A DNA stretch of 64,000 nt from Paenisporosarcina cavernae. Its GTDB lineage: Bacteria > Bacillota > Bacilli > Bacillales_A > Planococcaceae. Made by a program: the position numbers and the translations under genes. The stretch spans positions 508,501-572,500 of the forward strand of contig NZ_CP032418.1 in NCBI RefSeq assembly GCF_003595195.1. The letters are read 5' to 3'. Below, piece by piece: positions 1-64,000 of this stretch. Every line of letters begins with the position of its first letter. Position 1 is the first letter of the stretch. Below the pieces are notes generated by a model. It was not told the DNA's origin, made no database searches, and was given only the letters and a program-made list of their open reading frames with translations.

Positions 1-38
1 TTGAAGCGCTTCTTTCACGTACAATCGAAAGGTTGTGA
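1..38 (+). CDS. C-terminal end of an upstream gene (partial)
   Basis: Reading from base 3, the last eleven codons give EALLSRTIERL followed by TGA at 36-38. The stop overlaps the GTG start of the next gene in a GTGA arrangement, the same coupling used at the two following junctions, so this is probably the tail of another member of the operon. A short amphipathic tail of this kind would fit the end of a response-regulator receiver domain, but eleven residues cannot prove a family. Confidence 0.5.
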   Translation, partial: EALLSRTIERL

Positions 39-1093
39 GAATAATGTGGCTATCAAGTACATTGCTCGTGAATTTTATTATCGTCCTTCTCGTATTACTT
101 GGGATTTTTAGTTTTTATTTAACAATCCTAAGTATGCTTCAAACTCAATCACGTAAAAAACAACTAGCATACATGGACCGATCAAAATGGAAATGGATGG
201 ACTACTTGTATCATGATGGAGACTTTGAAGAAGCAATGATTCCTACTACCCGAGATGAAATGAAAGCTGCTGAAAAGTTACTGGTTAGTTTTTTGAATGC
301 AGTATACGTAGAAGGAACGCAATATAAAATACGGAAATTTGCGAATCAATATATGACGACTTACTATCGACGCATGTTAACGAGCCCTGAGTGGAGTATT
401 CGGATGAATGCGCTCTATAGGGTTTTAGACTTTTATTTAATCGATTTAGCAGAAGAATATATGACATTTTACAAAAAGAAAAAAGTTCGTAATCGAGAAG
501 AAAGCTATTATTTCACGTTAGTACAGTTAATGATTGGTAAAGTCCAGCCCTATCAATTTTTATTAGACGATTCTCGTCATTATACAGAACAACAAATCCG
601 TGCAATCGTGAAGAAATTGTCTGACCGTCAGCTAAAAGACTTGTCCAAACACTATGATTATTTAAATCAACAGACAAAGTTAGCATTTTTTGATGTGTTA
701 GCAGAAACCTATCGTGTTGATTATGAACCTTTTATGGTAGAAAAGTTAGAAACGGAAAAAGATTTTGAAGTCCATTTACGAATTTTAAAGTCCTTTCAAA
801 CAATGGGATATGCAAGTTCGTTTGAACCGTTTTTACCATATCTCGCATCTAGTTCCTGGGAGGAACGAATGGTTGCTGCAAAAATTGTTGGTTCATTCCC
901 GGTAGCCTCCACATCATCTTACTTGTTGCCTCTTTTAGAGGATGACAATTGGTGGGTACGCTCTGTCGTGGCTTCCACTTTAGCAACACATAAAAATGGA
1001 TCGTCAGTCTTAAACGATTTTGCACATCAGACAAAAGATCGCTATGCTGCTGAAATGATTTCTGAACAATTATGGAAGAAGGCGATGGCATGA
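35..1093 (+). CDS. Membrane-anchored HEAT-repeat protein
   Basis: A 352-residue protein of unknown biochemical role. Residues about 6-28 form one hydrophobic N-terminal segment. The rest is soluble, and residues about 247-320 read as HEAT-like helical repeats (LEDDNWWVRSVVASTLATH is a typical unit). The GTG start at 35 is chosen because it overlaps the previous stop. An ATG at 44 is also possible and sits at better spacing from GAAAGG. The gene overlaps the glycosyltransferase by ATGA, so the two products are probably made in fixed ratio. By inference it is a scaffold or accessory subunit of the polysaccharide synthase encoded next. Confidence 0.75.
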   Translation: MRIMWLSSTLLVNFIIVLLVLLGIFSFYLTILSMLQTQSRKKQLAYMDRSKWKWMDYLYHDGDFEEAMIPTTRDEMKAAEKLLVSFLNAVYVEGTQYKIRKFANQYMTTYYRRMLTSPEWSIRMNALYRVLDFYLIDLAEEYMTFYKKKKVRNREESYYFTLVQLMIGKVQPYQFLLDDSRHYTEQQIRAIVKKLSDRQLKDLSKHYDYLNQQTKLAFFDVLAETYRVDYEPFMVEKLETEKDFEVHLRILKSFQTMGYASSFEPFLPYLASSSWEERMVAAKIVGSFPVASTSSYLLPLLEDDNWWVRSVVASTLATHKNGSSVLNDFAHQTKDRYAAEMISEQLWKKAMA

Positions 1094-2514
1094 ATACCAT
1101 TTGGGATGCCTTGTTATTGTTTTTTGGGAAATTTTTAATCTTCTACATGTTAATTGTCATTGGAATTTATACCTTAATGCTTTTATTATCATTCATGAAA
1201 TTGCGAAAAGAGTATCGACTGGACAAAGAGGAATTAGATGACGACTTTTTAAGTAGCTTTTATTCGAAGCCGGTATCTGTACTTGTTCCAGCATTTAACG
1301 AAGAGAAAGGTGTAGTTGATAGCGTTCGTTCCTTATTGAGTTTGAGGTATCCGCAATTCGAGGTCATTGTCATCAATGATGGTTCGACTGACAATACGAT
1401 GGAGGTGCTCATCGAACAATTTCAACTCGTTCCTATCAATAAAGTCGTACGAAAACAACTCCCGAATGAACAGATTCACGCGGTGTATCAATCGAAAATC
1501 CATCAGAATTTATGGTTACTAGATAAAGCAAATGGGGGAAAAGCCGATGCATTAAATGCAGGGATAAATATGTCGAAGTATCCTTACATTTGTTCGATTG
1601 ACGGGGATTCCATTTTAGAAGAACGATCACTCCTTCGTATTATGAAACCGATTGTCTATTCGGACGGGGATGTAATTGCGGCTGGAGGAAACGTTCGCAT
1701 TGCGAATGGAATTTTTGTGGAACATGGCACAATGTCAGAAGTTGTGCTTTCCAATTCGTTATTAGTCGTCATGCAAGCAGTCGAATACTTACGCGCTTTC
1801 CTGATGGGAAGAATTGCACTAAGTAAATACAATTTAGTACTCATCATCTCAGGAGCGTTCTCCGTTTTTTCGAAAGAATGGGTCATTAAAGCGGGAGGAT
1901 ACTCTAAAAATACAATTGGTGAGGACATGGAATTGGTCGTTCGATTACACCGAGTTCTCGCAGAAGCAAAAGAGAAGAAACGAATTGAATTTGTGCCAGA
2001 TCCAGTGTGCTGGACAGAAGTTCCTTCCTCCATCTCCGTTCTTCGCAGGCAACGACGGAGATGGCAACAAGGATTAACAGAAAGTCTATGGCGTCACAGA
2101 AAAATGACGTTTAATCCGAAATACGGAACCGTTGGAATGATTTCGATGCCGTACTTCTGGTTTGTCGAATTTTTAGGTCCACTGATAGAATTAGCAGGGT
2201 ATGTCTATCTTCTATTCGCTATTTTCATGGGAGGCGTATATGTCGAAATCGCCGTGTTACTTGCGATTCTACTAATCTTATATGGCACAACCTTCTCCAT
2301 GGCATCTGTCTTAATGGAAGGATGGAGTGTCAATCGATATCCAAAAATACGTGACATATATAAATTGCTATTAATGGCTTTAACTGAAATCTTCTGGTAT
2401 CGACCTTTGACGTTATTATGGCGATTTGAGGGGTTCATTCGCACACTCTTTAAGAAAAGGGAGTGGGGGAAAATGGAACGGACAGGATTCAAGAAAAAAG
2501 GAATGGTATCGTGA
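1090..2514 (+). CDS. Processive family 2 glycosyltransferase (polysaccharide synthase type)
   Basis: A membrane GT2 enzyme of 474 residues, resembling the IcaA/PgaC/BcsA group that polymerises sugars and passes them through the membrane. Visible motifs are VPAFNEE near residue 64, INDGSTDN near 95, the metal-binding SIDGDS near 170, the catalytic-base GED near 277 and QRRRW near 321 (the QxxRW signature of processive enzymes). Hydrophobic helices lie at 10-35 and after 350. No PilZ domain is seen. The ATG at 1090 overlaps the preceding stop (ATGA) and follows GAAGAAGG at good spacing; an upstream ATG at 1072 is less likely. The sugar donor cannot be told from sequence. It probably works with its two coupled neighbours. 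Confidence 0.88.
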   Translation: MNTIWDALLLFFGKFLIFYMLIVIGIYTLMLLLSFMKLRKEYRLDKEELDDDFLSSFYSKPVSVLVPAFNEEKGVVDSVRSLLSLRYPQFEVIVINDGSTDNTMEVLIEQFQLVPINKVVRKQLPNEQIHAVYQSKIHQNLWLLDKANGGKADALNAGINMSKYPYICSIDGDSILEERSLLRIMKPIVYSDGDVIAAGGNVRIANGIFVEHGTMSEVVLSNSLLVVMQAVEYLRAFLMGRIALSKYNLVLIISGAFSVFSKEWVIKAGGYSKNTIGEDMELVVRLHRVLAEAKEKKRIEFVPDPVCWTEVPSSISVLRRQRRRWQQGLTESLWRHRKMTFNPKYGTVGMISMPYFWFVEFLGPLIELAGYVYLLFAIFMGGVYVEIAVLLAILLILYGTTFSMASVLMEGWSVNRYPKIRDIYKLLLMALTEIFWYRPLTLLWRFEGFIRTLFKKREWGKMERTGFKKKGMVS

Positions 2515-5429
2515 ACCGATTTATCTTAGTAGCACTTGTAGTGGCAGGCATATTTGTCCTGCCCTATTTGTTTTGGAAGATGGAACCTCCGCCAAGCATT
2601 TCTTTGTCGGATGATACATTGAAAATGCTGGATGAAAATCCTGGCATTTATAAAGGTTTCGCATGGTGGTCCGCTTTTAAAAAGTTGGATTCATCCGAGA
2701 GTGAAACGAAATTACGTCTACTTCCGAAGAAACTGACAAAAAAAGAGTGGGATGGCATGATTGCGGCGAGCGATCAAAAGACGCTGTTAATTGCTACTTT
2801 CCCTACCCTACAAATACAAGACGAAATTCTTCGGAAAGAAGTAGAAGATTTCGCCAGTGTACATGCTACTGGGTGGGTGGTCAAACAGTATAACGATTTA
2901 CAAAATTCGGAAGTTGCAGTTGATGGAGCAAAGGGTCCAGGACTTATTTTTATTCATGATCGAAAGAACAAAAAAATAATTATCGAAACGGACGAGCCGC
3001 TCATTTTCAAGTGGAATGGTGAGAAAGAGGAGAATACATTTTCTGATTGGATTGATATTACGACCCCATCATCCGATGATCGTGTTACGGCATGGTTCGA
3101 AGCTCCGAATGACAAAGGGGTAATGGCTCAAATGACGAAGGAAGGCATCCCGGTTGCGTTTCCAGCGGTCGTTGAAAGTGCGCATCGAAATCAACGATTT
3201 GTTTACATGACAGGAGATTTTTCTGAAGTAGAGTCGTTACCAGATATTTACCGGATTAAAGGATTAGCAACAGTCAACTCGTATTTATACGGAAAAAAAT
3301 CGGATGCATTTTATTGGAAAACGTTTTTCCCTTTACTATCAAGTATTGTTTCAGAGACAGAGAAGTGGACGCCAACAAAAGTTACTCGAAACGAGGAGTT
3401 AGCATACCATTCAAGAGTTCAAGGAAATCATTTTGAGATACGCCGAGGCAATGATTGGGAAAAGGTAACGGTTAAAGGTGTCAATATTGGAATGGGGAAA
3501 GCTGGATATTTTCCAGGAGAAGCGGCGATAACGGAAGAAGAATATTATTCGTGGTTCGAGCAAATTGAAGAAATGAACGCTAACACTATTCGTGTGTACA
3601 CTGTCCAGCCCCCTGGTTTTTATCGCGCTCTAAAAAATTTCAACGAAACGCATAAAAAAAAGTTGTATGTGTTTCACGGGATGTGGGTAGAGGAAGAGCT
3701 GCTAGAAGAAACGTTAGATGCTTATAATGAAGAGACGATTAAACGTTTTAAAAAGGAATACGAAGATATTATTCAAATCATTCATGGAGATGCAAAAATA
3801 GAACCAGTGGTTGGCCATGCATCTGGAATCTATGACGCTGATATTTCTGACTATGTTATTGGATGGATTATGGGAATTGAATGGTACCCGGAGATGGTTA
3901 TAGGGACAAATGAAAAACATGCCGGAAAAGGAGATTTTGAAGGGACATACATCCAGACGAAAGGGGCAACTCCTTTTGAATACTGGTTGGCTGAACACTT
4001 AGAATCGATCACTTCCTTCGAAATTGAACACTACAACGAAATTCGGCCAATTAGTTTTACGAATTGGGTAACGACGGATTTACTTGAACATCCGTCTGAA
4101 CCATTACTAGAAGAAGATGCAGTCAGTGTAAATCCAAATGTTATCCAACTGAAAAATGATCTACAAAAAGTTGGTCAATTCGCTTCCTATCACGTGTATC
4201 CGTACTACCCAGATTTTCTGAATGTCGATAAAACATACGGAGCATATATCGATCAAGACGGAGAAAAAAATAGTTACGCAGGGTATTTGCATGCGTTAAA
4301 ACAAGCTCACAAAATGCCTATATTAATTGCGGAATTTGGTATACCCGCTTCAAGAGGACAAACACATGTCAATCCATATGGTTGGAATCAAGGATTTATG
4401 AGTGAAGAAGCGCAAGGTAATACATTGAAAAAGTTGTATCGAACGATATTAGCAGAAGGATACATGGGCGGGCTCGTATTCAGTTGGCAAGACGAGTGGT
4501 TTAAGCGCACTTGGAACACTATGGATTACGATAATCCGGAACGTCGACCGTATTGGGGTAATATACAGACGAACGAACAAAATTTTGGCTTAATGAGTTT
4601 TGCCACACTTAAAGTAAAAGTAGACGGACTAGACGAGGATTGGAGTGCGGAGAATACCTTAGAAGAAGAAGGGGATTTGACGCTTTCAGCTACACATGAC
4701 GAAACGTACCTTTATATTAAAGTAGATGGATTAAAAAAGACACAGACAGCTTCTATCTTGTTTGACACCATTCCGGAGCAAGGCAATACAAAAGCGTCTC
4801 TATTACAAAATGTGACGTTTTCAAATGGGATTGATTTTATTGCGCATATGAAAAAAGGTAGTGCTCGTCTTTTAATTGATCCATATTACGATTTTTATCA
4901 TTATTTATATGGTGTGGAAGAAAAGATGATATCGCCCATTTCCAACGGAACAAAAAACACGGGAGAATTTACAAACATTCATTACGTGTTAAATAAAGAG
5001 ATGTACTATCCCGAGTTAAAGGAAAAACGATCCTTTGAATTTTACGAAACAGGAAAACTGATGAGGGGGAACGGGGATCCAGAGTCCCCAACGTATAATT
5101 CTTTAGCTGACTATGAAATGAAAGACGGAGTGCTAGAACTTCGAATACCATGGTTGTTACTTCAATTTCGTGACCCAAGTCGCAAAGAAGTAATCGGTGA
5201 TTTAGTTAAAAATGGTGTAGAAAGCTCTAAAGTAATTGACCAGATTGGTATTGGGCTTATGGTGACAGATTCTACTACTAACACATTGCAAGCGATTCCA
5301 GCAATATCACGAGGAAAAGTTACTCAACTGCCAACCTATACATGGGACAACTGGGACATCCCAGCTTCTACGGAACGTTTGAAAAAATCCTACTATATTA
5401 TGCAGAAGACATTCGGGGACGTTCGGTAA
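2511..5429 (+). CDS. Membrane-anchored glycoside hydrolase-like protein with C-terminal carbohydrate-binding region
   Basis: Started at GTG 2511 (GTGA overlap with the glycosyltransferase stop, AAAAAGGAA upstream), giving 972 residues. Residues 3-22 are a signal anchor. Residues about 330-690 resemble a clan GH-A TIM barrel: NTIRVYTVQPPG near 357, GIEWYP near 455 as candidate acid/base Glu, and LIAEFGIP near 607 as candidate nucleophile Glu, followed by FSWQDEWF. From about 700 to the end it resembles a beta-sandwich of the CBM9/DOMON type. Coupling to a GT2 synthase suggests it trims, releases or remodels the exported polymer outside the membrane, as PgaB or cellulase partners do in other systems; that role is inference. 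The family of the region before the barrel is not recognised. Confidence 0.7.
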   Translation: MNRFILVALVVAGIFVLPYLFWKMEPPPSISLSDDTLKMLDENPGIYKGFAWWSAFKKLDSSESETKLRLLPKKLTKKEWDGMIAASDQKTLLIATFPTLQIQDEILRKEVEDFASVHATGWVVKQYNDLQNSEVAVDGAKGPGLIFIHDRKNKKIIIETDEPLIFKWNGEKEENTFSDWIDITTPSSDDRVTAWFEAPNDKGVMAQMTKEGIPVAFPAVVESAHRNQRFVYMTGDFSEVESLPDIYRIKGLATVNSYLYGKKSDAFYWKTFFPLLSSIVSETEKWTPTKVTRNEELAYHSRVQGNHFEIRRGNDWEKVTVKGVNIGMGKAGYFPGEAAITEEEYYSWFEQIEEMNANTIRVYTVQPPGFYRALKNFNETHKKKLYVFHGMWVEEELLEETLDAYNEETIKRFKKEYEDIIQIIHGDAKIEPVVGHASGIYDADISDYVIGWIMGIEWYPEMVIGTNEKHAGKGDFEGTYIQTKGATPFEYWLAEHLESITSFEIEHYNEIRPISFTNWVTTDLLEHPSEPLLEEDAVSVNPNVIQLKNDLQKVGQFASYHVYPYYPDFLNVDKTYGAYIDQDGEKNSYAGYLHALKQAHKMPILIAEFGIPASRGQTHVNPYGWNQGFMSEEAQGNTLKKLYRTILAEGYMGGLVFSWQDEWFKRTWNTMDYDNPERRPYWGNIQTNEQNFGLMSFATLKVKVDGLDEDWSAENTLEEEGDLTLSATHDETYLYIKVDGLKKTQTASILFDTIPEQGNTKASLLQNVTFSNGIDFIAHMKKGSARLLIDPYYDFYHYLYGVEEKMISPISNGTKNTGEFTNIHYVLNKEMYYPELKEKRSFEFYETGKLMRGNGDPESPTYNSLADYEMKDGVLELRIPWLLLQFRDPSRKEVIGDLVKNGVESSKVIDQIGIGLMVTDSTTNTLQAIPAISRGKVTQLPTYTWDNWDIPASTERLKKSYYIMQKTFGDVR

Positions 5430-5445
5430 ACAAACAAAACTAGCA

Positions 5446-5482
5446 ACGGAGAATCGTTTAGCTGACGATTCTCCGTTTACAT
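5446..5482 (+). terminator. Rho-independent terminator of the polysaccharide operon
   Basis: Perfect 12-bp stem: ACGGAGAATCGT (5446-5457) pairs with ACGATTCTCCGT (5465-5476) around a 7-nt loop, then TTT. It begins 16 bases after the stop of the glycosidase-like gene. Confidence 0.85.
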
Positions 5483-5492
5483 ATGTGGCGCC

Positions 5493-5588
5493 GATAGAAT
5501 CGAGTTTTACGCTGATAGAATAGCGTTTTGCGCTTATAGAAAGCCGCACCGCGCTTATAAAAGCGGTATTTGCGCTTATAAAAGGCAA
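5493..5588. repeat. 21-bp-period intergenic array, (G/T)ATAGAA core
   Basis: Five successive units begin at 5493, 5514, 5535, 5556 and 5577 (the last partial). Each starts with GATAGAAT or TATA(A/G)AA and ends with (A/G)CGCT; for example GATAGAATCGAGTTTTACGCT. The middle of each unit differs, so this is a phased motif array and not simple slippage. It lies just after a terminator and about 220 bp upstream of the atp promoter. The rest of the 5430-6064 gap holds only that terminator, the atp promoter and the atp leader; 5590-5800 shows nothing else. Confidence 0.75.
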
Positions 5589-5804
5589 GTTGTATCATGA
5601 TTTTAATGTCTGTATCATTTATTTGACCTCAATTTGGCGTGTATCACAAATGTGTTCACATTTTCCTCTTTCGCAAAGCTCCAATAACCCACCCGATCCG
5701 AACGGGAATGAATAGCCATTCAATTTCTCGGAAAAGATAGGAAAAGAAATTTGTCGACAATATGACAACCGTGTCTAGTTTGTGAAGATTTTGCCCAGAA
5801 TCAA

Positions 5805-5833
5805 TTGACATCAAATTACCCCTATTGTATGCT
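5805..5833 (+). promoter_or_regulatory. Sigma-A promoter of the atp operon
   Basis: TTGACA at 5805-5810, a 17-bp spacer, then TATGCT at 5828-5833. The predicted start point near 5840 leaves a leader of about 225 nt before atpB. Confidence 0.8.
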
Positions 5834-5839
5834 AACTAA

Positions 5840-6781
<942 letters not shown>

Positions 6782-6826
6782 TAATACACTGTTCAACTTG
6801 AGTAGTGAAAAAAACAACATTCCTGA

Positions 6827-7066
<240 letters not shown>

Positions 7067-7179
7067 TTTTTTGCACCTGACTATAAAATGGCGGAGAGAT
7101 TCGTGTATCTTTCTTCGCCATTCTCTTATTGTTCGATTCAAATTAATTACTGGATGCTCTTGAAGGGAGTGAAACAATC

Positions 7180-7716
7180 GTGTTATTAGATTACCTCGTA
7201 CTTGGTGCAGCGGAAGGCGAACACGCACCTGAAGTGTTGAATTTCGGCGACATCTTAGTCACGTTGGTAGTTTTCATCGTCCTCATGTTCTTATTGAAGA
7301 AATTCGCATGGGGCCCATTGATGGGAATTATGAAACAACGTGAAGATTTAATCGCGAGTGAAATCGAAGCAGCTGAACTTAGCCGCCAAGAATCACATAA
7401 TTTACTAGAAGAGCAACGTGCTCTTTTAAAAGAATCTCGTACTGAAGCACAAGCGATTGTGGAAAATGCGAGAAAGCAAGGCGATGTGCAACGTGAAGAA
7501 ATCATCACTGCAGCACGTACGGAAGCAGCTCGTTTAAAAGAGTCTGCTGTTCGTGAAATCGAAACAGAAAAAGAAAAAGCGATCGCAGCAGTTCGTTCAG
7601 AAGTTGTATCGTTATCATTACTTGCTGCTTCGAAAGTATTGGAAAAAGAAGTATCTGAAGAAGATAATCGTGCCTTGATCGAAGAGACGATTGCGAAGGC
7701 AGGCGAGGGACGTTGA
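7180..7716 (+). CDS. atpF: ATP synthase F0 subunit b
   Basis: Peripheral stalk subunit, 178 residues. One N-terminal membrane helix (about 25-42, [18 protein letters not shown]) is followed by a long charged coiled coil ([20 protein letters not shown]), which links F0 to F1. GTG start preceded by GAAGGGAGTG. The stop overlaps the TTG start of atpH (TTGA). A long frame on the opposite strand is a shadow of its biased codon use. Confidence 0.95.
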
Positions 7717-8249
7717 GTAAATCTCAAGCAGCGAAACGCTATGCATTAGCCCTTTTTCAATTAGCGCAAGAAAAAAATCAACTTGCTTTTATCGAAGAAG
7801 ATCTTCGTGAAGTAAAAGTTGTTTTCCAAGAAAACCCGGAACTATTGAATGTGTTTCATTCTCCAAAGTTTTCATTGGACAAGAAAAAGCAAATCCTTTC
7901 GGAATTATTTGCAAATGCAAATCCTTTCGTATTGAATACATTAAAAGTGTTAGTCGACGCTCGTCGTATCGGTGAAACGGTAGAAGTGGCGAACGAATTC
8001 GCAACACTATCGAACGACTTCCAAGGCATTGCGGATGCAAAAGTATACTCAACTCGTCCTTTAACAGACGAAGAGCGTGCTTCTATCTCCACAGCGTTTG
8101 CAAAACAAGTTGGAAAACAAGCACTTCGTATTGAAAATGAAATCGATCCATCTCTAATTGGCGGTATCCGCTTACAAATTGGTGGACGTATCTTTGATAG
8201 CAGTATCAGTGCTAAACTCGACCGCTTAAAGAAAGAACTTATCGGTTAA
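7713..8249 (+). CDS. atpH: ATP synthase F1 subunit delta
   Basis: Delta subunit (178 residues) caps the alpha3beta3 head and binds the b stalk. The N-terminal [19 protein letters not shown] and the C-terminal [22 protein letters not shown] are family hallmarks. TTG start overlapping the atpF stop, with GGCGAGGGA just upstream. Confidence 0.95.
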
Positions 8250-8263
8250 TATTACGAATTTGA

Positions 8264-9784
<1,521 letters not shown>

Positions 9785-9811
9785 TTTACGCCTGTGAATA
9801 AAAAACGATAA

Positions 9812-12120
<2,309 letters not shown>

Positions 12121-12144
12121 AACTAGGGACCAGGAGGGGAAAAA

Positions 12145-12555
12145 ATGAAGACCGTTAAAGTCAATATTGTCACTCCCGACGGCCCGGTATACGATTCTGA
12201 AGTCCAAATGATCATTGCCAAAACGGCAGCTGGTGAAATTGGTGTGTTAGCTGGACATATTCCTATGGTTGCTCCACTTGAAGTGGGTGCAATTCGTTTG
12301 AAAAAAGAAGGAAATGTACAAGATATCGTTGCTGTAAGTGGCGGTTTCATCGAAGTACGTCCTGAACAGGTAACCATTCTTGCGCAATCTGCTGAAATTT
12401 CTTCAGCTATTGACGTAGCACGTGCAAAAGAAGCAGTGAAACGTGCGGAGGAACGATTAAACGCATCGAAAGCGGATGACATCGATTTCAAACGTGCGGA
12501 ACTATCATTGAAACGTGCGATGAATCGTATCAACGTTTATGAGGGTAACATCTAA
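12145..12555 (+). CDS. atpC: ATP synthase F1 subunit epsilon
   Basis: Epsilon subunit, 136 residues: N-terminal beta-barrel ([30 protein letters not shown]) and a C-terminal two-helix hairpin that can inhibit ATP hydrolysis. AGGAGGGG site upstream. Last gene of the operon, followed directly by a terminator. An antisense frame over the whole gene is a shadow. Confidence 0.97.
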
Positions 12556-12564
12556 TTATTCAAC

Positions 12565-12596
12565 GGGCAGAAAGCATGCGCTTTCTGCCTGTTTTT
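12565..12596 (+). terminator. Terminator of the atp operon
   Basis: GGGCAGAAAGC and GCTTTCTGCC form a 10-bp stem around ATGC, followed by TGTTTTTAT. It begins 10 bases after the atpC stop. Confidence 0.9.
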
Positions 12597-12702
12597 ATGT
12601 ATTTTTCTACAGAGTGAATCACATAAAGGTAGTATCGAAACTTAGATTGTCGTATTTTCGGGAAGTTTTATTCTTTTATGTAAGGAATTAGACATACGTT
12701 AT

Positions 12703-12762
12703 GTGCGATTTTCGGGGAAATGGTGCGATTCATCAAAATGATGTGCGATTCGTGACAAATAG
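12703..12762. repeat. 20-bp-period array with GTGCGATT core
   Basis: GTGCGATT occurs at 12703, 12723 and 12743, exactly 20 bp apart, with different spacer bases. A related TGTCGTATTTTCGG lies near 12649. The core is the reverse complement of AATCGCAC, found at several other intergenic sites in this window. The remainder of the 12597-12914 gap shows nothing recognisable beyond the ribosome site of the next gene. Confidence 0.65.
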
Positions 12763-12914
12763 AAGGTAATTGTAAGTGAACTTTATCAATTTACTAGTCT
12801 ATTGTTTTTGCGTTTGTGAAAACGTTCCGCAGTTACTTCAAGAAACGATGTTCGAGACGTCGACAATCATTCGACTAAAAGGGTAGTAAAAAATTTAGAT
12901 GAGGTGATCGTGAC

Positions 12915-13148
12915 ATGGATTATTTCGGTCAACAAGCGATTTTATCGATTCTTTCTCACGCATTTTTCATTGGCATTACTTTTTATGCGCTGCAAGCAGT
13001 TATGTTAGATAAAATCGTTAAAAAGAATCATGTGTTTCAAGTGCAAATCCTATATATTTTGTTAAGTGTGGCAATTGGTGTGACGGTTTCGAACTTCTTC
13101 CTCACATTGTCGACTTACTCAAGACAACTCCTCTATTTATTCCAATAA
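12915..13148 (+). CDS. ywzB: DUF1146 (YwzB-like) small membrane protein
   Basis: 77 residues with two hydrophobic helices (about 10-32 and 45-66) joined by a basic loop (LDKIVKKNH). Size, topology and position between atpC and murAA match B. subtilis YwzB. Function unknown. GAGGTGATC precedes the ATG. The B. subtilis neighbour ywmB is not found before murA; 13206-13514 holds no gene. Confidence 0.8.
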   Translation: MDYFGQQAILSILSHAFFIGITFYALQAVMLDKIVKKNHVFQVQILYILLSVAIGVTVSNFFLTLSTYSRQLLYLFQ

Positions 13149-13155
13149 AAAATGT

Positions 13156-13210
13156 GTCGATTTTTCTGGAAAGCGAATCAGAATCCTTTCCAGAAAAATC
13201 GACATATTTA
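13156..13210. terminator. Long perfect hairpin after ywzB
   Basis: A 19-bp perfect stem: 13156-13174 pairs with 13187-13205 (core ATTTTTCTGGAAAG) around a 12-nt loop. The following TATTTATT is only moderately T-rich, but stem strength and position make it a likely terminator. Confidence 0.7.
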
Positions 13211-13514
13211 TTGCCTGGGAAATAATTCGACATGTATGTTTAGTGGTCTTACTTCTAGGGAACAAAATAGAGTAACTAGTTCAGACATCGGAAGAAATAC
13301 GGTTAGGAACCGACACAAAAAACATGCGACTAACGTATCATATAGCGAAGTAAATTTTTCATGAATTCGTCATAAAATGATTGAATGGTTACTTGTTTCC
13401 ATGAGAAGAAACTTGATATAGTTGAAATGTTTATTTCCTAATTACTGACATCATACAAGTTAGAACTTGTATTTATAAAAAAGAGAAATCATTACGAAGC
13501 TGGAGGGTCAATTG

Positions 13515-14813
13515 GTGGATAAGATTATTGTAAAAGGCGGCCATAAGTTAACAGGGAAAGTAAAAGTAGAGGGTGCGAAAAATGCAGTGTTACCAGTATT
13601 AGCTGCAGCACTTTTAGCATCAGAAGGTAAGAATGTGATTCGTGACGTGCCAACTTTGGCAGACGTTTCAACAATCAATGAAGTATTAAGAAGTTTACAC
13701 GCAGATGTTCAATATTACCCGAAACAAAACGAAGTAATTATTGATTCATCGATGGAACTTTCTTCAGAGGCACAATTCGAATATGTACGTAAAATGCGTG
13801 CATCCATCCTAGTGATGGGACCATTGCTTGCTCGTAATGGATTTGCTCGTGTGGCACTTCCAGGCGGATGTGCGATTGGATCACGTCCGATCGATCAGCA
13901 TTTAAAAGGATTTGAAGCAATGGGTGCTGAAATCTCATTCGGTCACGGGTATGTAGAAGCGAATGTAAATGGTCGTTTACGCGGTGCGAAAATCTATTTA
14001 GATTTTCCTAGTGTTGGAGCGACAGAGAACATTATGACAGCAGCAGCGCTTGCTGATGGTGTTACTATTATTGAAAACGCAGCGAAAGAACCGGAAATTG
14101 TCGACTTAGCAAATTTCATCAATGAAATGGGCGGTCACATCGTTGGTGCTGGTACAGATACAATCCGTATTGAAGGAGTAGCTACTCTTTCTGGAACGGT
14201 TCATCACATCATTCCAGATCGTATTGAAGCTGGTACGTTCATGGTAGCAGCAGCAATTACACAAGGTGATGTAACGATTACTAACGCCGTGCCAGAACAT
14301 ATGGCAGCCGTTATTTCTAAATTAGAGGAAATGGGCGTGATGATTTCGGAAACAGAAGAAGGTCTTCGTATCCAAGGAATCAAACCAATTCGCTCAATCG
14401 ATATTAAAACAATGCCTCACCCAGGGTTCCCAACAGATATGCAATCTCAAATGATGGCATTAATGTTAACAGCTACTGGTACAGGTGTTTTAACAGAAAC
14501 AGTATTTGAAAACCGCTTTATGCACGTGGAAGAATTCCGCCGCATGAACGGAAACGTAAAAATTGAAGGTCGTTCTGTTATTATGAACGGTCCATCTAAC
14601 TTACAAGGTGCAGAAGTTGCCGCAACGGACTTACGTGCAGCAGCAGCATTAATCTTAGCTGGTCTTGCTTCTGAAGGCGTTACTCGCGTCACGGAGTTAT
14701 ACCACTTAGATCGTGGATATGTCGACTTCCATTTAAAGCTTGCAGCATTAGGAGCAGACATCGAACGTGTATCAACAGAATCTTCAGATGAGAAAGTCAT
14801 GCAAACGGTCTAA
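13515..14813 (+). CDS. murAA: UDP-N-acetylglucosamine 1-carboxyvinyltransferase
   Basis: MurA catalyses the first committed step of peptidoglycan synthesis, transferring enolpyruvate from PEP to UDP-GlcNAc in the cytoplasm. The signature [14 protein letters not shown] holds the catalytic Cys (about residue 119) that fosfomycin alkylates, and the N-terminal EGAKNAVLP Lys/Asn pair is present. GTG 13515 (432 residues) gives 7-nt spacing from GGAGGG and the usual VDKIIVKGG start; TTG 13512 is the alternative. Position before spoIID matches murAA of B. subtilis. Confidence 0.96.
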
Positions 14814-14838
14814 TACCTACTATCATACTATCCATCAC

Positions 14839-14875
14839 ACCGCTCTCTTATACATAAGAGGGCGGTTTTATTTTT
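14839..14875 (+). terminator. Terminator after murAA
   Basis: ACCGCTCTCTTAT and ATAAGAGGGCGGT pair (one T-G) around a 2-nt spacer, followed by TTTATTTTTG. Confidence 0.85.
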
Positions 14876-14994
14876 GTGCTTTTTCCTATTTAAATGAAAA
14901 ATCGTTTACTACGAGGTATGACTCCATTTACCAAGTGGTTATCCACTTTCAGCTCTTCTAAATAAAAGCTCCATTTTTATCAACGCTAATAAAA

Positions 14995-15996
14995 ATGAAA
15001 TTTTCGTCAGCAATGACTATCTTGCCCTTCCGAGTCATATCTTTTCTTATGAAAATTTCTCAGTGGAAGTACCCCATATTAGTTTCAACCTTATGTGCAA
15101 GTTTATATGCGATTCCCTATATGTTAGACAATCCCACTTCTGAGCCAGAATACGAGGGAACTGGAAACGAGGAGACAAGTTGTCCAATTTCGATCCGTGT
15201 CGATGGTATTACACGACCCGTGCCACTCGAGGAGTACGTAGCGCGTGTTGTGATGGGAGAGATGCCGGTTTCATTCCCAAAAGAAGCACTGAAAGCACAA
15301 GCGGTGGCCGCCAGGACGTTTGCGCTACGAACAACAAATTTTGGCGAAAAATCGATTAAGCCAACGGTGGAGGATCAAGTGTTTTCGGCGGAGAAGGATG
15401 TTCCGAAAGTGGTTTTACAAGCTGTAAACGAGACAAACGGTAAGGTGTTGACGTACGCCGATGAACTGATTACGGCAATGTTTTTTTCCACATCGAACGG
15501 CAAGACGGAGAGTGCGGCAGCTTTTAGTGGATACGAGATTCCGTATTTGCAGGTGAGGGACAGTAAAGAAGATGAGGAGTCTCCAAAGTTTTCAGCGAAA
15601 AAAACGTTTACGCTGGATGAGTGGAATGCATTGTTTGGTATTCCGTGGAATGAAGCACAAATTAAAGCTATTGATCTTGTTCGAAATTCGTCTGGCCGAG
15701 TGGAAACGATGAAAGCGAACCAACAGGAATGGAATGGCAGAAAAATTCGAGAATTATTAGGATTGCCGTCAACGGATTTTCAGATTTCACTGAAGGATGA
15801 AACGATTGTTGTCACGACTAAAGGATATGGACACGGTGTAGGGATGAGTCAGTATGGTGCTCGAGGTTTGGCGTTGAAAGGAAAGAGTTACGAAGATATT
15901 GTATCGTATTATTATCCACACACGACATTACAAAATTTTCAAGGAGTCGCTCCAGCATGTTTAAAAGATTCATTACCCGACAACACTAGCAAGTAG
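14995..15996 (+). CDS. spoIID: Stage II sporulation protein D (peptidoglycan lytic transglycosylase)
   Basis: SpoIID cuts septal and forespore-surrounding peptidoglycan during engulfment, with SpoIIM and SpoIIP, in the mother cell. An N-terminal membrane segment is followed by the SpoIID domain: LEEYVARVVMGEMPVSFPKEALKAQ with the catalytic Glu of GEMP (about residue 88), VAARTFAL, and GYGHGVGMSQYGARG near the C-terminus. The start is uncertain: neither ATG 14995 nor ATG 15049 has a clear ribosome site, and the latter (MKISQWKYP) gives a more usual N-terminus. The spoIIQ start follows within 12 nt. Confidence 0.92.
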   Translation: MKFSSAMTILPFRVISFLMKISQWKYPILVSTLCASLYAIPYMLDNPTSEPEYEGTGNEETSCPISIRVDGITRPVPLEEYVARVVMGEMPVSFPKEALKAQAVAARTFALRTTNFGEKSIKPTVEDQVFSAEKDVPKVVLQAVNETNGKVLTYADELITAMFFSTSNGKTESAAAFSGYEIPYLQVRDSKEDEESPKFSAKKTFTLDEWNALFGIPWNEAQIKAIDLVRNSSGRVETMKANQQEWNGRKIRELLGLPSTDFQISLKDETIVVTTKGYGHGVGMSQYGARGLALKGKSYEDIVSYYYPHTTLQNFQGVAPACLKDSLPDNTSK

Positions 15997-16007
15997 AGGT
16001 GATGAAA

Positions 16008-16664
16008 ATGCGAGAGGAAAAAAAGATGACTCCTACTCCAACAGGGCAAGCAAAATGGGTGTGGCCTACAGTCTACATCGCGTTTGCACTATTAATGGTT
16101 GGCCTCGTATGGGGCTACAATGCGTATATCGCAAATGATACGGAAGTTGCTAGTGATGTGACAGGAACCGAAGGAATGAACCCAGACGGGGAAACGGTTA
16201 TTGAGACGAATGGCAACCTAGAATCGATGAAGTACCCGTTTGATGAAGCGCTTTTAGATCGCGTGACGGTTTTGCAGGATTTTTATGATATGACTGCAGA
16301 TGCAGAAACGCGAGAAAATTCTCTGCTAGTGTTCAACCAAACGTATATGACGAATAGCGGGGTAACGCTTGCTGTTGATGGTGAGCCGTTTGAAGTGCTT
16401 GCTGCAATGAGTGGCACGGTGGAAGAAGTAGTGGCAGACGAATTTATCGGAAACGAAATTTCCATTAAACATGAAAATGGTTTAGTGACGAAGTATCGTT
16501 CCGTTGCAGAAATTCAAGTACAAAAAGGGGACACGGTTTCGCAAGGACAAGTGATCGGTACGGCGATTGCGAATGAGTGGAATCCTACAGCTGGTGTTCA
16601 CTTAAGCTTTGAAGTAATCGAAAATGGTGAAGCAGTAAATCCTCGTGAATTTTTAGCGTTCTAA
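16008..16664 (+). CDS. spoIIQ: Stage II sporulation protein Q (degenerate M23/LytM protein)
   Basis: Forespore membrane protein that binds SpoIIIAH across the engulfing membranes to hold the mother cell-forespore channel. One TM helix (about 19-38), a linker, then an LytM domain (about 115-215). The metal-binding His residues of true M23 peptidases are incomplete (NSGVTLAVDG and VHLSFEV in place of HxGxD and HxHFE), as known for this family, so it is structural. ATG 16008 has AGAGGTGA at 6-8 nt; other starts at 15999 and 16002 overlap that site. Confidence 0.92.
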   Translation: MREEKKMTPTPTGQAKWVWPTVYIAFALLMVGLVWGYNAYIANDTEVASDVTGTEGMNPDGETVIETNGNLESMKYPFDEALLDRVTVLQDFYDMTADAETRENSLLVFNQTYMTNSGVTLAVDGEPFEVLAAMSGTVEEVVADEFIGNEISIKHENGLVTKYRSVAEIQVQKGDTVSQGQVIGTAIANEWNPTAGVHLSFEVIENGEAVNPREFLAF

Positions 16665-16678
16665 TCACGGACGATGTG

Positions 16679-16686
16679 CATACACT
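16679..16686 (+). promoter_or_regulatory. Candidate sigma-E -10 element for spoIIID
   Basis: CATACACT matches the sigma-E -10 consensus (CATACAnT) and lies 38 bp before the spoIIID start. The -35 region (TCTAATC) is a poor match. In B. subtilis spoIIID is sigma-E dependent, which is why this is listed. Confidence 0.35.
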
Positions 16687-16724
16687 ACTAGTACTACCGA
16701 TTCCGTCAGTGGAAGGATGGCTAG

Positions 16725-16994
16725 TTGCAGGAGGAATTAAAAAAACGTGTGCTGCATTTAGCTGAACTCATTCTTGAAACGAAACAGACCGTTCGCGAAC
16801 TTGCGAAACGAACCGGATACTCGAAAAGTACAGTGCACAAAGACTTATCCGAACGCCTAACGAAGATTGACTCGGCCCTCGCAAAGGAAGTAAAGCAAAT
16901 TCTCGATTATCATAAGTCGATACGCCATTTGCGAGGCGGGGAAGCCACGAAACTAATGTGGCACGAGAAAAAACAAAAAAACGTGGTGACGTAA
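16725..16994 (+). CDS. spoIIID: Sporulation transcriptional regulator SpoIIID
   Basis: Small mother-cell DNA-binding protein that activates and represses sigma-E and sigma-K regulon genes. The helix-turn-helix KRTGYSKSTVHKDLSERL and the invariant tail HKSIRHLRGGEATKL are nearly identical to the family. Length (89 residues) is normal, with a short extra C-terminus (WHEKKQKNVVT). TTG start, 8 nt after GGAAGG. The stop lies inside the terminator hairpin. Confidence 0.96.
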   Translation: MQEELKKRVLHLAELILETKQTVRELAKRTGYSKSTVHKDLSERLTKIDSALAKEVKQILDYHKSIRHLRGGEATKLMWHEKKQKNVVT

Positions 16995-17016
16995 CTATGC
17001 GTCCTCACGTTTTTTT
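16979..17016 (+). terminator. Terminator of spoIIID
   Basis: AACGTGGTGACG pairs with CGTCCTCACGTT (two mismatches) and is followed by seven T. It overlaps the last codons of spoIIID. Confidence 0.85.
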
Positions 17017-17098
17017 ATTGTGATGGGGGGATGTGGAATGAAAGTTTGTAGTAGATGAAGAGTGTGCCTTGTTTTAGAGGCTTAGTTTATGATATGGG

Positions 17099-17190
17099 CC
17101 ATTTTCACGTATTTCCAACCCATATTGAGAGATTTCCGGGTCATTTTGGGTTATTTCCGAGACATTTCAGGATCATTCCGTCCCAAAATG
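17099..17190. repeat. 21-bp-period array with CATTTT...ATTTCC units
   Basis: Units start at 17099, 17120, 17141, 17162 and 17183 (partial), each 21 bp. Each unit begins (C/T/A)CAT(T/A)TT or similar and carries (A/C)TTTCC or CATTCC 12 bases on, then three variable bases. It lies in the 520-bp gap between spoIIID and mbl. The rest of that gap (17191-17536) is AT-rich and should contain the mbl promoter, but I could not choose one with confidence. Confidence 0.7.
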
Positions 17191-17536
17191 AAATAAAACC
17201 GCGACATTAACCATATTTATCCAAATAATAAGAGACATTCTTACACAATCTTGATTGCAATAACAAACGTCAACGCTGGGAAATTGCTACTTCCTTTATC
17301 TCAGGACAATTCTTGGGTTCATTCCGAAATAAACGAATAATGCTTAATCCTTCTCTCAGATTGTTAAAACCGGTTTATTATCGAAAAGTGTCAGTAGTAC
17401 TTTCATTCCAACGTCAAGTGGGGTCGTATGAGAAAAAAGGATGTATTTGTTAATTCGTTATGATAAAATAGTCAGTTAGTAGAGTAAATTTTCAGAATCA
17501 TACATAAGAGCCCATTTGGAAGGAGATTATCGCATT

Positions 17537-18532
17537 ATGTTCGCGAAAGATATAGGAATTGACTTGGGGACGGCGAATGTTTTAATTCATGTGAAAGGAA
17601 AAGGGATTGTTCTAAATGAACCTTCCGTCGTGGCGATTGATAAAAAGACAAACAAAGTACTTGCTGTTGGGGAAGAAGCACGCAAGATGGTGGGACGTAC
17701 GCCGGGAAATATTGTGGCGATTCGACCACTAAAAGATGGCGTTATTGCCGATTTTGATGTAACAGAAGCCATGCTGAAGCACTTCATTCAAAAATTGAAT
17801 GTCAAAGGGTTCTTCTCAAAACCACGTATTTTGATTTGTTGTCCAACAAATATTACGAGTGTAGAACAAAAAGCGATTCGAGAAGCGGCAGAGAAATCTG
17901 GTGGCAAAAAAGTATATTTAGAAGAGGAACCAAAAGTAGCGGCAATCGGTGCAGGCATGGATATTTTCCAACCAAGCGGGAATATGGTGGTTGACATTGG
18001 TGGAGGCACAACAGACATCGCCGTGTTATCGATGGGAGATATCGTTACGAGCCAGTCGATTAAAGTTGCAGGGGATGTTTTCGATAACGATATTTTACAA
18101 TACATAAAACGTGAGTATAAATTACTGATCGGGGAACGTACTGCTGAAAATATTAAAGTTTCTATCGGAACAGTTTTCCGCGATGGACGCAATGAGTCGA
18201 TGGAAATTCGTGGCCGTGATATGGTGTCTGGATTACCGCGTACGATTGAGATTACGTCAAAAGAAATAGAGGGTGCACTTCGTGAGTCGGTTTCGATGAT
18301 CGTACAAGGAGCGAAAAATGTCTTAGAAAAAACACCACCTGAATTATCTGCGGATATTATCGATCGCGGTGTGATTTTAACTGGCGGTGGTGCATTAATG
18401 CACGGGATGGATCTTCTTTTAGCGGAAGAATTAAAAGTACCTGTCTTCTTATCGGAGAATCCAATGGACTGTGTTGCGATTGGAACTGGGATTATGCTGG
18501 ATAATATTGATAAAGTGTCACCAAGACTATGA
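17537..18532 (+). CDS. mbl: MreB-like cell-shape protein Mbl
   Basis: Bacterial actin that guides sidewall peptidoglycan synthesis. Actin-fold signatures: DLGTANVLIHVKGKGIV at the N-terminus, VVDIGGGTTDIAVLS in the middle and ILTGGGALMHGMD near the C-terminus. The opening MFAKDIGIDLGTAN and the terminus MLDNIDKVSPRL identify the Mbl paralogue and not MreB. ATG 17537 follows AAGGAGA; 331 residues is normal. Position downstream of spoIIID is conserved in Bacillales. Confidence 0.96.
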   Translation: MFAKDIGIDLGTANVLIHVKGKGIVLNEPSVVAIDKKTNKVLAVGEEARKMVGRTPGNIVAIRPLKDGVIADFDVTEAMLKHFIQKLNVKGFFSKPRILICCPTNITSVEQKAIREAAEKSGGKKVYLEEEPKVAAIGAGMDIFQPSGNMVVDIGGGTTDIAVLSMGDIVTSQSIKVAGDVFDNDILQYIKREYKLLIGERTAENIKVSIGTVFRDGRNESMEIRGRDMVSGLPRTIEITSKEIEGALRESVSMIVQGAKNVLEKTPPELSADIIDRGVILTGGGALMHGMDLLLAEELKVPVFLSENPMDCVAIGTGIMLDNIDKVSPRL

Positions 18533-18601
18533 CCAATTGCCCTAGAAATTGGGGCGTTTTGTTCGATATAATGAAGAGATAGTAAAGAAAGGGTGAATCG
18601 A

Positions 18602-19435
18602 TTGTTTCGAGGATTTTATACAGTAGCATCAGGAATGATTGCACAACAACGTCGCACAGAGTTATTGACTAATAATATGGCAAATGCAAACACGCCTGGC
18701 TATAAAGCGGATCAATCGGTCATTCGATCTTTCCCGGATATGTTGATGGCACGAATGGGAAGCAAATCACTTCCTGTTCAAGATCCACTATCGATGAAAA
18801 AGCTATCAACAGTCGGCGGAATCAGTACGGGAGTGTACATGCAAGAAACGCTTCCACACTTTGAGCAAGGACAATTGTTAGAAACAGAATTGCCAACAGA
18901 TATTGCGATGCTTCAAAATACCGTTCCGATTAATGCAGATGGAAATCCCGGTGCGGTATTGTATCGCTTAGAAAATCCAGTTGCTGGAGAGTATTACACG
19001 CGAAACGGGAATTTCACGTTAGATGCAGATGGATATTTAACCAATCCACAAGGGTTGTATGTGTTATCGGATACTGGCCAGCGCATTCAACTGCAGAACG
19101 ATGATTTCCAAGTAGAAGCGGATGGACGTCTTTTAGCTAACAATCAAGAAGTAGCGAGAATTGGCGTCTCTTTCTCGGCTGCACCAGAATCTTTGTTAAA
19201 AGAAGAGAATGGTTTATTCCGCACAGCAGACGGACAAAACTTGGCTTCTGCGTATGATACGGATGGCGTCGCATTTTCGATGCAACAAGGGTTTTTAGAG
19301 GGATCGACCGTAGATTCTGCAAAAACGATGACGGAAATGTTAACTGCGTACCGCGCATTTGAAGCAAATCAAAAGATCTTGCAAGCGTATGATCGCAGTA
19401 TGGAAAAAGCGGTAAATGAAATTGGAAGAGTGTAG
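18602..19435 (+). CDS. flhO: Flagellar hook-basal body protein FlhO (FlgF/FlgG family)
   Basis: Distal rod-type protein of the flagellar basal body. The N-terminal signature FRGFYTVASGMIAQQRRTELLTNNMANANTPGYK (given here in words: the conserved rod N-terminal helix with NNMANANTPGYK) and the C-terminal MTEMLTAYRAFEANQKILQA are the D0 coiled-coil ends shared by rod and hook proteins. TTG 18602 is chosen because it gives the usual N-terminus and 6-7 nt spacing from AAAGAAAGGGTGA; GTG 18593 overlaps that site. It precedes flhP by 12 bp, as in B. subtilis. Confidence 0.88.
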   Translation: MFRGFYTVASGMIAQQRRTELLTNNMANANTPGYKADQSVIRSFPDMLMARMGSKSLPVQDPLSMKKLSTVGGISTGVYMQETLPHFEQGQLLETELPTDIAMLQNTVPINADGNPGAVLYRLENPVAGEYYTRNGNFTLDADGYLTNPQGLYVLSDTGQRIQLQNDDFQVEADGRLLANNQEVARIGVSFSAAPESLLKEENGLFRTADGQNLASAYDTDGVAFSMQQGFLEGSTVDSAKTMTEMLTAYRAFEANQKILQAYDRSMEKAVNEIGRV

Positions 19436-19447
19436 GGAGGATAAACG

Positions 19448-20284
19448 ATGCTACGAACAATGTTGACAGCGACAAATACGCTGAACCAGTTGCAATCGCA
19501 AATCGATACGATCGGAAATAACTTATCGAATGCGGGCACGTATGGCTATAAATCCCGAGACGTGAAATTTCATGAGCTGCTTTACCAACAGTTTCAAAAT
19601 GACAAGCTAGACCAAGCACCACGTTCGTCACCAGCAGGAATCCGATATGGAGTAGGTGCGGTCGTTGGACAAGCGGAAATGAATTGGAAACAAGGGACGG
19701 TGCAACAAACTGGTCGCCAGTTAGACTTTGCCTTCACCACGCCGAAACAATATTTCCAAATTTTAATGCCTGGAGCAGATGGCAATAAAACCGTCTACAC
19801 ACGACAAGGTGCTTTCTATGCGAATCCTACAGGAGATGGCGCGCTCGCATTAGTGAATGCAGATGGGTATTCCGTCGCAGATGCAAACGGCAATCCGATT
19901 ATTTTAAATGAAACAGCACAAAACTTCTCGTTAACAGATGGCGGAAGACTAGATGTGCAAAATGCAGATGGAACAACGGATCAGTTCGATCTAGGCATCA
20001 CTGTTTTACAAAGACCGCAATTGATGGAGCATTTATCTGCAACGTATATTACACTGCCGGACAATTTGAATGAACTTGGCGTCACGGCTCAAGACATTTT
20101 AACGAATTTACAAGGTGCAGACCGTGCGCAAATTGGTCTTGGGAATGGACAGTTAGAACAGTCTAACGTGAACATGTCGAAAGAATTTACGGATTTAATC
20201 AGTGCACAACGATCGTACCAATTCAATGCGAGAGCAGTCACAATGGGTGATCAAATGCTGGGCTTGATTAATGGTATTAGGTAA
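19448..20284 (+). CDS. flhP: Flagellar hook-basal body protein FlhP (FlgG family)
   Basis: Second rod/hook-type protein, 278 residues. The N-terminal MLRTMLTATNTLNQLQSQ and IGNNLSNAGTYGYK, and the C-terminal LEQSNVNMSKEFTDLISAQ with YQFNARAVTM, form the helical D0 domain. GGGAGGATAA precedes the ATG. Cotranscription with flhO is likely from the 12-bp gap. Flagellar genes imply motility or at least its remnants; a chemoreceptor occurs at 34.8 kb. Confidence 0.92.
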   Translation: MLRTMLTATNTLNQLQSQIDTIGNNLSNAGTYGYKSRDVKFHELLYQQFQNDKLDQAPRSSPAGIRYGVGAVVGQAEMNWKQGTVQQTGRQLDFAFTTPKQYFQILMPGADGNKTVYTRQGAFYANPTGDGALALVNADGYSVADANGNPIILNETAQNFSLTDGGRLDVQNADGTTDQFDLGITVLQRPQLMEHLSATYITLPDNLNELGVTAQDILTNLQGADRAQIGLGNGQLEQSNVNMSKEFTDLISAQRSYQFNARAVTMGDQMLGLINGIR

Positions 20285-20296
20285 GGAGCTTATCGA

Positions 20297-20542
20297 ATGA
20301 CCGAAGAAAAAGTGGCACAGCAACAGCAACAAGAACAAGAAGAGGTACCAAAAAGAACCTTTTGGGTCCAAATTCGATTGTTTCCTATTTGGTTACGTAT
20401 CATTCTCGTACTTGCACTAGTGGCAGCTGCAATGGCAGCCGGTGTGATGGTCGGGTATGGAGTAATCGGTGACGGAGAAGCGCGGGATGCGTTAAAATGG
20501 TCGACGTGGGATCACGTATTAAAAATTATGAATGGCGAGTAA
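20297..20542 (+). CDS. EpuA-type small membrane protein (annotated DNA-directed RNA polymerase subunit beta)
   Basis: 81 residues: a Gln/Glu-rich N-terminus, basic KRTFWVQIRLFPIWLRIILV, one TM helix (about 35-58), and the family tail KWSTWDHVLKIMNGE. Proteins like this carry the label RNA polymerase subunit beta or EpuA in Bacillales because of their position. No polymerase role is evident in the sequence. Lies between flhP and fabZ with 12-13 bp gaps. Confidence 0.75.
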   Translation: MTEEKVAQQQQQEQEEVPKRTFWVQIRLFPIWLRIILVLALVAAAMAAGVMVGYGVIGDGEARDALKWSTWDHVLKIMNGE

Positions 20543-20555
20543 CTAGGAGGAACAT

Positions 20556-20987
20556 ATGTTAAACGCACAAGAAATTCAAGAAATTTTGCCGCATCGATAC
20601 CCATTTTTATTGGTCGATCGCATTACAGAAATAGAAGAAGGAAAACGTGCAGTTGGATTGAAAAACGTTTCTATCAATGAAGAATTTTTCAATGGGCATT
20701 TTCCAGGATATCCTGTTATGCCAGGCGTTTTAATTATAGAAGCACTTGCGCAAGTAGGTGGAGTGGCTTTATTGAAAAAAGAAGAGAACAAAGGAAGACT
20801 CGCGTTCTTAACCGGAGTAGATAACTGCCGTTTCAAACGACAAGTATCTCCTGGAGATCAGCTTCGTCTGGAGGTTGAATTTGTCAAACTACGCGGTGCG
20901 ATGGGGAAAGGTCATGCTGTTGCGACAGTCGATGGCGAAATCGCCTGTGAAACAGATATTTTATTCGCATTAGGTCCAGTCGTTTAA
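20556..20987 (+). CDS. fabZ: 3-hydroxyacyl-ACP dehydratase FabZ
   Basis: Dehydrates 3-hydroxyacyl-ACP in fatty acid elongation. Single hot-dog fold of 143 residues. Catalytic His about residue 48 in [13 protein letters not shown] and catalytic Glu about 62 in IIEALAQ. The N-terminal [18 protein letters not shown] is a family hallmark. AGGAGG upstream. Confidence 0.96.
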
Positions 20988-21016
20988 GAGACTGTGATTA
21001 GGAGGTCAAGTTTACG

Positions 21017-21403
21017 ATGTTAAAAGAATTACCATCTGGAGTGAAGAGCAGCATCACACGCTCCATTACAACCGTTTTTGAAAATTATATGGCATCCATT
21101 GAATGGTCTGAGGAAAAATTTTCCATGGAATCATTTGTTGAAAAATGGAGAGAATACATAAATGACAACGCAACATGGATGGAAAAAATTTCAGAAGACG
21201 TCAAGCAAAGTCCTGAATTTCATGCAGAGCTTGCGGATAAAATGAATAAAGTCATCGAAAAAATATTAAATGAGCCACCATCCGAAGAGCAAGTAGCATC
21301 CATTGAAATGATACAAGAAGAACTTGGCACTCATTATGATTATGCGTGTAAAGCGGAAGCTTCATACGTAGAATCCATCCTAAAACAAAAACAATCCTCA
21401 TAA
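21017..21403 (+). CDS. Conserved-looking soluble protein of unknown function
   Basis: 128 residues, acidic and largely helical, without signal peptide, TM segment or motif I recognise. A clear AGGAGG lies 10 nt before the ATG and codon use matches its neighbours, so it is real. It follows fabZ by 29 bp and could share its transcript. The next gene is separated by a strong hairpin. Confidence 0.7.
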   Translation: MLKELPSGVKSSITRSITTVFENYMASIEWSEEKFSMESFVEKWREYINDNATWMEKISEDVKQSPEFHAELADKMNKVIEKILNEPPSEEQVASIEMIQEELGTHYDYACKAEASYVESILKQKQSS

Positions 21404-21412
21404 GTCGTATTG

Positions 21413-21486
21413 TTCCCTCCTTTCTCGGGCAACCTACAGTGAATCACATTCATTGTGGTATTAGCGAGAAAGGAGGGAATTTTTTC
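21413..21486 (+). terminator. Terminator hairpin that also buries the next gene's ribosome site
   Basis: TTCCCTCCTTTCTCG (21413-21427) pairs perfectly with CGAGAAAGGAGGGAA (21465-21479). The loop holds a second stem, ACAGTGAAT/ATTCATTGT. TTTTTT follows. The 3' arm is the AAAGGAGG Shine-Dalgarno of the lipoprotein gene at 21487, so the structure can end transcription and, if read through, hide the ribosome site. Confidence 0.75.
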
Positions 21487-21771
21487 ATGGTGAAAAAAGG
21501 GATAGCACTAAGTTTTCTAGCAGCATTGATGCTTGCGGGATGTAATAACGACGACGACAACGATGCATTAGTGCCTCCGAATAATGAAACGCCAATGGAG
21601 GACATCCAAGAAAATCGAAATACTGATGGTGTCGGGCCAAAAATGGATGAAGAAACAAACGATGTCAACACCGATCACGACAAAGATATGATGAAAGATG
21701 AAAACACACCAGAAGAAGAGGTCATTGAAGACGACCTTGATGCAAGGGATAAAGACAATAAGGACAAGTAA
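21487..21771 (+). CDS. Small acidic lipoprotein
   Basis: 95-residue product. The signal peptide MVKKGIALSFLAALMLAGC ends in a lipobox (LAGC), so the mature protein starts at Cys19 and is lipid-anchored outside the membrane. The rest is short, highly charged (Asp, Glu, Lys, Asn) and probably unstructured. Function unknown. ATG 21487 is chosen because GGAGGG lies 8-10 nt upstream and it gives a proper signal peptide. Confidence 0.8.
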   Translation: MVKKGIALSFLAALMLAGCNNDDDNDALVPPNNETPMEDIQENRNTDGVGPKMDEETNDVNTDHDKDMMKDENTPEEEVIEDDLDARDKDNKDK

Positions 21772-21778
21772 TACATTT

Positions 21779-21808
21779 GAGGATCTCCATCTGGAGGTCC
21801 TTTTTTAG
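21779..21808 (+). terminator. Terminator after the lipoprotein gene
   Basis: AGGATCTCC and GGAGGTCCT pair around ATCT (one mismatch, one wobble), followed by TTTTTT. Confidence 0.8.
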
Positions 21809-21868
21809 TGTGGTAAGGACAGTTTCGGATTATTTGGAGCGATCGAAAATCTGGTGGGAACTTGAACT

Positions 21869-21908
21869 ATCGCACATAATTTCCGAGAATCGCACCTTCG
21901 ACAGGTGT
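21869..21908. repeat. 20-bp-period pair of ATCGCAC motifs
   Basis: ATCGCAC at 21869 and 21889, the first in the context ATCGCACATAATTTCCGAGA. The same 15-base context (TCGCACATAATTTCC) recurs at 61-63 kb. The rest of the 21809-22045 gap shows no gene. Confidence 0.55.
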
Positions 21909-22040
21909 TTAGTCATGGATATAGCATAGTATCTAGTTACTCTTTACTAAAAGTAATAGCTTTTAGTATTTTGATGATTTTCTGCAAGCAGAAAATCTAG
22001 TGAAGTGTTGCCATTTCGCATTCCATTCTCCTTTCCAACA

Positions 22041-22077
22041 AAAAAACGATTGAATAGTTTTTCTACTATTCAATCGT
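22041..22077 (-). terminator. Terminator of ywpF
   Basis: ACGATTGAATAG (22046-22057) pairs with CTATTCAATCGT (22066-22077). On the minus strand the hairpin ends in a run of T (A-run at 22040-22046 on the plus strand). Confidence 0.85.
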
Positions 22078-22082
22078 CGTTT

Positions 22083-22520
22083 CTATTGTTCTACTTCATC
22101 TTTTTTTAGTTTCGGCCGTTCACGCATGTCCGATTCGAAGCGAGTGACCAGTGCCTCACCAGACAAGCCGTCTTCTACAAGTTCGGATAGTAACGATTCC
22201 GCATATTTTCTTCTTGCTCGTTTTAACGTGCCTTTCATCAATACGGAAATGTAGTCACCGATTTCTTTTGTTGTGTAAACGATTACTTGGAATGTAGCGG
22301 GTTCATTTTCAGGGTAGGAAATGACAACCGAAACTTCGAGCATTTCTTCGCTAGCGATTGCTTCTGTAAAGAGATTGCTATGTTGTTTGTCGATATACAT
22401 TTCAATGATCCATGAACGGTAGGAGTTTTCTTGGTTAATAATGATACCGTCTTCTAGGGGGATGTTCATTTTTTCGTTGTTTTTAAGTAATGCGATGGAG
22501 ATCATTTTGAATGTTTTCAA
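22083..22520 (-). CDS. ywpF: YwpF-like protein
   Basis: 145 residues, soluble, resembling the YwpF family, which has no assigned function. The open, regular beta-rich N-terminus (KTFKMISIALL) and the neighbourhood next to ssbB match B. subtilis ywpF. TTG start at 22520 with GGAGTG upstream on the minus strand. Divergent from ssbB. Confidence 0.75.
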   Translation of the reverse strand: MKTFKMISIALLKNNEKMNIPLEDGIIINQENSYRSWIIEMYIDKQHSNLFTEAIASEEMLEVSVVISYPENEPATFQVIVYTTKEIGDYISVLMKGTLKRARRKYAESLLSELVEDGLSGEALVTRFESDMRERPKLKKDEVEQ

Positions 22521-22637
22521 GGAAATTCACTCCTTTTTTTTAGGTTTTTTCAAGTATACCATAATTGCATTTTTGGCTATTGCTTAAATCGAGTCGTACC
22601 AAGCGATACGTCGAAAATTGTATTTTTTTGGAAGGTG

Positions 22638-22681
22638 AAAATAAAATTTTGACCCCCCATTTTTGGGGCAAAATAAGTTTT
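22638..22681 (+). promoter_or_regulatory. Candidate ComK K-box upstream of ssbB
   Basis: AT-box 1 is AAAA-TAAAA-TTTT at 22638-22650. AT-box 2 is CAAA-ATAAG-TTTT at 22669-22681, one base off consensus. The 18 bp between them equals one of the spacings known for ComK sites (8, 18 or 31). A third perfect AAAA-N5-TTTT lies at 22614-22626. The site ends 7 bp before the -35 of the ssbB promoter, as expected for an activator. ssbB is a ComK target in B. subtilis. Confidence 0.6.
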
Positions 22682-22688
22682 CTGACGT

Positions 22689-22718
22689 TTGCACACAATT
22701 TAGGTTCGTCGGTACACT
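22689..22718 (+). promoter_or_regulatory. Sigma-A-type promoter of ssbB
   Basis: TTGCAC at 22689-22694, an 18-bp spacer, TACACT at 22713-22718. Both hexamers are imperfect, fitting an activator-dependent promoter. Confidence 0.5.
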
Positions 22719-22742
22719 TTCGTCATGAAAGGAGGTGAAACG

Positions 22743-23159
22743 ATGAACCATGTAGGAATGATTGGAAGAATGACGAAAGATCCAGTAATTCGTAAGTTGT
22801 CGGAAGGACGAGTACAAGCAACGTTTGTTTTAGCGGTGCAGCGCACGTTTAAAAGTCAAAATGGGGAGGATGCAGATTTTGTGTTGTGTTCTGTTTGGGG
22901 AAAGATTGCAGAAAATACCGCGAAATTTTGTGGGAAGGGTTCGCTGGTAGGTGTGACAGGTCGCATTCAATCAAGGTCTTATGAAAAAGAGGATGGGAAT
23001 CGTGTCTTTGTGACCGAGGTAGTAGGTGAGGAAGTGCAATTTCTCGCGACTAAACCTAAAGTTCAGGATGAGCAAACGAGCGAAAGTGATTTTCCATCGA
23101 AAGATTTACTAGTCGACTTTGCCGCTCCAAAGGAAACGGAGTCTGCTGGGATCGTGTAA
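22743..23159 (+). CDS. ssbB: Single-stranded DNA-binding protein SsbB (competence paralogue)
   Basis: OB-fold ssDNA-binding protein of 138 residues. MNHVGMIGRMTKDPVIRKL, WGKIAENTAKFCGKGSLVGVTGRI and the loop EKEDGNRVFVTEVV are typical. It lacks the acidic DDDLPF tail of replicative SSB, and its place by ywqA and ywpF matches SsbB, which protects incoming DNA during transformation. AAAGGAGGTG precedes ATG 22743. Confidence 0.88.
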   Translation: MNHVGMIGRMTKDPVIRKLSEGRVQATFVLAVQRTFKSQNGEDADFVLCSVWGKIAENTAKFCGKGSLVGVTGRIQSRSYEKEDGNRVFVTEVVGEEVQFLATKPKVQDEQTSESDFPSKDLLVDFAAPKETESAGIV

Positions 23160-23242
23160 AAGGTTTGTGCCTCTGGTAAGACCGCGCCAGTGGAATTCTG
23201 CACGATGTACTTCTATACAAAAATTTGGAAAGGGATCATCCA

Positions 23243-23362
23243 ATGGAGTCAACTCAAGTTGACGTAGTTCGTCTTGAACTACATATTGAACAGTTAATAA
23301 AAATAATTGCCCATCTAAATGAACGAGTGATTTTATTAGAAAGAACGATCAGTAGCAGCTAG
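23243..23362 (+). CDS. 39-residue helical small protein
   Basis: ATG 23243 follows GGAAAGGGA at 7 nt. The translation shows a heptad-like pattern (VVRLELHIEQLIKIIAHLNE, then RVILLERTISSS), consistent with a short amphipathic coiled coil. It lies 83 bp after ssbB, on the same strand, before a hairpin. Function unknown; no family recognised. Confidence 0.5.
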   Translation: MESTQVDVVRLELHIEQLIKIIAHLNERVILLERTISSS

Positions 23363-23372
23363 AGGAGAGATT

Positions 23373-23415
23373 GATACAAGTGGGGAAGCGGCTGCATGGC
23401 AGCCGTACTTGTATC
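23373..23415. terminator. Compound hairpin between ssbB and ywqA
   Basis: Outer stem GATACAAGT/ACTTGTATC and inner stem CGGCTGC/GCAGCCG with loop ATG. It sits between convergent genes and overlaps the ywqA stop. There is no T-run on either side, so a terminator role is probable but not proven. Confidence 0.5.
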
Positions 23416-26152
23416 ACCCAAATGTTAGTAATTCGCGTAAATCATCGTCCGGTAATTCCGTGATCCAATTCGACGATTGGATAAGGTCATCAGATAATGC
23501 TTGTTTTTCAATCAACAATTTGTCGATTTTTTCTTCAATTGTCCCGATCGTGACAAATTTATGCACTTCTACAAATTTCGTTTGTCCGATTCGGTATGCA
23601 CGGTCCGTTGCTTGGTTTTCTACTGCAGGATTCCACCATCTGTCCGCGTGTAGAACATGAGAAGCGGCGGTTAAATTTAGACCCGTTCCACCAGCTTTTA
23701 GTGACAGCAAAAACACAGGGAATTCTTTTCGTTGGAAGGAATCTACGAGCGCATCACGTTGCCCTTTCGGCATGCTTCCCGACAAGAATGGCACATCAAT
23801 ATCATAGATCTCAGACAAGCAATGCTGGATTAAGTGACCCATTCCAATATACTGCGTGAAAATTAGGCACTGTTCTCCGTTTTCTGCTATTTCAGCAGCT
23901 AACTGAACTACACGCTTTAATTTTTCCGAACGCTCAAGCATATCCTCTGCATCATCAAACGCTTCTTTTAAATAAAGTGCCGGGTGATTACATAGTTGTT
24001 TTAGTTTACTCAGCATTTTAAGGATTAATCCTTTTTTCTCAAACCCCGAAAGTTGTTGCACTTTTTCCAGTGTCTCCGCAATTAGACCCTCGTAAAGAGA
24101 GGCTTGCTCCACTGTTAAAGGACAAAATTCTCGCTTCTCTTGTTTATCGGGAAGACCGAGTAATAAGTCACTGTCTTGTTTAGTCCGACGAAGTAAGAAA
24201 GGTTGAATTTTTGTACGCAATTTTTTCTTGTGCGCTTCCGAATTTTCACGCTCAATCGGAGCGATGAAATTTTCTTGGAATTTAGAAAAGCTTCCTAAGT
24301 ACCCTTTGTAAATAAAATCAAAAATGGCCCATAGTTCGGACAATCGATTTTCAACTGGTGTACCGGTTAAGGCAATATGATGATCGCCATGCATTTTCCG
24401 AATCGCTTTCGATTGCTTTGTATGCATGTTTTTAATATTTTGTGCTTCATCTAACGTAATACTTGTCCATGATTTCTCGCTTAAAAAATGTGCATCTTGA
24501 GAAGCAGTGCCGTAAGTGGTCAAGACCACATCTGCTTGGGACCCGTCGAACAATGTTCCGCCTTCTGCCTCTTTTTCACGAGTATTCCCGTAATGCACAT
24601 GAACGTGTAAATCCGGTGCGAACCGCTCGAGTTCTTTCTGCCAATTTCCAAGAACAGAAGTGGGACAAATAATAATCGATTGTTTCGGTGTCTTTTCTGT
24701 TCGGTGGATATGCAGTAAATAGCTGATTAGCTGTACTGTCTTTCCAAGTCCCATGTCATCTGCTAAACAAACACCGAAGCCGTTTTCGCGCATAAATACA
24801 AGCCAGTTAAATCCAATCACCTGGTATGGACGTAACTCCGTTTGTAACAATGGGGAAATGTCCGTTTCAGGTAATCCTTCTTTTTCACGCAATAATTGCA
24901 CATATTCACCTAGTGCTTTTTCAAACTCAAAGGCAATAAGAGGATCTTCTTCTTCCTCTTCTTCCATGTCTTCTTGTTCTAACAACATCACATCAGGTGT
25001 TTCACGGAAAAGTAAATCTTTGACTGTCCATTCTTCTTCCTCTGTTTGCTCCATCCATTTGCGTATTTCATGCATCCAGTGAGCATCCATTCGGAACCAT
25101 TCATTACCGGCTTGAATATATTGTCGATTATTGTCTACGATATCTCGAAACTGTTCTTCTGAAATTTCGTGTCCGTTCAACGAGAATTGCCAATTAAATT
25201 GCAATACTTCATTTAATCCAGCAGAAGTCTTGTAGGACTTAACCGAAGCATTCGTTCGCACTTTCATTTTTTGTTCTTTCACCGAGCGTAGCCAAGCAGG
25301 TAGAATAACTTCAAATCCAAGTGCTTGCAGTTTTGCTGCATCATCCCGCAGAAACTTCCGGACATCGACATCTTCTAACGTTTGAGAAAAAAACGATTCT
25401 TGTGGCGACAAATCTAACAATTCGAGCATGGCTTGTTGGGTGGAATGAATCCAGTCGACTTGGTCTGCCCATTTCTCTGGAACTGCTTCCCCAATGGGAA
25501 GATTCATTTTTCGTTTCGGTGGTGTCCAGTAAGCAGTATTCCGTTTCCCGCGTAAAACAGTTTCGAGTGTCCATTCATCGGAGAATACTTCTGGCTCCAC
25601 TAAACGAAGTGCTAAAAATAATGTGTCGTTAGTCGACCGTTTGGTTAGTGGCCAACCACCATCTTGAAAGAATGGCAGAAGACTAGGGACATCTTGCATG
25701 GTTAGTCCAGCACCATACAGTGTTTTCGTTACGACCGCTTGGAAGTAGCTATTTTCCTCTTCTGTTAAATGAGGATGCGTGACTTCCCCAGAAGCGACGG
25801 ACACTTCATTCCATAAAGTTGGTTGTTCATATAGTGCAGCGACCTTTTCCATTTGCCCTAGCTTCTCCGAACTAAACGGATCTGCTCCAGTCAATTGGAC
25901 ATAAGGATGTCGAATGGACGGTTGCAGTAAATCGACAAGATCTGCTGCGTGAAAAATTCCTTCATCCGATAGCGTCAACCCAAAAAAGGATGCTTCGTGT
26001 CGAAAAGTTAAATACGTAAGCCATTGCTCGGTGAATAAGGGGTAGCCCCCTGAACTAATCGCTTGTACTTGAAACATATTTTCATCGAGTTCTGTGAAGC
26101 GAAGTGTCAGTAATTTTTCTAGGGAAGAGACGGTAGATTGGGTAGAGGTCAT
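23414..26152 (-). CDS. ywqA: SNF2-family ATP-dependent helicase YwqA
   Basis: 912 residues. N-terminal region to about 430 is specific to this group and contains an acidic stretch (EEEEEEDP). The Swi2/Snf2 motor follows: DDMGLGKT (motif I, about 464-471), DEAQ (motif II, about 568), LTGTPVENRLSELW (motif III), and in the C-terminal RecA domain SLKAGGTGLNLTAASHV and QATDRAYRIGQT (motifs V and VI). These proteins translocate on DNA and remodel protein-DNA complexes; substrate unknown. ATG overlaps the stop of the SWIM gene (ATGA), so the two are coupled. Confidence 0.92.
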   Translation of the reverse strand: MTSTQSTVSSLEKLLTLRFTELDENMFQVQAISSGGYPLFTEQWLTYLTFRHEASFFGLTLSDEGIFHAADLVDLLQPSIRHPYVQLTGADPFSSEKLGQMEKVAALYEQPTLWNEVSVASGEVTHPHLTEEENSYFQAVVTKTLYGAGLTMQDVPSLLPFFQDGGWPLTKRSTNDTLFLALRLVEPEVFSDEWTLETVLRGKRNTAYWTPPKRKMNLPIGEAVPEKWADQVDWIHSTQQAMLELLDLSPQESFFSQTLEDVDVRKFLRDDAAKLQALGFEVILPAWLRSVKEQKMKVRTNASVKSYKTSAGLNEVLQFNWQFSLNGHEISEEQFRDIVDNNRQYIQAGNEWFRMDAHWMHEIRKWMEQTEEEEWTVKDLLFRETPDVMLLEQEDMEEEEEEDPLIAFEFEKALGEYVQLLREKEGLPETDISPLLQTELRPYQVIGFNWLVFMRENGFGVCLADDMGLGKTVQLISYLLHIHRTEKTPKQSIIICPTSVLGNWQKELERFAPDLHVHVHYGNTREKEAEGGTLFDGSQADVVLTTYGTASQDAHFLSEKSWTSITLDEAQNIKNMHTKQSKAIRKMHGDHHIALTGTPVENRLSELWAIFDFIYKGYLGSFSKFQENFIAPIERENSEAHKKKLRTKIQPFLLRRTKQDSDLLLGLPDKQEKREFCPLTVEQASLYEGLIAETLEKVQQLSGFEKKGLILKMLSKLKQLCNHPALYLKEAFDDAEDMLERSEKLKRVVQLAAEIAENGEQCLIFTQYIGMGHLIQHCLSEIYDIDVPFLSGSMPKGQRDALVDSFQRKEFPVFLLSLKAGGTGLNLTAASHVLHADRWWNPAVENQATDRAYRIGQTKFVEVHKFVTIGTIEEKIDKLLIEKQALSDDLIQSSNWITELPDDDLRELLTFG

Positions 26153-27693
26153 TTCGTCAAACTTCCTTTCTGAATTTCTTCTTGTAGTGCACGTAACCGT
26201 TTATACTGCGTTTGAATTTCGGTTAAATAGTCTTGCCAAAAATCCACTTGTCCGGCTTTTTTTGCAGCAGTCTTCATCTTCTTCCAGATTCGAACGGCTT
26301 GTGTATAATTGGCACGAGATCGAGCAGCTACTTCTTTCATTGCCAAAAAGTGATAAAACGGAAGCAACTCACTTGGTGCTTCCTGCATCACACGTGAGAG
26401 ACCGCATGATTCTGCGAAGTTAATCGACGAATTGTGCACGTGGTGCAGTGAAACCCATTCTTTATAACGCCCGCGTTCCAATAAAAACTGTGAATAGGGA
26501 CGTAAACCATGTTCACCGAAATGGAAAAATAATTGTTCCCATTCCGTTTCCGTTAAGTCAATTTGTGCATACAACTGATAGATATCATTGACGACCGTGT
26601 TTCGATGCCACGTGGAAGTAGAATTCGTTAAATAGTTTGCTAAAAACGGCATCATTTTTCGTAGCAATGGTTCAAGTAAGTGATCCGAAGGCGATTGAGC
26701 CACAAAATCTGCAAAGGATAACCATGATTCAAGTAAATCGAGTCGAACAGACTGTAATGCCTGTAAATAGGCAGCTTCATCTTTTACGATTACCGCTATC
26801 GTTGCGTGTAACAGTACGGCCTGTTCTGTCTTCGATGCCAGGACGATTTGAAGCTCTTCTTCCATATCTTTTTTAGAGGGCAAGAGTGTAAGAAGATAAT
26901 TCGTATAAAAAACGCGTCGTTGTCCTGCATTAAAACCTTCAAGTAATGCCAACTCACGCACCATTAAACGAATGTCAGCTAAAAAAGGGTCAAACGCGAA
27001 CAATTTTGAGGAGGATTGCAGGGAATCTAATTCTGCATTTAGTGAAAATAATTCTTCCTCCAAAAGATTTCGCGCACTATATGGGTTGTCTTCTGGTAGA
27101 CTCTTCCAAATGATACTTATCATGAGAAGTGTCGTATAAAAATGGTACATTGGAAGCCATTCACGCTCGAACGGACGAGAGCGCGCAATCCGTTCTTTTA
27201 ATTCACGGAATAAAATCGGCATGTGATACATGTCATACCAATTTACTTTTCGTAAAAAGGCATACGTATGATATTCCACGATGGCTTTCCAAGAGTCAGG
27301 CGTACGATCATTTACAGGTAACTCTAGTGGTGGTGTTTTTGCTTTAAAGTCTTTCATCCACTGAGAGAGAGACATTTGATATTGATAAAGCATCAAGGCC
27401 ATCACAAGTTCGTGACGACATCCACCTTCCGTCCCGCATTCGCATTCGAATTGGTCCTGCAACGGAAAATAATGTCCTTGAATGGTGTGGGCGTCTCTTA
27501 TTGTAAAGGTGATTTTATGTTCGTTCGGTTGATACGCAACGACTTTTACTTGTCCATTACGCACAAGAAAAAGAGAACGTCTAACAGCGTGCTCATCTCG
27601 AGGATTTGTCATGTCATATCGTTTTTCTAAACGATGAATCGTTTTACGAACAGGTTCAGCGTATTTGATGCCAATTCGTTCTGCAGCACTCAT
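26149..27693 (-). CDS. ywqB: SWIM zinc-finger protein YwqB
   Basis: 514 residues from the ATG at 27693, which has AAAGGAGTG at ideal spacing; the longer frame to 27777 lacks a site and runs into a terminator. A SWIM finger CECGTEGGCRHELVMAL (CxCxnCxH) lies near residue 86. The rest is helical and unassigned. The SWIM protein plus SNF2 helicase pairing recurs in bacteria and suggests a joint DNA transaction, with the SWIM protein as DNA- or protein-binding partner. Confidence 0.88.
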   Translation of the reverse strand: MSAAERIGIKYAEPVRKTIHRLEKRYDMTNPRDEHAVRRSLFLVRNGQVKVVAYQPNEHKITFTIRDAHTIQGHYFPLQDQFECECGTEGGCRHELVMALMLYQYQMSLSQWMKDFKAKTPPLELPVNDRTPDSWKAIVEYHTYAFLRKVNWYDMYHMPILFRELKERIARSRPFEREWLPMYHFYTTLLMISIIWKSLPEDNPYSARNLLEEELFSLNAELDSLQSSSKLFAFDPFLADIRLMVRELALLEGFNAGQRRVFYTNYLLTLLPSKKDMEEELQIVLASKTEQAVLLHATIAVIVKDEAAYLQALQSVRLDLLESWLSFADFVAQSPSDHLLEPLLRKMMPFLANYLTNSTSTWHRNTVVNDIYQLYAQIDLTETEWEQLFFHFGEHGLRPYSQFLLERGRYKEWVSLHHVHNSSINFAESCGLSRVMQEAPSELLPFYHFLAMKEVAARSRANYTQAVRIWKKMKTAAKKAGQVDFWQDYLTEIQTQYKRLRALQEEIQKGSLTK

Positions 27694-27740
27694 TATTTCA
27701 CTCCTTTTAGGAAAGGATCCATAAAAATTCAGGGAAAGCA

Positions 27741-27801
27741 TAAAAAAAGCCTTCCTTTCATTATAAGCGTTTCGCACGCGTAAAGTAAGTGAAAGGAAAG
27801 C
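27741..27801 (-). terminator. Terminator of the HTH gene
   Basis: GCCTTCCTTTCA (27749-27760) and TGAAAGGAAAGC (27790-27801) pair with one mismatch. On the minus strand the stem is followed by seven T. It separates the HTH gene from ywqB. Confidence 0.75.
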
Positions 27802-27802
27802 A

Positions 27803-28183
27803 TTATTTATAGGCTTGAATATAACTTGTTAATAATAACTCGATTGTTTGTTTATCTCGTTCGTTAGCAGTTGTATAAATACTCGTCAGAGTCTCCAATA
27901 ATTCCAGGAATCGATTGTGTGAAACAGCGTACGATTCAGACCCTTCGTTCGCTAAAGAGTACTGCACAACACCAGGATGTGCCGTTTGTAAAATTATGTT
28001 TGCCACTTCTCGACGAGGAATTTGATATAAATAACACATGGAAGCGAATTGCGAAATGGATAAATTCAACAGTCCACTTTCATATTTCGATAAAGCAGGG
28101 GGTTCTATAAGAAGTAAGGCAGCTGCTTCTTTATTCGAAAGCCCAGCACGTAAACGATACTCTTTCATAATCTCATGTAACAA
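27803..28183 (-). CDS. Xre-type helix-turn-helix regulator
   Basis: 126 residues. Residues about 5-60 are an Xre/Cro-type HTH (EYRLRAGLSNKEAAALLLIE, PPALSKYESGLLNLSISQFA). The C-terminal half is helical, with no ligand domain recognised. TTG start with GGGGTGGAT upstream. Target unknown; it is divergent from the gene at 28389, which it could control. Confidence 0.75.
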   Translation of the reverse strand: MLHEIMKEYRLRAGLSNKEAAALLLIEPPALSKYESGLLNLSISQFASMCYLYQIPRREVANIILQTAHPGVVQYSLANEGSESYAVSHNRFLELLETLTSIYTTANERDKQTIELLLTSYIQAYK

Positions 28184-28388
28184 CTTTCATCCACCCCATT
28201 TCCACCTAACCATACAAAATCTAGATATAAAATGGAGTGAAATTTCCTTTATGGAAAATAAATTTCCAAACAAGAAATAAATTCGCTATTTACACACTCA
28301 TGGAAAAATATATAATAGGAATATGTAACCAACGACTAACAAATGGATAACTTCTTATGGGTAAAAAGACTATAAAGGGGATAGATGT

Positions 28389-28739
28389 TTGAAGCGATAT
28401 AAAATGAACTTGCCAGGATTAAAAAGGACAGAGAGGGTTCTGGCAGACGGCACACGGAAAATGGCGATATCGCGCCCGCAAGAAAATGTACTTACTTTAA
28501 AACCAACTGCAACGACACAAACCAATATCTCGGTGATAAAAGAAGTTCGAATTGATCAACGCACATTTCACAATGTGATTATTAATTTTCAAGAAGAGTA
28601 TTGTGAATTTGAACTGCATGATCCATTTACAGCTGCCGTGGCGGCAGAATTTGTTCAATTGCGAAACGAAATGACGTTTCACTTTAATGGGAATTATCAA
28701 GGCTATTATTCCGAACGGCCAGCAAAAACAAAGAAATAA
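28389..28739 (+). CDS. Small protein of unknown function
   Basis: 116 residues, basic ends and a central beta-rich part (VRIDQRTFHNVIINFQEEYC, EFELHDPFTAAVAAEF). No signal peptide or TM. TTG start 8 nt after AAGGGG. The coding pattern and a clean terminator after it support a real gene. Not recognised. Confidence 0.6.
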   Translation: MKRYKMNLPGLKRTERVLADGTRKMAISRPQENVLTLKPTATTQTNISVIKEVRIDQRTFHNVIINFQEEYCEFELHDPFTAAVAAEFVQLRNEMTFHFNGNYQGYYSERPAKTKK

Positions 28740-28746
28740 ACACACG

Positions 28747-28795
28747 AAGTCTACACATCGATTGATCATCTACGTCACGTGTAGACTTTTCTTTC
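28747..28795 (+). terminator. Terminator after the 28389 gene
   Basis: AAGTCTACAC (28747-28756) pairs with GTGTAGACTT (28779-28788), then TTCTTTCTT. Confidence 0.8.
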
Positions 28796-28950
28796 TTCTA
28801 TAGAAACGGAATCTGAAACATTTGACACTATTTATCTATCTTTCCAACACATTCCGCTAAATATTTACCGATTACACCTACACGAAAAGGGGTAAAGTAT
28901 GATAAACTACTAGTAATCAGAATATTCTGGTAAATAAGGAGGGGAGATTT

Positions 28951-29388
28951 ATGTTACATGTTCAGTTAATGAAGCCATTTTATTCTCAGCAAGAAGGTAC
29001 TAAAATGAAGTTGGTGTTCGCATACCAATATTTTTCTATAAAGAAAGATGAGGAATTATTTCATTTTATTCCAGTGGAAGGAAAAGAAATTATTGTGAAT
29101 CTAGCAACGTATCAAGTGGAAAATCTATCGGACGTCTTTGTTTTCCAAAAAGGTAACCGCTTCATTCGTTTACCACTCTACCAACTATTATTAGTCTCAG
29201 ACATTCATGTACATTTACAAACGATCTTGCAACACGGTTCGGTGCAACCAGAAGAAGAGCCTTTGAGCGATATTTTGGCGGTGGCTGACGAAGCAATCGT
29301 AGCTCTAGAACATGAGAATCGAGAAAGAATGATCGATTATGCACTCATGAACCGGGACGAAAACCTATTTAACCGTTTAGTAAATTAA
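28951..29388 (+). CDS. IDEAL-domain protein
   Basis: 145 residues. The C-terminal NRERMIDYALMNRDENLFNRLV fits the IDEAL domain (I-D-x-A-L-x-x-x-D-x-x-x-F), a short helical adaptor found at the ends of several Bacillales proteins. The N-terminal 90 residues are beta-rich (YQYFSIKKDEELFHFIPVEG) and not assigned. Strong GGAGGGG before the ATG. Cytosolic; role unknown. Confidence 0.7.
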   Translation: MLHVQLMKPFYSQQEGTKMKLVFAYQYFSIKKDEELFHFIPVEGKEIIVNLATYQVENLSDVFVFQKGNRFIRLPLYQLLLVSDIHVHLQTILQHGSVQPEEEPLSDILAVADEAIVALEHENRERMIDYALMNRDENLFNRLVN

Positions 29389-29423
29389 GATGGAGGACCT
29401 AGAATTGGATAATTCAACCACAT

Positions 29424-29461
29424 AAAAACACCTAATCCACTAAATGTGATTAGGTGTTTTT
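29424..29461 (+). terminator. Terminator of the IDEAL-domain gene
   Basis: AAAAACACCTAATC (29424-29437) pairs with GATTAGGTGTTTTT (29448-29461). Symmetric A/T tails allow function on both strands. Confidence 0.88.
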
Positions 29462-29572
29462 GTATGACTTTTTTGTGACAAAAAAGAGGTAATGCGTTCC
29501 TTCTTTTCGACTTTCAGAATATTTACACTTAATAAGTACGACCTTATATTCCGAAAGGAGAGGGTTCCCCTC

Positions 29573-32281
29573 ATGACAATTCAAGGACAATTGGTTGGAA
29601 GAAAAGGATTTATCGTTTTCGCAGTGTTACTTTTAGTACTTTCGATGGCGTTGCCGTTTCAGGCAAATGCAGAAGGTGAACTTACAGTAGCAGAGGCTAT
29701 TGCGAATAATGATGGTACGGCGACAGTTCAAGGATATATTGTTGGACAAGTTACGAGTACAAATAATGTGAAACAAGATGGAAATTACACGGCAGATACA
29801 AATGTCGCCATTGCGGACGATGCAAGCGAAACGGATACAACGAAAATGTTGTATGTCCAATTACCATCATCATTTCGCGCGCAATTCGGCTTGCAGTCAA
29901 ATCCAGATAATATAGGAAAGAAAATCACGGTAACTGGATCGCTTGAAGCATACTACACGCATCCTGGTCTGAAATCACCTACAGCGATGACATTTGCAGA
30001 TGGATCTGGTGGGGGAGAACCTCCATTTGAACCAATTGATCCGGCTACAGTTCGTGAAATTGGGATTCATGATATCCAAGGAGAAGGGCATATTTCTCCT
30101 TACGCAAACAAAACAGTAACCGGAGTTGTAGGTGTTGTTTCGTTTGTAGAAGACGACCGGAATGTATTCATCCAGGATTTATTCCCAGATAACAATGCAA
30201 AAACGTCGGAAGCTGCACTATTATATAAGCCTGCACACAATTTGCGTGTGGGAGATGTCGTTCTAGTAGAAGGTACGGTAAAAGAATGGGTACTTGAAGG
30301 TTATTCTGACAAATTACAAACCGATTTAAGCATGACAGAAATCAATGCCCAATACGGGAAAGTAACGAAGATTAACACAGCAGAAGTTCCTGCTCCAGTA
30401 ATTATTGGGGAAGATGGACTTATGCCGCCAACGAAAGTAATCGATAATGATAACTTTGGCGAATTTGATCCACAGGAAGATGGTATTGACTTCTATGAAG
30501 CGTTAGAAGGGATGCTAGTAGGGATCGATAGCCCGCAAATCGTTTCTCCTCAAAAATATGGCGAAGTATTCGTCGTGCCAAATGGGACAGATACGTTTTT
30601 CAATGAAAAAGGTGCAATCAATATTTTCGAAGATGATTTTAATCCAGAACGAATCACAGTTGAAACAAGTTCTAATTTTGTTTCAAAAGCGGGAGATCGC
30701 TTTGAAGGGATGGTAGTAGGAGCAGTAAGTTATGGATTTGGTAATTATCAAATTCACACGGGTGGCAATGTGCCTGCTGTCATTGATGGTGGAGCAACTC
30801 GTGATGTGACAGATTTAGTCAAAGATGATGCGAAATTATCTGTTGCATCGTACAATGTCGAAAATTTTTCTGCGAATGAAAAAAATACGTCGGATGAGAA
30901 AGTGGCGCTGATTGCAGAATCATTCGTACACAATCTTCACTCGCCAGACATTGTGTCATTAGTAGAAGTCCAAGATAACAACGGACCGACGGATGATGGG
31001 ACAGTGGACGCAACAGAAAGCTACGAACGTTTAGTTGCAGCAATTGAGGCAGCAGGTGGACCTTCGTATGCTTTCACAGATATTGCGCCTGAAGATAAAG
31101 AAGACGGTGGACAACCGGGTGGAAACATTCGCGTTGGATTCCTCTATAATCCAGAGCGTGTATCCTTAGCAGAAGGCGTTAAAGGAACGGCAACAGAAGC
31201 GGTGGCGTTTGAAAATGGCTCACTAACATTAAATCCAGGGAGAATTGAACCTGCGAACTTCCCGAATACACGGAAATCACTTGCGGCTGAATTTTTATTC
31301 CAAGGAGAAAAAGTAGTTGTCATTGCGAATCATTTGAATTCAAAATCAGGCGATCAATCGCTATTTGGCAAGACGCAACCTCCGTTTTTAGGATCGGAAG
31401 CAGAACGAATTGAATTAGCAACCATGATCCAAAACTTTATCGCAAGCGGCATCGAACAAGATGAAGGCTTAAACGTCATCGTCGCTGGAGATATGAATGA
31501 CTACGAATTCACACCAGCACTAGCGGCACTAAAAGGAAATACGTTAACAAACATGGTCGAAAAAGCACCACTTGAAGACCGTTTCTCGTATGTTTACCAA
31601 GGAAATGCGCAAGTGCTAGACCATATTTTAGTATCAAACAATCTAGCAGATCGTACGGAAATCGACATGGTTCATATGAACTCCACGTTCATGGAAGAGC
31701 ACGGACGTGCATCCGACCATGATCCTGTCTTAATCCAAACGCTATTAACAAAACCAGCAGATGGAATTGTGGAAGAAGATGAAATGGATATCGAGATTAC
31801 ACAAGACGATATTACCATCTCCATTCCTGAAGAAGAATTGTTCGAAGAAACGCGTGTTGAGTTAAGTGAAACTACATTTGCCAACTTTGTAGACTCTGGC
31901 AAAGATGTCATCGTCGACTATGGTGCATTCGAAGCGACATTCGATTCGTCGCAATTAGCAAAAATCGATGCGGCAGTAGATGGAGACATTACATTCACAT
32001 TGGATCAAACAGCAGACGAACACTACGATAAAGGAAAAGCATTAGTAGATCCGTTTGCCTTCTCTGTGGAAGATGAAGCAGGAGAAGACGTATCGATCAA
32101 CTGGACAAAACCAGTTTCCTTCGTCTATGAATTCGAAGAAGCAATTGACGCAAAACACGTCAAAACATTTTACTTGGACGAGCGCGGAAACTGGAAAAAC
32201 GCGCCAGTAACAAGCAAAAATGTACGATGGACATTCCAAGTGAAAAACACGGAAGCAATGACCATCGTGAAAACAAAATAA
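29573..32281 (+). CDS. Secreted multidomain nuclease (endonuclease/exonuclease/phosphatase fold)
   Basis: 902 residues from ATG 29573 (AAAGGAGAGGG upstream). Signal peptide 1-33 ending ANA. Then an OB-fold-like DUF6359-type domain (about 36-140, LTVAEAIANNDGTATVQGYI), a second OB-like domain (about 160-290), and an EEP nuclease domain from about 422 (SVASYNVENFS) through VEVQD (catalytic Glu), VAGDMND and RASDHDPV (about 716, catalytic His). This order resembles YhcR-type extracellular nucleases. Residues about 735-902 form an unassigned C-terminal beta-rich domain. No sortase motif or SLH domain is seen, so it is probably released. Likely role: degrading extracellular DNA or RNA for phosphate and nucleosides. 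Confidence 0.88.
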   Translation: MTIQGQLVGRKGFIVFAVLLLVLSMALPFQANAEGELTVAEAIANNDGTATVQGYIVGQVTSTNNVKQDGNYTADTNVAIADDASETDTTKMLYVQLPSSFRAQFGLQSNPDNIGKKITVTGSLEAYYTHPGLKSPTAMTFADGSGGGEPPFEPIDPATVREIGIHDIQGEGHISPYANKTVTGVVGVVSFVEDDRNVFIQDLFPDNNAKTSEAALLYKPAHNLRVGDVVLVEGTVKEWVLEGYSDKLQTDLSMTEINAQYGKVTKINTAEVPAPVIIGEDGLMPPTKVIDNDNFGEFDPQEDGIDFYEALEGMLVGIDSPQIVSPQKYGEVFVVPNGTDTFFNEKGAINIFEDDFNPERITVETSSNFVSKAGDRFEGMVVGAVSYGFGNYQIHTGGNVPAVIDGGATRDVTDLVKDDAKLSVASYNVENFSANEKNTSDEKVALIAESFVHNLHSPDIVSLVEVQDNNGPTDDGTVDATESYERLVAAIEAAGGPSYAFTDIAPEDKEDGGQPGGNIRVGFLYNPERVSLAEGVKGTATEAVAFENGSLTLNPGRIEPANFPNTRKSLAAEFLFQGEKVVVIANHLNSKSGDQSLFGKTQPPFLGSEAERIELATMIQNFIASGIEQDEGLNVIVAGDMNDYEFTPALAALKGNTLTNMVEKAPLEDRFSYVYQGNAQVLDHILVSNNLADRTEIDMVHMNSTFMEEHGRASDHDPVLIQTLLTKPADGIVEEDEMDIEITQDDITISIPEEELFEETRVELSETTFANFVDSGKDVIVDYGAFEATFDSSQLAKIDAAVDGDITFTLDQTADEHYDKGKALVDPFAFSVEDEAGEDVSINWTKPVSFVYEFEEAIDAKHVKTFYLDERGNWKNAPVTSKNVRWTFQVKNTEAMTIVKTK

Positions 32282-32296
32282 TCTCGATCGTATGTG

Positions 32297-32332
32297 CGCA
32301 CTCTAGTAACTTGCTAGAGTGCGTATTTTATT
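32297..32332 (+). terminator. Terminator of the nuclease gene
   Basis: CGCACTCTAG (32297-32306) and CTAGAGTGCG (32314-32323) pair around TAACTTG, then TATTTTATTT. Confidence 0.85.
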
Positions 32333-32357
32333 TGAAAAGAAAGAATATCGTTTTACG

Positions 32358-32588
32358 GAGAATCGATCACCTACGCCCGAGAATTGATCGTCTGTCTCGG
32401 AGAATCGATCGCCTGCGCCTGAGAATCGATCGTCCACCCGTGAGAATCAATCGTTTGCCGTGGAGAATCGATCGTCCACCCGTGAGAATCAATCGTTTGC
32501 CGTGGAGAATCGATCGCCTAAACTCGAGAATCGATCGTTTACCCCCGAGAATCTATCGTATACACTCTAGAATCGATCCCTTACCGCA
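32358..32588. repeat. Eleven-unit 21-bp tandem array, core GAGAATCGATCG
   Basis: Eleven consecutive 21-bp units. The first 12 bases are strongly conserved (GAGAATCGATCG; variants CAATCG, TTGATCG, CTATCG) and the last nine vary. Units 4-5 and 6-7 are exact copies of each other (32421-32462 and 32463-32504), showing recent duplication. Because 21 is a multiple of three, frames across it stay open, but none has a ribosome site of its own, so I do not call it coding. The 32333-32687 gap otherwise holds only the promoter region of the next gene. Confidence 0.85.
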
Positions 32589-32687
32589 AATTTCGCCAAA
32601 CTCGTCCGTTCGTACTGCTACTCGACAGAGATAGTGTGATAGAATGGTAGAAGATACTATTGTCCGACAAGAAAGGGAATTACTACC

Positions 32688-33380
32688 ATGATTTTTGATT
32701 TTCGCTTTTGGCATTACTTAGGAAACCAGTCTTCGCTTCATCTCGATTTACAAGAGAAGCAGATGCGAGGATTTTATAAACGCGTGTGGCTGGTCGGGTT
32801 ACTCGGCTTTCTTTACTACATCGCGCGCGAACTTTGGGGAATGAATACAGAAAACCTCACAGGTGTGTATACCGTATTAGGATATGACGGCTATACGATT
32901 GCACGTCTCGTCTCCCTCGTAGGTATTATTTTATGGGCAGCCATCTATTTGGCATTCCATTTTTACGGAGTAGCGTTTATTCTACATAAAATTTCATCCA
33001 TTCCTTTTAGACAATTGCTGGTTTTACAGCTATTTGTTACAGCACTTTTATTAGTTGAAAAAGGTATTATTTTTGCGGTATTTGTCTTCTTAGGTATGAC
33101 TGCGCCCGTGTCATTTTTATCGTTTGGTCCACTTGCAGCTACTTTTTTAGGATCCGCGTTTTGGGTATTTTTCTTCAATCAATTGTCGATTTTTACTGCA
33201 GTTATTATTGCGATACAATATCGCTTTATTCGAGCATTTTCGGACATTCATCCTAGAATGATCTTACTCATTTTAATTGGCATCCACTTAGTAATGGCGT
33301 TACTCGTTGCAGCGTTTGGCTATCTTCCACTCGAGAATTGGTACAGCCAGTTAGTGGAAGGAGGTGCTGGAAATGAATAA
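32688..33380 (+). CDS. Polytopic membrane protein, Yip1/YknW-like
   Basis: 230 residues with about five hydrophobic helices (from 35, 75, 110, 150 and 200) and a soluble N-terminus. Topology and position directly before an efflux-type adaptor resemble YknW of B. subtilis, a Yip1-domain partner of the YknXYZ exporter. The match is by architecture, not by a motif. AAAGGG precedes the ATG. Its last eight bases overlap the next gene. Confidence 0.55.
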   Translation: MIFDFRFWHYLGNQSSLHLDLQEKQMRGFYKRVWLVGLLGFLYYIARELWGMNTENLTGVYTVLGYDGYTIARLVSLVGIILWAAIYLAFHFYGVAFILHKISSIPFRQLLVLQLFVTALLLVEKGIIFAVFVFLGMTAPVSFLSFGPLAATFLGSAFWVFFFNQLSIFTAVIIAIQYRFIRAFSDIHPRMILLILIGIHLVMALLVAAFGYLPLENWYSQLVEGGAGNE

Positions 33381-34662
33381 GCAGACGCTTGTCACCATCG
33401 GGTTCACAGTTGCGATTGCATCATTTCTAGCAACGAATGCGATTTTACTATTTAGCGATAAAAGCACCATTGCCAAAACGTTTTATGTACATGAATACGA
33501 AAAAGTGACAGTAGGCGACTACAACGAACAAATTCCAAAAGAATCGTTAGTAGCACCATTTTCCGTATCGACGGTCTATGTTGCAAATGAAGACACCGTT
33601 GAACAATGGCTTCTAAAAGAAGGAGACCCAGTCACAGTTGGAGCGGAAATCGCAACCATCAATCGAACCTCAGCAGATGACCAACGAGCGATTTGGGAAG
33701 CCGAGAAGCAAGCAACTGAACGAGAAATAACAGATTTAAATAGCACCGTCAACTCGCTTGAAGCTGCGCGTCAATCGTCGGATAACACGACGTATGGCAA
33801 TGAAAATTCGAATGTTACCACTCCTGGAGCTGAAAAAACAAATGTTGGTGTGAATGTGAACGTCAATGTTGATGTCGACCAAGAAGGCGCATATGCAGGG
33901 GCAATCGCCGAAACACGAACAAAGCTTGCAGAAGCGGAACGTCGTTTGCAAATTATCGACGCACAACTCGCTCAAACAGGAGCGGAAGCCATTCTGAGTC
34001 CTGTTGACGGAGTTATTTCGGAAATCAGAGAAGAAGGCGGGAAAATTGCCGTCGATTTATTCGCAAAAGAGCGCATCATCCTTACGTATGCGACAGAAGA
34101 CCAATGGAAAACCATCACGCCAGACAATCGCGTGTGGATTCAAGTGGACGGTGTAGATGATCCGATAGAAGGGACCGTTATTTCTGTAGCGCAAGTGCCT
34201 GCGGCGGATACAGCTTGGCTAAAAGCCTACAAAAAGCTGGATCCGAAGGAAGAAACAAATCCCCTTCACTATTACGAAGTGCGCGTGCAGCCACTGACGC
34301 CACTCGATACAGTACCTTACGGATTAGAATCCAATGCAGTTGTTTTGGTGAATGAAGCATCGAACGCTGTATCGGTTCGTCAACACTGGTTAATACATCG
34401 TTTCGAGAACGAAGCTACCGCGCAACGTGTAAACGAACACGGATACGCAGAAAAAGTACCTGTTACAATTGCATTTGATACACCAACACGTTCGGTCTTA
34501 ACAGACGGACTAGAAGGTAGAGCGACCATCATACAAGCACCCGTTATCGATCGCTATCAATATGCGCCACGCGTATTCTACCCAATGCCAGTGGATTCAC
34601 CTAGCTGGAATAGCGTGAAACACACACACTGGAAAACATATCTACATTATCTATTTTTCTAA
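33373..34662 (+). CDS. Membrane fusion (HlyD/YknX-like) adaptor protein
   Basis: 429 residues from ATG 33373 (AAGGAGGTG upstream). One TM helix (about 9-29), a lipoyl-like half (VEQWLLKEGDPVTVGAEIATI), a coiled-coil hairpin (about 105-205) broken by a low-complexity NVGVNVNVNVDVDQEG linker, the second lipoyl half (ILSPVDGVISEIREEGGKIA), and a beta-barrel domain. Adaptors of this type connect an ABC or RND pump to the outside or act in self-immunity. No ATPase or permease gene follows: a terminator does. What it serves is unknown. Confidence 0.75.
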   Translation: MNKQTLVTIGFTVAIASFLATNAILLFSDKSTIAKTFYVHEYEKVTVGDYNEQIPKESLVAPFSVSTVYVANEDTVEQWLLKEGDPVTVGAEIATINRTSADDQRAIWEAEKQATEREITDLNSTVNSLEAARQSSDNTTYGNENSNVTTPGAEKTNVGVNVNVNVDVDQEGAYAGAIAETRTKLAEAERRLQIIDAQLAQTGAEAILSPVDGVISEIREEGGKIAVDLFAKERIILTYATEDQWKTITPDNRVWIQVDGVDDPIEGTVISVAQVPAADTAWLKAYKKLDPKEETNPLHYYEVRVQPLTPLDTVPYGLESNAVVLVNEASNAVSVRQHWLIHRFENEATAQRVNEHGYAEKVPVTIAFDTPTRSVLTDGLEGRATIIQAPVIDRYQYAPRVFYPMPVDSPSWNSVKHTHWKTYLHYLFF

Positions 34663-34666
34663 ACGA

Positions 34667-34707
34667 AACCGCACCTAGAATGGGAATTTCTAGTTGCGGT
34701 TTTTTTC
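34667..34707 (+). terminator. Terminator of the adaptor gene
   Basis: AACCGCACCTAGAA and TTCTAGTTGCGGTT (34667-34680, 34688-34701) pair, followed by seven T. Confidence 0.9.
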
Positions 34708-34768
34708 TATTCATTTCCGACAAAATCCGACGATATAAATGATATTACATACTATGGAGGTTACGACG

Positions 34769-36505
34769 TTGAAGTTGCAAAAGTTAAGTTCTAAAATCCT
34801 CTTTTTCCTATCAATGGCTGTCTTACTAGCGCTAGTCGTCTTTACTGGCTTTCTTTATTTCCAAACAAAAGCATCTGTGGAACAATCCATTCGTTCCGAG
34901 TCCGTCAAACTCGCAGAAGCATTCTCCAAACAAATTGACGGAGACGCATACGAACAATTTATGCAAAATCCATCCGAGAATAACGACTATTGGGAACTAC
35001 GAAATCAGCTAAATGACCTTCGGGAGCAATCCGGGTCTACTTATGTATACACAGTAGCCACCGATGACAAAGACGTTCTGATCATTGTCGACGGGATGCC
35101 TGAAGGTGACGACATGGCGGCAGAGCTTAACTCACCAACCACTGCAACGACATATGAAGACGTATCCGTCGTGCAAAACGGTGACACGAACAGTACATCC
35201 ATCGTTGAAGACCCTGAATACGGCAATTACTTATCTGCGTTTGCGCCAATTTATAACAGCAACAACGACGTCGTCGGAATTCTAGGAGTGGACGTCGCAG
35301 CAGACAATGTAGCTGCAATTGAGTCCACGGTGATGAAAAAAACATTGCCAATTGTGCTGATTTCGCTCGTTTTCTTCATGGCACTCATGCTCGCGCTTCT
35401 TTACTGGTACATCACCGCTCGTCTAGCACCGGTCACAAAGTTAACAGAAGCAGCGACTCAAATGGCGCAAGGCAACATACGAAATGCCGCAGAAATTGCT
35501 CGCTCGATCCAAGTGAAAGGGCAAGACGAAATTCCACGCTTCACCCAAAGTTTCTTAGAAGCAACGGAACAACTCGATCGGTTATTAACCAAAACGAAAC
35601 AAACAACCGCCCTGCTAGTGGACGAAGCGGGGCAGCTCGATACCATTATCGCAACCGTACGTACATCTAACGGCCAAATCACCGACAATATCTATCAAAT
35701 CGCAAAAGGCTCTGAGCATCAAAAAGCCACAAATGATGAAGCCGTTCAGGCAATGGAAGAAATGACAATTGGCATCCAGCGCATCGCTGACAGTTCCACC
35801 AACGTCGCGGGATCATCAAACGAAATGACAAATCTCGTCGAACAAAGTGCCAACAAAGCATCAGACGTCTTGCGACAAATTCGAGAAGTCGAACAATCTG
35901 TTCTCTCGACCGAAGAATTTATCAACCGACTCTCAAACGGCTACAAAGCCATTGAAGAAACCATCGACGTCATCTCGGATATCACCGATCAAACCAATTT
36001 GCTCGCGCTTAACGCATCCATCGAAGCTGCTCGCGCAGGTGAATCAGGTAAAGGATTTGCGGTTGTGGCGAATGAAGTGAAGAAACTCGCAGAACAATCT
36101 CGTGCTTCGGCAGAGAAAGTATCAACGCACATTCTTTCCTTCAAGAACTTAACGGTTCAAGCATTAACCGAAGTTCAATCAAGTGCGGAACGGATGAAAC
36201 AGGGAACGGAGTCTGTGGAAGGAATTACGTCCTCTTTGGCATCCGTTAAAGAAGTCGTGAAGCTCGTAAACGACGAAGTGCAAGATGTCTCCGCAGTAAC
36301 GGAACAATTGTCCGCAAGTTCAGAGGAATTACTCGCCTCCACGGAAGTCATCCAAAGCTTAGTAGATGAATCCGTACACGCAACAAAAGACGTTGCAAGC
36401 TCTGCAGACAAACAAGTCGAGACGGTCGATTCACTCGAACGAACAATGGAAAACTTACGAACTTCTTCGAGAGAATTAGAATCAGCGATCAATAAATTTA
36501 ACTAA
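34769..36505 (+). CDS. Methyl-accepting chemotaxis protein
   Basis: 578 residues from TTG 34769, which follows GGAGG at 9 nt; the ATG at 34739 lacks a site. TM1 about 11-30, an extracellular Cache-type sensor about 35-190 ([40 protein letters not shown]), TM2 about 191-215, HAMP, then the signalling domain with the invariant hairpin tip [19 protein letters not shown] (about 405-425). It signals through CheW/CheA to the flagellar motor. No CheW-binding pentapeptide for CheR is seen at the C-terminus. Confidence 0.93.
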
Positions 36506-36511
36506 CATCTG

Positions 36512-36537
36512 CAGGAAGCATTCGCTTCCTGTTTTTA
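36512..36537 (+). terminator. Terminator of the chemoreceptor gene
   Basis: CAGGAAGC and GCTTCCTG pair around ATTC (36512-36531), then TTTTTAT. Confidence 0.88.
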
Positions 36538-36696
36538 TTTGGTGAAAAAGAGCAGCATACTAAAATAATTGCCATTTTAAATAGAAATTTGTCAAATTAT
36601 CCGAATAATAAAAACTATCACTAAATTTATAGATTATTTGAACTATATAAGGTATAATTTTACAGCATGCCATTTTACGTGATAGGGGGAATTTAA

Positions 36697-38217
36697 ATGA
36701 GGTTGCAGGTACAGTCATTTGCGATCGTAGCGTTTTGTTCACTTGCATTTTTCGCCTTATTTTTACTCATTTTCAAACCCTATTATTTAGAAGACGCAAA
36801 CGAATTAGATCAGATTGCCTTAGAACGAGATGTCAATCGGTTAAACCGAACACTTGAAAACGACTTGGATTTATTAAAACGACAAACAGTCGATTTAGGT
36901 GTTCGAGACGATGCGTATTTGTATATGCTAGACAAAAACCCTCTATTTATGAACGAGTATTTTACTGGTGATACAATGGAAAATAACCAAATAAATTTAG
37001 TGCTTATGCTGAACGAAAACAATGAATTAGTTGCAGGTAGATACCAGTACAGTGATGTAGAAGATGCCTACTCCGTTACACCGAAATATGCAAACGAACT
37101 TATTCGAGAAATAGAAAACGCGGACAATTCTCTCTCGTATATCCGCACATCAAAAGGACTTTACATGCTTCAAATGAGTCCCATTAAAAAGAGTAATGGC
37201 AAAGGTGACGATGTAGGAGTCATGATCCTTGGGAGATTACTCGATGACCATTATCTGTCCGGGCTTGAACAAAACTTGTCCGTTGATATTGTCGGTTCCA
37301 ACATACAAACGAGCAACAAACCATTGGAAAACACATTTATTCAGAAAAATGAACGAGAACTGATTGGTACAGTCTTTATTCCGCAAAGTGAACGTAACAC
37401 CTATACAGCACTCGAAATAGCACGTGAACGATTGTACTACTTAGAAAAGAAAAGCAATGTAAACGTATTATTCATCTTATTTGGGGTGTTAGTATTAGTC
37501 TACACAGCAGCGATTTTCTTCTTCATGAATCGCTACATCGTTTCCCGAGTGACAAAGCTCTCGACCCATGTAAACAACATTCAACAGAACAAACTCAAAA
37601 CGAAAGCAATTCCACATAGCCACGGAGCAAAAGATGAAATCTTCCTGCTCGAGCGTTCGATCAATCGATTACTCTACACTTTAGAGATGAAACATGAAGA
37701 AATTCAAAACTTAGCGCTATACGACGCATTAACGGGTCTGCCAAACCGAGCAAACATCGAAAGAGAATTTCCGAAATACTTGAAAACAGCCGCAAACATG
37801 CATGTCCTATTCATGGATTTAGATGGCTTCAAAGCAGTAAATGATTCGTATGGACACCGAATTGGCGATACATTGCTAAAAACCATTTCTTTCAAAATTA
37901 AAACCGTCGTCGATAAAGAATTAGGTATCGTCGCTCGAATCGGAGGAGATGAATTTGTCATCTTACTGAAGAACCGCACGAAATCGGATATGGAACGATT
38001 TTTGAAAAAGCTTTACCAAGTTTTAAACGAAACAATCGAAATCGATGGGTACCAACTCACTGTTACACCGTCTATTGGGATCAGCCAATATCCTGAAAAT
38101 GGTGATGACTACGAAGAACTGATCGAACAGGCCGACATGGCTATGTATCAAGCGAAACGACAAGGAAAAAATCAATACGCTTACTTTCAAAAAGAAGGCG
38201 AAATGATTTCCACATAA
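36697..38217 (+). CDS. CHASE4-HAMP-GGDEF diguanylate cyclase
   Basis: 506 residues. TM1 about 6-26, extracellular CHASE4-like sensor about 40-240 (VRDDAYLYM near its start), TM2 about 253-275, HAMP, and a GGDEF domain from about 340 (YDALTGLPNRANIE) with an intact active site RIGGDEF near 414. The inhibitory RxxD motif is not seen five residues before it, so product feedback may be weak. Makes c-di-GMP in response to an external signal. A TATAAT lies at 36653-36658, a plausible -10. Confidence 0.9.
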   Translation: MRLQVQSFAIVAFCSLAFFALFLLIFKPYYLEDANELDQIALERDVNRLNRTLENDLDLLKRQTVDLGVRDDAYLYMLDKNPLFMNEYFTGDTMENNQINLVLMLNENNELVAGRYQYSDVEDAYSVTPKYANELIREIENADNSLSYIRTSKGLYMLQMSPIKKSNGKGDDVGVMILGRLLDDHYLSGLEQNLSVDIVGSNIQTSNKPLENTFIQKNERELIGTVFIPQSERNTYTALEIARERLYYLEKKSNVNVLFILFGVLVLVYTAAIFFFMNRYIVSRVTKLSTHVNNIQQNKLKTKAIPHSHGAKDEIFLLERSINRLLYTLEMKHEEIQNLALYDALTGLPNRANIEREFPKYLKTAANMHVLFMDLDGFKAVNDSYGHRIGDTLLKTISFKIKTVVDKELGIVARIGGDEFVILLKNRTKSDMERFLKKLYQVLNETIEIDGYQLTVTPSIGISQYPENGDDYEELIEQADMAMYQAKRQGKNQYAYFQKEGEMIST

Positions 38218-38219
38218 AT

Positions 38220-38258
38220 AGCCATGGAACAGGAAAACTCCTTGATCCATGGCTTTTG
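38220..38258. terminator. Shared terminator between the cyclase and collagen-like genes
   Basis: AGCCATGGA (38220-38228) pairs with TCCATGGCT (38246-38254), then TTTTG. It lies between convergent genes and may serve both. Confidence 0.7.
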
Positions 38259-38264
38259 TGTTTG

Positions 38265-39059
<795 letters not shown>

Positions 39060-39099
39060 CTAACCTATTCACGGTTAAAAAGGAGGGATGGTGAAAATG

Positions 39100-40410
39100 T
39101 CACACTGCTGTAGAACTTAACGTCAAAACGCCTACAACAAGTAAAATGAGGAGGGCAAGTACAGCGTCGGAAATGAGTAATCCACGCGTTTGAAAAGCTG
39201 GGTCATCTTTCATTTTTTGACGAATAAACGATGCTACAATTACAACACCGATTACGAGCTGTAATTTGAAAATTAGCCAATATCCCCAAGCACTTGTTAA
39301 AAGTGCTACAAAATCATTCGTAAGCACAGCTGTATAGATCGTTCCGGTAAACGCCATGATAACTAAACTCCAAAATGCCACGCGAGAAAATTGCTTCATA
39401 AACGACATTTTTATGGAATCTTTCCATAGCATAAACAATAAGTAAATACCTGCCACCCATAACCCAGCAGCGACTAAGTGAATGCTGTTAAGGGCTATCG
39501 ATAAAAATGGAAATTCCGAACTCGAGGCATGCGAATTAATACTTTTTAATACAATCATGATGAAAATCCATCCATAATCGACCCACTTATTTCGACCAAG
39601 TAAGTACAACCCTAAAATAATCAGGAGAATCATTCCAAAATAGACTCGTCCGAGCTGCGTATCAAAGAGGAAATTATTCCAATACGAATTCTCAAACACT
39701 TCTAGGAAATGAAACACTTGGGTAAGTAGAAATACCACCATCGAAACAAGAAGTGCGAATAAAAATCCTCCATAATACCGAACTGGAACTCCAGTATGTC
39801 TCCAAATAGTTAAACCAATGACAAGTAAGAGAAATCCAAGAAATATACCTTTCGCAACAGCACTCAGCGGTTTTACATTATGATCAATCGCCGCATGATT
39901 CGAATGCGTATTAACCGTCAAAGGAACATCTCTAGGCTCTTTATTTGCCGAATCATCCATCTTACCATCGCTTGTACTCGCATCAGTCTCTGACTCATCA
40001 ACGACGGGGTCATCTGAAGTATCCGGCTCGGGCTCAGGAGCGACAACAGGGGGAGGAGTCACCGTAAACGAATAATCCCCTGCAACAGGATGTCCATCCT
40101 TTGACACTACAGAATACGTCACCTTCACATCGTGCTCTAGCGTATTCTCCGGAGTCAAAATGAGCGTATACGCATCATCAGAAACAGTAGTGGAAGCAAC
40201 AGGAATTGCTGCACCAGTTGAATCCGACAACCTCACTTCAAAAACACCCGCATCAAGCGGATCAGAAAAACGAAGCTCAATAGTCGATGGAGAAACATCG
40301 ACCACACTCCCAGCCTCTGGAATCGTTCTCTCAAGCGACGTATGAGCAAACGTTGTTAATGGTAGAAAAAACATCCCTATAAATGCAAAAATAATCGAAA
40401 CAACTCGCAT
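39100..40410 (-). CDS. ycnJ: CopC/CopD fusion copper-uptake protein (YcnJ-like)
   Basis: 436 residues. Signal peptide ending FAHTSLERT: His22 is expected to become the N-terminal copper ligand of the CopC domain (about 22-120), with the second His in VSKDGHPVAGDYSF. After an acidic, Thr/Ser-rich linker come about eight TM helices of the CopD domain (RHTGVPVRYYGGFLFALL onward). Known role of the family: copper acquisition across the membrane. The usual neighbours ycnK and ycnI are absent here. Confidence 0.88.
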   Translation of the reverse strand: MRVVSIIFAFIGMFFLPLTTFAHTSLERTIPEAGSVVDVSPSTIELRFSDPLDAGVFEVRLSDSTGAAIPVASTTVSDDAYTLILTPENTLEHDVKVTYSVVSKDGHPVAGDYSFTVTPPPVVAPEPEPDTSDDPVVDESETDASTSDGKMDDSANKEPRDVPLTVNTHSNHAAIDHNVKPLSAVAKGIFLGFLLLVIGLTIWRHTGVPVRYYGGFLFALLVSMVVFLLTQVFHFLEVFENSYWNNFLFDTQLGRVYFGMILLIILGLYLLGRNKWVDYGWIFIMIVLKSINSHASSSEFPFLSIALNSIHLVAAGLWVAGIYLLFMLWKDSIKMSFMKQFSRVAFWSLVIMAFTGTIYTAVLTNDFVALLTSAWGYWLIFKLQLVIGVVIVASFIRQKMKDDPAFQTRGLLISDAVLALLILLVVGVLTLSSTAV

Positions 40411-40482
40411 ACCCTCAACTCCAATCTATCTATCTAGTATACGACCAATTTCAACAAAAAGTTTACAACGAGTATGACAATA

Positions 40483-40510
40483 TAAAAAACCCACTCGAAA
40501 AGAGTGGGTT
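40483..40510 (-). terminator. Terminator of the repeat-peptide operon
   Basis: AACCCACTC (40488-40496) pairs with GAGTGGGTT (40502-40510) around GAAAA. On the minus strand six T follow. It starts 8 bases after the precursor stop. Confidence 0.9.
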
Positions 40511-40517
40511 AGATGAG

Positions 40518-40904
40518 TTAAGTTAATTTGATTGACCATGGTGGTGGATACATTGCGTCCATCGCAACAGTTGATTTTTTAATCGACCAAGGTGGTGGAT
40601 ACATTGCGTCCATCGCAACAGTTGATTTTTTAATCGACCACGGAGGTGGGTACATTGCGTCCATCGCAACATTCGTTTGTTTGATTGACCACGGCGGTGG
40701 ATACATTGCGTCCATCGCGACATTAGTTTGTTTAACAGACCAAGGTGGCGGATACATTGCGTCCATCGCAACATTCGTTTGTTTAATAGACCAAGGTGGT
40801 GGATACATCGCATCCATCGCTACCTCTTTCGGTGCAGTCGAAGCGAAACTAACGGAAACAAATGAACCTAGCAGAATAGCACTTAGTACAATCTTTTTTT
40901 TCAA
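40518..40904 (-). CDS. Secreted precursor with six tandem 17-residue peptide repeats (putative pheromone precursor)
   Basis: 128 residues. The signal peptide MKKKIVLSAILLGSFVSVSFA is followed by STAPKE and six head-to-tail repeats of VAMDAMYPPPWSIKQTN. VAMDAMYPPPWS is invariant in all six and the next residue is I or V; the last three positions vary (QTN, KST; the final copy ends KLT). The 51-bp DNA units differ at synonymous sites, for instance in all three Pro codons, which points to selection on the peptide. TTG start, with TAGGAGGA 8 nt upstream; that site overlaps the stop of the TPR gene 11 nt before. A signal peptide plus repeats separated by variable linkers, downstream of a TPR receptor, is the plan of Phr/PapR-type pro-peptides, except that those normally hold one copy. 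The mature form, the protease and the importer are unknown. A secreted structural repeat protein is the alternative. Confidence 0.75.
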   Translation of the reverse strand: MKKKIVLSAILLGSFVSVSFASTAPKEVAMDAMYPPPWSIKQTNVAMDAMYPPPWSVKQTNVAMDAMYPPPWSIKQTNVAMDAMYPPPWSIKKSTVAMDAMYPPPWSIKKSTVAMDAMYPPPWSIKLT

Positions 40905-40915
40905 TATTGTTCCTC

Positions 40916-42115
40916 CTATAAAGTTAGTAGCTGTTTAATATATTTAGATGACTCTAACAGCATTTTCGAAGCTTCTTCGAATCGCTCTTGAGACACATAA
41001 AACTGACCGATATGGTTATAATAATAACCTAATTCATAAAGATGATTTCCTTCAATCATAATTGGCATCAAGTCACTAAAGAATAAGTTCTCGTATGCTT
41101 CAAAATCTTTTTTTGAATAATTTTCAAGGATCTTTAGCTCTATATATGCCTCGTATGTATCGCGGTGGGTATTCTTATCAATCTCAACATCAGAGATGAG
41201 ATTGTTTGCATTGTACATCCACTTAAACACCGACTGCATATCATTTAATTCTAAATACGCTTTGATTAATGTAATAATGCTTTTTAATTTACTTATCGCG
41301 TATTCATCTGGTGTCGCTTTTAAAGAATTCATAATATGCTCAATCGATTTCTCATAATTTTGGAACTGAAAGTAAATATAACCACAGTTGTATTCTGTCG
41401 CGAATTTGAGATGTGGAGAATTTGTTTCCGCACCCGTTTTTTGCGCAGTTAAATTATGATCGATGGCAGTTTTGAAATTTCGTAATTTTAATTGTGTAAT
41501 TCCAAGATTCACATGGCATTCTGCAATGCGCCTTGGTATAAATTCACGTTGATAGATTTCAAGAGCTCGGTATGCATACTTAAGACTTAGGTCAGGTTCC
41601 CAACAGTGATTAGCTGCCATTGAAATGACATAACAAATATCACCTTCTTCTAGTGGAGGAAGTGAATATGCATAGTTCTTATCGGCTTCTAAATAACAAT
41701 CTAATGCATCCGGATATTTCCCTTGAGAGTAATAGTAATTCCCGAGATGTTTAAACCAAAAATACTGTGTCTCTGTCGAATACTGTCTATACGTATCTTT
41801 GTGTTTATCAATTAATTGAACAGCATTTTCAAAATCACCATTTACGACAAAAAACCGGATTTTCTGAATATCAAATTCAATTTTCTGTTTCTCCAAAAAT
41901 TTACTTTGGTGAAACTCTACGATGTGTACATACTGGTCTAGCATTTTTTTTCGGTCTACGATGCCACTGATGATTTCTTTAAATTTGTCTAATTCAATCT
42001 GAGCAGGGTTATCTAACAAATCATAATCGATTTCTTTCGCAAGCTCATTTTTGATCAATGTGGCTCCTTCTCGACCATTTACATAAGATCTGACTGGTCC
42101 AAATCTTCTCGACAT
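40916..42115 (-). CDS. TPR-repeat protein, putative RRNPP-type peptide receptor
   Basis: 399 residues from the ATG at 42115 (GAGGTG upstream; the ATG at 42127 overlaps that site). After about 85 N-terminal residues come successive TPR-like helix pairs, for example WFKHLGNYYYSQGKYPDALD, AECHVNLGITQLKLRNFKTA, NCGYIYFQFQNYEKSIEHIM and YYNHIGQFYVSQERFEEASK. No helix-turn-helix is evident at the N-terminus, so unlike PlcR or NprR it probably does not bind DNA but acts on a protein partner, as Rap proteins do. Similarity to Rap is only in architecture. It is cotranscribed with the repeat-peptide precursor. The effector is not encoded next to it. Confidence 0.75.
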   Translation of the reverse strand: MSRRFGPVRSYVNGREGATLIKNELAKEIDYDLLDNPAQIELDKFKEIISGIVDRKKMLDQYVHIVEFHQSKFLEKQKIEFDIQKIRFFVVNGDFENAVQLIDKHKDTYRQYSTETQYFWFKHLGNYYYSQGKYPDALDCYLEADKNYAYSLPPLEEGDICYVISMAANHCWEPDLSLKYAYRALEIYQREFIPRRIAECHVNLGITQLKLRNFKTAIDHNLTAQKTGAETNSPHLKFATEYNCGYIYFQFQNYEKSIEHIMNSLKATPDEYAISKLKSIITLIKAYLELNDMQSVFKWMYNANNLISDVEIDKNTHRDTYEAYIELKILENYSKKDFEAYENLFFSDLMPIMIEGNHLYELGYYYNHIGQFYVSQERFEEASKMLLESSKYIKQLLTL

Positions 42116-42174
42116 AAGGCACCTCATTCGTTAATAAAATATCTTCCTTTCTTATGATATCTAATCTGGATATA

Positions 42175-42192
42175 TTTAGCTATATAACTAAA
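42175..42192. promoter_or_regulatory. 18-bp palindrome upstream of the receptor-peptide operon
   Basis: TTTAGCTATATAACTAAA is palindromic except for one central pair. It lies 60 bp upstream of the TPR gene start and 109 bp before the divergent promoter at 42301, so it could be an operator for either side. In AT-rich DNA it may also be chance. Confidence 0.35.
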
Positions 42193-42300
42193 TTAAATAT
42201 TCTTAAAATTTTTTAAAATTCCTCTTTAGTCGCATAAAATGAGTCAAAAGAATGCCCTTTTTTACAAAATATTCTCTATTTCGCTATAAAAACAACCAGA

Positions 42301-42326
42301 GTTTTTAGAACGAAAATTTCGGGTAT
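42301..42326 (+). promoter_or_regulatory. Candidate sigma-B promoter of the class I amidotransferase gene
   Basis: GTTTTT at 42301-42306, a 14-bp spacer and GGGTAT at 42321-42326 match the sigma-B pattern (GTTTaa, GGGTAT). A sigma-A -10 (TATACT) overlaps at 42324-42329, so sigma-A use is possible. Confidence 0.5.
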
Positions 42327-42365
42327 ACTTTCAAGACTCTAAACATAGAAAAGAAGGCGAATAAT

Positions 42366-43094
42366 ATGGTGAAGCCACTTATTGGTATCACATCAGAGGT
42401 TTTAGAAAACGGGAGTTATTTTTTACCCCCTGTATATGCAAAGGCAATTGTTGAAGCGGGAGGAATTCCATTTTTAATTCCGTTGGTGCCAAACGAAGAT
42501 TTAGATGATTTATCCGATTTGTTAGACGGACTTTTTGTGACAGGTGGGGAAGATATCGACCCTGGTTATTATAAAGAAGATCCGCACGTGAACTTAGGGA
42601 AGATTGTGCCAAAACTGGATGAACTGGAATATAATTTAGTCGAATTAATGCTGAAAAAAGACAAACCATATATTGGGGTTTGTCGTGGGATGCATATGTT
42701 GAACATTGTTCAAGGTGGATCACTATACCAACATATCCATACACAGAGAAAAGAAATGTCTCATCTACATTTACAAATCGCAGAACGAACTCACCGTTCG
42801 CATACAGTGCATGTACACAAGGATAGTAACCTTTACAACATGCTGCAGGAGGAAGAGTTCCGTGTGAATTCGTTCCATCACCAAGCATTAAATAAAATCG
42901 GCAAAGACTTAGAAGTGGTTGCACATGCAACAGACGGGATTGTAGAAGCGGTAGAAAGCAAATCGCATTCGTTTGTGCATGGTTTTCAGTGGCACCCAGA
43001 AGAGTTTGCGGTAGATGGAGAAGAGAATTCCAAACGTGTCTTTAGTCGCTACATTGAAGCGGCAATCGAACGAAAAAATCGTGATCAGAAATAA
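42366..43094 (+). CDS. Gamma-glutamyl hydrolase-type class I glutamine amidotransferase (peptidase C26, PuuD-like)
   Basis: 242 residues, the usual length. Nucleophile Cys in the elbow YIGVCRGMHMLNIVQGGSLY, and the His/Glu of the triad in FQWHPEEF. The family hydrolyses gamma-glutamyl bonds such as gamma-glutamyl-GABA. The substrate cannot be fixed here because no puu or GABA genes are nearby. Monocistronic, between a possible sigma-B promoter and a terminator. Confidence 0.88.
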   Translation: MVKPLIGITSEVLENGSYFLPPVYAKAIVEAGGIPFLIPLVPNEDLDDLSDLLDGLFVTGGEDIDPGYYKEDPHVNLGKIVPKLDELEYNLVELMLKKDKPYIGVCRGMHMLNIVQGGSLYQHIHTQRKEMSHLHLQIAERTHRSHTVHVHKDSNLYNMLQEEEFRVNSFHHQALNKIGKDLEVVAHATDGIVEAVESKSHSFVHGFQWHPEEFAVDGEENSKRVFSRYIEAAIERKNRDQK

Positions 43095-43104
43095 TCATCT
43101 AGTG

Positions 43105-43133
43105 GCTTGGGAAAAATATTCCCAAGCTTTTTT
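43105..43133 (+). terminator. Terminator of the amidotransferase gene
   Basis: GCTTGGGAA and TTCCCAAGC (43105-43113, 43119-43127) around AAATA, then TTTTTT. Confidence 0.9.
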
Positions 43134-43272
43134 ATTAGTAAACAATTAATTCGTTTTTAATTGGAATAAAAATCCAAAAAATTTACCTAATAAAATCCAA
43201 AATAATTGTGTCAAAATTTAGTTTTCATGGTATATTTATGTCATCATAATAGTTCTATTGGAGGACGAGTTA

Positions 43273-45348
43273 ATGGGCCAAACGATTGCGATAATACATA
43301 TGGACATTCAACGAAAACAGCTTAGCCCACTACTCGACCGCATTTCCGTTCTCTCCAAACTGTCAAAACAAGACACGACCCTCCTATGGCAAAAATCTGC
43401 CAATCCTCACTACACTCCTTTCCAGATGATCATTGATGGCGATTCTTATGAAGTCACAATCGGAAGTACTCCGAGTGGGAATAATTTCGCTGTTTTGGCT
43501 GCACTCGAAGAGCTTGCTTTGAAATCGCTTTTTGATATCGAATCCACAATGCGCGATCAACAAATGAAAATTTTCGAATTGGCAAAATCTCGTGAAATTA
43601 CGAGCGAATCGCTTTCTGACACGATTGAAAATATATGCGAAACAATTGCACAATTGATCGATGTCGATCGCGTGGGTATTTGGTTATTTGATGATTGTCA
43701 GAAAAAACTCATCGCGCAGAACATCTTTGATGCACGTTTTCATTCCCACGTTTACGGGGAAGAGTTACACAAAGTGCTGTATCCGACATACTTCGATGCT
43801 TTTCAAAATGCGCGTGCAATCGCCGTGCATGATGTATCAACTGATGCGCGAGTGAGCGAATTATATCCAGTCTATTTTGAAATGATGGGTGGCATTCAAT
43901 CGATGTTGGATGCACCGATCATGATGAGTGACGGGATAGGTGGAGTGTTGTGTTGCGAATCTGTTCGAAAACGGACATGGACAGAGCTCGATCAAACTTT
44001 AGTGGGAACTTTGGCAGACATGGTCGCGTTTTTGTATGAGCGACTTCATCGACTAGAAGCAGAAACGCGTATTCAAGAACTCGCATTCGTCGATCAACTG
44101 ACCGGTTTGCCGAATCAGCATGCATTCGTTGATCAAGTCACGCGTGATTTAGGTGAGTTTAACGCGGGCAAATTTCTTTACTTAAATATCGACCAATTTT
44201 CGACCATTCAGGAAGTGCTCGGTTTTGATGGAGGCGAATCAGTGTTAAAAGAAATTTCGGAACGTCTACAAACGAAGTTTCCTGATCCCAATTGCGTCGC
44301 TCGAATTGGGATGGATCACTTTATTCTTTATTTGAATGGAAATGAAGTCTCCGACTATGAAACAAAATTAGTAGATTTAAAAAAACCGCTACATATAAAA
44401 GGAGAAGAAGTGTACATCACCTATAGCTACGGAATGTCCATCTTTCCAGAGCACGGCAGCACGCCAGAGGAATGCTTGCAGAGCGCGCAAATCGCGTTAA
44501 GCTACGGCAAAAAAATTGGATCTCGTAGTATCTCATCCTTTTTTAATCCGTACATGCGCGAAATAAGTGAAACCACCTTACATACGGAAATAAATCTGCG
44601 AAAAGGACTCGACATGAACGAGTTTCGATTATATTTACAGCCGCAAATGGATTGTATACGAAACAAGATAGAAGGATTCGAGGCACTCATCCGTTGGAAT
44701 CATCCGGAGAAAGGACTCATTGCACCTGTGGAATTTATTTCCCATGCAGAATCTACAGGTTTAATCCTTCCGATTGGAGAATGGGTCATTCGCCAAGCGT
44801 TTACTCAACTTGCAAAATGGAAAAAAAGCGGTCAAACTTCAATGACATTGTCCATCAATGTGTCGCCACGCCATTTCTTACACGAAAAACTCGTGCCATT
44901 TTTGGAAATGTGCTTAGAAACGTATGATATTATGCCTGAGCAGCTCATCATTGAAATAACTGAAAATGTCGCAATGGGAGACTACTTAGCAGCCCAAAAA
45001 AGGATTATTGAATTACGTGAATTAGGCTTTTTAATTAGCATTGATGACTTTGGAACCGGATTCTCAGCCTTCGTCTACTTGCAACACTTTCCGATCGACG
45101 AAATCAAAATTGACCGTCGATTCATCCGCGAAATTGAAGAAAACGACAAAAGCTTAGGTATCGTCAAGACAATCATTGATCTTGCGAAACTTCTCAACCT
45201 ACGCGTAATAGCGGAAGGAGTCGAAACAATCGAACAGCTTAACTTGCTGCGATCCATCGGTTGCAAAACGATACAAGGGTATTACTACGCACGCCCAATG
45301 CCAAGTGAAGAAGTGGAAGAATGGATGGGTACGAAAACGACAAATTAA
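43273..45348 (+). CDS. GAF-GGDEF(degenerate)-EAL c-di-GMP phosphodiesterase
   Basis: 691 residues from ATG 43273 (GGAGGACG upstream). An N-terminal 100-residue region, a GAF domain (about 106-260, VDRVGIWLFDD), a GGDEF domain whose active site reads RIGMDHF (about 346), so cyclase activity is unlikely, and an EAL domain with FEALIRW (about 470), LIIEITEN, SIDDFGTGFSAF (about 591) and AEGVET. The EAL residues look complete, so c-di-GMP hydrolysis is expected, perhaps with the dead GGDEF domain binding GTP as an activator. No TM: cytosolic. Confidence 0.88.
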   Translation: MGQTIAIIHMDIQRKQLSPLLDRISVLSKLSKQDTTLLWQKSANPHYTPFQMIIDGDSYEVTIGSTPSGNNFAVLAALEELALKSLFDIESTMRDQQMKIFELAKSREITSESLSDTIENICETIAQLIDVDRVGIWLFDDCQKKLIAQNIFDARFHSHVYGEELHKVLYPTYFDAFQNARAIAVHDVSTDARVSELYPVYFEMMGGIQSMLDAPIMMSDGIGGVLCCESVRKRTWTELDQTLVGTLADMVAFLYERLHRLEAETRIQELAFVDQLTGLPNQHAFVDQVTRDLGEFNAGKFLYLNIDQFSTIQEVLGFDGGESVLKEISERLQTKFPDPNCVARIGMDHFILYLNGNEVSDYETKLVDLKKPLHIKGEEVYITYSYGMSIFPEHGSTPEECLQSAQIALSYGKKIGSRSISSFFNPYMREISETTLHTEINLRKGLDMNEFRLYLQPQMDCIRNKIEGFEALIRWNHPEKGLIAPVEFISHAESTGLILPIGEWVIRQAFTQLAKWKKSGQTSMTLSINVSPRHFLHEKLVPFLEMCLETYDIMPEQLIIEITENVAMGDYLAAQKRIIELRELGFLISIDDFGTGFSAFVYLQHFPIDEIKIDRRFIREIEENDKSLGIVKTIIDLAKLLNLRVIAEGVETIEQLNLLRSIGCKTIQGYYYARPMPSEEVEEWMGTKTTN

Positions 45349-45413
45349 ATAAATGGAATGATTAACATGATTTTTGAACACAGAACAGGTGAGAAAGGAA
45401 ACGGGGTAATATC

Positions 45414-45791
45414 ATGGAAAAGTTGGAGGTAGTATTGAGCGATTACTTTACTACTTGGAATAATGCGCTTGTGAATAAAGACGCTGATAGTATTAGATCC
45501 TTCATGTCGAAAAATTTTGTGGGCTATTGGGCAAATTCCGATATTAATAATCCTACACCCTATTACTACGATTACGACTTAGGGACTGTTCTTCAACAAA
45601 TGAATGATGTAGAGAAGAAATTTCATACGAATTCTATCACCTATCGAAAGAATGGCAACGAAGCAATTGTTGTGGGAAGAGAATTCGGCGTCATTGGTGA
45701 CCGAAAGTTTGCAGCTCAATGCATGCTAATCTGGGAATTCGAAGAATTCGAATGGAAATTAAAGAGGGAATATATTGAATTAGAACGATAG
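45414..45791 (+). CDS. NTF2/SnoaL-like small protein
   Basis: 125 residues. The pattern of a long N-terminal helix pair (YFTTWNNALVNKDADSIRSFM) and a curved sheet ending in MLIWEFEEFEWKLKREYIE resembles the NTF2-like/DUF4440 fold, used by many enzymes and binding proteins. No catalytic residue can be assigned. Ribosome site weak (AAACGGGG). Function unknown. Confidence 0.6.
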   Translation: MEKLEVVLSDYFTTWNNALVNKDADSIRSFMSKNFVGYWANSDINNPTPYYYDYDLGTVLQQMNDVEKKFHTNSITYRKNGNEAIVVGREFGVIGDRKFAAQCMLIWEFEEFEWKLKREYIELER

Positions 45792-45819
45792 AAAACCAGA
45801 ATAATTAAGGTTATCACAT

Positions 45820-45862
45820 AAAAAACCCCGTTTCCGCTTATAAACTAGCGGAAGACGGGGTT
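45820..45862 (-). terminator. Terminator of the Mur ligase gene
   Basis: AACCCCGTTTCCGC (45824-45837) pairs with GCGGAAGACGGGGTT (45848-45862) with one bulge. On the minus strand TTTTTT follows. The 5' arm lies within the last codons of the gene. Confidence 0.85.
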
Positions 45863-47349
45863 GTGTTGTTTTTAAAGTATGTTTCGATAATTTCTTCGTC
45901 AGAGTGCGGGATGTATTCGCCGCGCACAATTTGGCAGCCGTTGATGCATCCACTCGACAGCAAGATAATATCCCCTGGTTCGCTCAGTTCAAGCGCTTTT
46001 AGCACGCCGTCTTTACGACTTGGTGTACCGTAAACAGGTTGCAGGGCAGGTTCACTAAACCCGGCCATTACAGCATCCACTACGTCCCAAGGGTCATTGT
46101 GACCTGGGTGATCGACCGATACGACGATTTCATCGGCAAGTCCTTCTGCAGCTTTTGCCATTTTAGGCATTTTGCCGAAATCGCGAATACCGATACCGCA
46201 AACCATTGCGATGAATTTTTCGTGGGGTAATTTCCGGATTTCCTTCATGATCGATGCTAACGCGACCGGTGTGTGGGCGTAATCGATGATGATTTTTCGG
46301 TCTTCTGGTCCGTTAATTACTTGGAAACGCCCCGAAACTTGGGACATGTTCTCTAAAACACCGAGAATCACATGGATGTCAATCCCAAGATGTAACAGCG
46401 TTGCAATCGCGCTTACTAAGTTTCCTGCATTGAAATTTCCAAAAATCGGTGCTTCAACAGGATAGACAATGCCATTGTAATGCAGGTCAAAGGCAAGTCC
46501 ATTGTCGGTTAATGAAACACTTGTCCACGTTAAATCTGCACCTTTCGCAAGATCCATGGAATACGTAAGGGATGGAACAGCGATGACATCCAAAATTTCC
46601 TTACTCATTCCGTCATCGTCTAAGTTCACGACGACATGTTTTGCTTGCTTAAAAAGTTTCAATTTCGACTGAAGATAGTGTTCAAATGTCCCGTGGTATT
46701 CCATATGCTCTTCGGAAATATTCGTGTGAATCGCGACGTCAAATGTAAACGCACCTACTCGGTGTTGATCGAGCGCAATAGACGATACTTCCATTGAAGC
46801 AGCTTGATCACCAAGCCTTACTAGTTCACGAAAAATATACTGCATATCAGATTGCATCGGTGTAGTAGGGGTGCTTTTACGCATCTCCATTTCCTCTTGC
46901 GAGGAAAAGATTCCGTTCGTTCCGATTAAACCACACGGAACGCCGACTAAATCGAGCAAGTTTTTGACGTACGTAGCGACAGTGGTTTTGCCATTTGTCC
47001 CTGTAACGCCGATCGTCTTCAGACTTCTCGCAGGGTGATCGTAAAAATGGGCAGCAACGATGGCCAGGGCAAGACGGGTTTCATTCACCAACACAAACGT
47101 CACGTGCGGATGTTGCGAGATAAACGGTTCCATGGCGGCTTGGTTAGAGCCGACGATGGTCGTTGCACCGCGAGTGATGGCGTCTTCTATATAAAGATGT
47201 CCGTCCGTTTCTTCTCCAATAATGCAGAAGAAAGCTGCTTGGTGGGTGACGTCGCGGGAGTCATATACGATTCGCGCGGTCTCTTGCACCTCAGGCCCAT
47301 ATGTATGGAGGACGTGAAAGTTTGGAATTGTTGTCCAGTTGACGTTCAT
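45838..47349 (-). CDS. MurE-like Mur ligase with unusual amino-acid-binding motif
   Basis: 503 residues with the three Mur ligase domains: N-terminal UDP-binding, central ATPase with TGTNGKTT (about 115), QSDMQYIF and MEVSSIALDQHR, and C-terminal IIIDYAHTPVAL. It adds residue three of the peptidoglycan stem peptide if it is a true MurE. The position that reads DNPR in diaminopimelate enzymes and DNPA in Lys enzymes is DHPGHNDP here, so the substrate may be neither. It stands alone, outside a division cluster, next to fapA. AAAGGAG precedes ATG. A second, regular murE is presumably elsewhere in the genome. Confidence 0.85.
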   Translation of the reverse strand: MNVNWTTIPNFHVLHTYGPEVQETARIVYDSRDVTHQAAFFCIIGEETDGHLYIEDAITRGATTIVGSNQAAMEPFISQHPHVTFVLVNETRLALAIVAAHFYDHPARSLKTIGVTGTNGKTTVATYVKNLLDLVGVPCGLIGTNGIFSSQEEMEMRKSTPTTPMQSDMQYIFRELVRLGDQAASMEVSSIALDQHRVGAFTFDVAIHTNISEEHMEYHGTFEHYLQSKLKLFKQAKHVVVNLDDDGMSKEILDVIAVPSLTYSMDLAKGADLTWTSVSLTDNGLAFDLHYNGIVYPVEAPIFGNFNAGNLVSAIATLLHLGIDIHVILGVLENMSQVSGRFQVINGPEDRKIIIDYAHTPVALASIMKEIRKLPHEKFIAMVCGIGIRDFGKMPKMAKAAEGLADEIVVSVDHPGHNDPWDVVDAVMAGFSEPALQPVYGTPSRKDGVLKALELSEPGDIILLSSGCINGCQIVRGEYIPHSDEEIIETYFKNNTTPSSASL

Positions 47350-47457
47350 GTGCGACTCCTTTTCTACTTCTATGTTGTGCCTTTAGTTTACCATCTGAGA
47401 GAAGTGAAAAATAGCGTAATTCGACAAAATGCGCGTATGTACCCAGCAGGGAATGTG

Positions 47458-49662
47458 CTAATGGAGCTCGAGATTCCCGTCTGCGTTCAGTTTTGCGATG
47501 ATACGGCTTGCACCACTTGCGAATGAATGTTGGCGATTGCCAATCAAAATATTCGTGTTAGGATGTGCGTAATCGATGCGAATAATACCATCAGCTGGAA
47601 CAGAAATAACCGTTTTCACTCCAACTTCGGACCCAACTTCATCAAGCGTGACGTTACGACCAGCGCGAATTTCACCGCCACGACAAACGCCTTGAACGGA
47701 TACATCGTTTCCAGCTTTCAAAACGGAGTGGTACACACCATGGCCAGTGACGTTAATATTCCCGCTACAATAAAGTGTGCTATTAATCGCATACGGCACG
47801 GTTAAAAACGCTTTTGGCTCCGGCGGAATACGGTGACTTTCGTATGTCGCACGAATGTCGTCGTTTAATGCTTCATATGCTGCCATAGACTCGAGTGGAT
47901 TACTCGACACGACAATAAACGATTCATACAAGCTATCCGCGAGGTTCGTCCATTCTTCAGACAATACGGAAATGTGCATACGAACTTTATTCACAAAACG
48001 CATAACAATATCGCGGAAATTTGTGTATTTTTTTTCAAATAATAAACGAAGTAAATGGTTCAGCTCACGACTCGTTAACTCAGTTGGCTGTAATCCTCGC
48101 ACCACGAGCAACTGGTGAAGTGCCACTTGCATATTATCCGTATACCCTAAAATTTCGCGAAGAAGCATGACTAGTTCGGAAATAACAAAATTTTCTCGAC
48201 CAACGGAAAGGGTAGAGGAAAACACATTATCCCCGATATACATCGATTGACCTGCTTGAATGTTCCCGCGTGTCACGGTGCCTTTCACATTAACACGGCC
48301 AGAAGCCGTCACATTCATCGAATCGTTCACATTACCAAGTACACGAACGTCGCCCTGGAACTGAATATGTCCACTATCAATTCCGACGTCCCCTTGATGA
48401 AGATATTCTTTAATAATATCGATTTTTACTAAACGACCTCGCCATTCAATGGAAGGACGACCTGGAGCTACAGCCACGACACGATCGTGCTTGAGTGTAG
48501 TATTTTTACCTGTTTTAATAATAATTTCCTGTACTTCTTTTGGGAAAATCGGCTCTCCAAACAAATCCTTCCCAGGTTTCCCTGGAGTCGCAGGAATTTT
48601 CGACGCAATTATTTCGCCTTCTTCGACATTGACGATTTTATTTGCCTCACGAAAATCGACTTTTTCCGTATCGTCCTTTTCCGTTTCGATGACTTCTTCT
48701 ACTAACCAATCCAACTCGCCGTCTTTTCCTTGAATCGGCGAAATTCCTTCCGCAATCACCACTTCACCCGGCTCTTTTAGTACCATCGCTTGTTCAATCG
48801 CATGATAGTCAATCCCTTGTTTAATACCAAGCTGCTGAACTTTTTCATACACATCATCTAGCTTCAAGTCATTAAAAAATTCCACCGTTTCGTCCACTTC
48901 TAGTTGGATGAAATTCGCAACAGGCTGATCTTGAAGCGTACGATGAACAATTTTGCCCGGTCGAACAAATAATACGGCTCTCGTATTTTGAGCCATTAAC
49001 TGAATCGAAAATTCACTTGGTGTTACTTCATCTTGATAATCAATTCCGATGCGATCCGTTTTCGAAACTGCAATCCGGTCCGTTACCTTTAAGCCATTCA
49101 CTTTTAACGTGACATTCTTGCCAGGTGCAATAACGGGGTACTTCTTCTCATCTTCATGTATGTATAACACTTGGTTTTCCACCCACGCACCAAACGGCAT
49201 ATCCTCCGTAATTTGTGTGGAAACGTTTGTGTCTTGCGGAGTCGGCGCCTCATCATATGTCGCAAATACGTCGGAATTTTCCTCTGCAAGGAAAAAATCC
49301 ACCAAATCCTCCATATCAGTTGGAATGGCTTTTTCGATAGATGATGACATTGGTTCAGCTGACGCTTTCGAAAGCGGCGTGGAAGTGATTTCATCTATTG
49401 AAACAGCACTTTCTTGAACAGCCACACTTTGTTGATTTGGCGAAATATTCGTTGAAGATTCGGTTGATAGCGGAGTCGCAGTTAAATTACCTAACTTCGT
49501 CACCGACACCTCCGCTTGTTGTTTCACAATCCCAAGAAAATTCTTCTTTGGCGAATGAAGCACCTCGATTCGTACTTGATCCACCGTCGCCTGAAGAATC
49601 GACAACGCCGTCTGCGTCGCTTCTTCAATCGTATCTGCTTTAATCGTAATAGAAGGCTCCAT
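47458..49662 (-). CDS. fapA: FapA-family (DUF342) protein with Jag-N-like N-terminus
   Basis: 734 residues from the ATG at 49662 (GGAGGAGCG upstream). Residues 1-50 resemble the Jag N-terminal domain (EVLHSPKKNFLGIVKQQAEV). A Ser/Thr/Pro-rich linker follows. The FapA/DUF342 core has a right-handed beta-helix of short repeats (GHIQFQGDVRVLGNVND, LYCSGNINVTGHGVYHS) split by a coiled coil (about 520-600). FapA proteins are linked to flagellar assembly or cell-surface polymer control; the exact role is not settled. It lies 108 bp upstream of the Mur ligase gene on the same strand, with no terminator between. Confidence 0.85.
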   Translation of the reverse strand: MEPSITIKADTIEEATQTALSILQATVDQVRIEVLHSPKKNFLGIVKQQAEVSVTKLGNLTATPLSTESSTNISPNQQSVAVQESAVSIDEITSTPLSKASAEPMSSSIEKAIPTDMEDLVDFFLAEENSDVFATYDEAPTPQDTNVSTQITEDMPFGAWVENQVLYIHEDEKKYPVIAPGKNVTLKVNGLKVTDRIAVSKTDRIGIDYQDEVTPSEFSIQLMAQNTRAVLFVRPGKIVHRTLQDQPVANFIQLEVDETVEFFNDLKLDDVYEKVQQLGIKQGIDYHAIEQAMVLKEPGEVVIAEGISPIQGKDGELDWLVEEVIETEKDDTEKVDFREANKIVNVEEGEIIASKIPATPGKPGKDLFGEPIFPKEVQEIIIKTGKNTTLKHDRVVAVAPGRPSIEWRGRLVKIDIIKEYLHQGDVGIDSGHIQFQGDVRVLGNVNDSMNVTASGRVNVKGTVTRGNIQAGQSMYIGDNVFSSTLSVGRENFVISELVMLLREILGYTDNMQVALHQLLVVRGLQPTELTSRELNHLLRLLFEKKYTNFRDIVMRFVNKVRMHISVLSEEWTNLADSLYESFIVVSSNPLESMAAYEALNDDIRATYESHRIPPEPKAFLTVPYAINSTLYCSGNINVTGHGVYHSVLKAGNDVSVQGVCRGGEIRAGRNVTLDEVGSEVGVKTVISVPADGIIRIDYAHPNTNILIGNRQHSFASGASRIIAKLNADGNLELH

Positions 49663-49911
49663 ACGTCGCTCCTCCAATCTAATTATATATACGTACCGTT
49701 TTCTCTTATTTAAAATGCTCAATAGTTTGTCTAACTATGTAATACTTTCTTAAATCTCCTCACAACAAGTAGGGAAGAGATGGAGAATAGGGTTTCATGC
49801 ATTTTACAAAGGTGTGTGTCGAAGTGTACAGAGTGATAAGATGCATTTTACTTAAACATTGAGGATCAAATGTAAAGAGTATCATTTTTAAACTAAGATC
49901 TGATTGAAGTG

Positions 49912-50140
49912 AAGATGGCAACTCCGAGAAGGCCGATGAAATCGCGACGTCCTATCGCTCATCGGCATGGAGGCATCCTTGCCTTTAATCGCGTAGCGAC
50001 ACAGCGAGCTGAAGACCCTGGACTGAGCAACGCGAAGGAAGCGGCTGAAGCCGCGCTTCCTTGGCCGAACATAACGCCGCGTCCTGCGGCAGTTCGGCAT
50101 GCGGAAGTCCATTTCCTTAAAGCGTCCATCGAAACGTAAA
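49912..50140. repeat. Structured intergenic repeat element, copy A
   Basis: A 230-bp segment beginning GGCAACTCCG and ending TTAAAGCGTCCATCG, GC-richer than its surroundings, with nested inverted repeats (AAGCGGCTGAAGCCGCGCTT; TCATCGGCATGGAGGC). Copy B at 53755 shares the order: (G)GCGACTCC, CGCGAC-TCC-GTCGC, CGG(C/T)ATG, ATCCTT-CCTTT, AAGACCC, CTTGGCCGAA, TCGGCATGC-GAAGTCC, CTTTAAAGCGTCC. It recalls a widely scattered Bacillales intergenic element with GAGACCCCGCAG and GACGAGGAGGC blocks. The gap 49663-49911 holds no recognisable gene. Confidence 0.6.
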
Positions 50141-50228
50141 TCGGAGATTTACAGGCTTTATCCTTATTCATCAAATCACATAAATCGAAGATTTATTTAT
50201 TTAATCATATAAAGATTTACCAAACTAT

Positions 50229-52223
50229 TCACAGTACGTTCTTCACAAACCGTCTCTCAAACTCATCCACATCTAGTGCACGATCCACCAAATAGCCCTG
50301 CACAATCGCACACCCATTCTCCCTCAAAAACTGAACCTGTTCCTCCGTCTCCACACCCTCTGCCACAACCTCACAACTCAAACTCTCCGCCAAATGAATA
50401 ATCGACCGTAAAATCGCCTCACTCTTCGGATCATTCCCAATTCGATCTATAAAAAAACGATCAATCTTCAACCGGTCCACCGGAAAATAACTCAAATACG
50501 ACAACATCGAAAACCCAGTCCCAAAATCATCGATTGCTATACTCACACCAGCATCCCGACACCGCACAATATTCCCAAGTGTAATCTCAGATGTCACCAT
50601 CTCCGTCTCCTCGGTTACCTCTAACTCAATCATCGAAGACGGAATCCGAAAACGCTCCAACAAATCAAACAAATCATCAAAAAACGACTTCTGCGTCAAC
50701 AAATACGGTGTAATATTAATCGCCACCTTCTTATCAAACCCGTCCTGGCGAATCCAACGCGACACCCGCGCAAAAACCTCTGCGAACAAATGCTGCGTCA
50801 ACTTCAAAATATTCCCCGTATCCTCCGCGATGCCGATAAACTCCAACGGCGAAATCTCACCGAGCGTCGGGTGACGCCAACGTGACAACACTTCAAATCC
50901 ATAAAGTTCATCTTTTACCGTATCCCACTGCGGCTGCAACACAAAGTAAATCCCGTGGTCACGCAAATCGTCCCCAAGCTCTTGTTCAATCAATAACCTC
51001 CGGGCAATCTCCGTCTTCATCGACGGATGATAAAAAGCATAACTATTCCCGCGCATTCGCTTCGCTTGATACATCGCTGTATCTGTCGCACTCATCAACT
51101 CATCAAAATTCTTCCCGTCATTCGGATAAATCCCGATTCCGATAGAAGCCGACACGCTAAACGAAAAATGGGAATCGAGCACAATCGGTTGATGAAACAA
51201 ATCGAGCACTTCATTCGCAAACCGCCTCAACGCTTTTCGCTCCGACTCATTTACCGCGATTAAAAACTCATCGCCACCGAGACGTGCAATAAACGCCTCA
51301 CTGGACAAATGTTGTTGTAACTTTTGTCCAACTCGCTGCAGCACCAAATCGCCTTTTTCATGCCCATACACATCATTTACATTCTTAAAGCCGTCCAAAT
51401 CGATGAACAAAAGCGAACACGCTCGGTCTTCGGCCAATTTCTTACGAACCATCTCATGAATGGACCGACGATTCGGCAAATCCGTCAAATCATCGTAATA
51501 CGCAAACATTTTCAACCGGTCTTCCGACATTTTTTTTTCGTTTATATTTTGGAAGTAAACAGAAATTCCTCTACCAGTAGAAGGGTAGGCGTTGACTTGA
51601 AACCATGTATCCAACGGTCCATAATACTCCTCAAAGGAAGTCGAAATGCGTTGATGCAGCGTCTTTTGATAATTAGAATAAAAGAGCGACTCTACCGCTT
51701 CGGGGAATTCCTCCCACACATTTTTATGTAATAATGTTCCTTTTTCTCGTTCCAATACGTCATAAGCTGCACTATTTAAATACTCGAAACACCAATTGTC
51801 GTCTAGTGCAAAAAAAGCGTCCGTCATCGATTCCAACACGCTATTCATCGATTTTTCCGTTTCCAGCACTTTTGTCACATTTTCATGTCGAATCATCAAC
51901 AGCTGTTCGTCAATTTTCGTCACGGTCATCAAATACCAACGCTGCTCGGTGGGGGAGTGACACGGATACTCCAGATTGAATGTTGAAATACTTCCTTCTA
52001 TGACGCTTCGAATACCATTTGCTTCATACACCGCATCACTTTTTTCTAGCATTCGAAGATAATTCACTCCGACAGATGCTTTCGACGCATCGCCACCATT
52101 TTCGATACGAAACCGTTCCCATGCTTCATTCACAAAAAGAATCGTACCAGAAGTATCGATCACCGCCACCATGTCAGGCAGTGACTGCAAAATGCCAACG
52201 GACTCTTTCTCAAGTGGTCCCAT
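50229..52223 (-). CDS. PAS-PAS-GGDEF-EAL dual-domain c-di-GMP protein, in operon with comK
   Basis: 664 residues, cytosolic. Two PAS domains (about 8-120, MVAVIDTSGTILFVNEAWE; about 125-240, DAFFALDDNWCFEYLNSAA), a GGDEF domain with intact RLGGDEF, and an EAL domain with GFEVLSRW (EVL in place of EAL), MIELEVTEETE, AIDDFGTGFS and AEGVET. Either activity is possible; EVL variants can still be active. GGGAGGG precedes ATG 52223 and overlaps the stop of the ComK-family gene 11 nt upstream, so the two are read as one operon. Confidence 0.88.
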   Translation of the reverse strand: MGPLEKESVGILQSLPDMVAVIDTSGTILFVNEAWERFRIENGGDASKASVGVNYLRMLEKSDAVYEANGIRSVIEGSISTFNLEYPCHSPTEQRWYLMTVTKIDEQLLMIRHENVTKVLETEKSMNSVLESMTDAFFALDDNWCFEYLNSAAYDVLEREKGTLLHKNVWEEFPEAVESLFYSNYQKTLHQRISTSFEEYYGPLDTWFQVNAYPSTGRGISVYFQNINEKKMSEDRLKMFAYYDDLTDLPNRRSIHEMVRKKLAEDRACSLLFIDLDGFKNVNDVYGHEKGDLVLQRVGQKLQQHLSSEAFIARLGGDEFLIAVNESERKALRRFANEVLDLFHQPIVLDSHFSFSVSASIGIGIYPNDGKNFDELMSATDTAMYQAKRMRGNSYAFYHPSMKTEIARRLLIEQELGDDLRDHGIYFVLQPQWDTVKDELYGFEVLSRWRHPTLGEISPLEFIGIAEDTGNILKLTQHLFAEVFARVSRWIRQDGFDKKVAINITPYLLTQKSFFDDLFDLLERFRIPSSMIELEVTEETEMVTSEITLGNIVRCRDAGVSIAIDDFGTGFSMLSYLSYFPVDRLKIDRFFIDRIGNDPKSEAILRSIIHLAESLSCEVVAEGVETEEQVQFLRENGCAIVQGYLVDRALDVDEFERRFVKNVL

Positions 52224-52234
52224 ACGATCCCTCC

Positions 52235-52717
52235 CTACGAACGTTCCAAATTTCTTGCTCTATATACCATCATTATCGTCCGATTTAACTGTTTTTCAAG
52301 CGTATGCCGAGAAGCATTCACTTCAATCGTAGCAGCGTCTGCATACAACAACACCGTCTTTTTATTCGCCAAATCATACGCATAAATCGAATACTCTTGA
52401 TTGAAAATCCACATACACTCCGGATGCTTCGGGGAACGCGTCGGAAAACACGAAAAATTGGCATCCCCGAGATACACCGGCGTCTTCCGGTCGTATTTTA
52501 AATAATGGCGCGCAGCCTTAATTCGTCCCTCATAATCGGAAAAATACCGGAGGCATACTAACTGCAGCAACTCCAAACATGATTTTTTCGAAAAATAGCT
52601 GCCACTTTCTGTCACTATCTCTGTCTGATAATCCCCTGTAAATACTGGCTTCAACACACGCGTCTTCTCATTTATCCAAACCGAATCACAATGCTCCACA
52701 ATATGCCCCCATTCCAT
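52235..52717 (-). CDS. comK: ComK-family competence transcription factor
   Basis: ComK activates the DNA-uptake and recombination genes. Aligned features: a Ser-Cys pair (KKSC), then YEGR, KTPV, CFPTRSPKHPECMWI, corresponding to YAGR, KPP and FPTLSSTRPQCGWI of B. subtilis ComK, and the tail LEKQLNRTIMM matching FENQVYRTAW. 160 residues from ATG 52717. The frame extends to a TTG at 52792 without support. A GTG at 52699 with GGGGG 6 nt before it is a fair alternative. The C-terminal extension of the Bacillus protein is missing, as in other Planococcaceae-type homologues. A possible K-box (52761-52804) suggests autoactivation. Confidence 0.82.
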   Translation of the reverse strand: MEWGHIVEHCDSVWINEKTRVLKPVFTGDYQTEIVTESGSYFSKKSCLELLQLVCLRYFSDYEGRIKAARHYLKYDRKTPVYLGDANFSCFPTRSPKHPECMWIFNQEYSIYAYDLANKKTVLLYADAATIEVNASRHTLEKQLNRTIMMVYRARNLERS

Positions 52718-52760
52718 AATTTGACTGTAGCACACCAAACTCTTGCGAAACAAGTCGGAA

Positions 52761-52804
52761 AATACATACTTTTCTGTAAATTTGTTCGACAAAACATTCG
52801 TTTT
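52761..52804 (-). promoter_or_regulatory. Candidate K-box between comK and the sigma-factor gene
   Basis: AATA-CATAC-TTTT at 52761-52773 and AAAC-ATTCG-TTTT at 52792-52804: two AT-boxes, each one base from AAAA-N5-TTTT, with exactly 18 bp between. This is a spacing used by ComK. A weak sigma-A pair on the minus strand (TTGTTT, 18 bp, TACAGT) follows. AT-rich sequence makes single boxes common, so the spacing is the main support. Confidence 0.45.
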
Positions 52805-52932
52805 CCATGGTCAAAACAACACGTTTCTCATACCGAAACGTTATCTTTCTTCCTTTTACACACAATTCTAAGCAGGATACGATGCACCTACCTAGGAAAA
52901 CATGCGAGTGCACGCGCAGAAACGATCACCCT

Positions 52933-53397
52933 ATGGAAACCTTTGAAACATGTCTCGCTCAGTTCGAACCCATGATTTCCGCCTGTATGCGTAAGCTTCA
53001 TATCTACAAAAACCACGCTGATTACATCCAAAGCGGTCGAATTGCCCTTTGGAAAGCATGGAAAAACTTCGATTCGAACACAGGCAACTTTGCTGCCTAT
53101 GCCTACCGATCGATTTACGGCGCCATGCTCGACGAAATGACCCGTCAAAATGCATACGACGTCGACGAAATGTCGGAAGACCATGCGGCCCCTGCGGGGA
53201 ATGAAACCAATCATCCCGAGATTCCGTTTGAGATTCTGCCCGAGAAGGACCGTGAATTACTCTTTCTACTATATATAGAAGGTAAAAAACTCCGGGAAGT
53301 CACATCCCACTTTCACATGACCGAAGCAGCACTCAAAAAAAGAAAGGAGCGCGCTTTGTTCAAGCTCCGCAACGCGATCTTAACGCGACAATCATAG
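52933..53397 (+). CDS. Small sigma-70-family sigma factor, divergent from comK
   Basis: 154 residues. Region 2 is DYIQSGRIALWKAWKNFDSN followed by GNFAAYAYRSIYGAMLDEM; region 4 is LPEKDRELLFLLYIEGKKLR with the recognition helix HMTEAALKKRKERALFKLRN. Regions 1 and 3 are missing, as in small alternative sigma factors. ATG 52933 fits the normal N-terminus but has no clear ribosome site; ATG 52882 with AGGA upstream would add 17 residues. The position opposite comK suggests a role in competence control, comparable in idea to SigH in staphylococci, but this is inference. No anti-sigma gene is adjacent. Confidence 0.78.
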   Translation: METFETCLAQFEPMISACMRKLHIYKNHADYIQSGRIALWKAWKNFDSNTGNFAAYAYRSIYGAMLDEMTRQNAYDVDEMSEDHAAPAGNETNHPEIPFEILPEKDRELLFLLYIEGKKLREVTSHFHMTEAALKKRKERALFKLRNAILTRQS

Positions 53398-53399
53398 AA

Positions 53400-53436
53400 A
53401 AGAGGAGAGAAGCCTCCGCGCTCCTCTCCTCTTAAA
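53400..53436 (+). terminator. Hairpin after the sigma-factor gene
   Basis: AAGAGGAGAG (53400-53409) pairs with CTCTCCTCTT (53424-53433). No T-run follows, so termination may be inefficient. Confidence 0.5.
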
Positions 53437-53444
53437 AATGGAAA

Positions 53445-53582
53445 TCGCACATCATCTAAGGAAATAAGATACTCGTTATTCCAATTTCCAATCCATTCGG
53501 TTGTTTTTACTTACGCAAAAACTGATTTGACAGGAGGTAAGTCAAGATACTTGAATCGCACCAAATATGAAATTATCGCACA
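53445..53582. repeat. TCGCAC motifs with 20-bp phase
   Basis: TCGCAC at 53445 (in ATCGCACATCATCT), 53556 and 53576; the last two are exactly 20 bp apart. Same motif family as at 12.7, 21.9 and 61-63 kb. Part of a 535-bp stretch without genes (53398-53932 and on to 54116). Confidence 0.5.
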
Positions 53583-53672
53583 TCTCGTAGGACAAACGAA
53601 ATACGCTCAGTTCCAATTTCCATCCTAGAATAGTACAATTCCGTTCGGTTGTTTTTGCTAGTGCAAAAACTG
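53479..53672. repeat. Direct repeat pair around a GTTTTT...CAAAAAC hairpin
   Basis: The segment at 53479-53526 and the one at 53611-53672 share TTCCAATTTCCA, CGTTCGG or CATTCGG, then GGTTGTTTTT, 5-6 variable bases and GCAAAAACTGA. GTTTTT and AAAAAC can pair in each copy. Copies are in the same orientation about 135 bp apart. Confidence 0.55.
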
Positions 53673-53754
53673 AATACACAACCAGCAATTTTTAAAAGGG
53701 TATTAAATTAGTGGGATGTCTCTTATGCATTTGCATGTTGTATAAATTACTTTA

Positions 53755-53985
53755 AATGCAGAAGACGGCGACTCCGGACCGAAAGAACGCGACATCCTTG
53801 TCGCATTTCGGTATGCAGGTATCCTTACCTTTCGGGAAAAGCTTGAGTTTAAGACCCCGCAGTCGTTATACGACGAGGAGGCTTAAGCCAAGCCTGCTTG
53901 GCCGAAAAATCGCGACTTCCTGTCGCATTTCGGCATGCAGAAGTCCTTTTCTTTAAAGCGTCCGTCGGATGCTAAATATAACTGT
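53755..53985. repeat. Structured intergenic repeat element, copy B
   Basis: Begins GGCGACTCCGG and ends TTTAAAGCGTCCGTC. Contains AAGACCCCGCAG and CGACGAGGAGGCTT, the blocks typical of the scattered Bacillales element, plus two CGCGACnTCCTGTCGCATTTCGG-like hairpins (here split: CGCGACATCC with GTCGCATTTCGG, and CGCGACTTCC with GTCGCATTTCGG). See copy A for the shared order. Confidence 0.6.
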
Positions 53986-54057
53986 CGGATGCTAAAGCTA
54001 TCTTAAATATATTTAAACTTAAAACACCATCCACTTTATTACATTTCCATTACATAC

Positions 54058-54084
54058 GTTTGAAGCAAAACTCTGGAAGGGTAT
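54058..54084 (+). promoter_or_regulatory. Sigma-B promoter of the YflT-domain stress gene
   Basis: GTTTGA at 54058-54063, a 15-bp spacer, GGGTAT at 54079-54084. Both elements are close to the sigma-B consensus. The ATG is 33 bp further on with AGGAGGA before it. The product is of a class known to be sigma-B controlled. Confidence 0.75.
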
Positions 54085-54116
54085 GGATAAACAAATAACC
54101 CTTAGGAGGAAATACA

Positions 54117-55544
54117 ATGAAATTCGAAACAAATCGACACGTTGAAATTGCTCGCACTGAGGACGAAATGTACGAAAGATTAGAAGCGATGAAAGCTCAA
54201 GGATTTAACGAAAGTGACATACATGTAATCTCAAAAGACCATGGGCATATGCATACATTAAATCGATTCTCCGAAGTATCAGCACACGAAGCTGGCACAT
54301 TCATGGATAAGTTCAAATCATGGTTTAGTGGAACTGACGCAACGTCAGAAGGTCTTCGTAAACTTAATCTCGAAGACACAGAACGCCAACGTTTCGCTCG
54401 CGAAGTAGAAAACGGTGGATTTGTTTTATACACGGATGCACAACCAACGTCAGCCAACGTCAACACAACGGAACAAGGGTATGACACATTCGGACAATCT
54501 GGTAATACGTATGAGTCGTATCACGGGGAAGAACGCCCAATGCAAGCGACTGAACCAGGTTTTGATGACACCGCACGTTCAGAAGAAGGTACCACAACAT
54601 TTGGAACACACGAACCGGAATTTACTGACACAGCGCGCTCAGAAGCGACGTCTACTGAACCAGCAAGTGACTATTCGAAAGAACAAGGATTTACTCCTTC
54701 CACAAACGAATTCGTCAACGAGTCAGAAGGTCGTTTCGATGAGCCAGTCGACCGATTCGAACGTGGAGAAACGTTCATGGAAAGTGGTTTAAAAGCCAAT
54801 GACTATGATACATTCAGTCACCATACACAAGAAGAAAAAATGGTTGCAGAACACCGTCCAACCATTGATGAAGCACGTCGTTCGGATCGAGACGAATTCC
54901 AAGAAACAACAGATCAAACGGAATTCTCAGCGAATCAATCGAACGAGCCGTATAATACGGAATCTCAAACAACGCAATTCCGTGCGGAGCAAGCAGGGGA
55001 CTCCACACGCGAGGAATTTCAATCTTCTGCAGAACGCATTAATAGCGCATACAATGGATCGACCAGTGAATATACAACGCAGTCTGAACCATCCCTTACA
55101 TCAACACGTAGTAATTTTGAGGAACCAACAGAAACGACAATCCGTAGTAATTTCGAAGCGTCATCTGAACATGAGCTGGCAAAAGATCAAACAGAAGAAT
55201 TTGAATCAGAAACACGTGACCCACAATTCTTGAACCAAACAGGTGCAGACCCAAATCTAGGACCAGCTCCTTTTGGGAATGAAACATCTGAAAAACTGAC
55301 AGAAGATATGAAACATGATTTTTCTCAAGATCCACGTGCAGAAGAAACACCGCTAGACGACACGGGATACGAAGAAAATGGACACGGCAATGCATTCGCG
55401 TTCGACACGAACTCTACTGAAAACGAAATCCCAACAGGGGGAGTAGAAGATGAGCCAACTTCGAACTTGTCGTACGAAGAACGCATGCGTCAAGAAAAAT
55501 TACGTCACCCAGATACGGAAGGTCCACAAAACCGTCTGTTCTAG
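54117..55544 (+). CDS. YflT-domain general stress protein with long acidic tail
   Basis: 475 residues. Residues 1-100 match the heat-induced YflT (general stress protein 17M) domain: EIARTEDEMYERLEAMKAQG, DIHVISKD, REVENGGFVLYTD. The remaining 370 residues are low-complexity, rich in Glu, Thr, Ser, Gln and Asn, with recurring phrases (FDDTARSE, FTDTARSE, RSNFEEPTE, RSNFEASSE), and are probably disordered and very acidic. YflT proteins are usually only about 110-170 residues, so the tail is exceptional. The sigma-B promoter agrees with a stress role. Function unknown; a hydration or chaperone-like role for the tail is speculation. Confidence 0.82.
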   Translation: MKFETNRHVEIARTEDEMYERLEAMKAQGFNESDIHVISKDHGHMHTLNRFSEVSAHEAGTFMDKFKSWFSGTDATSEGLRKLNLEDTERQRFAREVENGGFVLYTDAQPTSANVNTTEQGYDTFGQSGNTYESYHGEERPMQATEPGFDDTARSEEGTTTFGTHEPEFTDTARSEATSTEPASDYSKEQGFTPSTNEFVNESEGRFDEPVDRFERGETFMESGLKANDYDTFSHHTQEEKMVAEHRPTIDEARRSDRDEFQETTDQTEFSANQSNEPYNTESQTTQFRAEQAGDSTREEFQSSAERINSAYNGSTSEYTTQSEPSLTSTRSNFEEPTETTIRSNFEASSEHELAKDQTEEFESETRDPQFLNQTGADPNLGPAPFGNETSEKLTEDMKHDFSQDPRAEETPLDDTGYEENGHGNAFAFDTNSTENEIPTGGVEDEPTSNLSYEERMRQEKLRHPDTEGPQNRLF

Positions 55545-55590
55545 TAAACTCACTATATAGCTCTTCACTATATAGAAATGACCTCTTTTT

Positions 55591-55620
55591 AAAACCCCCG
55601 TTCACTAGACGGGGGTTTTA
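55591..55620 (+). terminator. Terminator of the stress-protein gene
   Basis: AAAACCCCCGT and ACGGGGGTTTT (55591-55601, 55609-55619) pair perfectly. Confidence 0.92.
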
Positions 55621-55710
55621 CATTGTGCTCCATTCCTCTTAGTTTCATTAGGCACACTTACCTATTATTTGGAAAATCAATTTGCAATATGTTAATAAAA
55701 ACCTTTCAAA

Positions 55711-55737
55711 GTTTCAAAAACAAGACATTCGGGGTAT
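55711..55737 (+). promoter_or_regulatory. Sigma-B promoter of the GAF-GGDEF gene
   Basis: GTTTCA at 55711-55716, 15-bp spacer, GGGTAT at 55732-55737: the same geometry as the promoter at 54058. The expected start leaves about 30 nt before ATG 55775. Confidence 0.75.
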
Positions 55738-55774
55738 AGTTAGGATATTAACTAGACAAACGAGGTGTTCCGTC

Positions 55775-56725
55775 ATGGCAACTATCCAAACAACGCCATA
55801 CTTTCAACGATTAGATACTGTTGCAGAAGAAGTGATTTCCTTACTCGCCGATACAATTGGAGTAAACACTATATTTCTAGCGACAAATGACGGGACTTCG
55901 AATTTTATTGTAAAAGCATTTAATCGAAAAGCCGAGCTACTCTTAGAAGGGGAGTCTGCTCCTTTTGAAAATGTCTTATGTAAGCTAGCTGTTGAAAATG
56001 AAGGAGAACCCATTGTCATTCCAGACCTTGCGAAAAATCCTAAAACGGTTCAACATCCTATCACGCTGCAAGTAGGATCTGGCTCTTTCTTAGGTGCACC
56101 GATTTATAAAGGAAACGGGGAAGTGTTCGGGACATTATGTGCTTTCGACACCGAACCATATAACTTTTCTCAAAAAGACGTCCGCTTAGTGAAAACCTTC
56201 AGCTCGCTCTTGAGCCAAACAATTTTTTTAGAAGAAATGATGGTTCACGATCATCTTACAGGCCTTTACAATAGCTTTTTCCTCAAAGCATTTTTTGAAG
56301 AACAAAAAGCCAGCTGCCCAAATTACGCAGTACTTTATATCGACTTAGACAATTTTAAGGAAGTAAACGACACATATGGACACGATATGGGAGACCGCCT
56401 ACTCACTCAAGTAGCTCGGATATTCCAAAAAGTTGCCCCGAAAGACAGCATCACAGCTAGAATAGGTGGAGACGAATTTGTCCTTCTAATCCCACTTGTC
56501 GAGAACGATCTAACCCAAGCGGAAAAAGCTGCAACAACTTTATTACAGAAACTAACAGTGGAGCCAGTCATCGTTGAAGGTATCCCGTTTCTTATTTCCG
56601 CAAGCATCGGCGTTACACTTCTCGACGCATCAAAAGAACTACGTCATCTTATTAAAGAAGCAGACGAAGCTATGTATGCCGCAAAACGCTCTGGCCGTGG
56701 CCGAATTGAATCGCACCAATCCTAA
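55775..56725 (+). CDS. GAF-GGDEF diguanylate cyclase under sigma-B control
   Basis: 316 residues from ATG 55775, which follows GAGGTG; the longer frame from 55682 would start upstream of the promoter. GAF domain about 10-150 (GVNTIFLATNDG, GSFLGAPIYKGNGEVFGTLC), then GGDEF with HDHLTGLYNSFF and the intact site RIGGDEF (about 230). No RxxD inhibitory site just before it. Cytosolic. The sigma-B promoter suggests that c-di-GMP rises under general stress. Confidence 0.88.
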   Translation: MATIQTTPYFQRLDTVAEEVISLLADTIGVNTIFLATNDGTSNFIVKAFNRKAELLLEGESAPFENVLCKLAVENEGEPIVIPDLAKNPKTVQHPITLQVGSGSFLGAPIYKGNGEVFGTLCAFDTEPYNFSQKDVRLVKTFSSLLSQTIFLEEMMVHDHLTGLYNSFFLKAFFEEQKASCPNYAVLYIDLDNFKEVNDTYGHDMGDRLLTQVARIFQKVAPKDSITARIGGDEFVLLIPLVENDLTQAEKAATTLLQKLTVEPVIVEGIPFLISASIGVTLLDASKELRHLIKEADEAMYAAKRSGRGRIESHQS

Positions 56726-56726
56726 C

Positions 56727-56759
56727 GAATGAGGAATCTCCACTCCTCATTCTTTTTTT
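56727..56759 (+). terminator. Terminator of the GAF-GGDEF gene
   Basis: GAATGAGGA and TCCTCATTC (56727-56735, 56744-56752) pair, followed by TTTTTTT. Confidence 0.9.
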
Positions 56760-56857
56760 GCACCACAAAACCTTCTTCAAACCAATTCGACAAAACAATC
56801 ACCGAATTCGATCCTTCCGCAACCCAATAACCAAAACAACAACCCAATCCCGCCATC

Positions 56858-56886
56858 AAAAAAGAAGCTTTCGCCGCAGCGAAAGC
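56858..56886 (-). terminator. Terminator of yerD
   Basis: GCTTTCGC (56867-56874) and GCGAAAGC (56879-56886) pair around CGCA. On the minus strand TTCTTTTTT follows. Confidence 0.85.
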
Positions 56887-56900
56887 CTCCATATCTTCTG

Positions 56901-58454
56901 TTAGCGATCCATCTGTCTTACCGCACCGTTTTCATCTTTATACACCACATGCTCTCGACCAAACTTCGTTGGCGAATCAATCCCTGCTGCAGCGGCCACT
57001 CGGTACAATCCTTCTCGCATCGCTAATATAAAGTTCGTCACACGATACTTTTTCTCTTCCACAACGAGCGCTTTTTGTAACTTCTCATCTGTCGTTGCGA
57101 CCCCAGTTGGACACGTATTGGTATGACACGTATGCGCCATAATACAACCAACCGAAATCATAAACCCGCGTGCCACTTGTATTAAATCGGCACCTAATCC
57201 AAGTACGACAGCCGCTTTATCTGGAGTAATCACTTTTCCCGACGCAATAATCTTCACTCGGTCACGCACCCCGTGAAACCGAAGGGCATCATCCAGTAGC
57301 ACAAGCGCTGTACGGAGGGGAAGACCTACACTATCCGCTAAATCCGGATACGTAGCCCCAGTTCCACCTTCACCACCATCAAGTGAAATGAAATCCGGCC
57401 CTCGCATTGTTTCTTTCATATACGCTGCTAACTCATCCGCATCTGTTGGAGACCCAACAACAATCTTAATACCAACAGGCTTTCCAGTCGCACCGCGAAT
57501 CTTATCAATAAAATTAAATAATGTCTCGTAATTATCAAACTCATGAAAACGATTCGGACTATTAATCGTTGTATACGGAACTACATGTCGAATACCTGCA
57601 ATTTCCTCTGTTACTTTCTCCGCCTCCACGTGACCACCACGTGTCTTCGCACCTTGCGCAAGCTTCAACTCAAACGCCTTCACTTGCGGAATCTTCGCTT
57701 TCTCCTTCAACCGCTCCATCGAAAACTCACCTTCAGGAGTTCGGAAACCATATAATCCAGAACCAATCTGCGCAATCAAATCCGCACCACCACTCAAATG
57801 ATGCGGGGAAATGCCACCTTCACCTGTATTCATCCACGAACCACGCGCCATCCCAATACCCATCGATAAAGCGGTAATCGCATTTTTACCAAGCGCCCCG
57901 TAACTCATCGCTGACTGACCAACTAAACTACGAACTTTAAAAGGCTCCGCACAACCTGGACCAATCACCACCGCATCATCTTCTGGCAACAACCACGGAA
58001 GCGTCTCCAACTCACTAAACGATTCTTTCCGTGTAAATAAACCATCTTCTTGCACCGTGTAGCGCTTCGTCGTCACAAGCTCCAGATTATCGACACGCAT
58101 TTCCTCGGTATTCTTCGTAAACATCGCATTGCGTATGTAAAAACCAGGCTCTTGAAAATCACGCTTCGACCCAAAACTGACAATATGCTGCAAATATTTC
58201 CCGGGAAATACCATCGACAAATATTCTTCTCGATTAAACGGCTTCCCGTCATTATCATCATCAAACAAGTACTGTCGAAACTCCGGCCCGACCTTTTCTA
58301 ACGTATACCGCACACGTCCTAAAATCGGAAAATTCCGCAAAATCGCATGCTGCTTCTGCTTTCGATCAAACACATACAAATACAGAACAAACCCAATAAC
58401 TGCAACTATTAGCACAGTCACCAAAATTTCGGACGAATATTCGAACCAACGCAT
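56901..58454 (-). CDS. yerD: FMN-binding glutamate synthase-family protein YerD
   Basis: 517 residues. One N-terminal TM helix (about 9-29), then the FMN-binding synthase domain of GltB: QSAMSYGALGKNAI, NTGEGGISPHH, SLDGGEGGTGATYPD and the 3Fe-4S Cys cluster CHTNTCPTGVAT. It lacks the amidotransferase and C-terminal domains of GltB, so it is the stand-alone form, whose physiological reaction is not established. GGGGGAGAG precedes the ATG. Confidence 0.92.
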   Translation of the reverse strand: MRWFEYSSEILVTVLIVAVIGFVLYLYVFDRKQKQHAILRNFPILGRVRYTLEKVGPEFRQYLFDDDNDGKPFNREEYLSMVFPGKYLQHIVSFGSKRDFQEPGFYIRNAMFTKNTEEMRVDNLELVTTKRYTVQEDGLFTRKESFSELETLPWLLPEDDAVVIGPGCAEPFKVRSLVGQSAMSYGALGKNAITALSMGIGMARGSWMNTGEGGISPHHLSGGADLIAQIGSGLYGFRTPEGEFSMERLKEKAKIPQVKAFELKLAQGAKTRGGHVEAEKVTEEIAGIRHVVPYTTINSPNRFHEFDNYETLFNFIDKIRGATGKPVGIKIVVGSPTDADELAAYMKETMRGPDFISLDGGEGGTGATYPDLADSVGLPLRTALVLLDDALRFHGVRDRVKIIASGKVITPDKAAVVLGLGADLIQVARGFMISVGCIMAHTCHTNTCPTGVATTDEKLQKALVVEEKKYRVTNFILAMREGLYRVAAAAGIDSPTKFGREHVVYKDENGAVRQMDR

Positions 58455-58542
58455 AAGACTCTCCCCCTATTGACGAAATTTTTCAAACACTCTACTATAA
58501 TATTACCTTAAACGACAGCCCTAAAACGAAAGGAGGGACAAA

Positions 58543-59103
58543 ATGCGGAAAATCATCTCACTACTACTCGTCGCACTCATTCTTTCCTTGCCAATCGCAA
58601 ACGACACACAAGCAGCACGATACTTCAAACCATCCTTAGCACTATTGAAAAAATCACGCATCATCGAAAACCGACAATCAGCGTACGAACCACTCGCAAA
58701 AGAACTATCTCAAACTGGTCAAACCGTATACGCAGGGATAGCTTCCGTCGCACCAAAATACCTACAAACACCATATCTTTATGCCGGCATTACACCAGAA
58801 GGCTTCGACTGCAGTGGCTACATCGCATACGTACATAACGAAGCTGGACTAGCCCTGTCGCGCACATCGAGCCAAGGCTACTACAACATCTCCAAAAAAG
58901 TCGTGCAACCCGTGCCTGGAGATCTCGTCTTCTTTGAAAAAACAATCGCAGCACCCGGCATCACACACATGGGCATCTACATCGGTGAGGGGAAATTCAT
59001 CCACGCCAGCACCTCCAAAGGCGTCACCTACGGCAACGTCAACGACACCTACTGGAAAGACAAATTCGTCGCTTACAAACGACTCGACATGCTCACCAAC
59101 TAG
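58543..59103 (+). CDS. Secreted NlpC/P60 peptidoglycan hydrolase
   Basis: 186 residues. Signal peptide 1-24 (LLVALILSLPIANDTQA). NlpC/P60 domain from about 68: catalytic Cys in EGFDCSGYIAYVH, His in GITHMGIYIGEGKF and the third polar residue His in IHAS. Such enzymes cut the gamma-D-Glu-diamino acid bond of stem peptides. There is no LysM or SH3 domain, so wall targeting would depend on the catalytic domain. AAAGGAGGG upstream. Confidence 0.9.
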   Translation: MRKIISLLLVALILSLPIANDTQAARYFKPSLALLKKSRIIENRQSAYEPLAKELSQTGQTVYAGIASVAPKYLQTPYLYAGITPEGFDCSGYIAYVHNEAGLALSRTSSQGYYNISKKVVQPVPGDLVFFEKTIAAPGITHMGIYIGEGKFIHASTSKGVTYGNVNDTYWKDKFVAYKRLDMLTN

Positions 59104-59157
59104 CACTGCGCAACCCTCTTTTGGCAATAAAAAGAGAGGCAAGCCCAGTGTTTTTTT
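59104..59157 (+). terminator. Terminator of the NlpC/P60 gene
   Basis: Outer stem CACTG/CAGTG and inner stem CCCTCTTTT with AAAAAGAGAGG, followed by TTTTTTT. The gap 59158-59318 holds only upstream signals for the next gene. Confidence 0.75.
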
Positions 59158-59318
59158 CATCTCTTCAAATTGCGCTCCGTCTGGCCACGACCACAAGCCT
59201 CAAGCGGTCTTTTTCCAAAAACACCAACTTACTCGCCTAACATTGTCCGGATTCCCAACACCTTAACATAAGCTGGAGAGACGTGGTATGATACTCCTAT
59301 TAAGTAGGAGGGAACATC

Positions 59319-59879
59319 ATGTTTTCATTTCCCGTAGACGAAGAAATACAACTAGAATTACTTCAAACTCATCACAAGGAAGAATTATATGCACTTATTG
59401 ACACCAACCGGGAACACTTACGAAAGTGGTTACTGTGGGTAGATAAGCGAAAGTCTGCACAAGACTTTGACGCGATTATTCCGATGTGGATTCAGAACTA
59501 TGCTGAGAATAACGGCTTTGACGTAGGAATCCGGTATCGAGGGAAACTTGTCGGGATGGTAGGACTTCATTACATTGATTGGAAAAATCGCGCGACAAGT
59601 ATAGGATATTTCCTAGCAGAAGATGCACAAGGGAGGGGGATCATTACGCGAACCATTGATGAGCTCATTACGTACATATTTAATATCCTCGAACTCAATC
59701 GAATCGAGATTCAAGTCGCAGCAAATAATGAAAAAAGTATCGCTATTCCAAAACGGCTTCACTTTACATACGAAGGCAACAAAAGACAAGGGCAATGGCT
59801 ATATGATCATTACGAGGATTTATTGACATTCAGCTTGTTACGAGAACAGTGGGAAGGAAGTAAAAAAAGCACTACCTAA
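59319..59879 (+). CDS. GNAT N-acetyltransferase (RimL/YdaF type)
   Basis: 186 residues. LELLQTHHKEELYALIDTNR and LRKWLLWVD at the N-terminus, GYFLAEDAQGRGIITRTIDE as acetyl-CoA-binding motif A (QGRGI), and IEIQVAANNEKSIAIPKRLH as motif B region mark the RimJ/RimL-like group that acetylates N-termini or small amines. Substrate unknown. GGAGGGA before the ATG. Confidence 0.88.
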   Translation: MFSFPVDEEIQLELLQTHHKEELYALIDTNREHLRKWLLWVDKRKSAQDFDAIIPMWIQNYAENNGFDVGIRYRGKLVGMVGLHYIDWKNRATSIGYFLAEDAQGRGIITRTIDELITYIFNILELNRIEIQVAANNEKSIAIPKRLHFTYEGNKRQGQWLYDHYEDLLTFSLLREQWEGSKKSTT

Positions 59880-59903
59880 ACCGAAACAGGTTAGGAAGTG
59901 CTT
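59867..59903. terminator. Bidirectional terminator between GNAT and bioY
   Basis: AAGCACTACCTAAACC pairs with GGTTAGGAAGTGCTT (one mismatch, one bulge). A-run on the left and T-containing tail on the right allow use by both convergent genes. Confidence 0.85.
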
Positions 59904-59916
59904 CATTTACAAAAAC

Positions 59917-60474
59917 TTAAACAGTAGTTGGCATTAACTTTGCGCTCGCTAAACGTTTGCGAACGGCAATACCGACAACAGCTGCTAAAACCGCTTTCAC
60001 GACACCGAGTAGTAAGAACGGCGTAACACCTGCAGCAATCGCTACAGACCAAGACATTTCAGCTGCAACTTTTAGCCAAGCAGTTCCAAAAGCGAGTGTA
60101 ATCACCATCCCAATGATGTTCGCAACAATCGCGTGCGTAACGGTAAAACCAAATTTCTCGACATACCAACCAATGACAAATGCGGTTGGAACAAATCCGA
60201 TTAAATAACCACCAGTTGGGCCAACTAATGCGCCTAGACCGCCTTCCATCCCAGCAAACACGGGAGCACCAACAGCTCCAAGTAGAAGATAGACAATCAC
60301 GGATAATGTACCGTAACGACTTCCTAAAATTGTAGCTGCTAACCCTATAGCTAAGGTTTGGCCAGTAATCGGTACTGGTGAAAATGGCAATGGAATCGAA
60401 ACTTGCGCTAGTACGGCAATAATAGCCGCAAATAATGCCGTAACAATCAACATACGTAAACGTTCATTTCTCAT
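59917..60474 (-). CDS. bioY: Biotin transporter substrate-binding component BioY
   Basis: 185 residues, six membrane helices. S-component of the biotin ECF transporter. LPFSPVPITGQTLAIGLA and the GPTGGYLIGFVPTAFVIG block are diagnostic. It would share the EcfAA'T module encoded elsewhere. AAAGGGG precedes the ATG. A BirA-type operator lies upstream, so biotin should repress it. Confidence 0.95.
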   Translation of the reverse strand: MRNERLRMLIVTALFAAIIAVLAQVSIPLPFSPVPITGQTLAIGLAATILGSRYGTLSVIVYLLLGAVGAPVFAGMEGGLGALVGPTGGYLIGFVPTAFVIGWYVEKFGFTVTHAIVANIIGMVITLAFGTAWLKVAAEMSWSVAIAAGVTPFLLLGVVKAVLAAVVGIAVRKRLASAKLMPTTV

Positions 60475-60500
60475 GTGTATAACCCCTTTAGTTAATATGT

Positions 60501-60527
60501 GTTAACCATAATTAGAAAATGGTTAAC
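60501..60527 (-). promoter_or_regulatory. BirA-type operator of bioY
   Basis: GTTAACCAT (60501-60509) and ATGGTTAAC (60519-60527) form a 9-bp inverted repeat with a 9-bp centre. The GTTAACC...GGTTAAC arms match BirA operators in Bacillales. It lies 27-53 bp upstream of the bioY start. Confidence 0.75.
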
Positions 60528-60646
60528 TCATTTACTATCTTAAAAAACAGAAACTTTTTCGTCAAGCAGTAATTTCACGAAACTTTTGCTTGAAAGATTT
60601 GGTAATGGGTATACACTGTAACAGAGAGTGGAAAGGAGCTACAACA

Positions 60647-61255
60647 ATGGATGACCAATCGAAAGACCCTCGTGAGTACTTACAGCAAAAATCGAGGCAA
60701 CAATACTGGGCTTCCAGACGAGCGCAAGCTCCCAAAAAATACAAACCTTCCGTCTCTAAACCGACAAGCTACGTCGTTCTCGACTTCGAAACAACTGGCT
60801 TTCGACCCGGTGCTGATCAAATCATCCAAGTGGGTGCGATTAAATTTCTCAACCACGAAAAAATAGACGAAATGAACCAACTCGTTAACCCGAGACGTCC
60901 CATTTCCTCTAAAATCACCGCATTAACAGGCATACACGATGCAATGGTCCGAAACTCGCCAACCATCGCAACCGTCCTGATGGAACTCATCGAATTCATT
61001 GGCGACTTGCCAATCATTGCGCACAACGCCTCCTTTGACATGGGCTTCCTATATGCACACGATAACATTATCGACATCCCGTCCTATACGGTTATCGATA
61101 CCGTCAAACTTGCACGAAAAGTAATCCAAGCAACACCCAATCACAAACTCACAACGCTTTCGAACTACCTAGAGCTCGAACACAATGCACATGACGCACT
61201 CGGTGACTGCATCGTGACAGCGAAAATCTATCAATACTGCCTATCCAAACTCTAA
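60647..61255 (+). CDS. DEDDh 3'-5' exonuclease (DnaQ/PolC-epsilon type)
   Basis: 202 residues from ATG 60647 (AAAGGAG upstream). Exo I VLDFETTGFRPG (Asp/Glu about 46-48), Exo II IIAHNASFDMGFL, Exo III HNAHDALGDC with the catalytic His and Asp. The 40-residue basic N-terminus (REYLQQKSRQQYWASRRAQA) is not part of the domain. Likely role in proofreading or DNA repair; a stand-alone protein here. Confidence 0.88.
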   Translation: MDDQSKDPREYLQQKSRQQYWASRRAQAPKKYKPSVSKPTSYVVLDFETTGFRPGADQIIQVGAIKFLNHEKIDEMNQLVNPRRPISSKITALTGIHDAMVRNSPTIATVLMELIEFIGDLPIIAHNASFDMGFLYAHDNIIDIPSYTVIDTVKLARKVIQATPNHKLTTLSNYLELEHNAHDALGDCIVTAKIYQYCLSKL

Positions 61256-61322
61256 CCCACATCCGGGAAAGAGTTTTTTTCATGGAATAAAACAGTAGGA
61301 TATAACAACATCATACGAATCC

Positions 61323-61560
61323 GGCAAAAATAGTATAGAAGCGACACGAATCGCACACAAATCGAATAAACCGCACATAATTTCCAGGTTTCGCACCACG
61401 AGAGTGATCTAATAACTATATTTTATATCGAATAAGACATCATAAGATGAAGTCTGTGCGTTTTCGCCACCGCGAAAACGGTCCATTCAAACTAATAGAG
61501 TGGCTTTCGCACGCGAAAGCTTCTGATTTACCCCCTGGCAACTTACTATCCTAAGAATCC
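61323..61560. repeat. 238-bp repeat unit, copy 1
   Basis: Aligns without gaps to 62881-63118 at a constant offset of 1558 bp. It contains TCGCAC-type motifs at 61351, 61371 and 61391 (20-bp phase), then two perfect hairpins, CGTTTTCGC/GCGAAAACG and GCTTTCGC/GCGAAAGC, and ends CTAAGAATCC directly at the insertion sequence. No gene is seen from 61256 to 61560. Confidence 0.85.
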
Positions 61561-61645
61561 TGTACTATGAACCTAAAGTAGACAGTTTAATTCCGCTCAA
61601 CTGTTATTCTTTAACTATATTATAAGCATAGGAGCGGTGAAAGTG

Positions 61646-61936
61646 ATGTCTACAAATTACAAACGATATGATTTTACGACAAAAAAGATTGCAGTGGAGC
61701 GGTATTTATCTGGTGAGTCTGCTCAAAGTGTTGCAGTCGAGTTAGAAATAAGTAACAGAAGAAGAGTTCAGGATTGGGCTGAATTAGTTCGTACAGCGGG
61801 AAGCTTTGAAGTATTACACGGTAAACAAGGAAAAAAACCAAAAACACAGCGAGAGAAATTATATGTACTTGAAATTGAGAAATTGAAAAGAGAGATAGCA
61901 GTTTTAAAAAAGAGAATGGATTCAGTGGGGAGGTGA
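61646..61936 (+). CDS. IS3-family OrfA (transposase DNA-binding subunit)
   Basis: 96 residues from ATG 61646 (AGGAG upstream; a GTG at 61643 is also possible). Helix-turn-helix TKKIAVERYLSGESAQSVAV with RRRVQDWAELV, and a C-terminal leucine zipper LEIEKLKREIAVLKKRM. Binds the terminal repeats and regulates transposition. Its frame continues into orfB only by -1 frameshift. Confidence 0.88.
   Translation: MSTNYKRYDFTTKKIAVERYLSGESAQSVAVELEISNRRRVQDWAELVRTAGSFEVLHGKQGKKPKTQREKLYVLEIEKLKREIAVLKKRMDSVGR
61906..61912 (+). promoter_or_regulatory. Programmed -1 frameshift site A-AAA-AAG
   Basis: The slippery heptamer AAAAAAG is in the exact X-XXY-YYZ phase of orfA (codons 61907 and 61910). The -1 frame is open from 61912 through GTG 61933 into orfB, giving an OrfAB fusion transposase. 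Confidence 0.85.
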
Positions 61937-62805
61937 AATATTACGAAGAAAAGTGCTTGTATGTAACGAACTATAAAGGTTTCTTGTCCATTGTAGAGCT
62001 TTGTTTAATGGTCGGGATCTCCCGATCCGGTTATTACAAGTGGATGAAAAATTCCCATAAAGAAAGAAAAGCAGAAAAGGATAAAACACTTCTTAACAAG
62101 ATGTTGAGTATCTACAATACTCATGCAGGTACATTAGGGAATGAACGAATGAAAAATGAATTAGAAAAGGCTGGAATTAAGGTCAGTGTAAAGCGAATTG
62201 CGAGAATGCGAAGAGATTATCATATGCCATTAAAAACAAGTCATAATTGGAAACAAAAATCAAAACCACACGCGATAATCGGAAATCTTTTAAACCGTAA
62301 CTTTAAAGCTAAACGTCCAGGAATTAAACTATGTATTGACATTACTTATCTAGAGGTCGAGAGACCTTATAGACATTTTTTATATCTATGTGCCATTAAA
62401 GATTTGTGCCATGGAGAGGTAGTCGCCTACTCGATCAGCGATACGATGACGACATCGATGGTTTTACAAGCAGTTGATCAATTGTTGGAGAAAGGTCTTA
62501 TGGAAAAGAATGCGATTCTACATAGTGATCAGGGATCGCAATTTACTAGTGCAAGATATTTAAATTACCTTTACCAAAACTCCATAACTCCCTCTATGTC
62601 GCGTAGAGGAAACTGTTGGGATAATGCATGCATCGAAAGCTTTTTTGGGAAGCTTAAAGTAGAAATGCCATGTTTTATAATCCCTAAAACAGATGAAGAA
62701 ATGATAAAGGCAGTTGAAAATTACATCTCTTATTATAACAATGTTCGACCGCAATTAAAATCAAAGAAGACTCCTAAAGAGCTTTTACTAGAAATGGCTT
62801 CTTAA
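61933..62805 (+). CDS. IS3-family OrfB (DDE integrase domain)
   Basis: 290 residues, intact. HTH_21-like N-terminus (SRSGYYKWMKNSHKERKAEK; YNTHAGTLGNERMKNEL) and rve-type DDE catalytic core: Asp in LCIDITYLE, Asp in LHSDQGSQFTS, Glu in DNACIESFFGKLK. GTG overlaps the orfA stop (GTGA), but it is mainly made as the OrfAB fusion. Completeness suggests the element may still be active. Confidence 0.92.
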   Translation: MKYYEEKCLYVTNYKGFLSIVELCLMVGISRSGYYKWMKNSHKERKAEKDKTLLNKMLSIYNTHAGTLGNERMKNELEKAGIKVSVKRIARMRRDYHMPLKTSHNWKQKSKPHAIIGNLLNRNFKAKRPGIKLCIDITYLEVERPYRHFLYLCAIKDLCHGEVVAYSISDTMTTSMVLQAVDQLLEKGLMEKNAILHSDQGSQFTSARYLNYLYQNSITPSMSRRGNCWDNACIESFFGKLKVEMPCFIIPKTDEEMIKAVENYISYYNNVRPQLKSKKTPKELLLEMAS

Positions 62806-62880
62806 GTAGAAAATGCCTAGGGCGGAAATGAGCGGAATTTGAGCGGACTACTTGTCTACTTGACAGGTAGTAGGTCATCC

Positions 62881-63118
62881 AGCAAAAATAGTATAGATTC
62901 GTCATGCATCGCACACAAATCGAATATATCGCACATAATTTCCAGGTTTCGCCCCGCTAGAGTGTTCTAATACCTATATTTTATATCGAATAAGACATCA
63001 TAAGATGAAGTCAGTGCGTTTTCGCCACAGCGAAAACGGTCCATTCAAACTAATAGGGAGGCTTTCGCACGCGAAAGCTTCTGATTTACCCCCTGGCAAC
63101 TTACTATCCTAAGAATCC
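62881..63118. repeat. 238-bp repeat unit, copy 2
   Basis: Same content as copy 1, with TCGCAC or TCGCCC at 62909, 62929 and 62949 and both GC-rich hairpins. It runs directly into copy 3, so the array was tandem before the insertion. Confidence 0.85.
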
Positions 63119-63203
63119 AGCAGAAATAGTATAGATTCGTCATGCATCGCACACAAATCGAGTATATCGCACATCATCTCCAAATACCGCACCACTAATG
63201 GGT
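63119..63203. repeat. 238-bp repeat unit, copy 3 (truncated)
   Basis: Matches about the first 85 bases of the unit, with TCGCAC/CCGCAC at 63147, 63167 and 63187, then diverges. The remaining gap to 63425 shows no gene, only upstream signals of the MarR gene. Confidence 0.75.
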
Positions 63204-63383
63204 ACAAATGATCTCCAATTTCCTATCCTAAACTATTTATCTCTGATTTCAGATGCGAATCCCCGATGAGAACTCCCTATATAAAGCACGCATCTCCCAA
63301 TATAACTTTCTGAATTATTAGAGTTTCAGAAATGAAACATTCCTCCTTTACAAATTTCGCCCCACGAAGTAAACTAATATCTT

Positions 63384-63417
63384 GTTAAGTTACTTAACTA
63401 TTAACTTGCTTAAGGAG
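63384..63417 (+). promoter_or_regulatory. Palindromic operator candidate before the MarR gene
   Basis: GTTAAGT-T-ACTTAAC (63384-63398) is a perfect 7+1+7 palindrome, followed by a second imperfect one, TTAACTTGCTTAAG (63401-63414). MarR proteins commonly bind such sites in their own promoters, so autorepression is likely. Confidence 0.6.
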
Positions 63418-63425
63418 TTTTCCAC

Positions 63426-63845
63426 ATGAATCGGCAAGAAGTGACAAAAGAGTTTATTCATTTATTCCGTCAATTAATCCGCACTTCACGTGCCGATCTT
63501 TCTAAGTTGTTAGAAGAATTTATTCCATATAATGAGTACGTATTTTTAGGAATCGTTAGCGAATTCGGTCCTTTGAAACCGAGTGAAGTCGCAATACGTG
63601 TCAATACAACAAAAGCGTACGTTACCATGACGTCCGATAAATTAGTCGAAAAAGGGTTTCTGGAACGGACTCGTTCTGAGGAAGATCGGCGTGCCGTATT
63701 TCTCCACGTGACACCAAAAGGGGAGGAAGTGATTTCTCAAATGCGCGAAATCATAGTGGACTATTTTGATGTGAAATTCGTGGACCTTTCGGAGACGGAA
63801 ATTATCTCTGTGAATGAAACACTCAAGAAAATACCTTTGAAATAG
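63426..63845 (+). CDS. MarR-family transcriptional regulator
   Basis: 139 residues, the normal length. Winged-helix core: KPSEVAIRVNTTKAYVTMTS as the helix-turn-helix and LERTRSEEDRRAVFLHVTPK as the wing with the conserved DRR. Helical ends for dimerisation. It probably controls itself and the exporter that starts 20 bp downstream. AAGGAG before the ATG. Confidence 0.92.
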   Translation: MNRQEVTKEFIHLFRQLIRTSRADLSKLLEEFIPYNEYVFLGIVSEFGPLKPSEVAIRVNTTKAYVTMTSDKLVEKGFLERTRSEEDRRAVFLHVTPKGEEVISQMREIIVDYFDVKFVDLSETEIISVNETLKKIPLK

Positions 63846-63865
63846 AAGAAAAGAAGGAGATATGT

Positions 63866-64000
63866 ATGGAACATTTATCACATAAAGAGAAAATGACAAT
63901 CATTGTTGCGATTATTTCTGCACAATTTTTCGCTGCAGTGAACCAAACAATTGTCGGTAATGCATTACCAAAAATTATCGCCGACCTTGGCGGAATCGAT
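63866..64000 (+). CDS. MFS multidrug exporter, DHA2-like (N-terminal part, cut by window end)
   Basis: 45 codons are present. AAGGAGATAT precedes ATG 63866. The first membrane helix is followed by FAAVNQTIVGNALPKIIADL, matching motif D1 of 14-TM drug-proton antiporters (LDxTIVNVALP) with Asn in place of the first Asp. Same direction as marR, so probably one operon. Confidence 0.8.
   Translation, partial: MEHLSHKEKMTIIVAIISAQFFAAVNQTIVGNALPKIIADLGGID

Follow-up and report, generated by a model that had tools for sequence, protein, structure and literature searches.

What kind of gene encodes the same short peptide several times in succession, and what such a peptide might do, is the question raised by this locus. 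The window, that is the whole stretch of 64,000 nucleotides that was analysed, contains on its minus strand a tandem array of 51-bp units, which a preliminary description attributed to a processed active peptide repeated between cleavage linkers. This observation is real, and the interpretation, right in kind, finds support and can be stated more precisely. The array very probably belongs to a quorum-sensing pair of the RRNPP kind, in which a multicopy pheromone precursor with six copies of one peptide is combined with a TPR receptor. The grounds are the gene layout, the constraint on the repeats, the predicted fold of the receptor, its conserved Asn, the presence of permease binding proteins and the conservation of the pair in Planococcus. 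The features of the locus are as follows.

42115..40916, minus strand: RRNPP-type TPR peptide receptor, 399 residues from the likely ATG at 42115 (403 from 42127), assigned by Pfam TPR matches, a PDB profile match to NprR and Rap, and a model with fold search
40917-40912, minus strand: AGGAGG ribosome site of the precursor gene, read from the sequence, overlapping the receptor stop codon
40904..40518, minus strand: predicted multicopy pheromone precursor gene, 128 residues, TTG start at 40904, stop at 40520-40518, recognised by its open frame, the AGGAGG, a signal-peptide-like start and six units
40839..40904, minus strand: putative Sec-type signal peptide of about 22 residues (KKK, a hydrophobic stretch, SFA near the end), delimited by eye from the translation
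40521..40823, minus strand: the six repeat units together, each with the predicted peptide MDAMYPPPWS or part of it
40823-40773, minus strand: repeat unit 1
40772-40722, minus strand: repeat unit 2
40721-40671, minus strand: repeat unit 3
40670-40620, minus strand: repeat unit 4
40619-40569, minus strand: repeat unit 5
40568-40521, minus strand: repeat unit 6
40488..40510, minus strand: terminator-like hairpin 3' of the precursor gene, 9 pairs and a T tail, from a consensus scan

The array is delimited by Tandem Repeats Finder at 40527-40820 (5.8 copies, 88% matches, score 406) and occurs once in the genome, as seen by a DNA search of its single contig of 2,537,131 bases. The 12-residue sequence VAMDAMYPPPWS is identical in all six units with differing codons, the variation affecting Pro, Ser, Val, Tyr, Asp and Ala. 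From the first unit to the last, the Pro triplet is written CCA-CCA-CCT, CCG-CCA-CCT, CCA-CCG-CCG, CCA-CCT-CCG, CCA-CCA-CCT and CCA-CCA-CCA, a series that includes the three triplets cited earlier. The residues I/V-K sit between the core and a linker that does change in amino acid, being QTN in the first three units, KST in the next two and a terminal LT in the last. Any two units differ at 3 to 7 of 39 bases, so no fresh copy is present among the six. The absence of recent slippage, as previously proposed, is therefore true of this array; it is not true of the family, whose arrays gain and lose units and are in some cases almost homogenised. The interval given in the preliminary description, 40524-40835, covers the repeats and leaves both the signal peptide and the receptor gene outside.

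A separate observation concerns an inverted repeat of 5 pairs (TTGCGTCCATCGCAA, plus strand), found within the VAMDA codons of five units between 40553 and 40771 of the window, with one of the five slightly different. The Ala and Asp codons at this place hardly vary, unlike the Pro codons. It may be an mRNA hairpin or a chance occurrence.

The receptor gene ends 11 bases ahead of the precursor start on the same strand, and its ATG is preceded by GAGGTG, which resembles a ribosome site. A sequence search of the PDB with the receptor returned Rap3T, RapJ and RapF first, while the family profile had NprR as its best natural match (E 9e-18), surpassed by one engineered TPR protein. The AlphaFold2 model, built from 38 sequences, is helical throughout (mean pLDDT 83.5, pTM 0.74), with nearly all of residues 1-34 below a pLDDT of 50. 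It superimposes on RapI with a Z score of 31.1 over 351 residues, residues 36-399 aligning with RapI 14-374 at an rmsd of 4.8, and on NprR with a Z score of 29.9 over 349 residues and 16% identity in the structural alignment. The model helices at 37-51, 55-68 and 75-91 were examined as part of this whole-model alignment with RapI; a three-helix bundle ahead of the TPRs is described in NprR as well (PMC9765709). The first ten ranks of the fold search are all Rap or NprR entries (Z of at least 27.1) and the TPR protein LGN comes next at 25.4. Certain Rap structures do not exceed LGN (RapH 23.0, RapF with ComA 23.5), which weighs against the proposed pair. Among viral structures, only generic repeat proteins were retrieved with the receptor model. 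In the profile alignment, the Tyr-Asn pair of RapF falls on a Tyr-Asn pair of the family, Tyr 242-Asn 243 of the 399-residue receptor. This Asn 243 is invariant in the 38 aligned receptors, and its RapF counterpart, Asn227, is reported to make a hydrogen bond with the peptide and to be strictly conserved across the RNPP superfamily (PMC3601957).

The pair is not limited to this genome. With a threshold of E 1e-20, the receptor was matched in 51 of 261 genomes of the family, the window genome included, and in 5 of 19 genera; the order-level search gave the same 261 genomes. A single genus, g12, contributes 46 of the 51 and is taken to be Planococcus/Planomicrobium, the names borne by all 37 loci of the alignment search. 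Of the 58 loci read, two were second copies of a place (L042, L100) and one had a broken receptor frame (L092), leaving 55 distinct places with the window included. At 51 of these, the receptor is followed by a precursor of the PW type, 49 of them in g12, one in g5 (L019) and one in the window. The remaining four places are either cut by a contig end (L088), masked (L089) or occupied by a single-copy precursor of another kind without PW (L093, L099). The 51 precursors contain up to 14 units, and 40 of them exceed 100 residues, taking the first start codon of each frame as their beginning. Species differ widely in copy number, and at the DNA level some arrays are almost identical. On the receptor tree, the peptide types are clustered (23 changes for a shuffled mean of 31.1), with the exception of type IPEPWA; the window receptor sits on a very long branch (3.6), which makes its placement uncertain.

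Within g12, five genomes carry a second, diverged pair (L094-L098), whose receptor shares 26-28% identity with that of the window and whose precursors contain HPNPWS, HPSPWS or WPQPWS. The other eight genomes of the window genus gave no receptor match at E 1e-20, and at E 1e-5 they yielded proteins of 21-26% identity which are of the helix-turn-helix type by eye. At 6 of the 11 loci read there (L006, L008-L012), such a same-genus HTH-TPR receptor is directly followed by a single-copy precursor of 40-48 residues of another kind. Back-translated patterns revealed no close receptor relative in the genome contigs, although the alignment search did find relatives. Viral contigs gave no match for the precursor or for the receptor alignment, phage records gave none for the receptor, and plasmid records contained receptor relatives at 20-31% only. 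A precursor match in G063 lies opposite another gene with repeats, in antisense, and was discarded on visual inspection; a weak one was recorded in G203.

These arrays allow the constraint on the repeats to be measured. Units were located by the pattern [PT].PW, degenerate ones (in L036, L086 and L097, for example) thus going uncounted; the core was defined as positions -6 to +1 from the Trp and the linker as +2 to +6. Since the units were located by the residues P, P and W, these anchors were excluded from the core counts. The only one-unit array, at a contig end (L029), was left out of the pair counts, which rest on 50 arrays, and another contig-end locus (L101) was left out of the between-genome set of 49. 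In the genome studied here, the 15 unit pairs (10 where only five full units reach) carry 31 synonymous and 0 nonsynonymous differences in the core, against 16 and 23 in the linker. Within the 50 arrays, the core shows a pS of 0.298 and a pN of 0.010 (ratio 0.034), the linker a pS of 0.195 and a pN of 0.049 (ratio 0.25), and the stretch before the core a ratio of 0.039. Pair counts within a genome are not independent; compared by genome, linker pN is higher than core pN in 32 cases, lower in 7 and equal in 11 (sign test, p 7e-5). The 7 arrays of 50 in which the core varies more than the linker weigh against the pair. The comparison of units, suggested in the preliminary description as a check, thus argues for a processed active peptide separated by linkers.

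The comparison between genomes points in the same direction. Averaged over the 49 arrays, the difference per residue amounts to 0.34 for the core and 0.75 for the linker; by arithmetic, the core value rises to about 0.54 without the three anchor positions, so that the linker excess is real and smaller than first apparent. The core too changes between lineages, as pheromones do, more slowly than the linker. Its difference tracks that of the receptor (r 0.68, 49 arrays), which was counted in favour of the pair, and the linker difference does so as well (r 0.51, same arrays), which was counted against it; shared descent alone could produce both correlations.

The numerous constrained units also mark the borders of the peptide better than a single-copy precursor can. 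A dipeptide [VFLIM]A, for which the residue set was picked after inspection of the sequences, lies 8-10 residues before the end of the core in 262 of the 265 units that follow a first unit. It ends at -9 from the Trp in 174 units, at -8 in 15 and at -7 in 73, leaving 10, 9 or 8 residues up to the one after the Trp; the three units without it are found in L016, in L017 and at a masked stretch of L091. This length shifts even inside one array with the dipeptide kept, from 8 to 10 in L085 and from 9 to 10 in L027 and L031. The repeat periods likewise range from 12 to 18 residues and vary within single arrays (L016, L017, L027, L036, L085), a 21-residue step in L091 being the masked stretch and not counted. 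The dipeptide is thus likely to mark the N-terminal cut. A comparable spacer, LKLA, precedes the second ERPVGT of the phi105 precursor, from which peptides are freed by extracellular proteases (PMC11343458). The units compared contain no constant motif for the C-terminal end of the peptide, and a basic cut site shared by the linkers was looked for and not found, residue +3 being K, G, E, Q or others. For the protease sites whose prediction had been asked for at the linker boundaries, the units give a candidate on the N-terminal side and none on the C-terminal one.

From these elements, a pathway can be proposed for the peptide, in which export, cutting, uptake and binding are predictions drawn from sequence. 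The receptor and the precursor would be co-transcribed, which is probable because of the 11-base spacing and the one terminator-like site behind both. The signal peptide would direct export of the precursor, which would be cut outside the cell both after [VFLIM]A and within the linker. Each precursor would in this way release up to six identical peptides, about 8-10 residues long (MDAMYPPPWS or a shortened version). An oligopeptide permease, for which two binding proteins of the SBP_bac_5 family are encoded in the genome, would take the peptide back in, and it could then bind the concave face of the TPR receptor.

The receptor of the window is peculiar in one respect. Pfam, a profile of its relatives and the AlphaFold2 model all fail to detect a helix-turn-helix in it, and the frame is closed by a TAA one codon ahead of the ATG at 42127. 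Pfam HTH_3 is present in 30 of the 38 receptors scanned, the window protein not being among them, and a helix-turn-helix start (pattern of the G.R.KYHR type) was recognised at 53 of the 55 distinct other places read, the remaining two being of this type by eye. Rap proteins likewise have no helix-turn-helix, NprR being defined by an N-terminal one. The closest receptors found are nevertheless not Rap proteins: they are of the DNA-binding type, at 32-37% identity, from g12 plus one from g5. The loss is therefore either a second one of this kind or the mark of a gene on its way out. This missing domain, which implies a different output or a decaying gene, was counted against the pair. If the gene is decaying, its DNA-binding part would have been removed by mutation and the precursor would be a leftover or a signal for other cells. 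The helix-turn-helix present at the other places, the low confidence at residues 1-34 and the eight genomes of the genus without the pair agree with decay, which is unlikely all the same given that the 399-codon TPR frame is open behind its GAGGTG, the invariant Asn is kept and the six peptide cores are strongly constrained at the protein level. Moreover, no degraded helix-turn-helix was detected upstream in the three frames of the receptor strand: one had seemed apparent by eye in one frame, and the profile of the relatives' domain matched only residues behind it. Since frame, Asn and peptide cores are all kept, a working protein is favoured. By analogy with Rap receptors, a receptor without a helix-turn-helix would most likely act by binding another protein. 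An independent conversion of the Rap kind, in which a DNA-binding receptor of the Planococcus type lost this domain and acts by protein contact with its pheromone gene intact, is possible, if rather doubtful. Were it true, a further lineage would have taken the step proposed for Rap, the only RRNPPA members without a helix-turn-helix according to PMC9765709, which traces their loss of it to an NprR-like ancestor. With the short receptor, the way in which peptide receptors lose DNA binding can be put to the test.

The repeats themselves might be explained without any signalling. A secreted structural or adhesive repeat protein, working uncut, would agree with the single-sequence model of the precursor, whose repeated short strands, of low confidence and not plain disorder (mean pLDDT 64.3 for the best of five models, 40-52 for the remaining four), weigh against the pair. 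Such a protein is nonetheless highly improbable, since the period changes even inside arrays while core and VA dipeptide stay in register, the number of copies varies, reaching 14, and a peptide receptor accompanies the gene at 51 places. Multicore secreted precursors also exist for antimicrobial or otherwise bioactive peptides, and a Pro- and Trp-rich core would fit such a product, possibly modified. Against it, Pfam shows no peptide-modifying enzyme among the twelve flanking proteins (two of them without any match), the only export-related one is HlyD-like and 6 kb away, and the regular companion of the gene is a TPR receptor in which the Asn that anchors the peptide is present; there is thus very little chance that the array releases a peptide of this sort. 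Plain replication slippage, leaving repeated residues without function, would account for the wide differences in copy number between species and for the nearly identical DNA of some arrays. It is contradicted by the core pN/pS of 0.034 over 50 arrays and by the complete lack of nonsynonymous core differences in the genome here, and its probability is practically negligible.

The quorum-sensing pair can be compared with several described systems. NprR-NprX has the same arrangement of a TPR receptor with the precursor gene directly behind, and 17 of 17 atypically large NprR precursors carried repeats (PMC9765709); the window differs by its receptor without helix-turn-helix, its 16% identity and its peptide of the PxPW type. 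The Rap-Phr systems, including those of phages phi3T and phi105, resemble it by the absence of this domain and by the alignment of residues 36-399 with RapI. The Phr of phi105 has two ERPVGT copies where the window precursor has six, and its LKLA spacer has the same hydrophobic-Ala ending as the window family (PMC11343458). With the nearest relatives of the window receptor being of the DNA-binding type, its loss of the domain looks independent of that in Rap. The candidates of RRNPP_detector similarly consist of a receptor adjoining a small secreted protein, searched between 10 and 100 residues (PMC10075063). The 128-residue window precursor exceeds this limit and, with 40 of 51 precursors above 100 residues, the default settings would probably miss most of the family.

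Multicopy RRNPP precursors are published, and the kind is therefore already known. Up to six identical copies are given for AimR, NprR, PlcR and Rap in the survey of PMC9765709, where NprR is reported in 21 genera, and precursors with 1 to 4 repetitions are mentioned in PMC11343458; both sources have the multicopy precursors cut by extracellular proteases. Literature searches lying mostly outside subscription journals found no Planococcus system of this sort among the papers listed, the string 'Planococc' is absent from the main texts of PMC11343458, PMC9765709, PMC10075063 and PMC12700828, and a search by peptide strings gave no relevant paper among the matches listed. As far as these searches show, the PxPW-type precursor family and its higher copy numbers are new, with up to 14 copies for six in the survey, and so is the receptor without helix-turn-helix, seen only in the window among the places read. 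For a bacterial group in which the searches showed no described system of this kind, a probable signalling peptide can thus be named together with its receptor.

The genomic site was also compared within the genus. The pair is flanked by genes of the copC-copD type and of the puuD type, the latter before the receptor. In G003, these flanks lie 0.1-0.3 kb apart without the pair, the copC-copD frame itself being broken, and in G007 a single small gene (acetyltransferase-like by eye) stands between them. Two of the eight other genomes of the genus thus have close flanks and no pair, which means that it was gained here or lost there. In Planococcus maitriensis (L114:4170-4928), a puuD-like gene, identified by eye, is found behind the precursor in another orientation than in the window. 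No Rfam family was detected in the 64,000 nucleotides, and a sigma-70 scan gave 6 sites for 8.9 in shuffled sequences, with no convincing one upstream of the receptor. The genome encodes Spo0A. Around the pair, within 16 kb, there are three cyclic-di-GMP proteins, one of them GGDEF and two GGDEF-EAL (36697-38217, 43258-45348 and 50229-52223). At 38265-39041 lies a collagen-repeat protein with a BclA C-terminal match under the Pfam cut-off, of a kind that occurs on spore surfaces. Finally, another array of about 10 copies of a 21-bp unit (GAGAATCGATCGTCTACCC type), with a higher order of 42 and 63 bp, occupies 32358-32578 within an open frame at 32227-32634.
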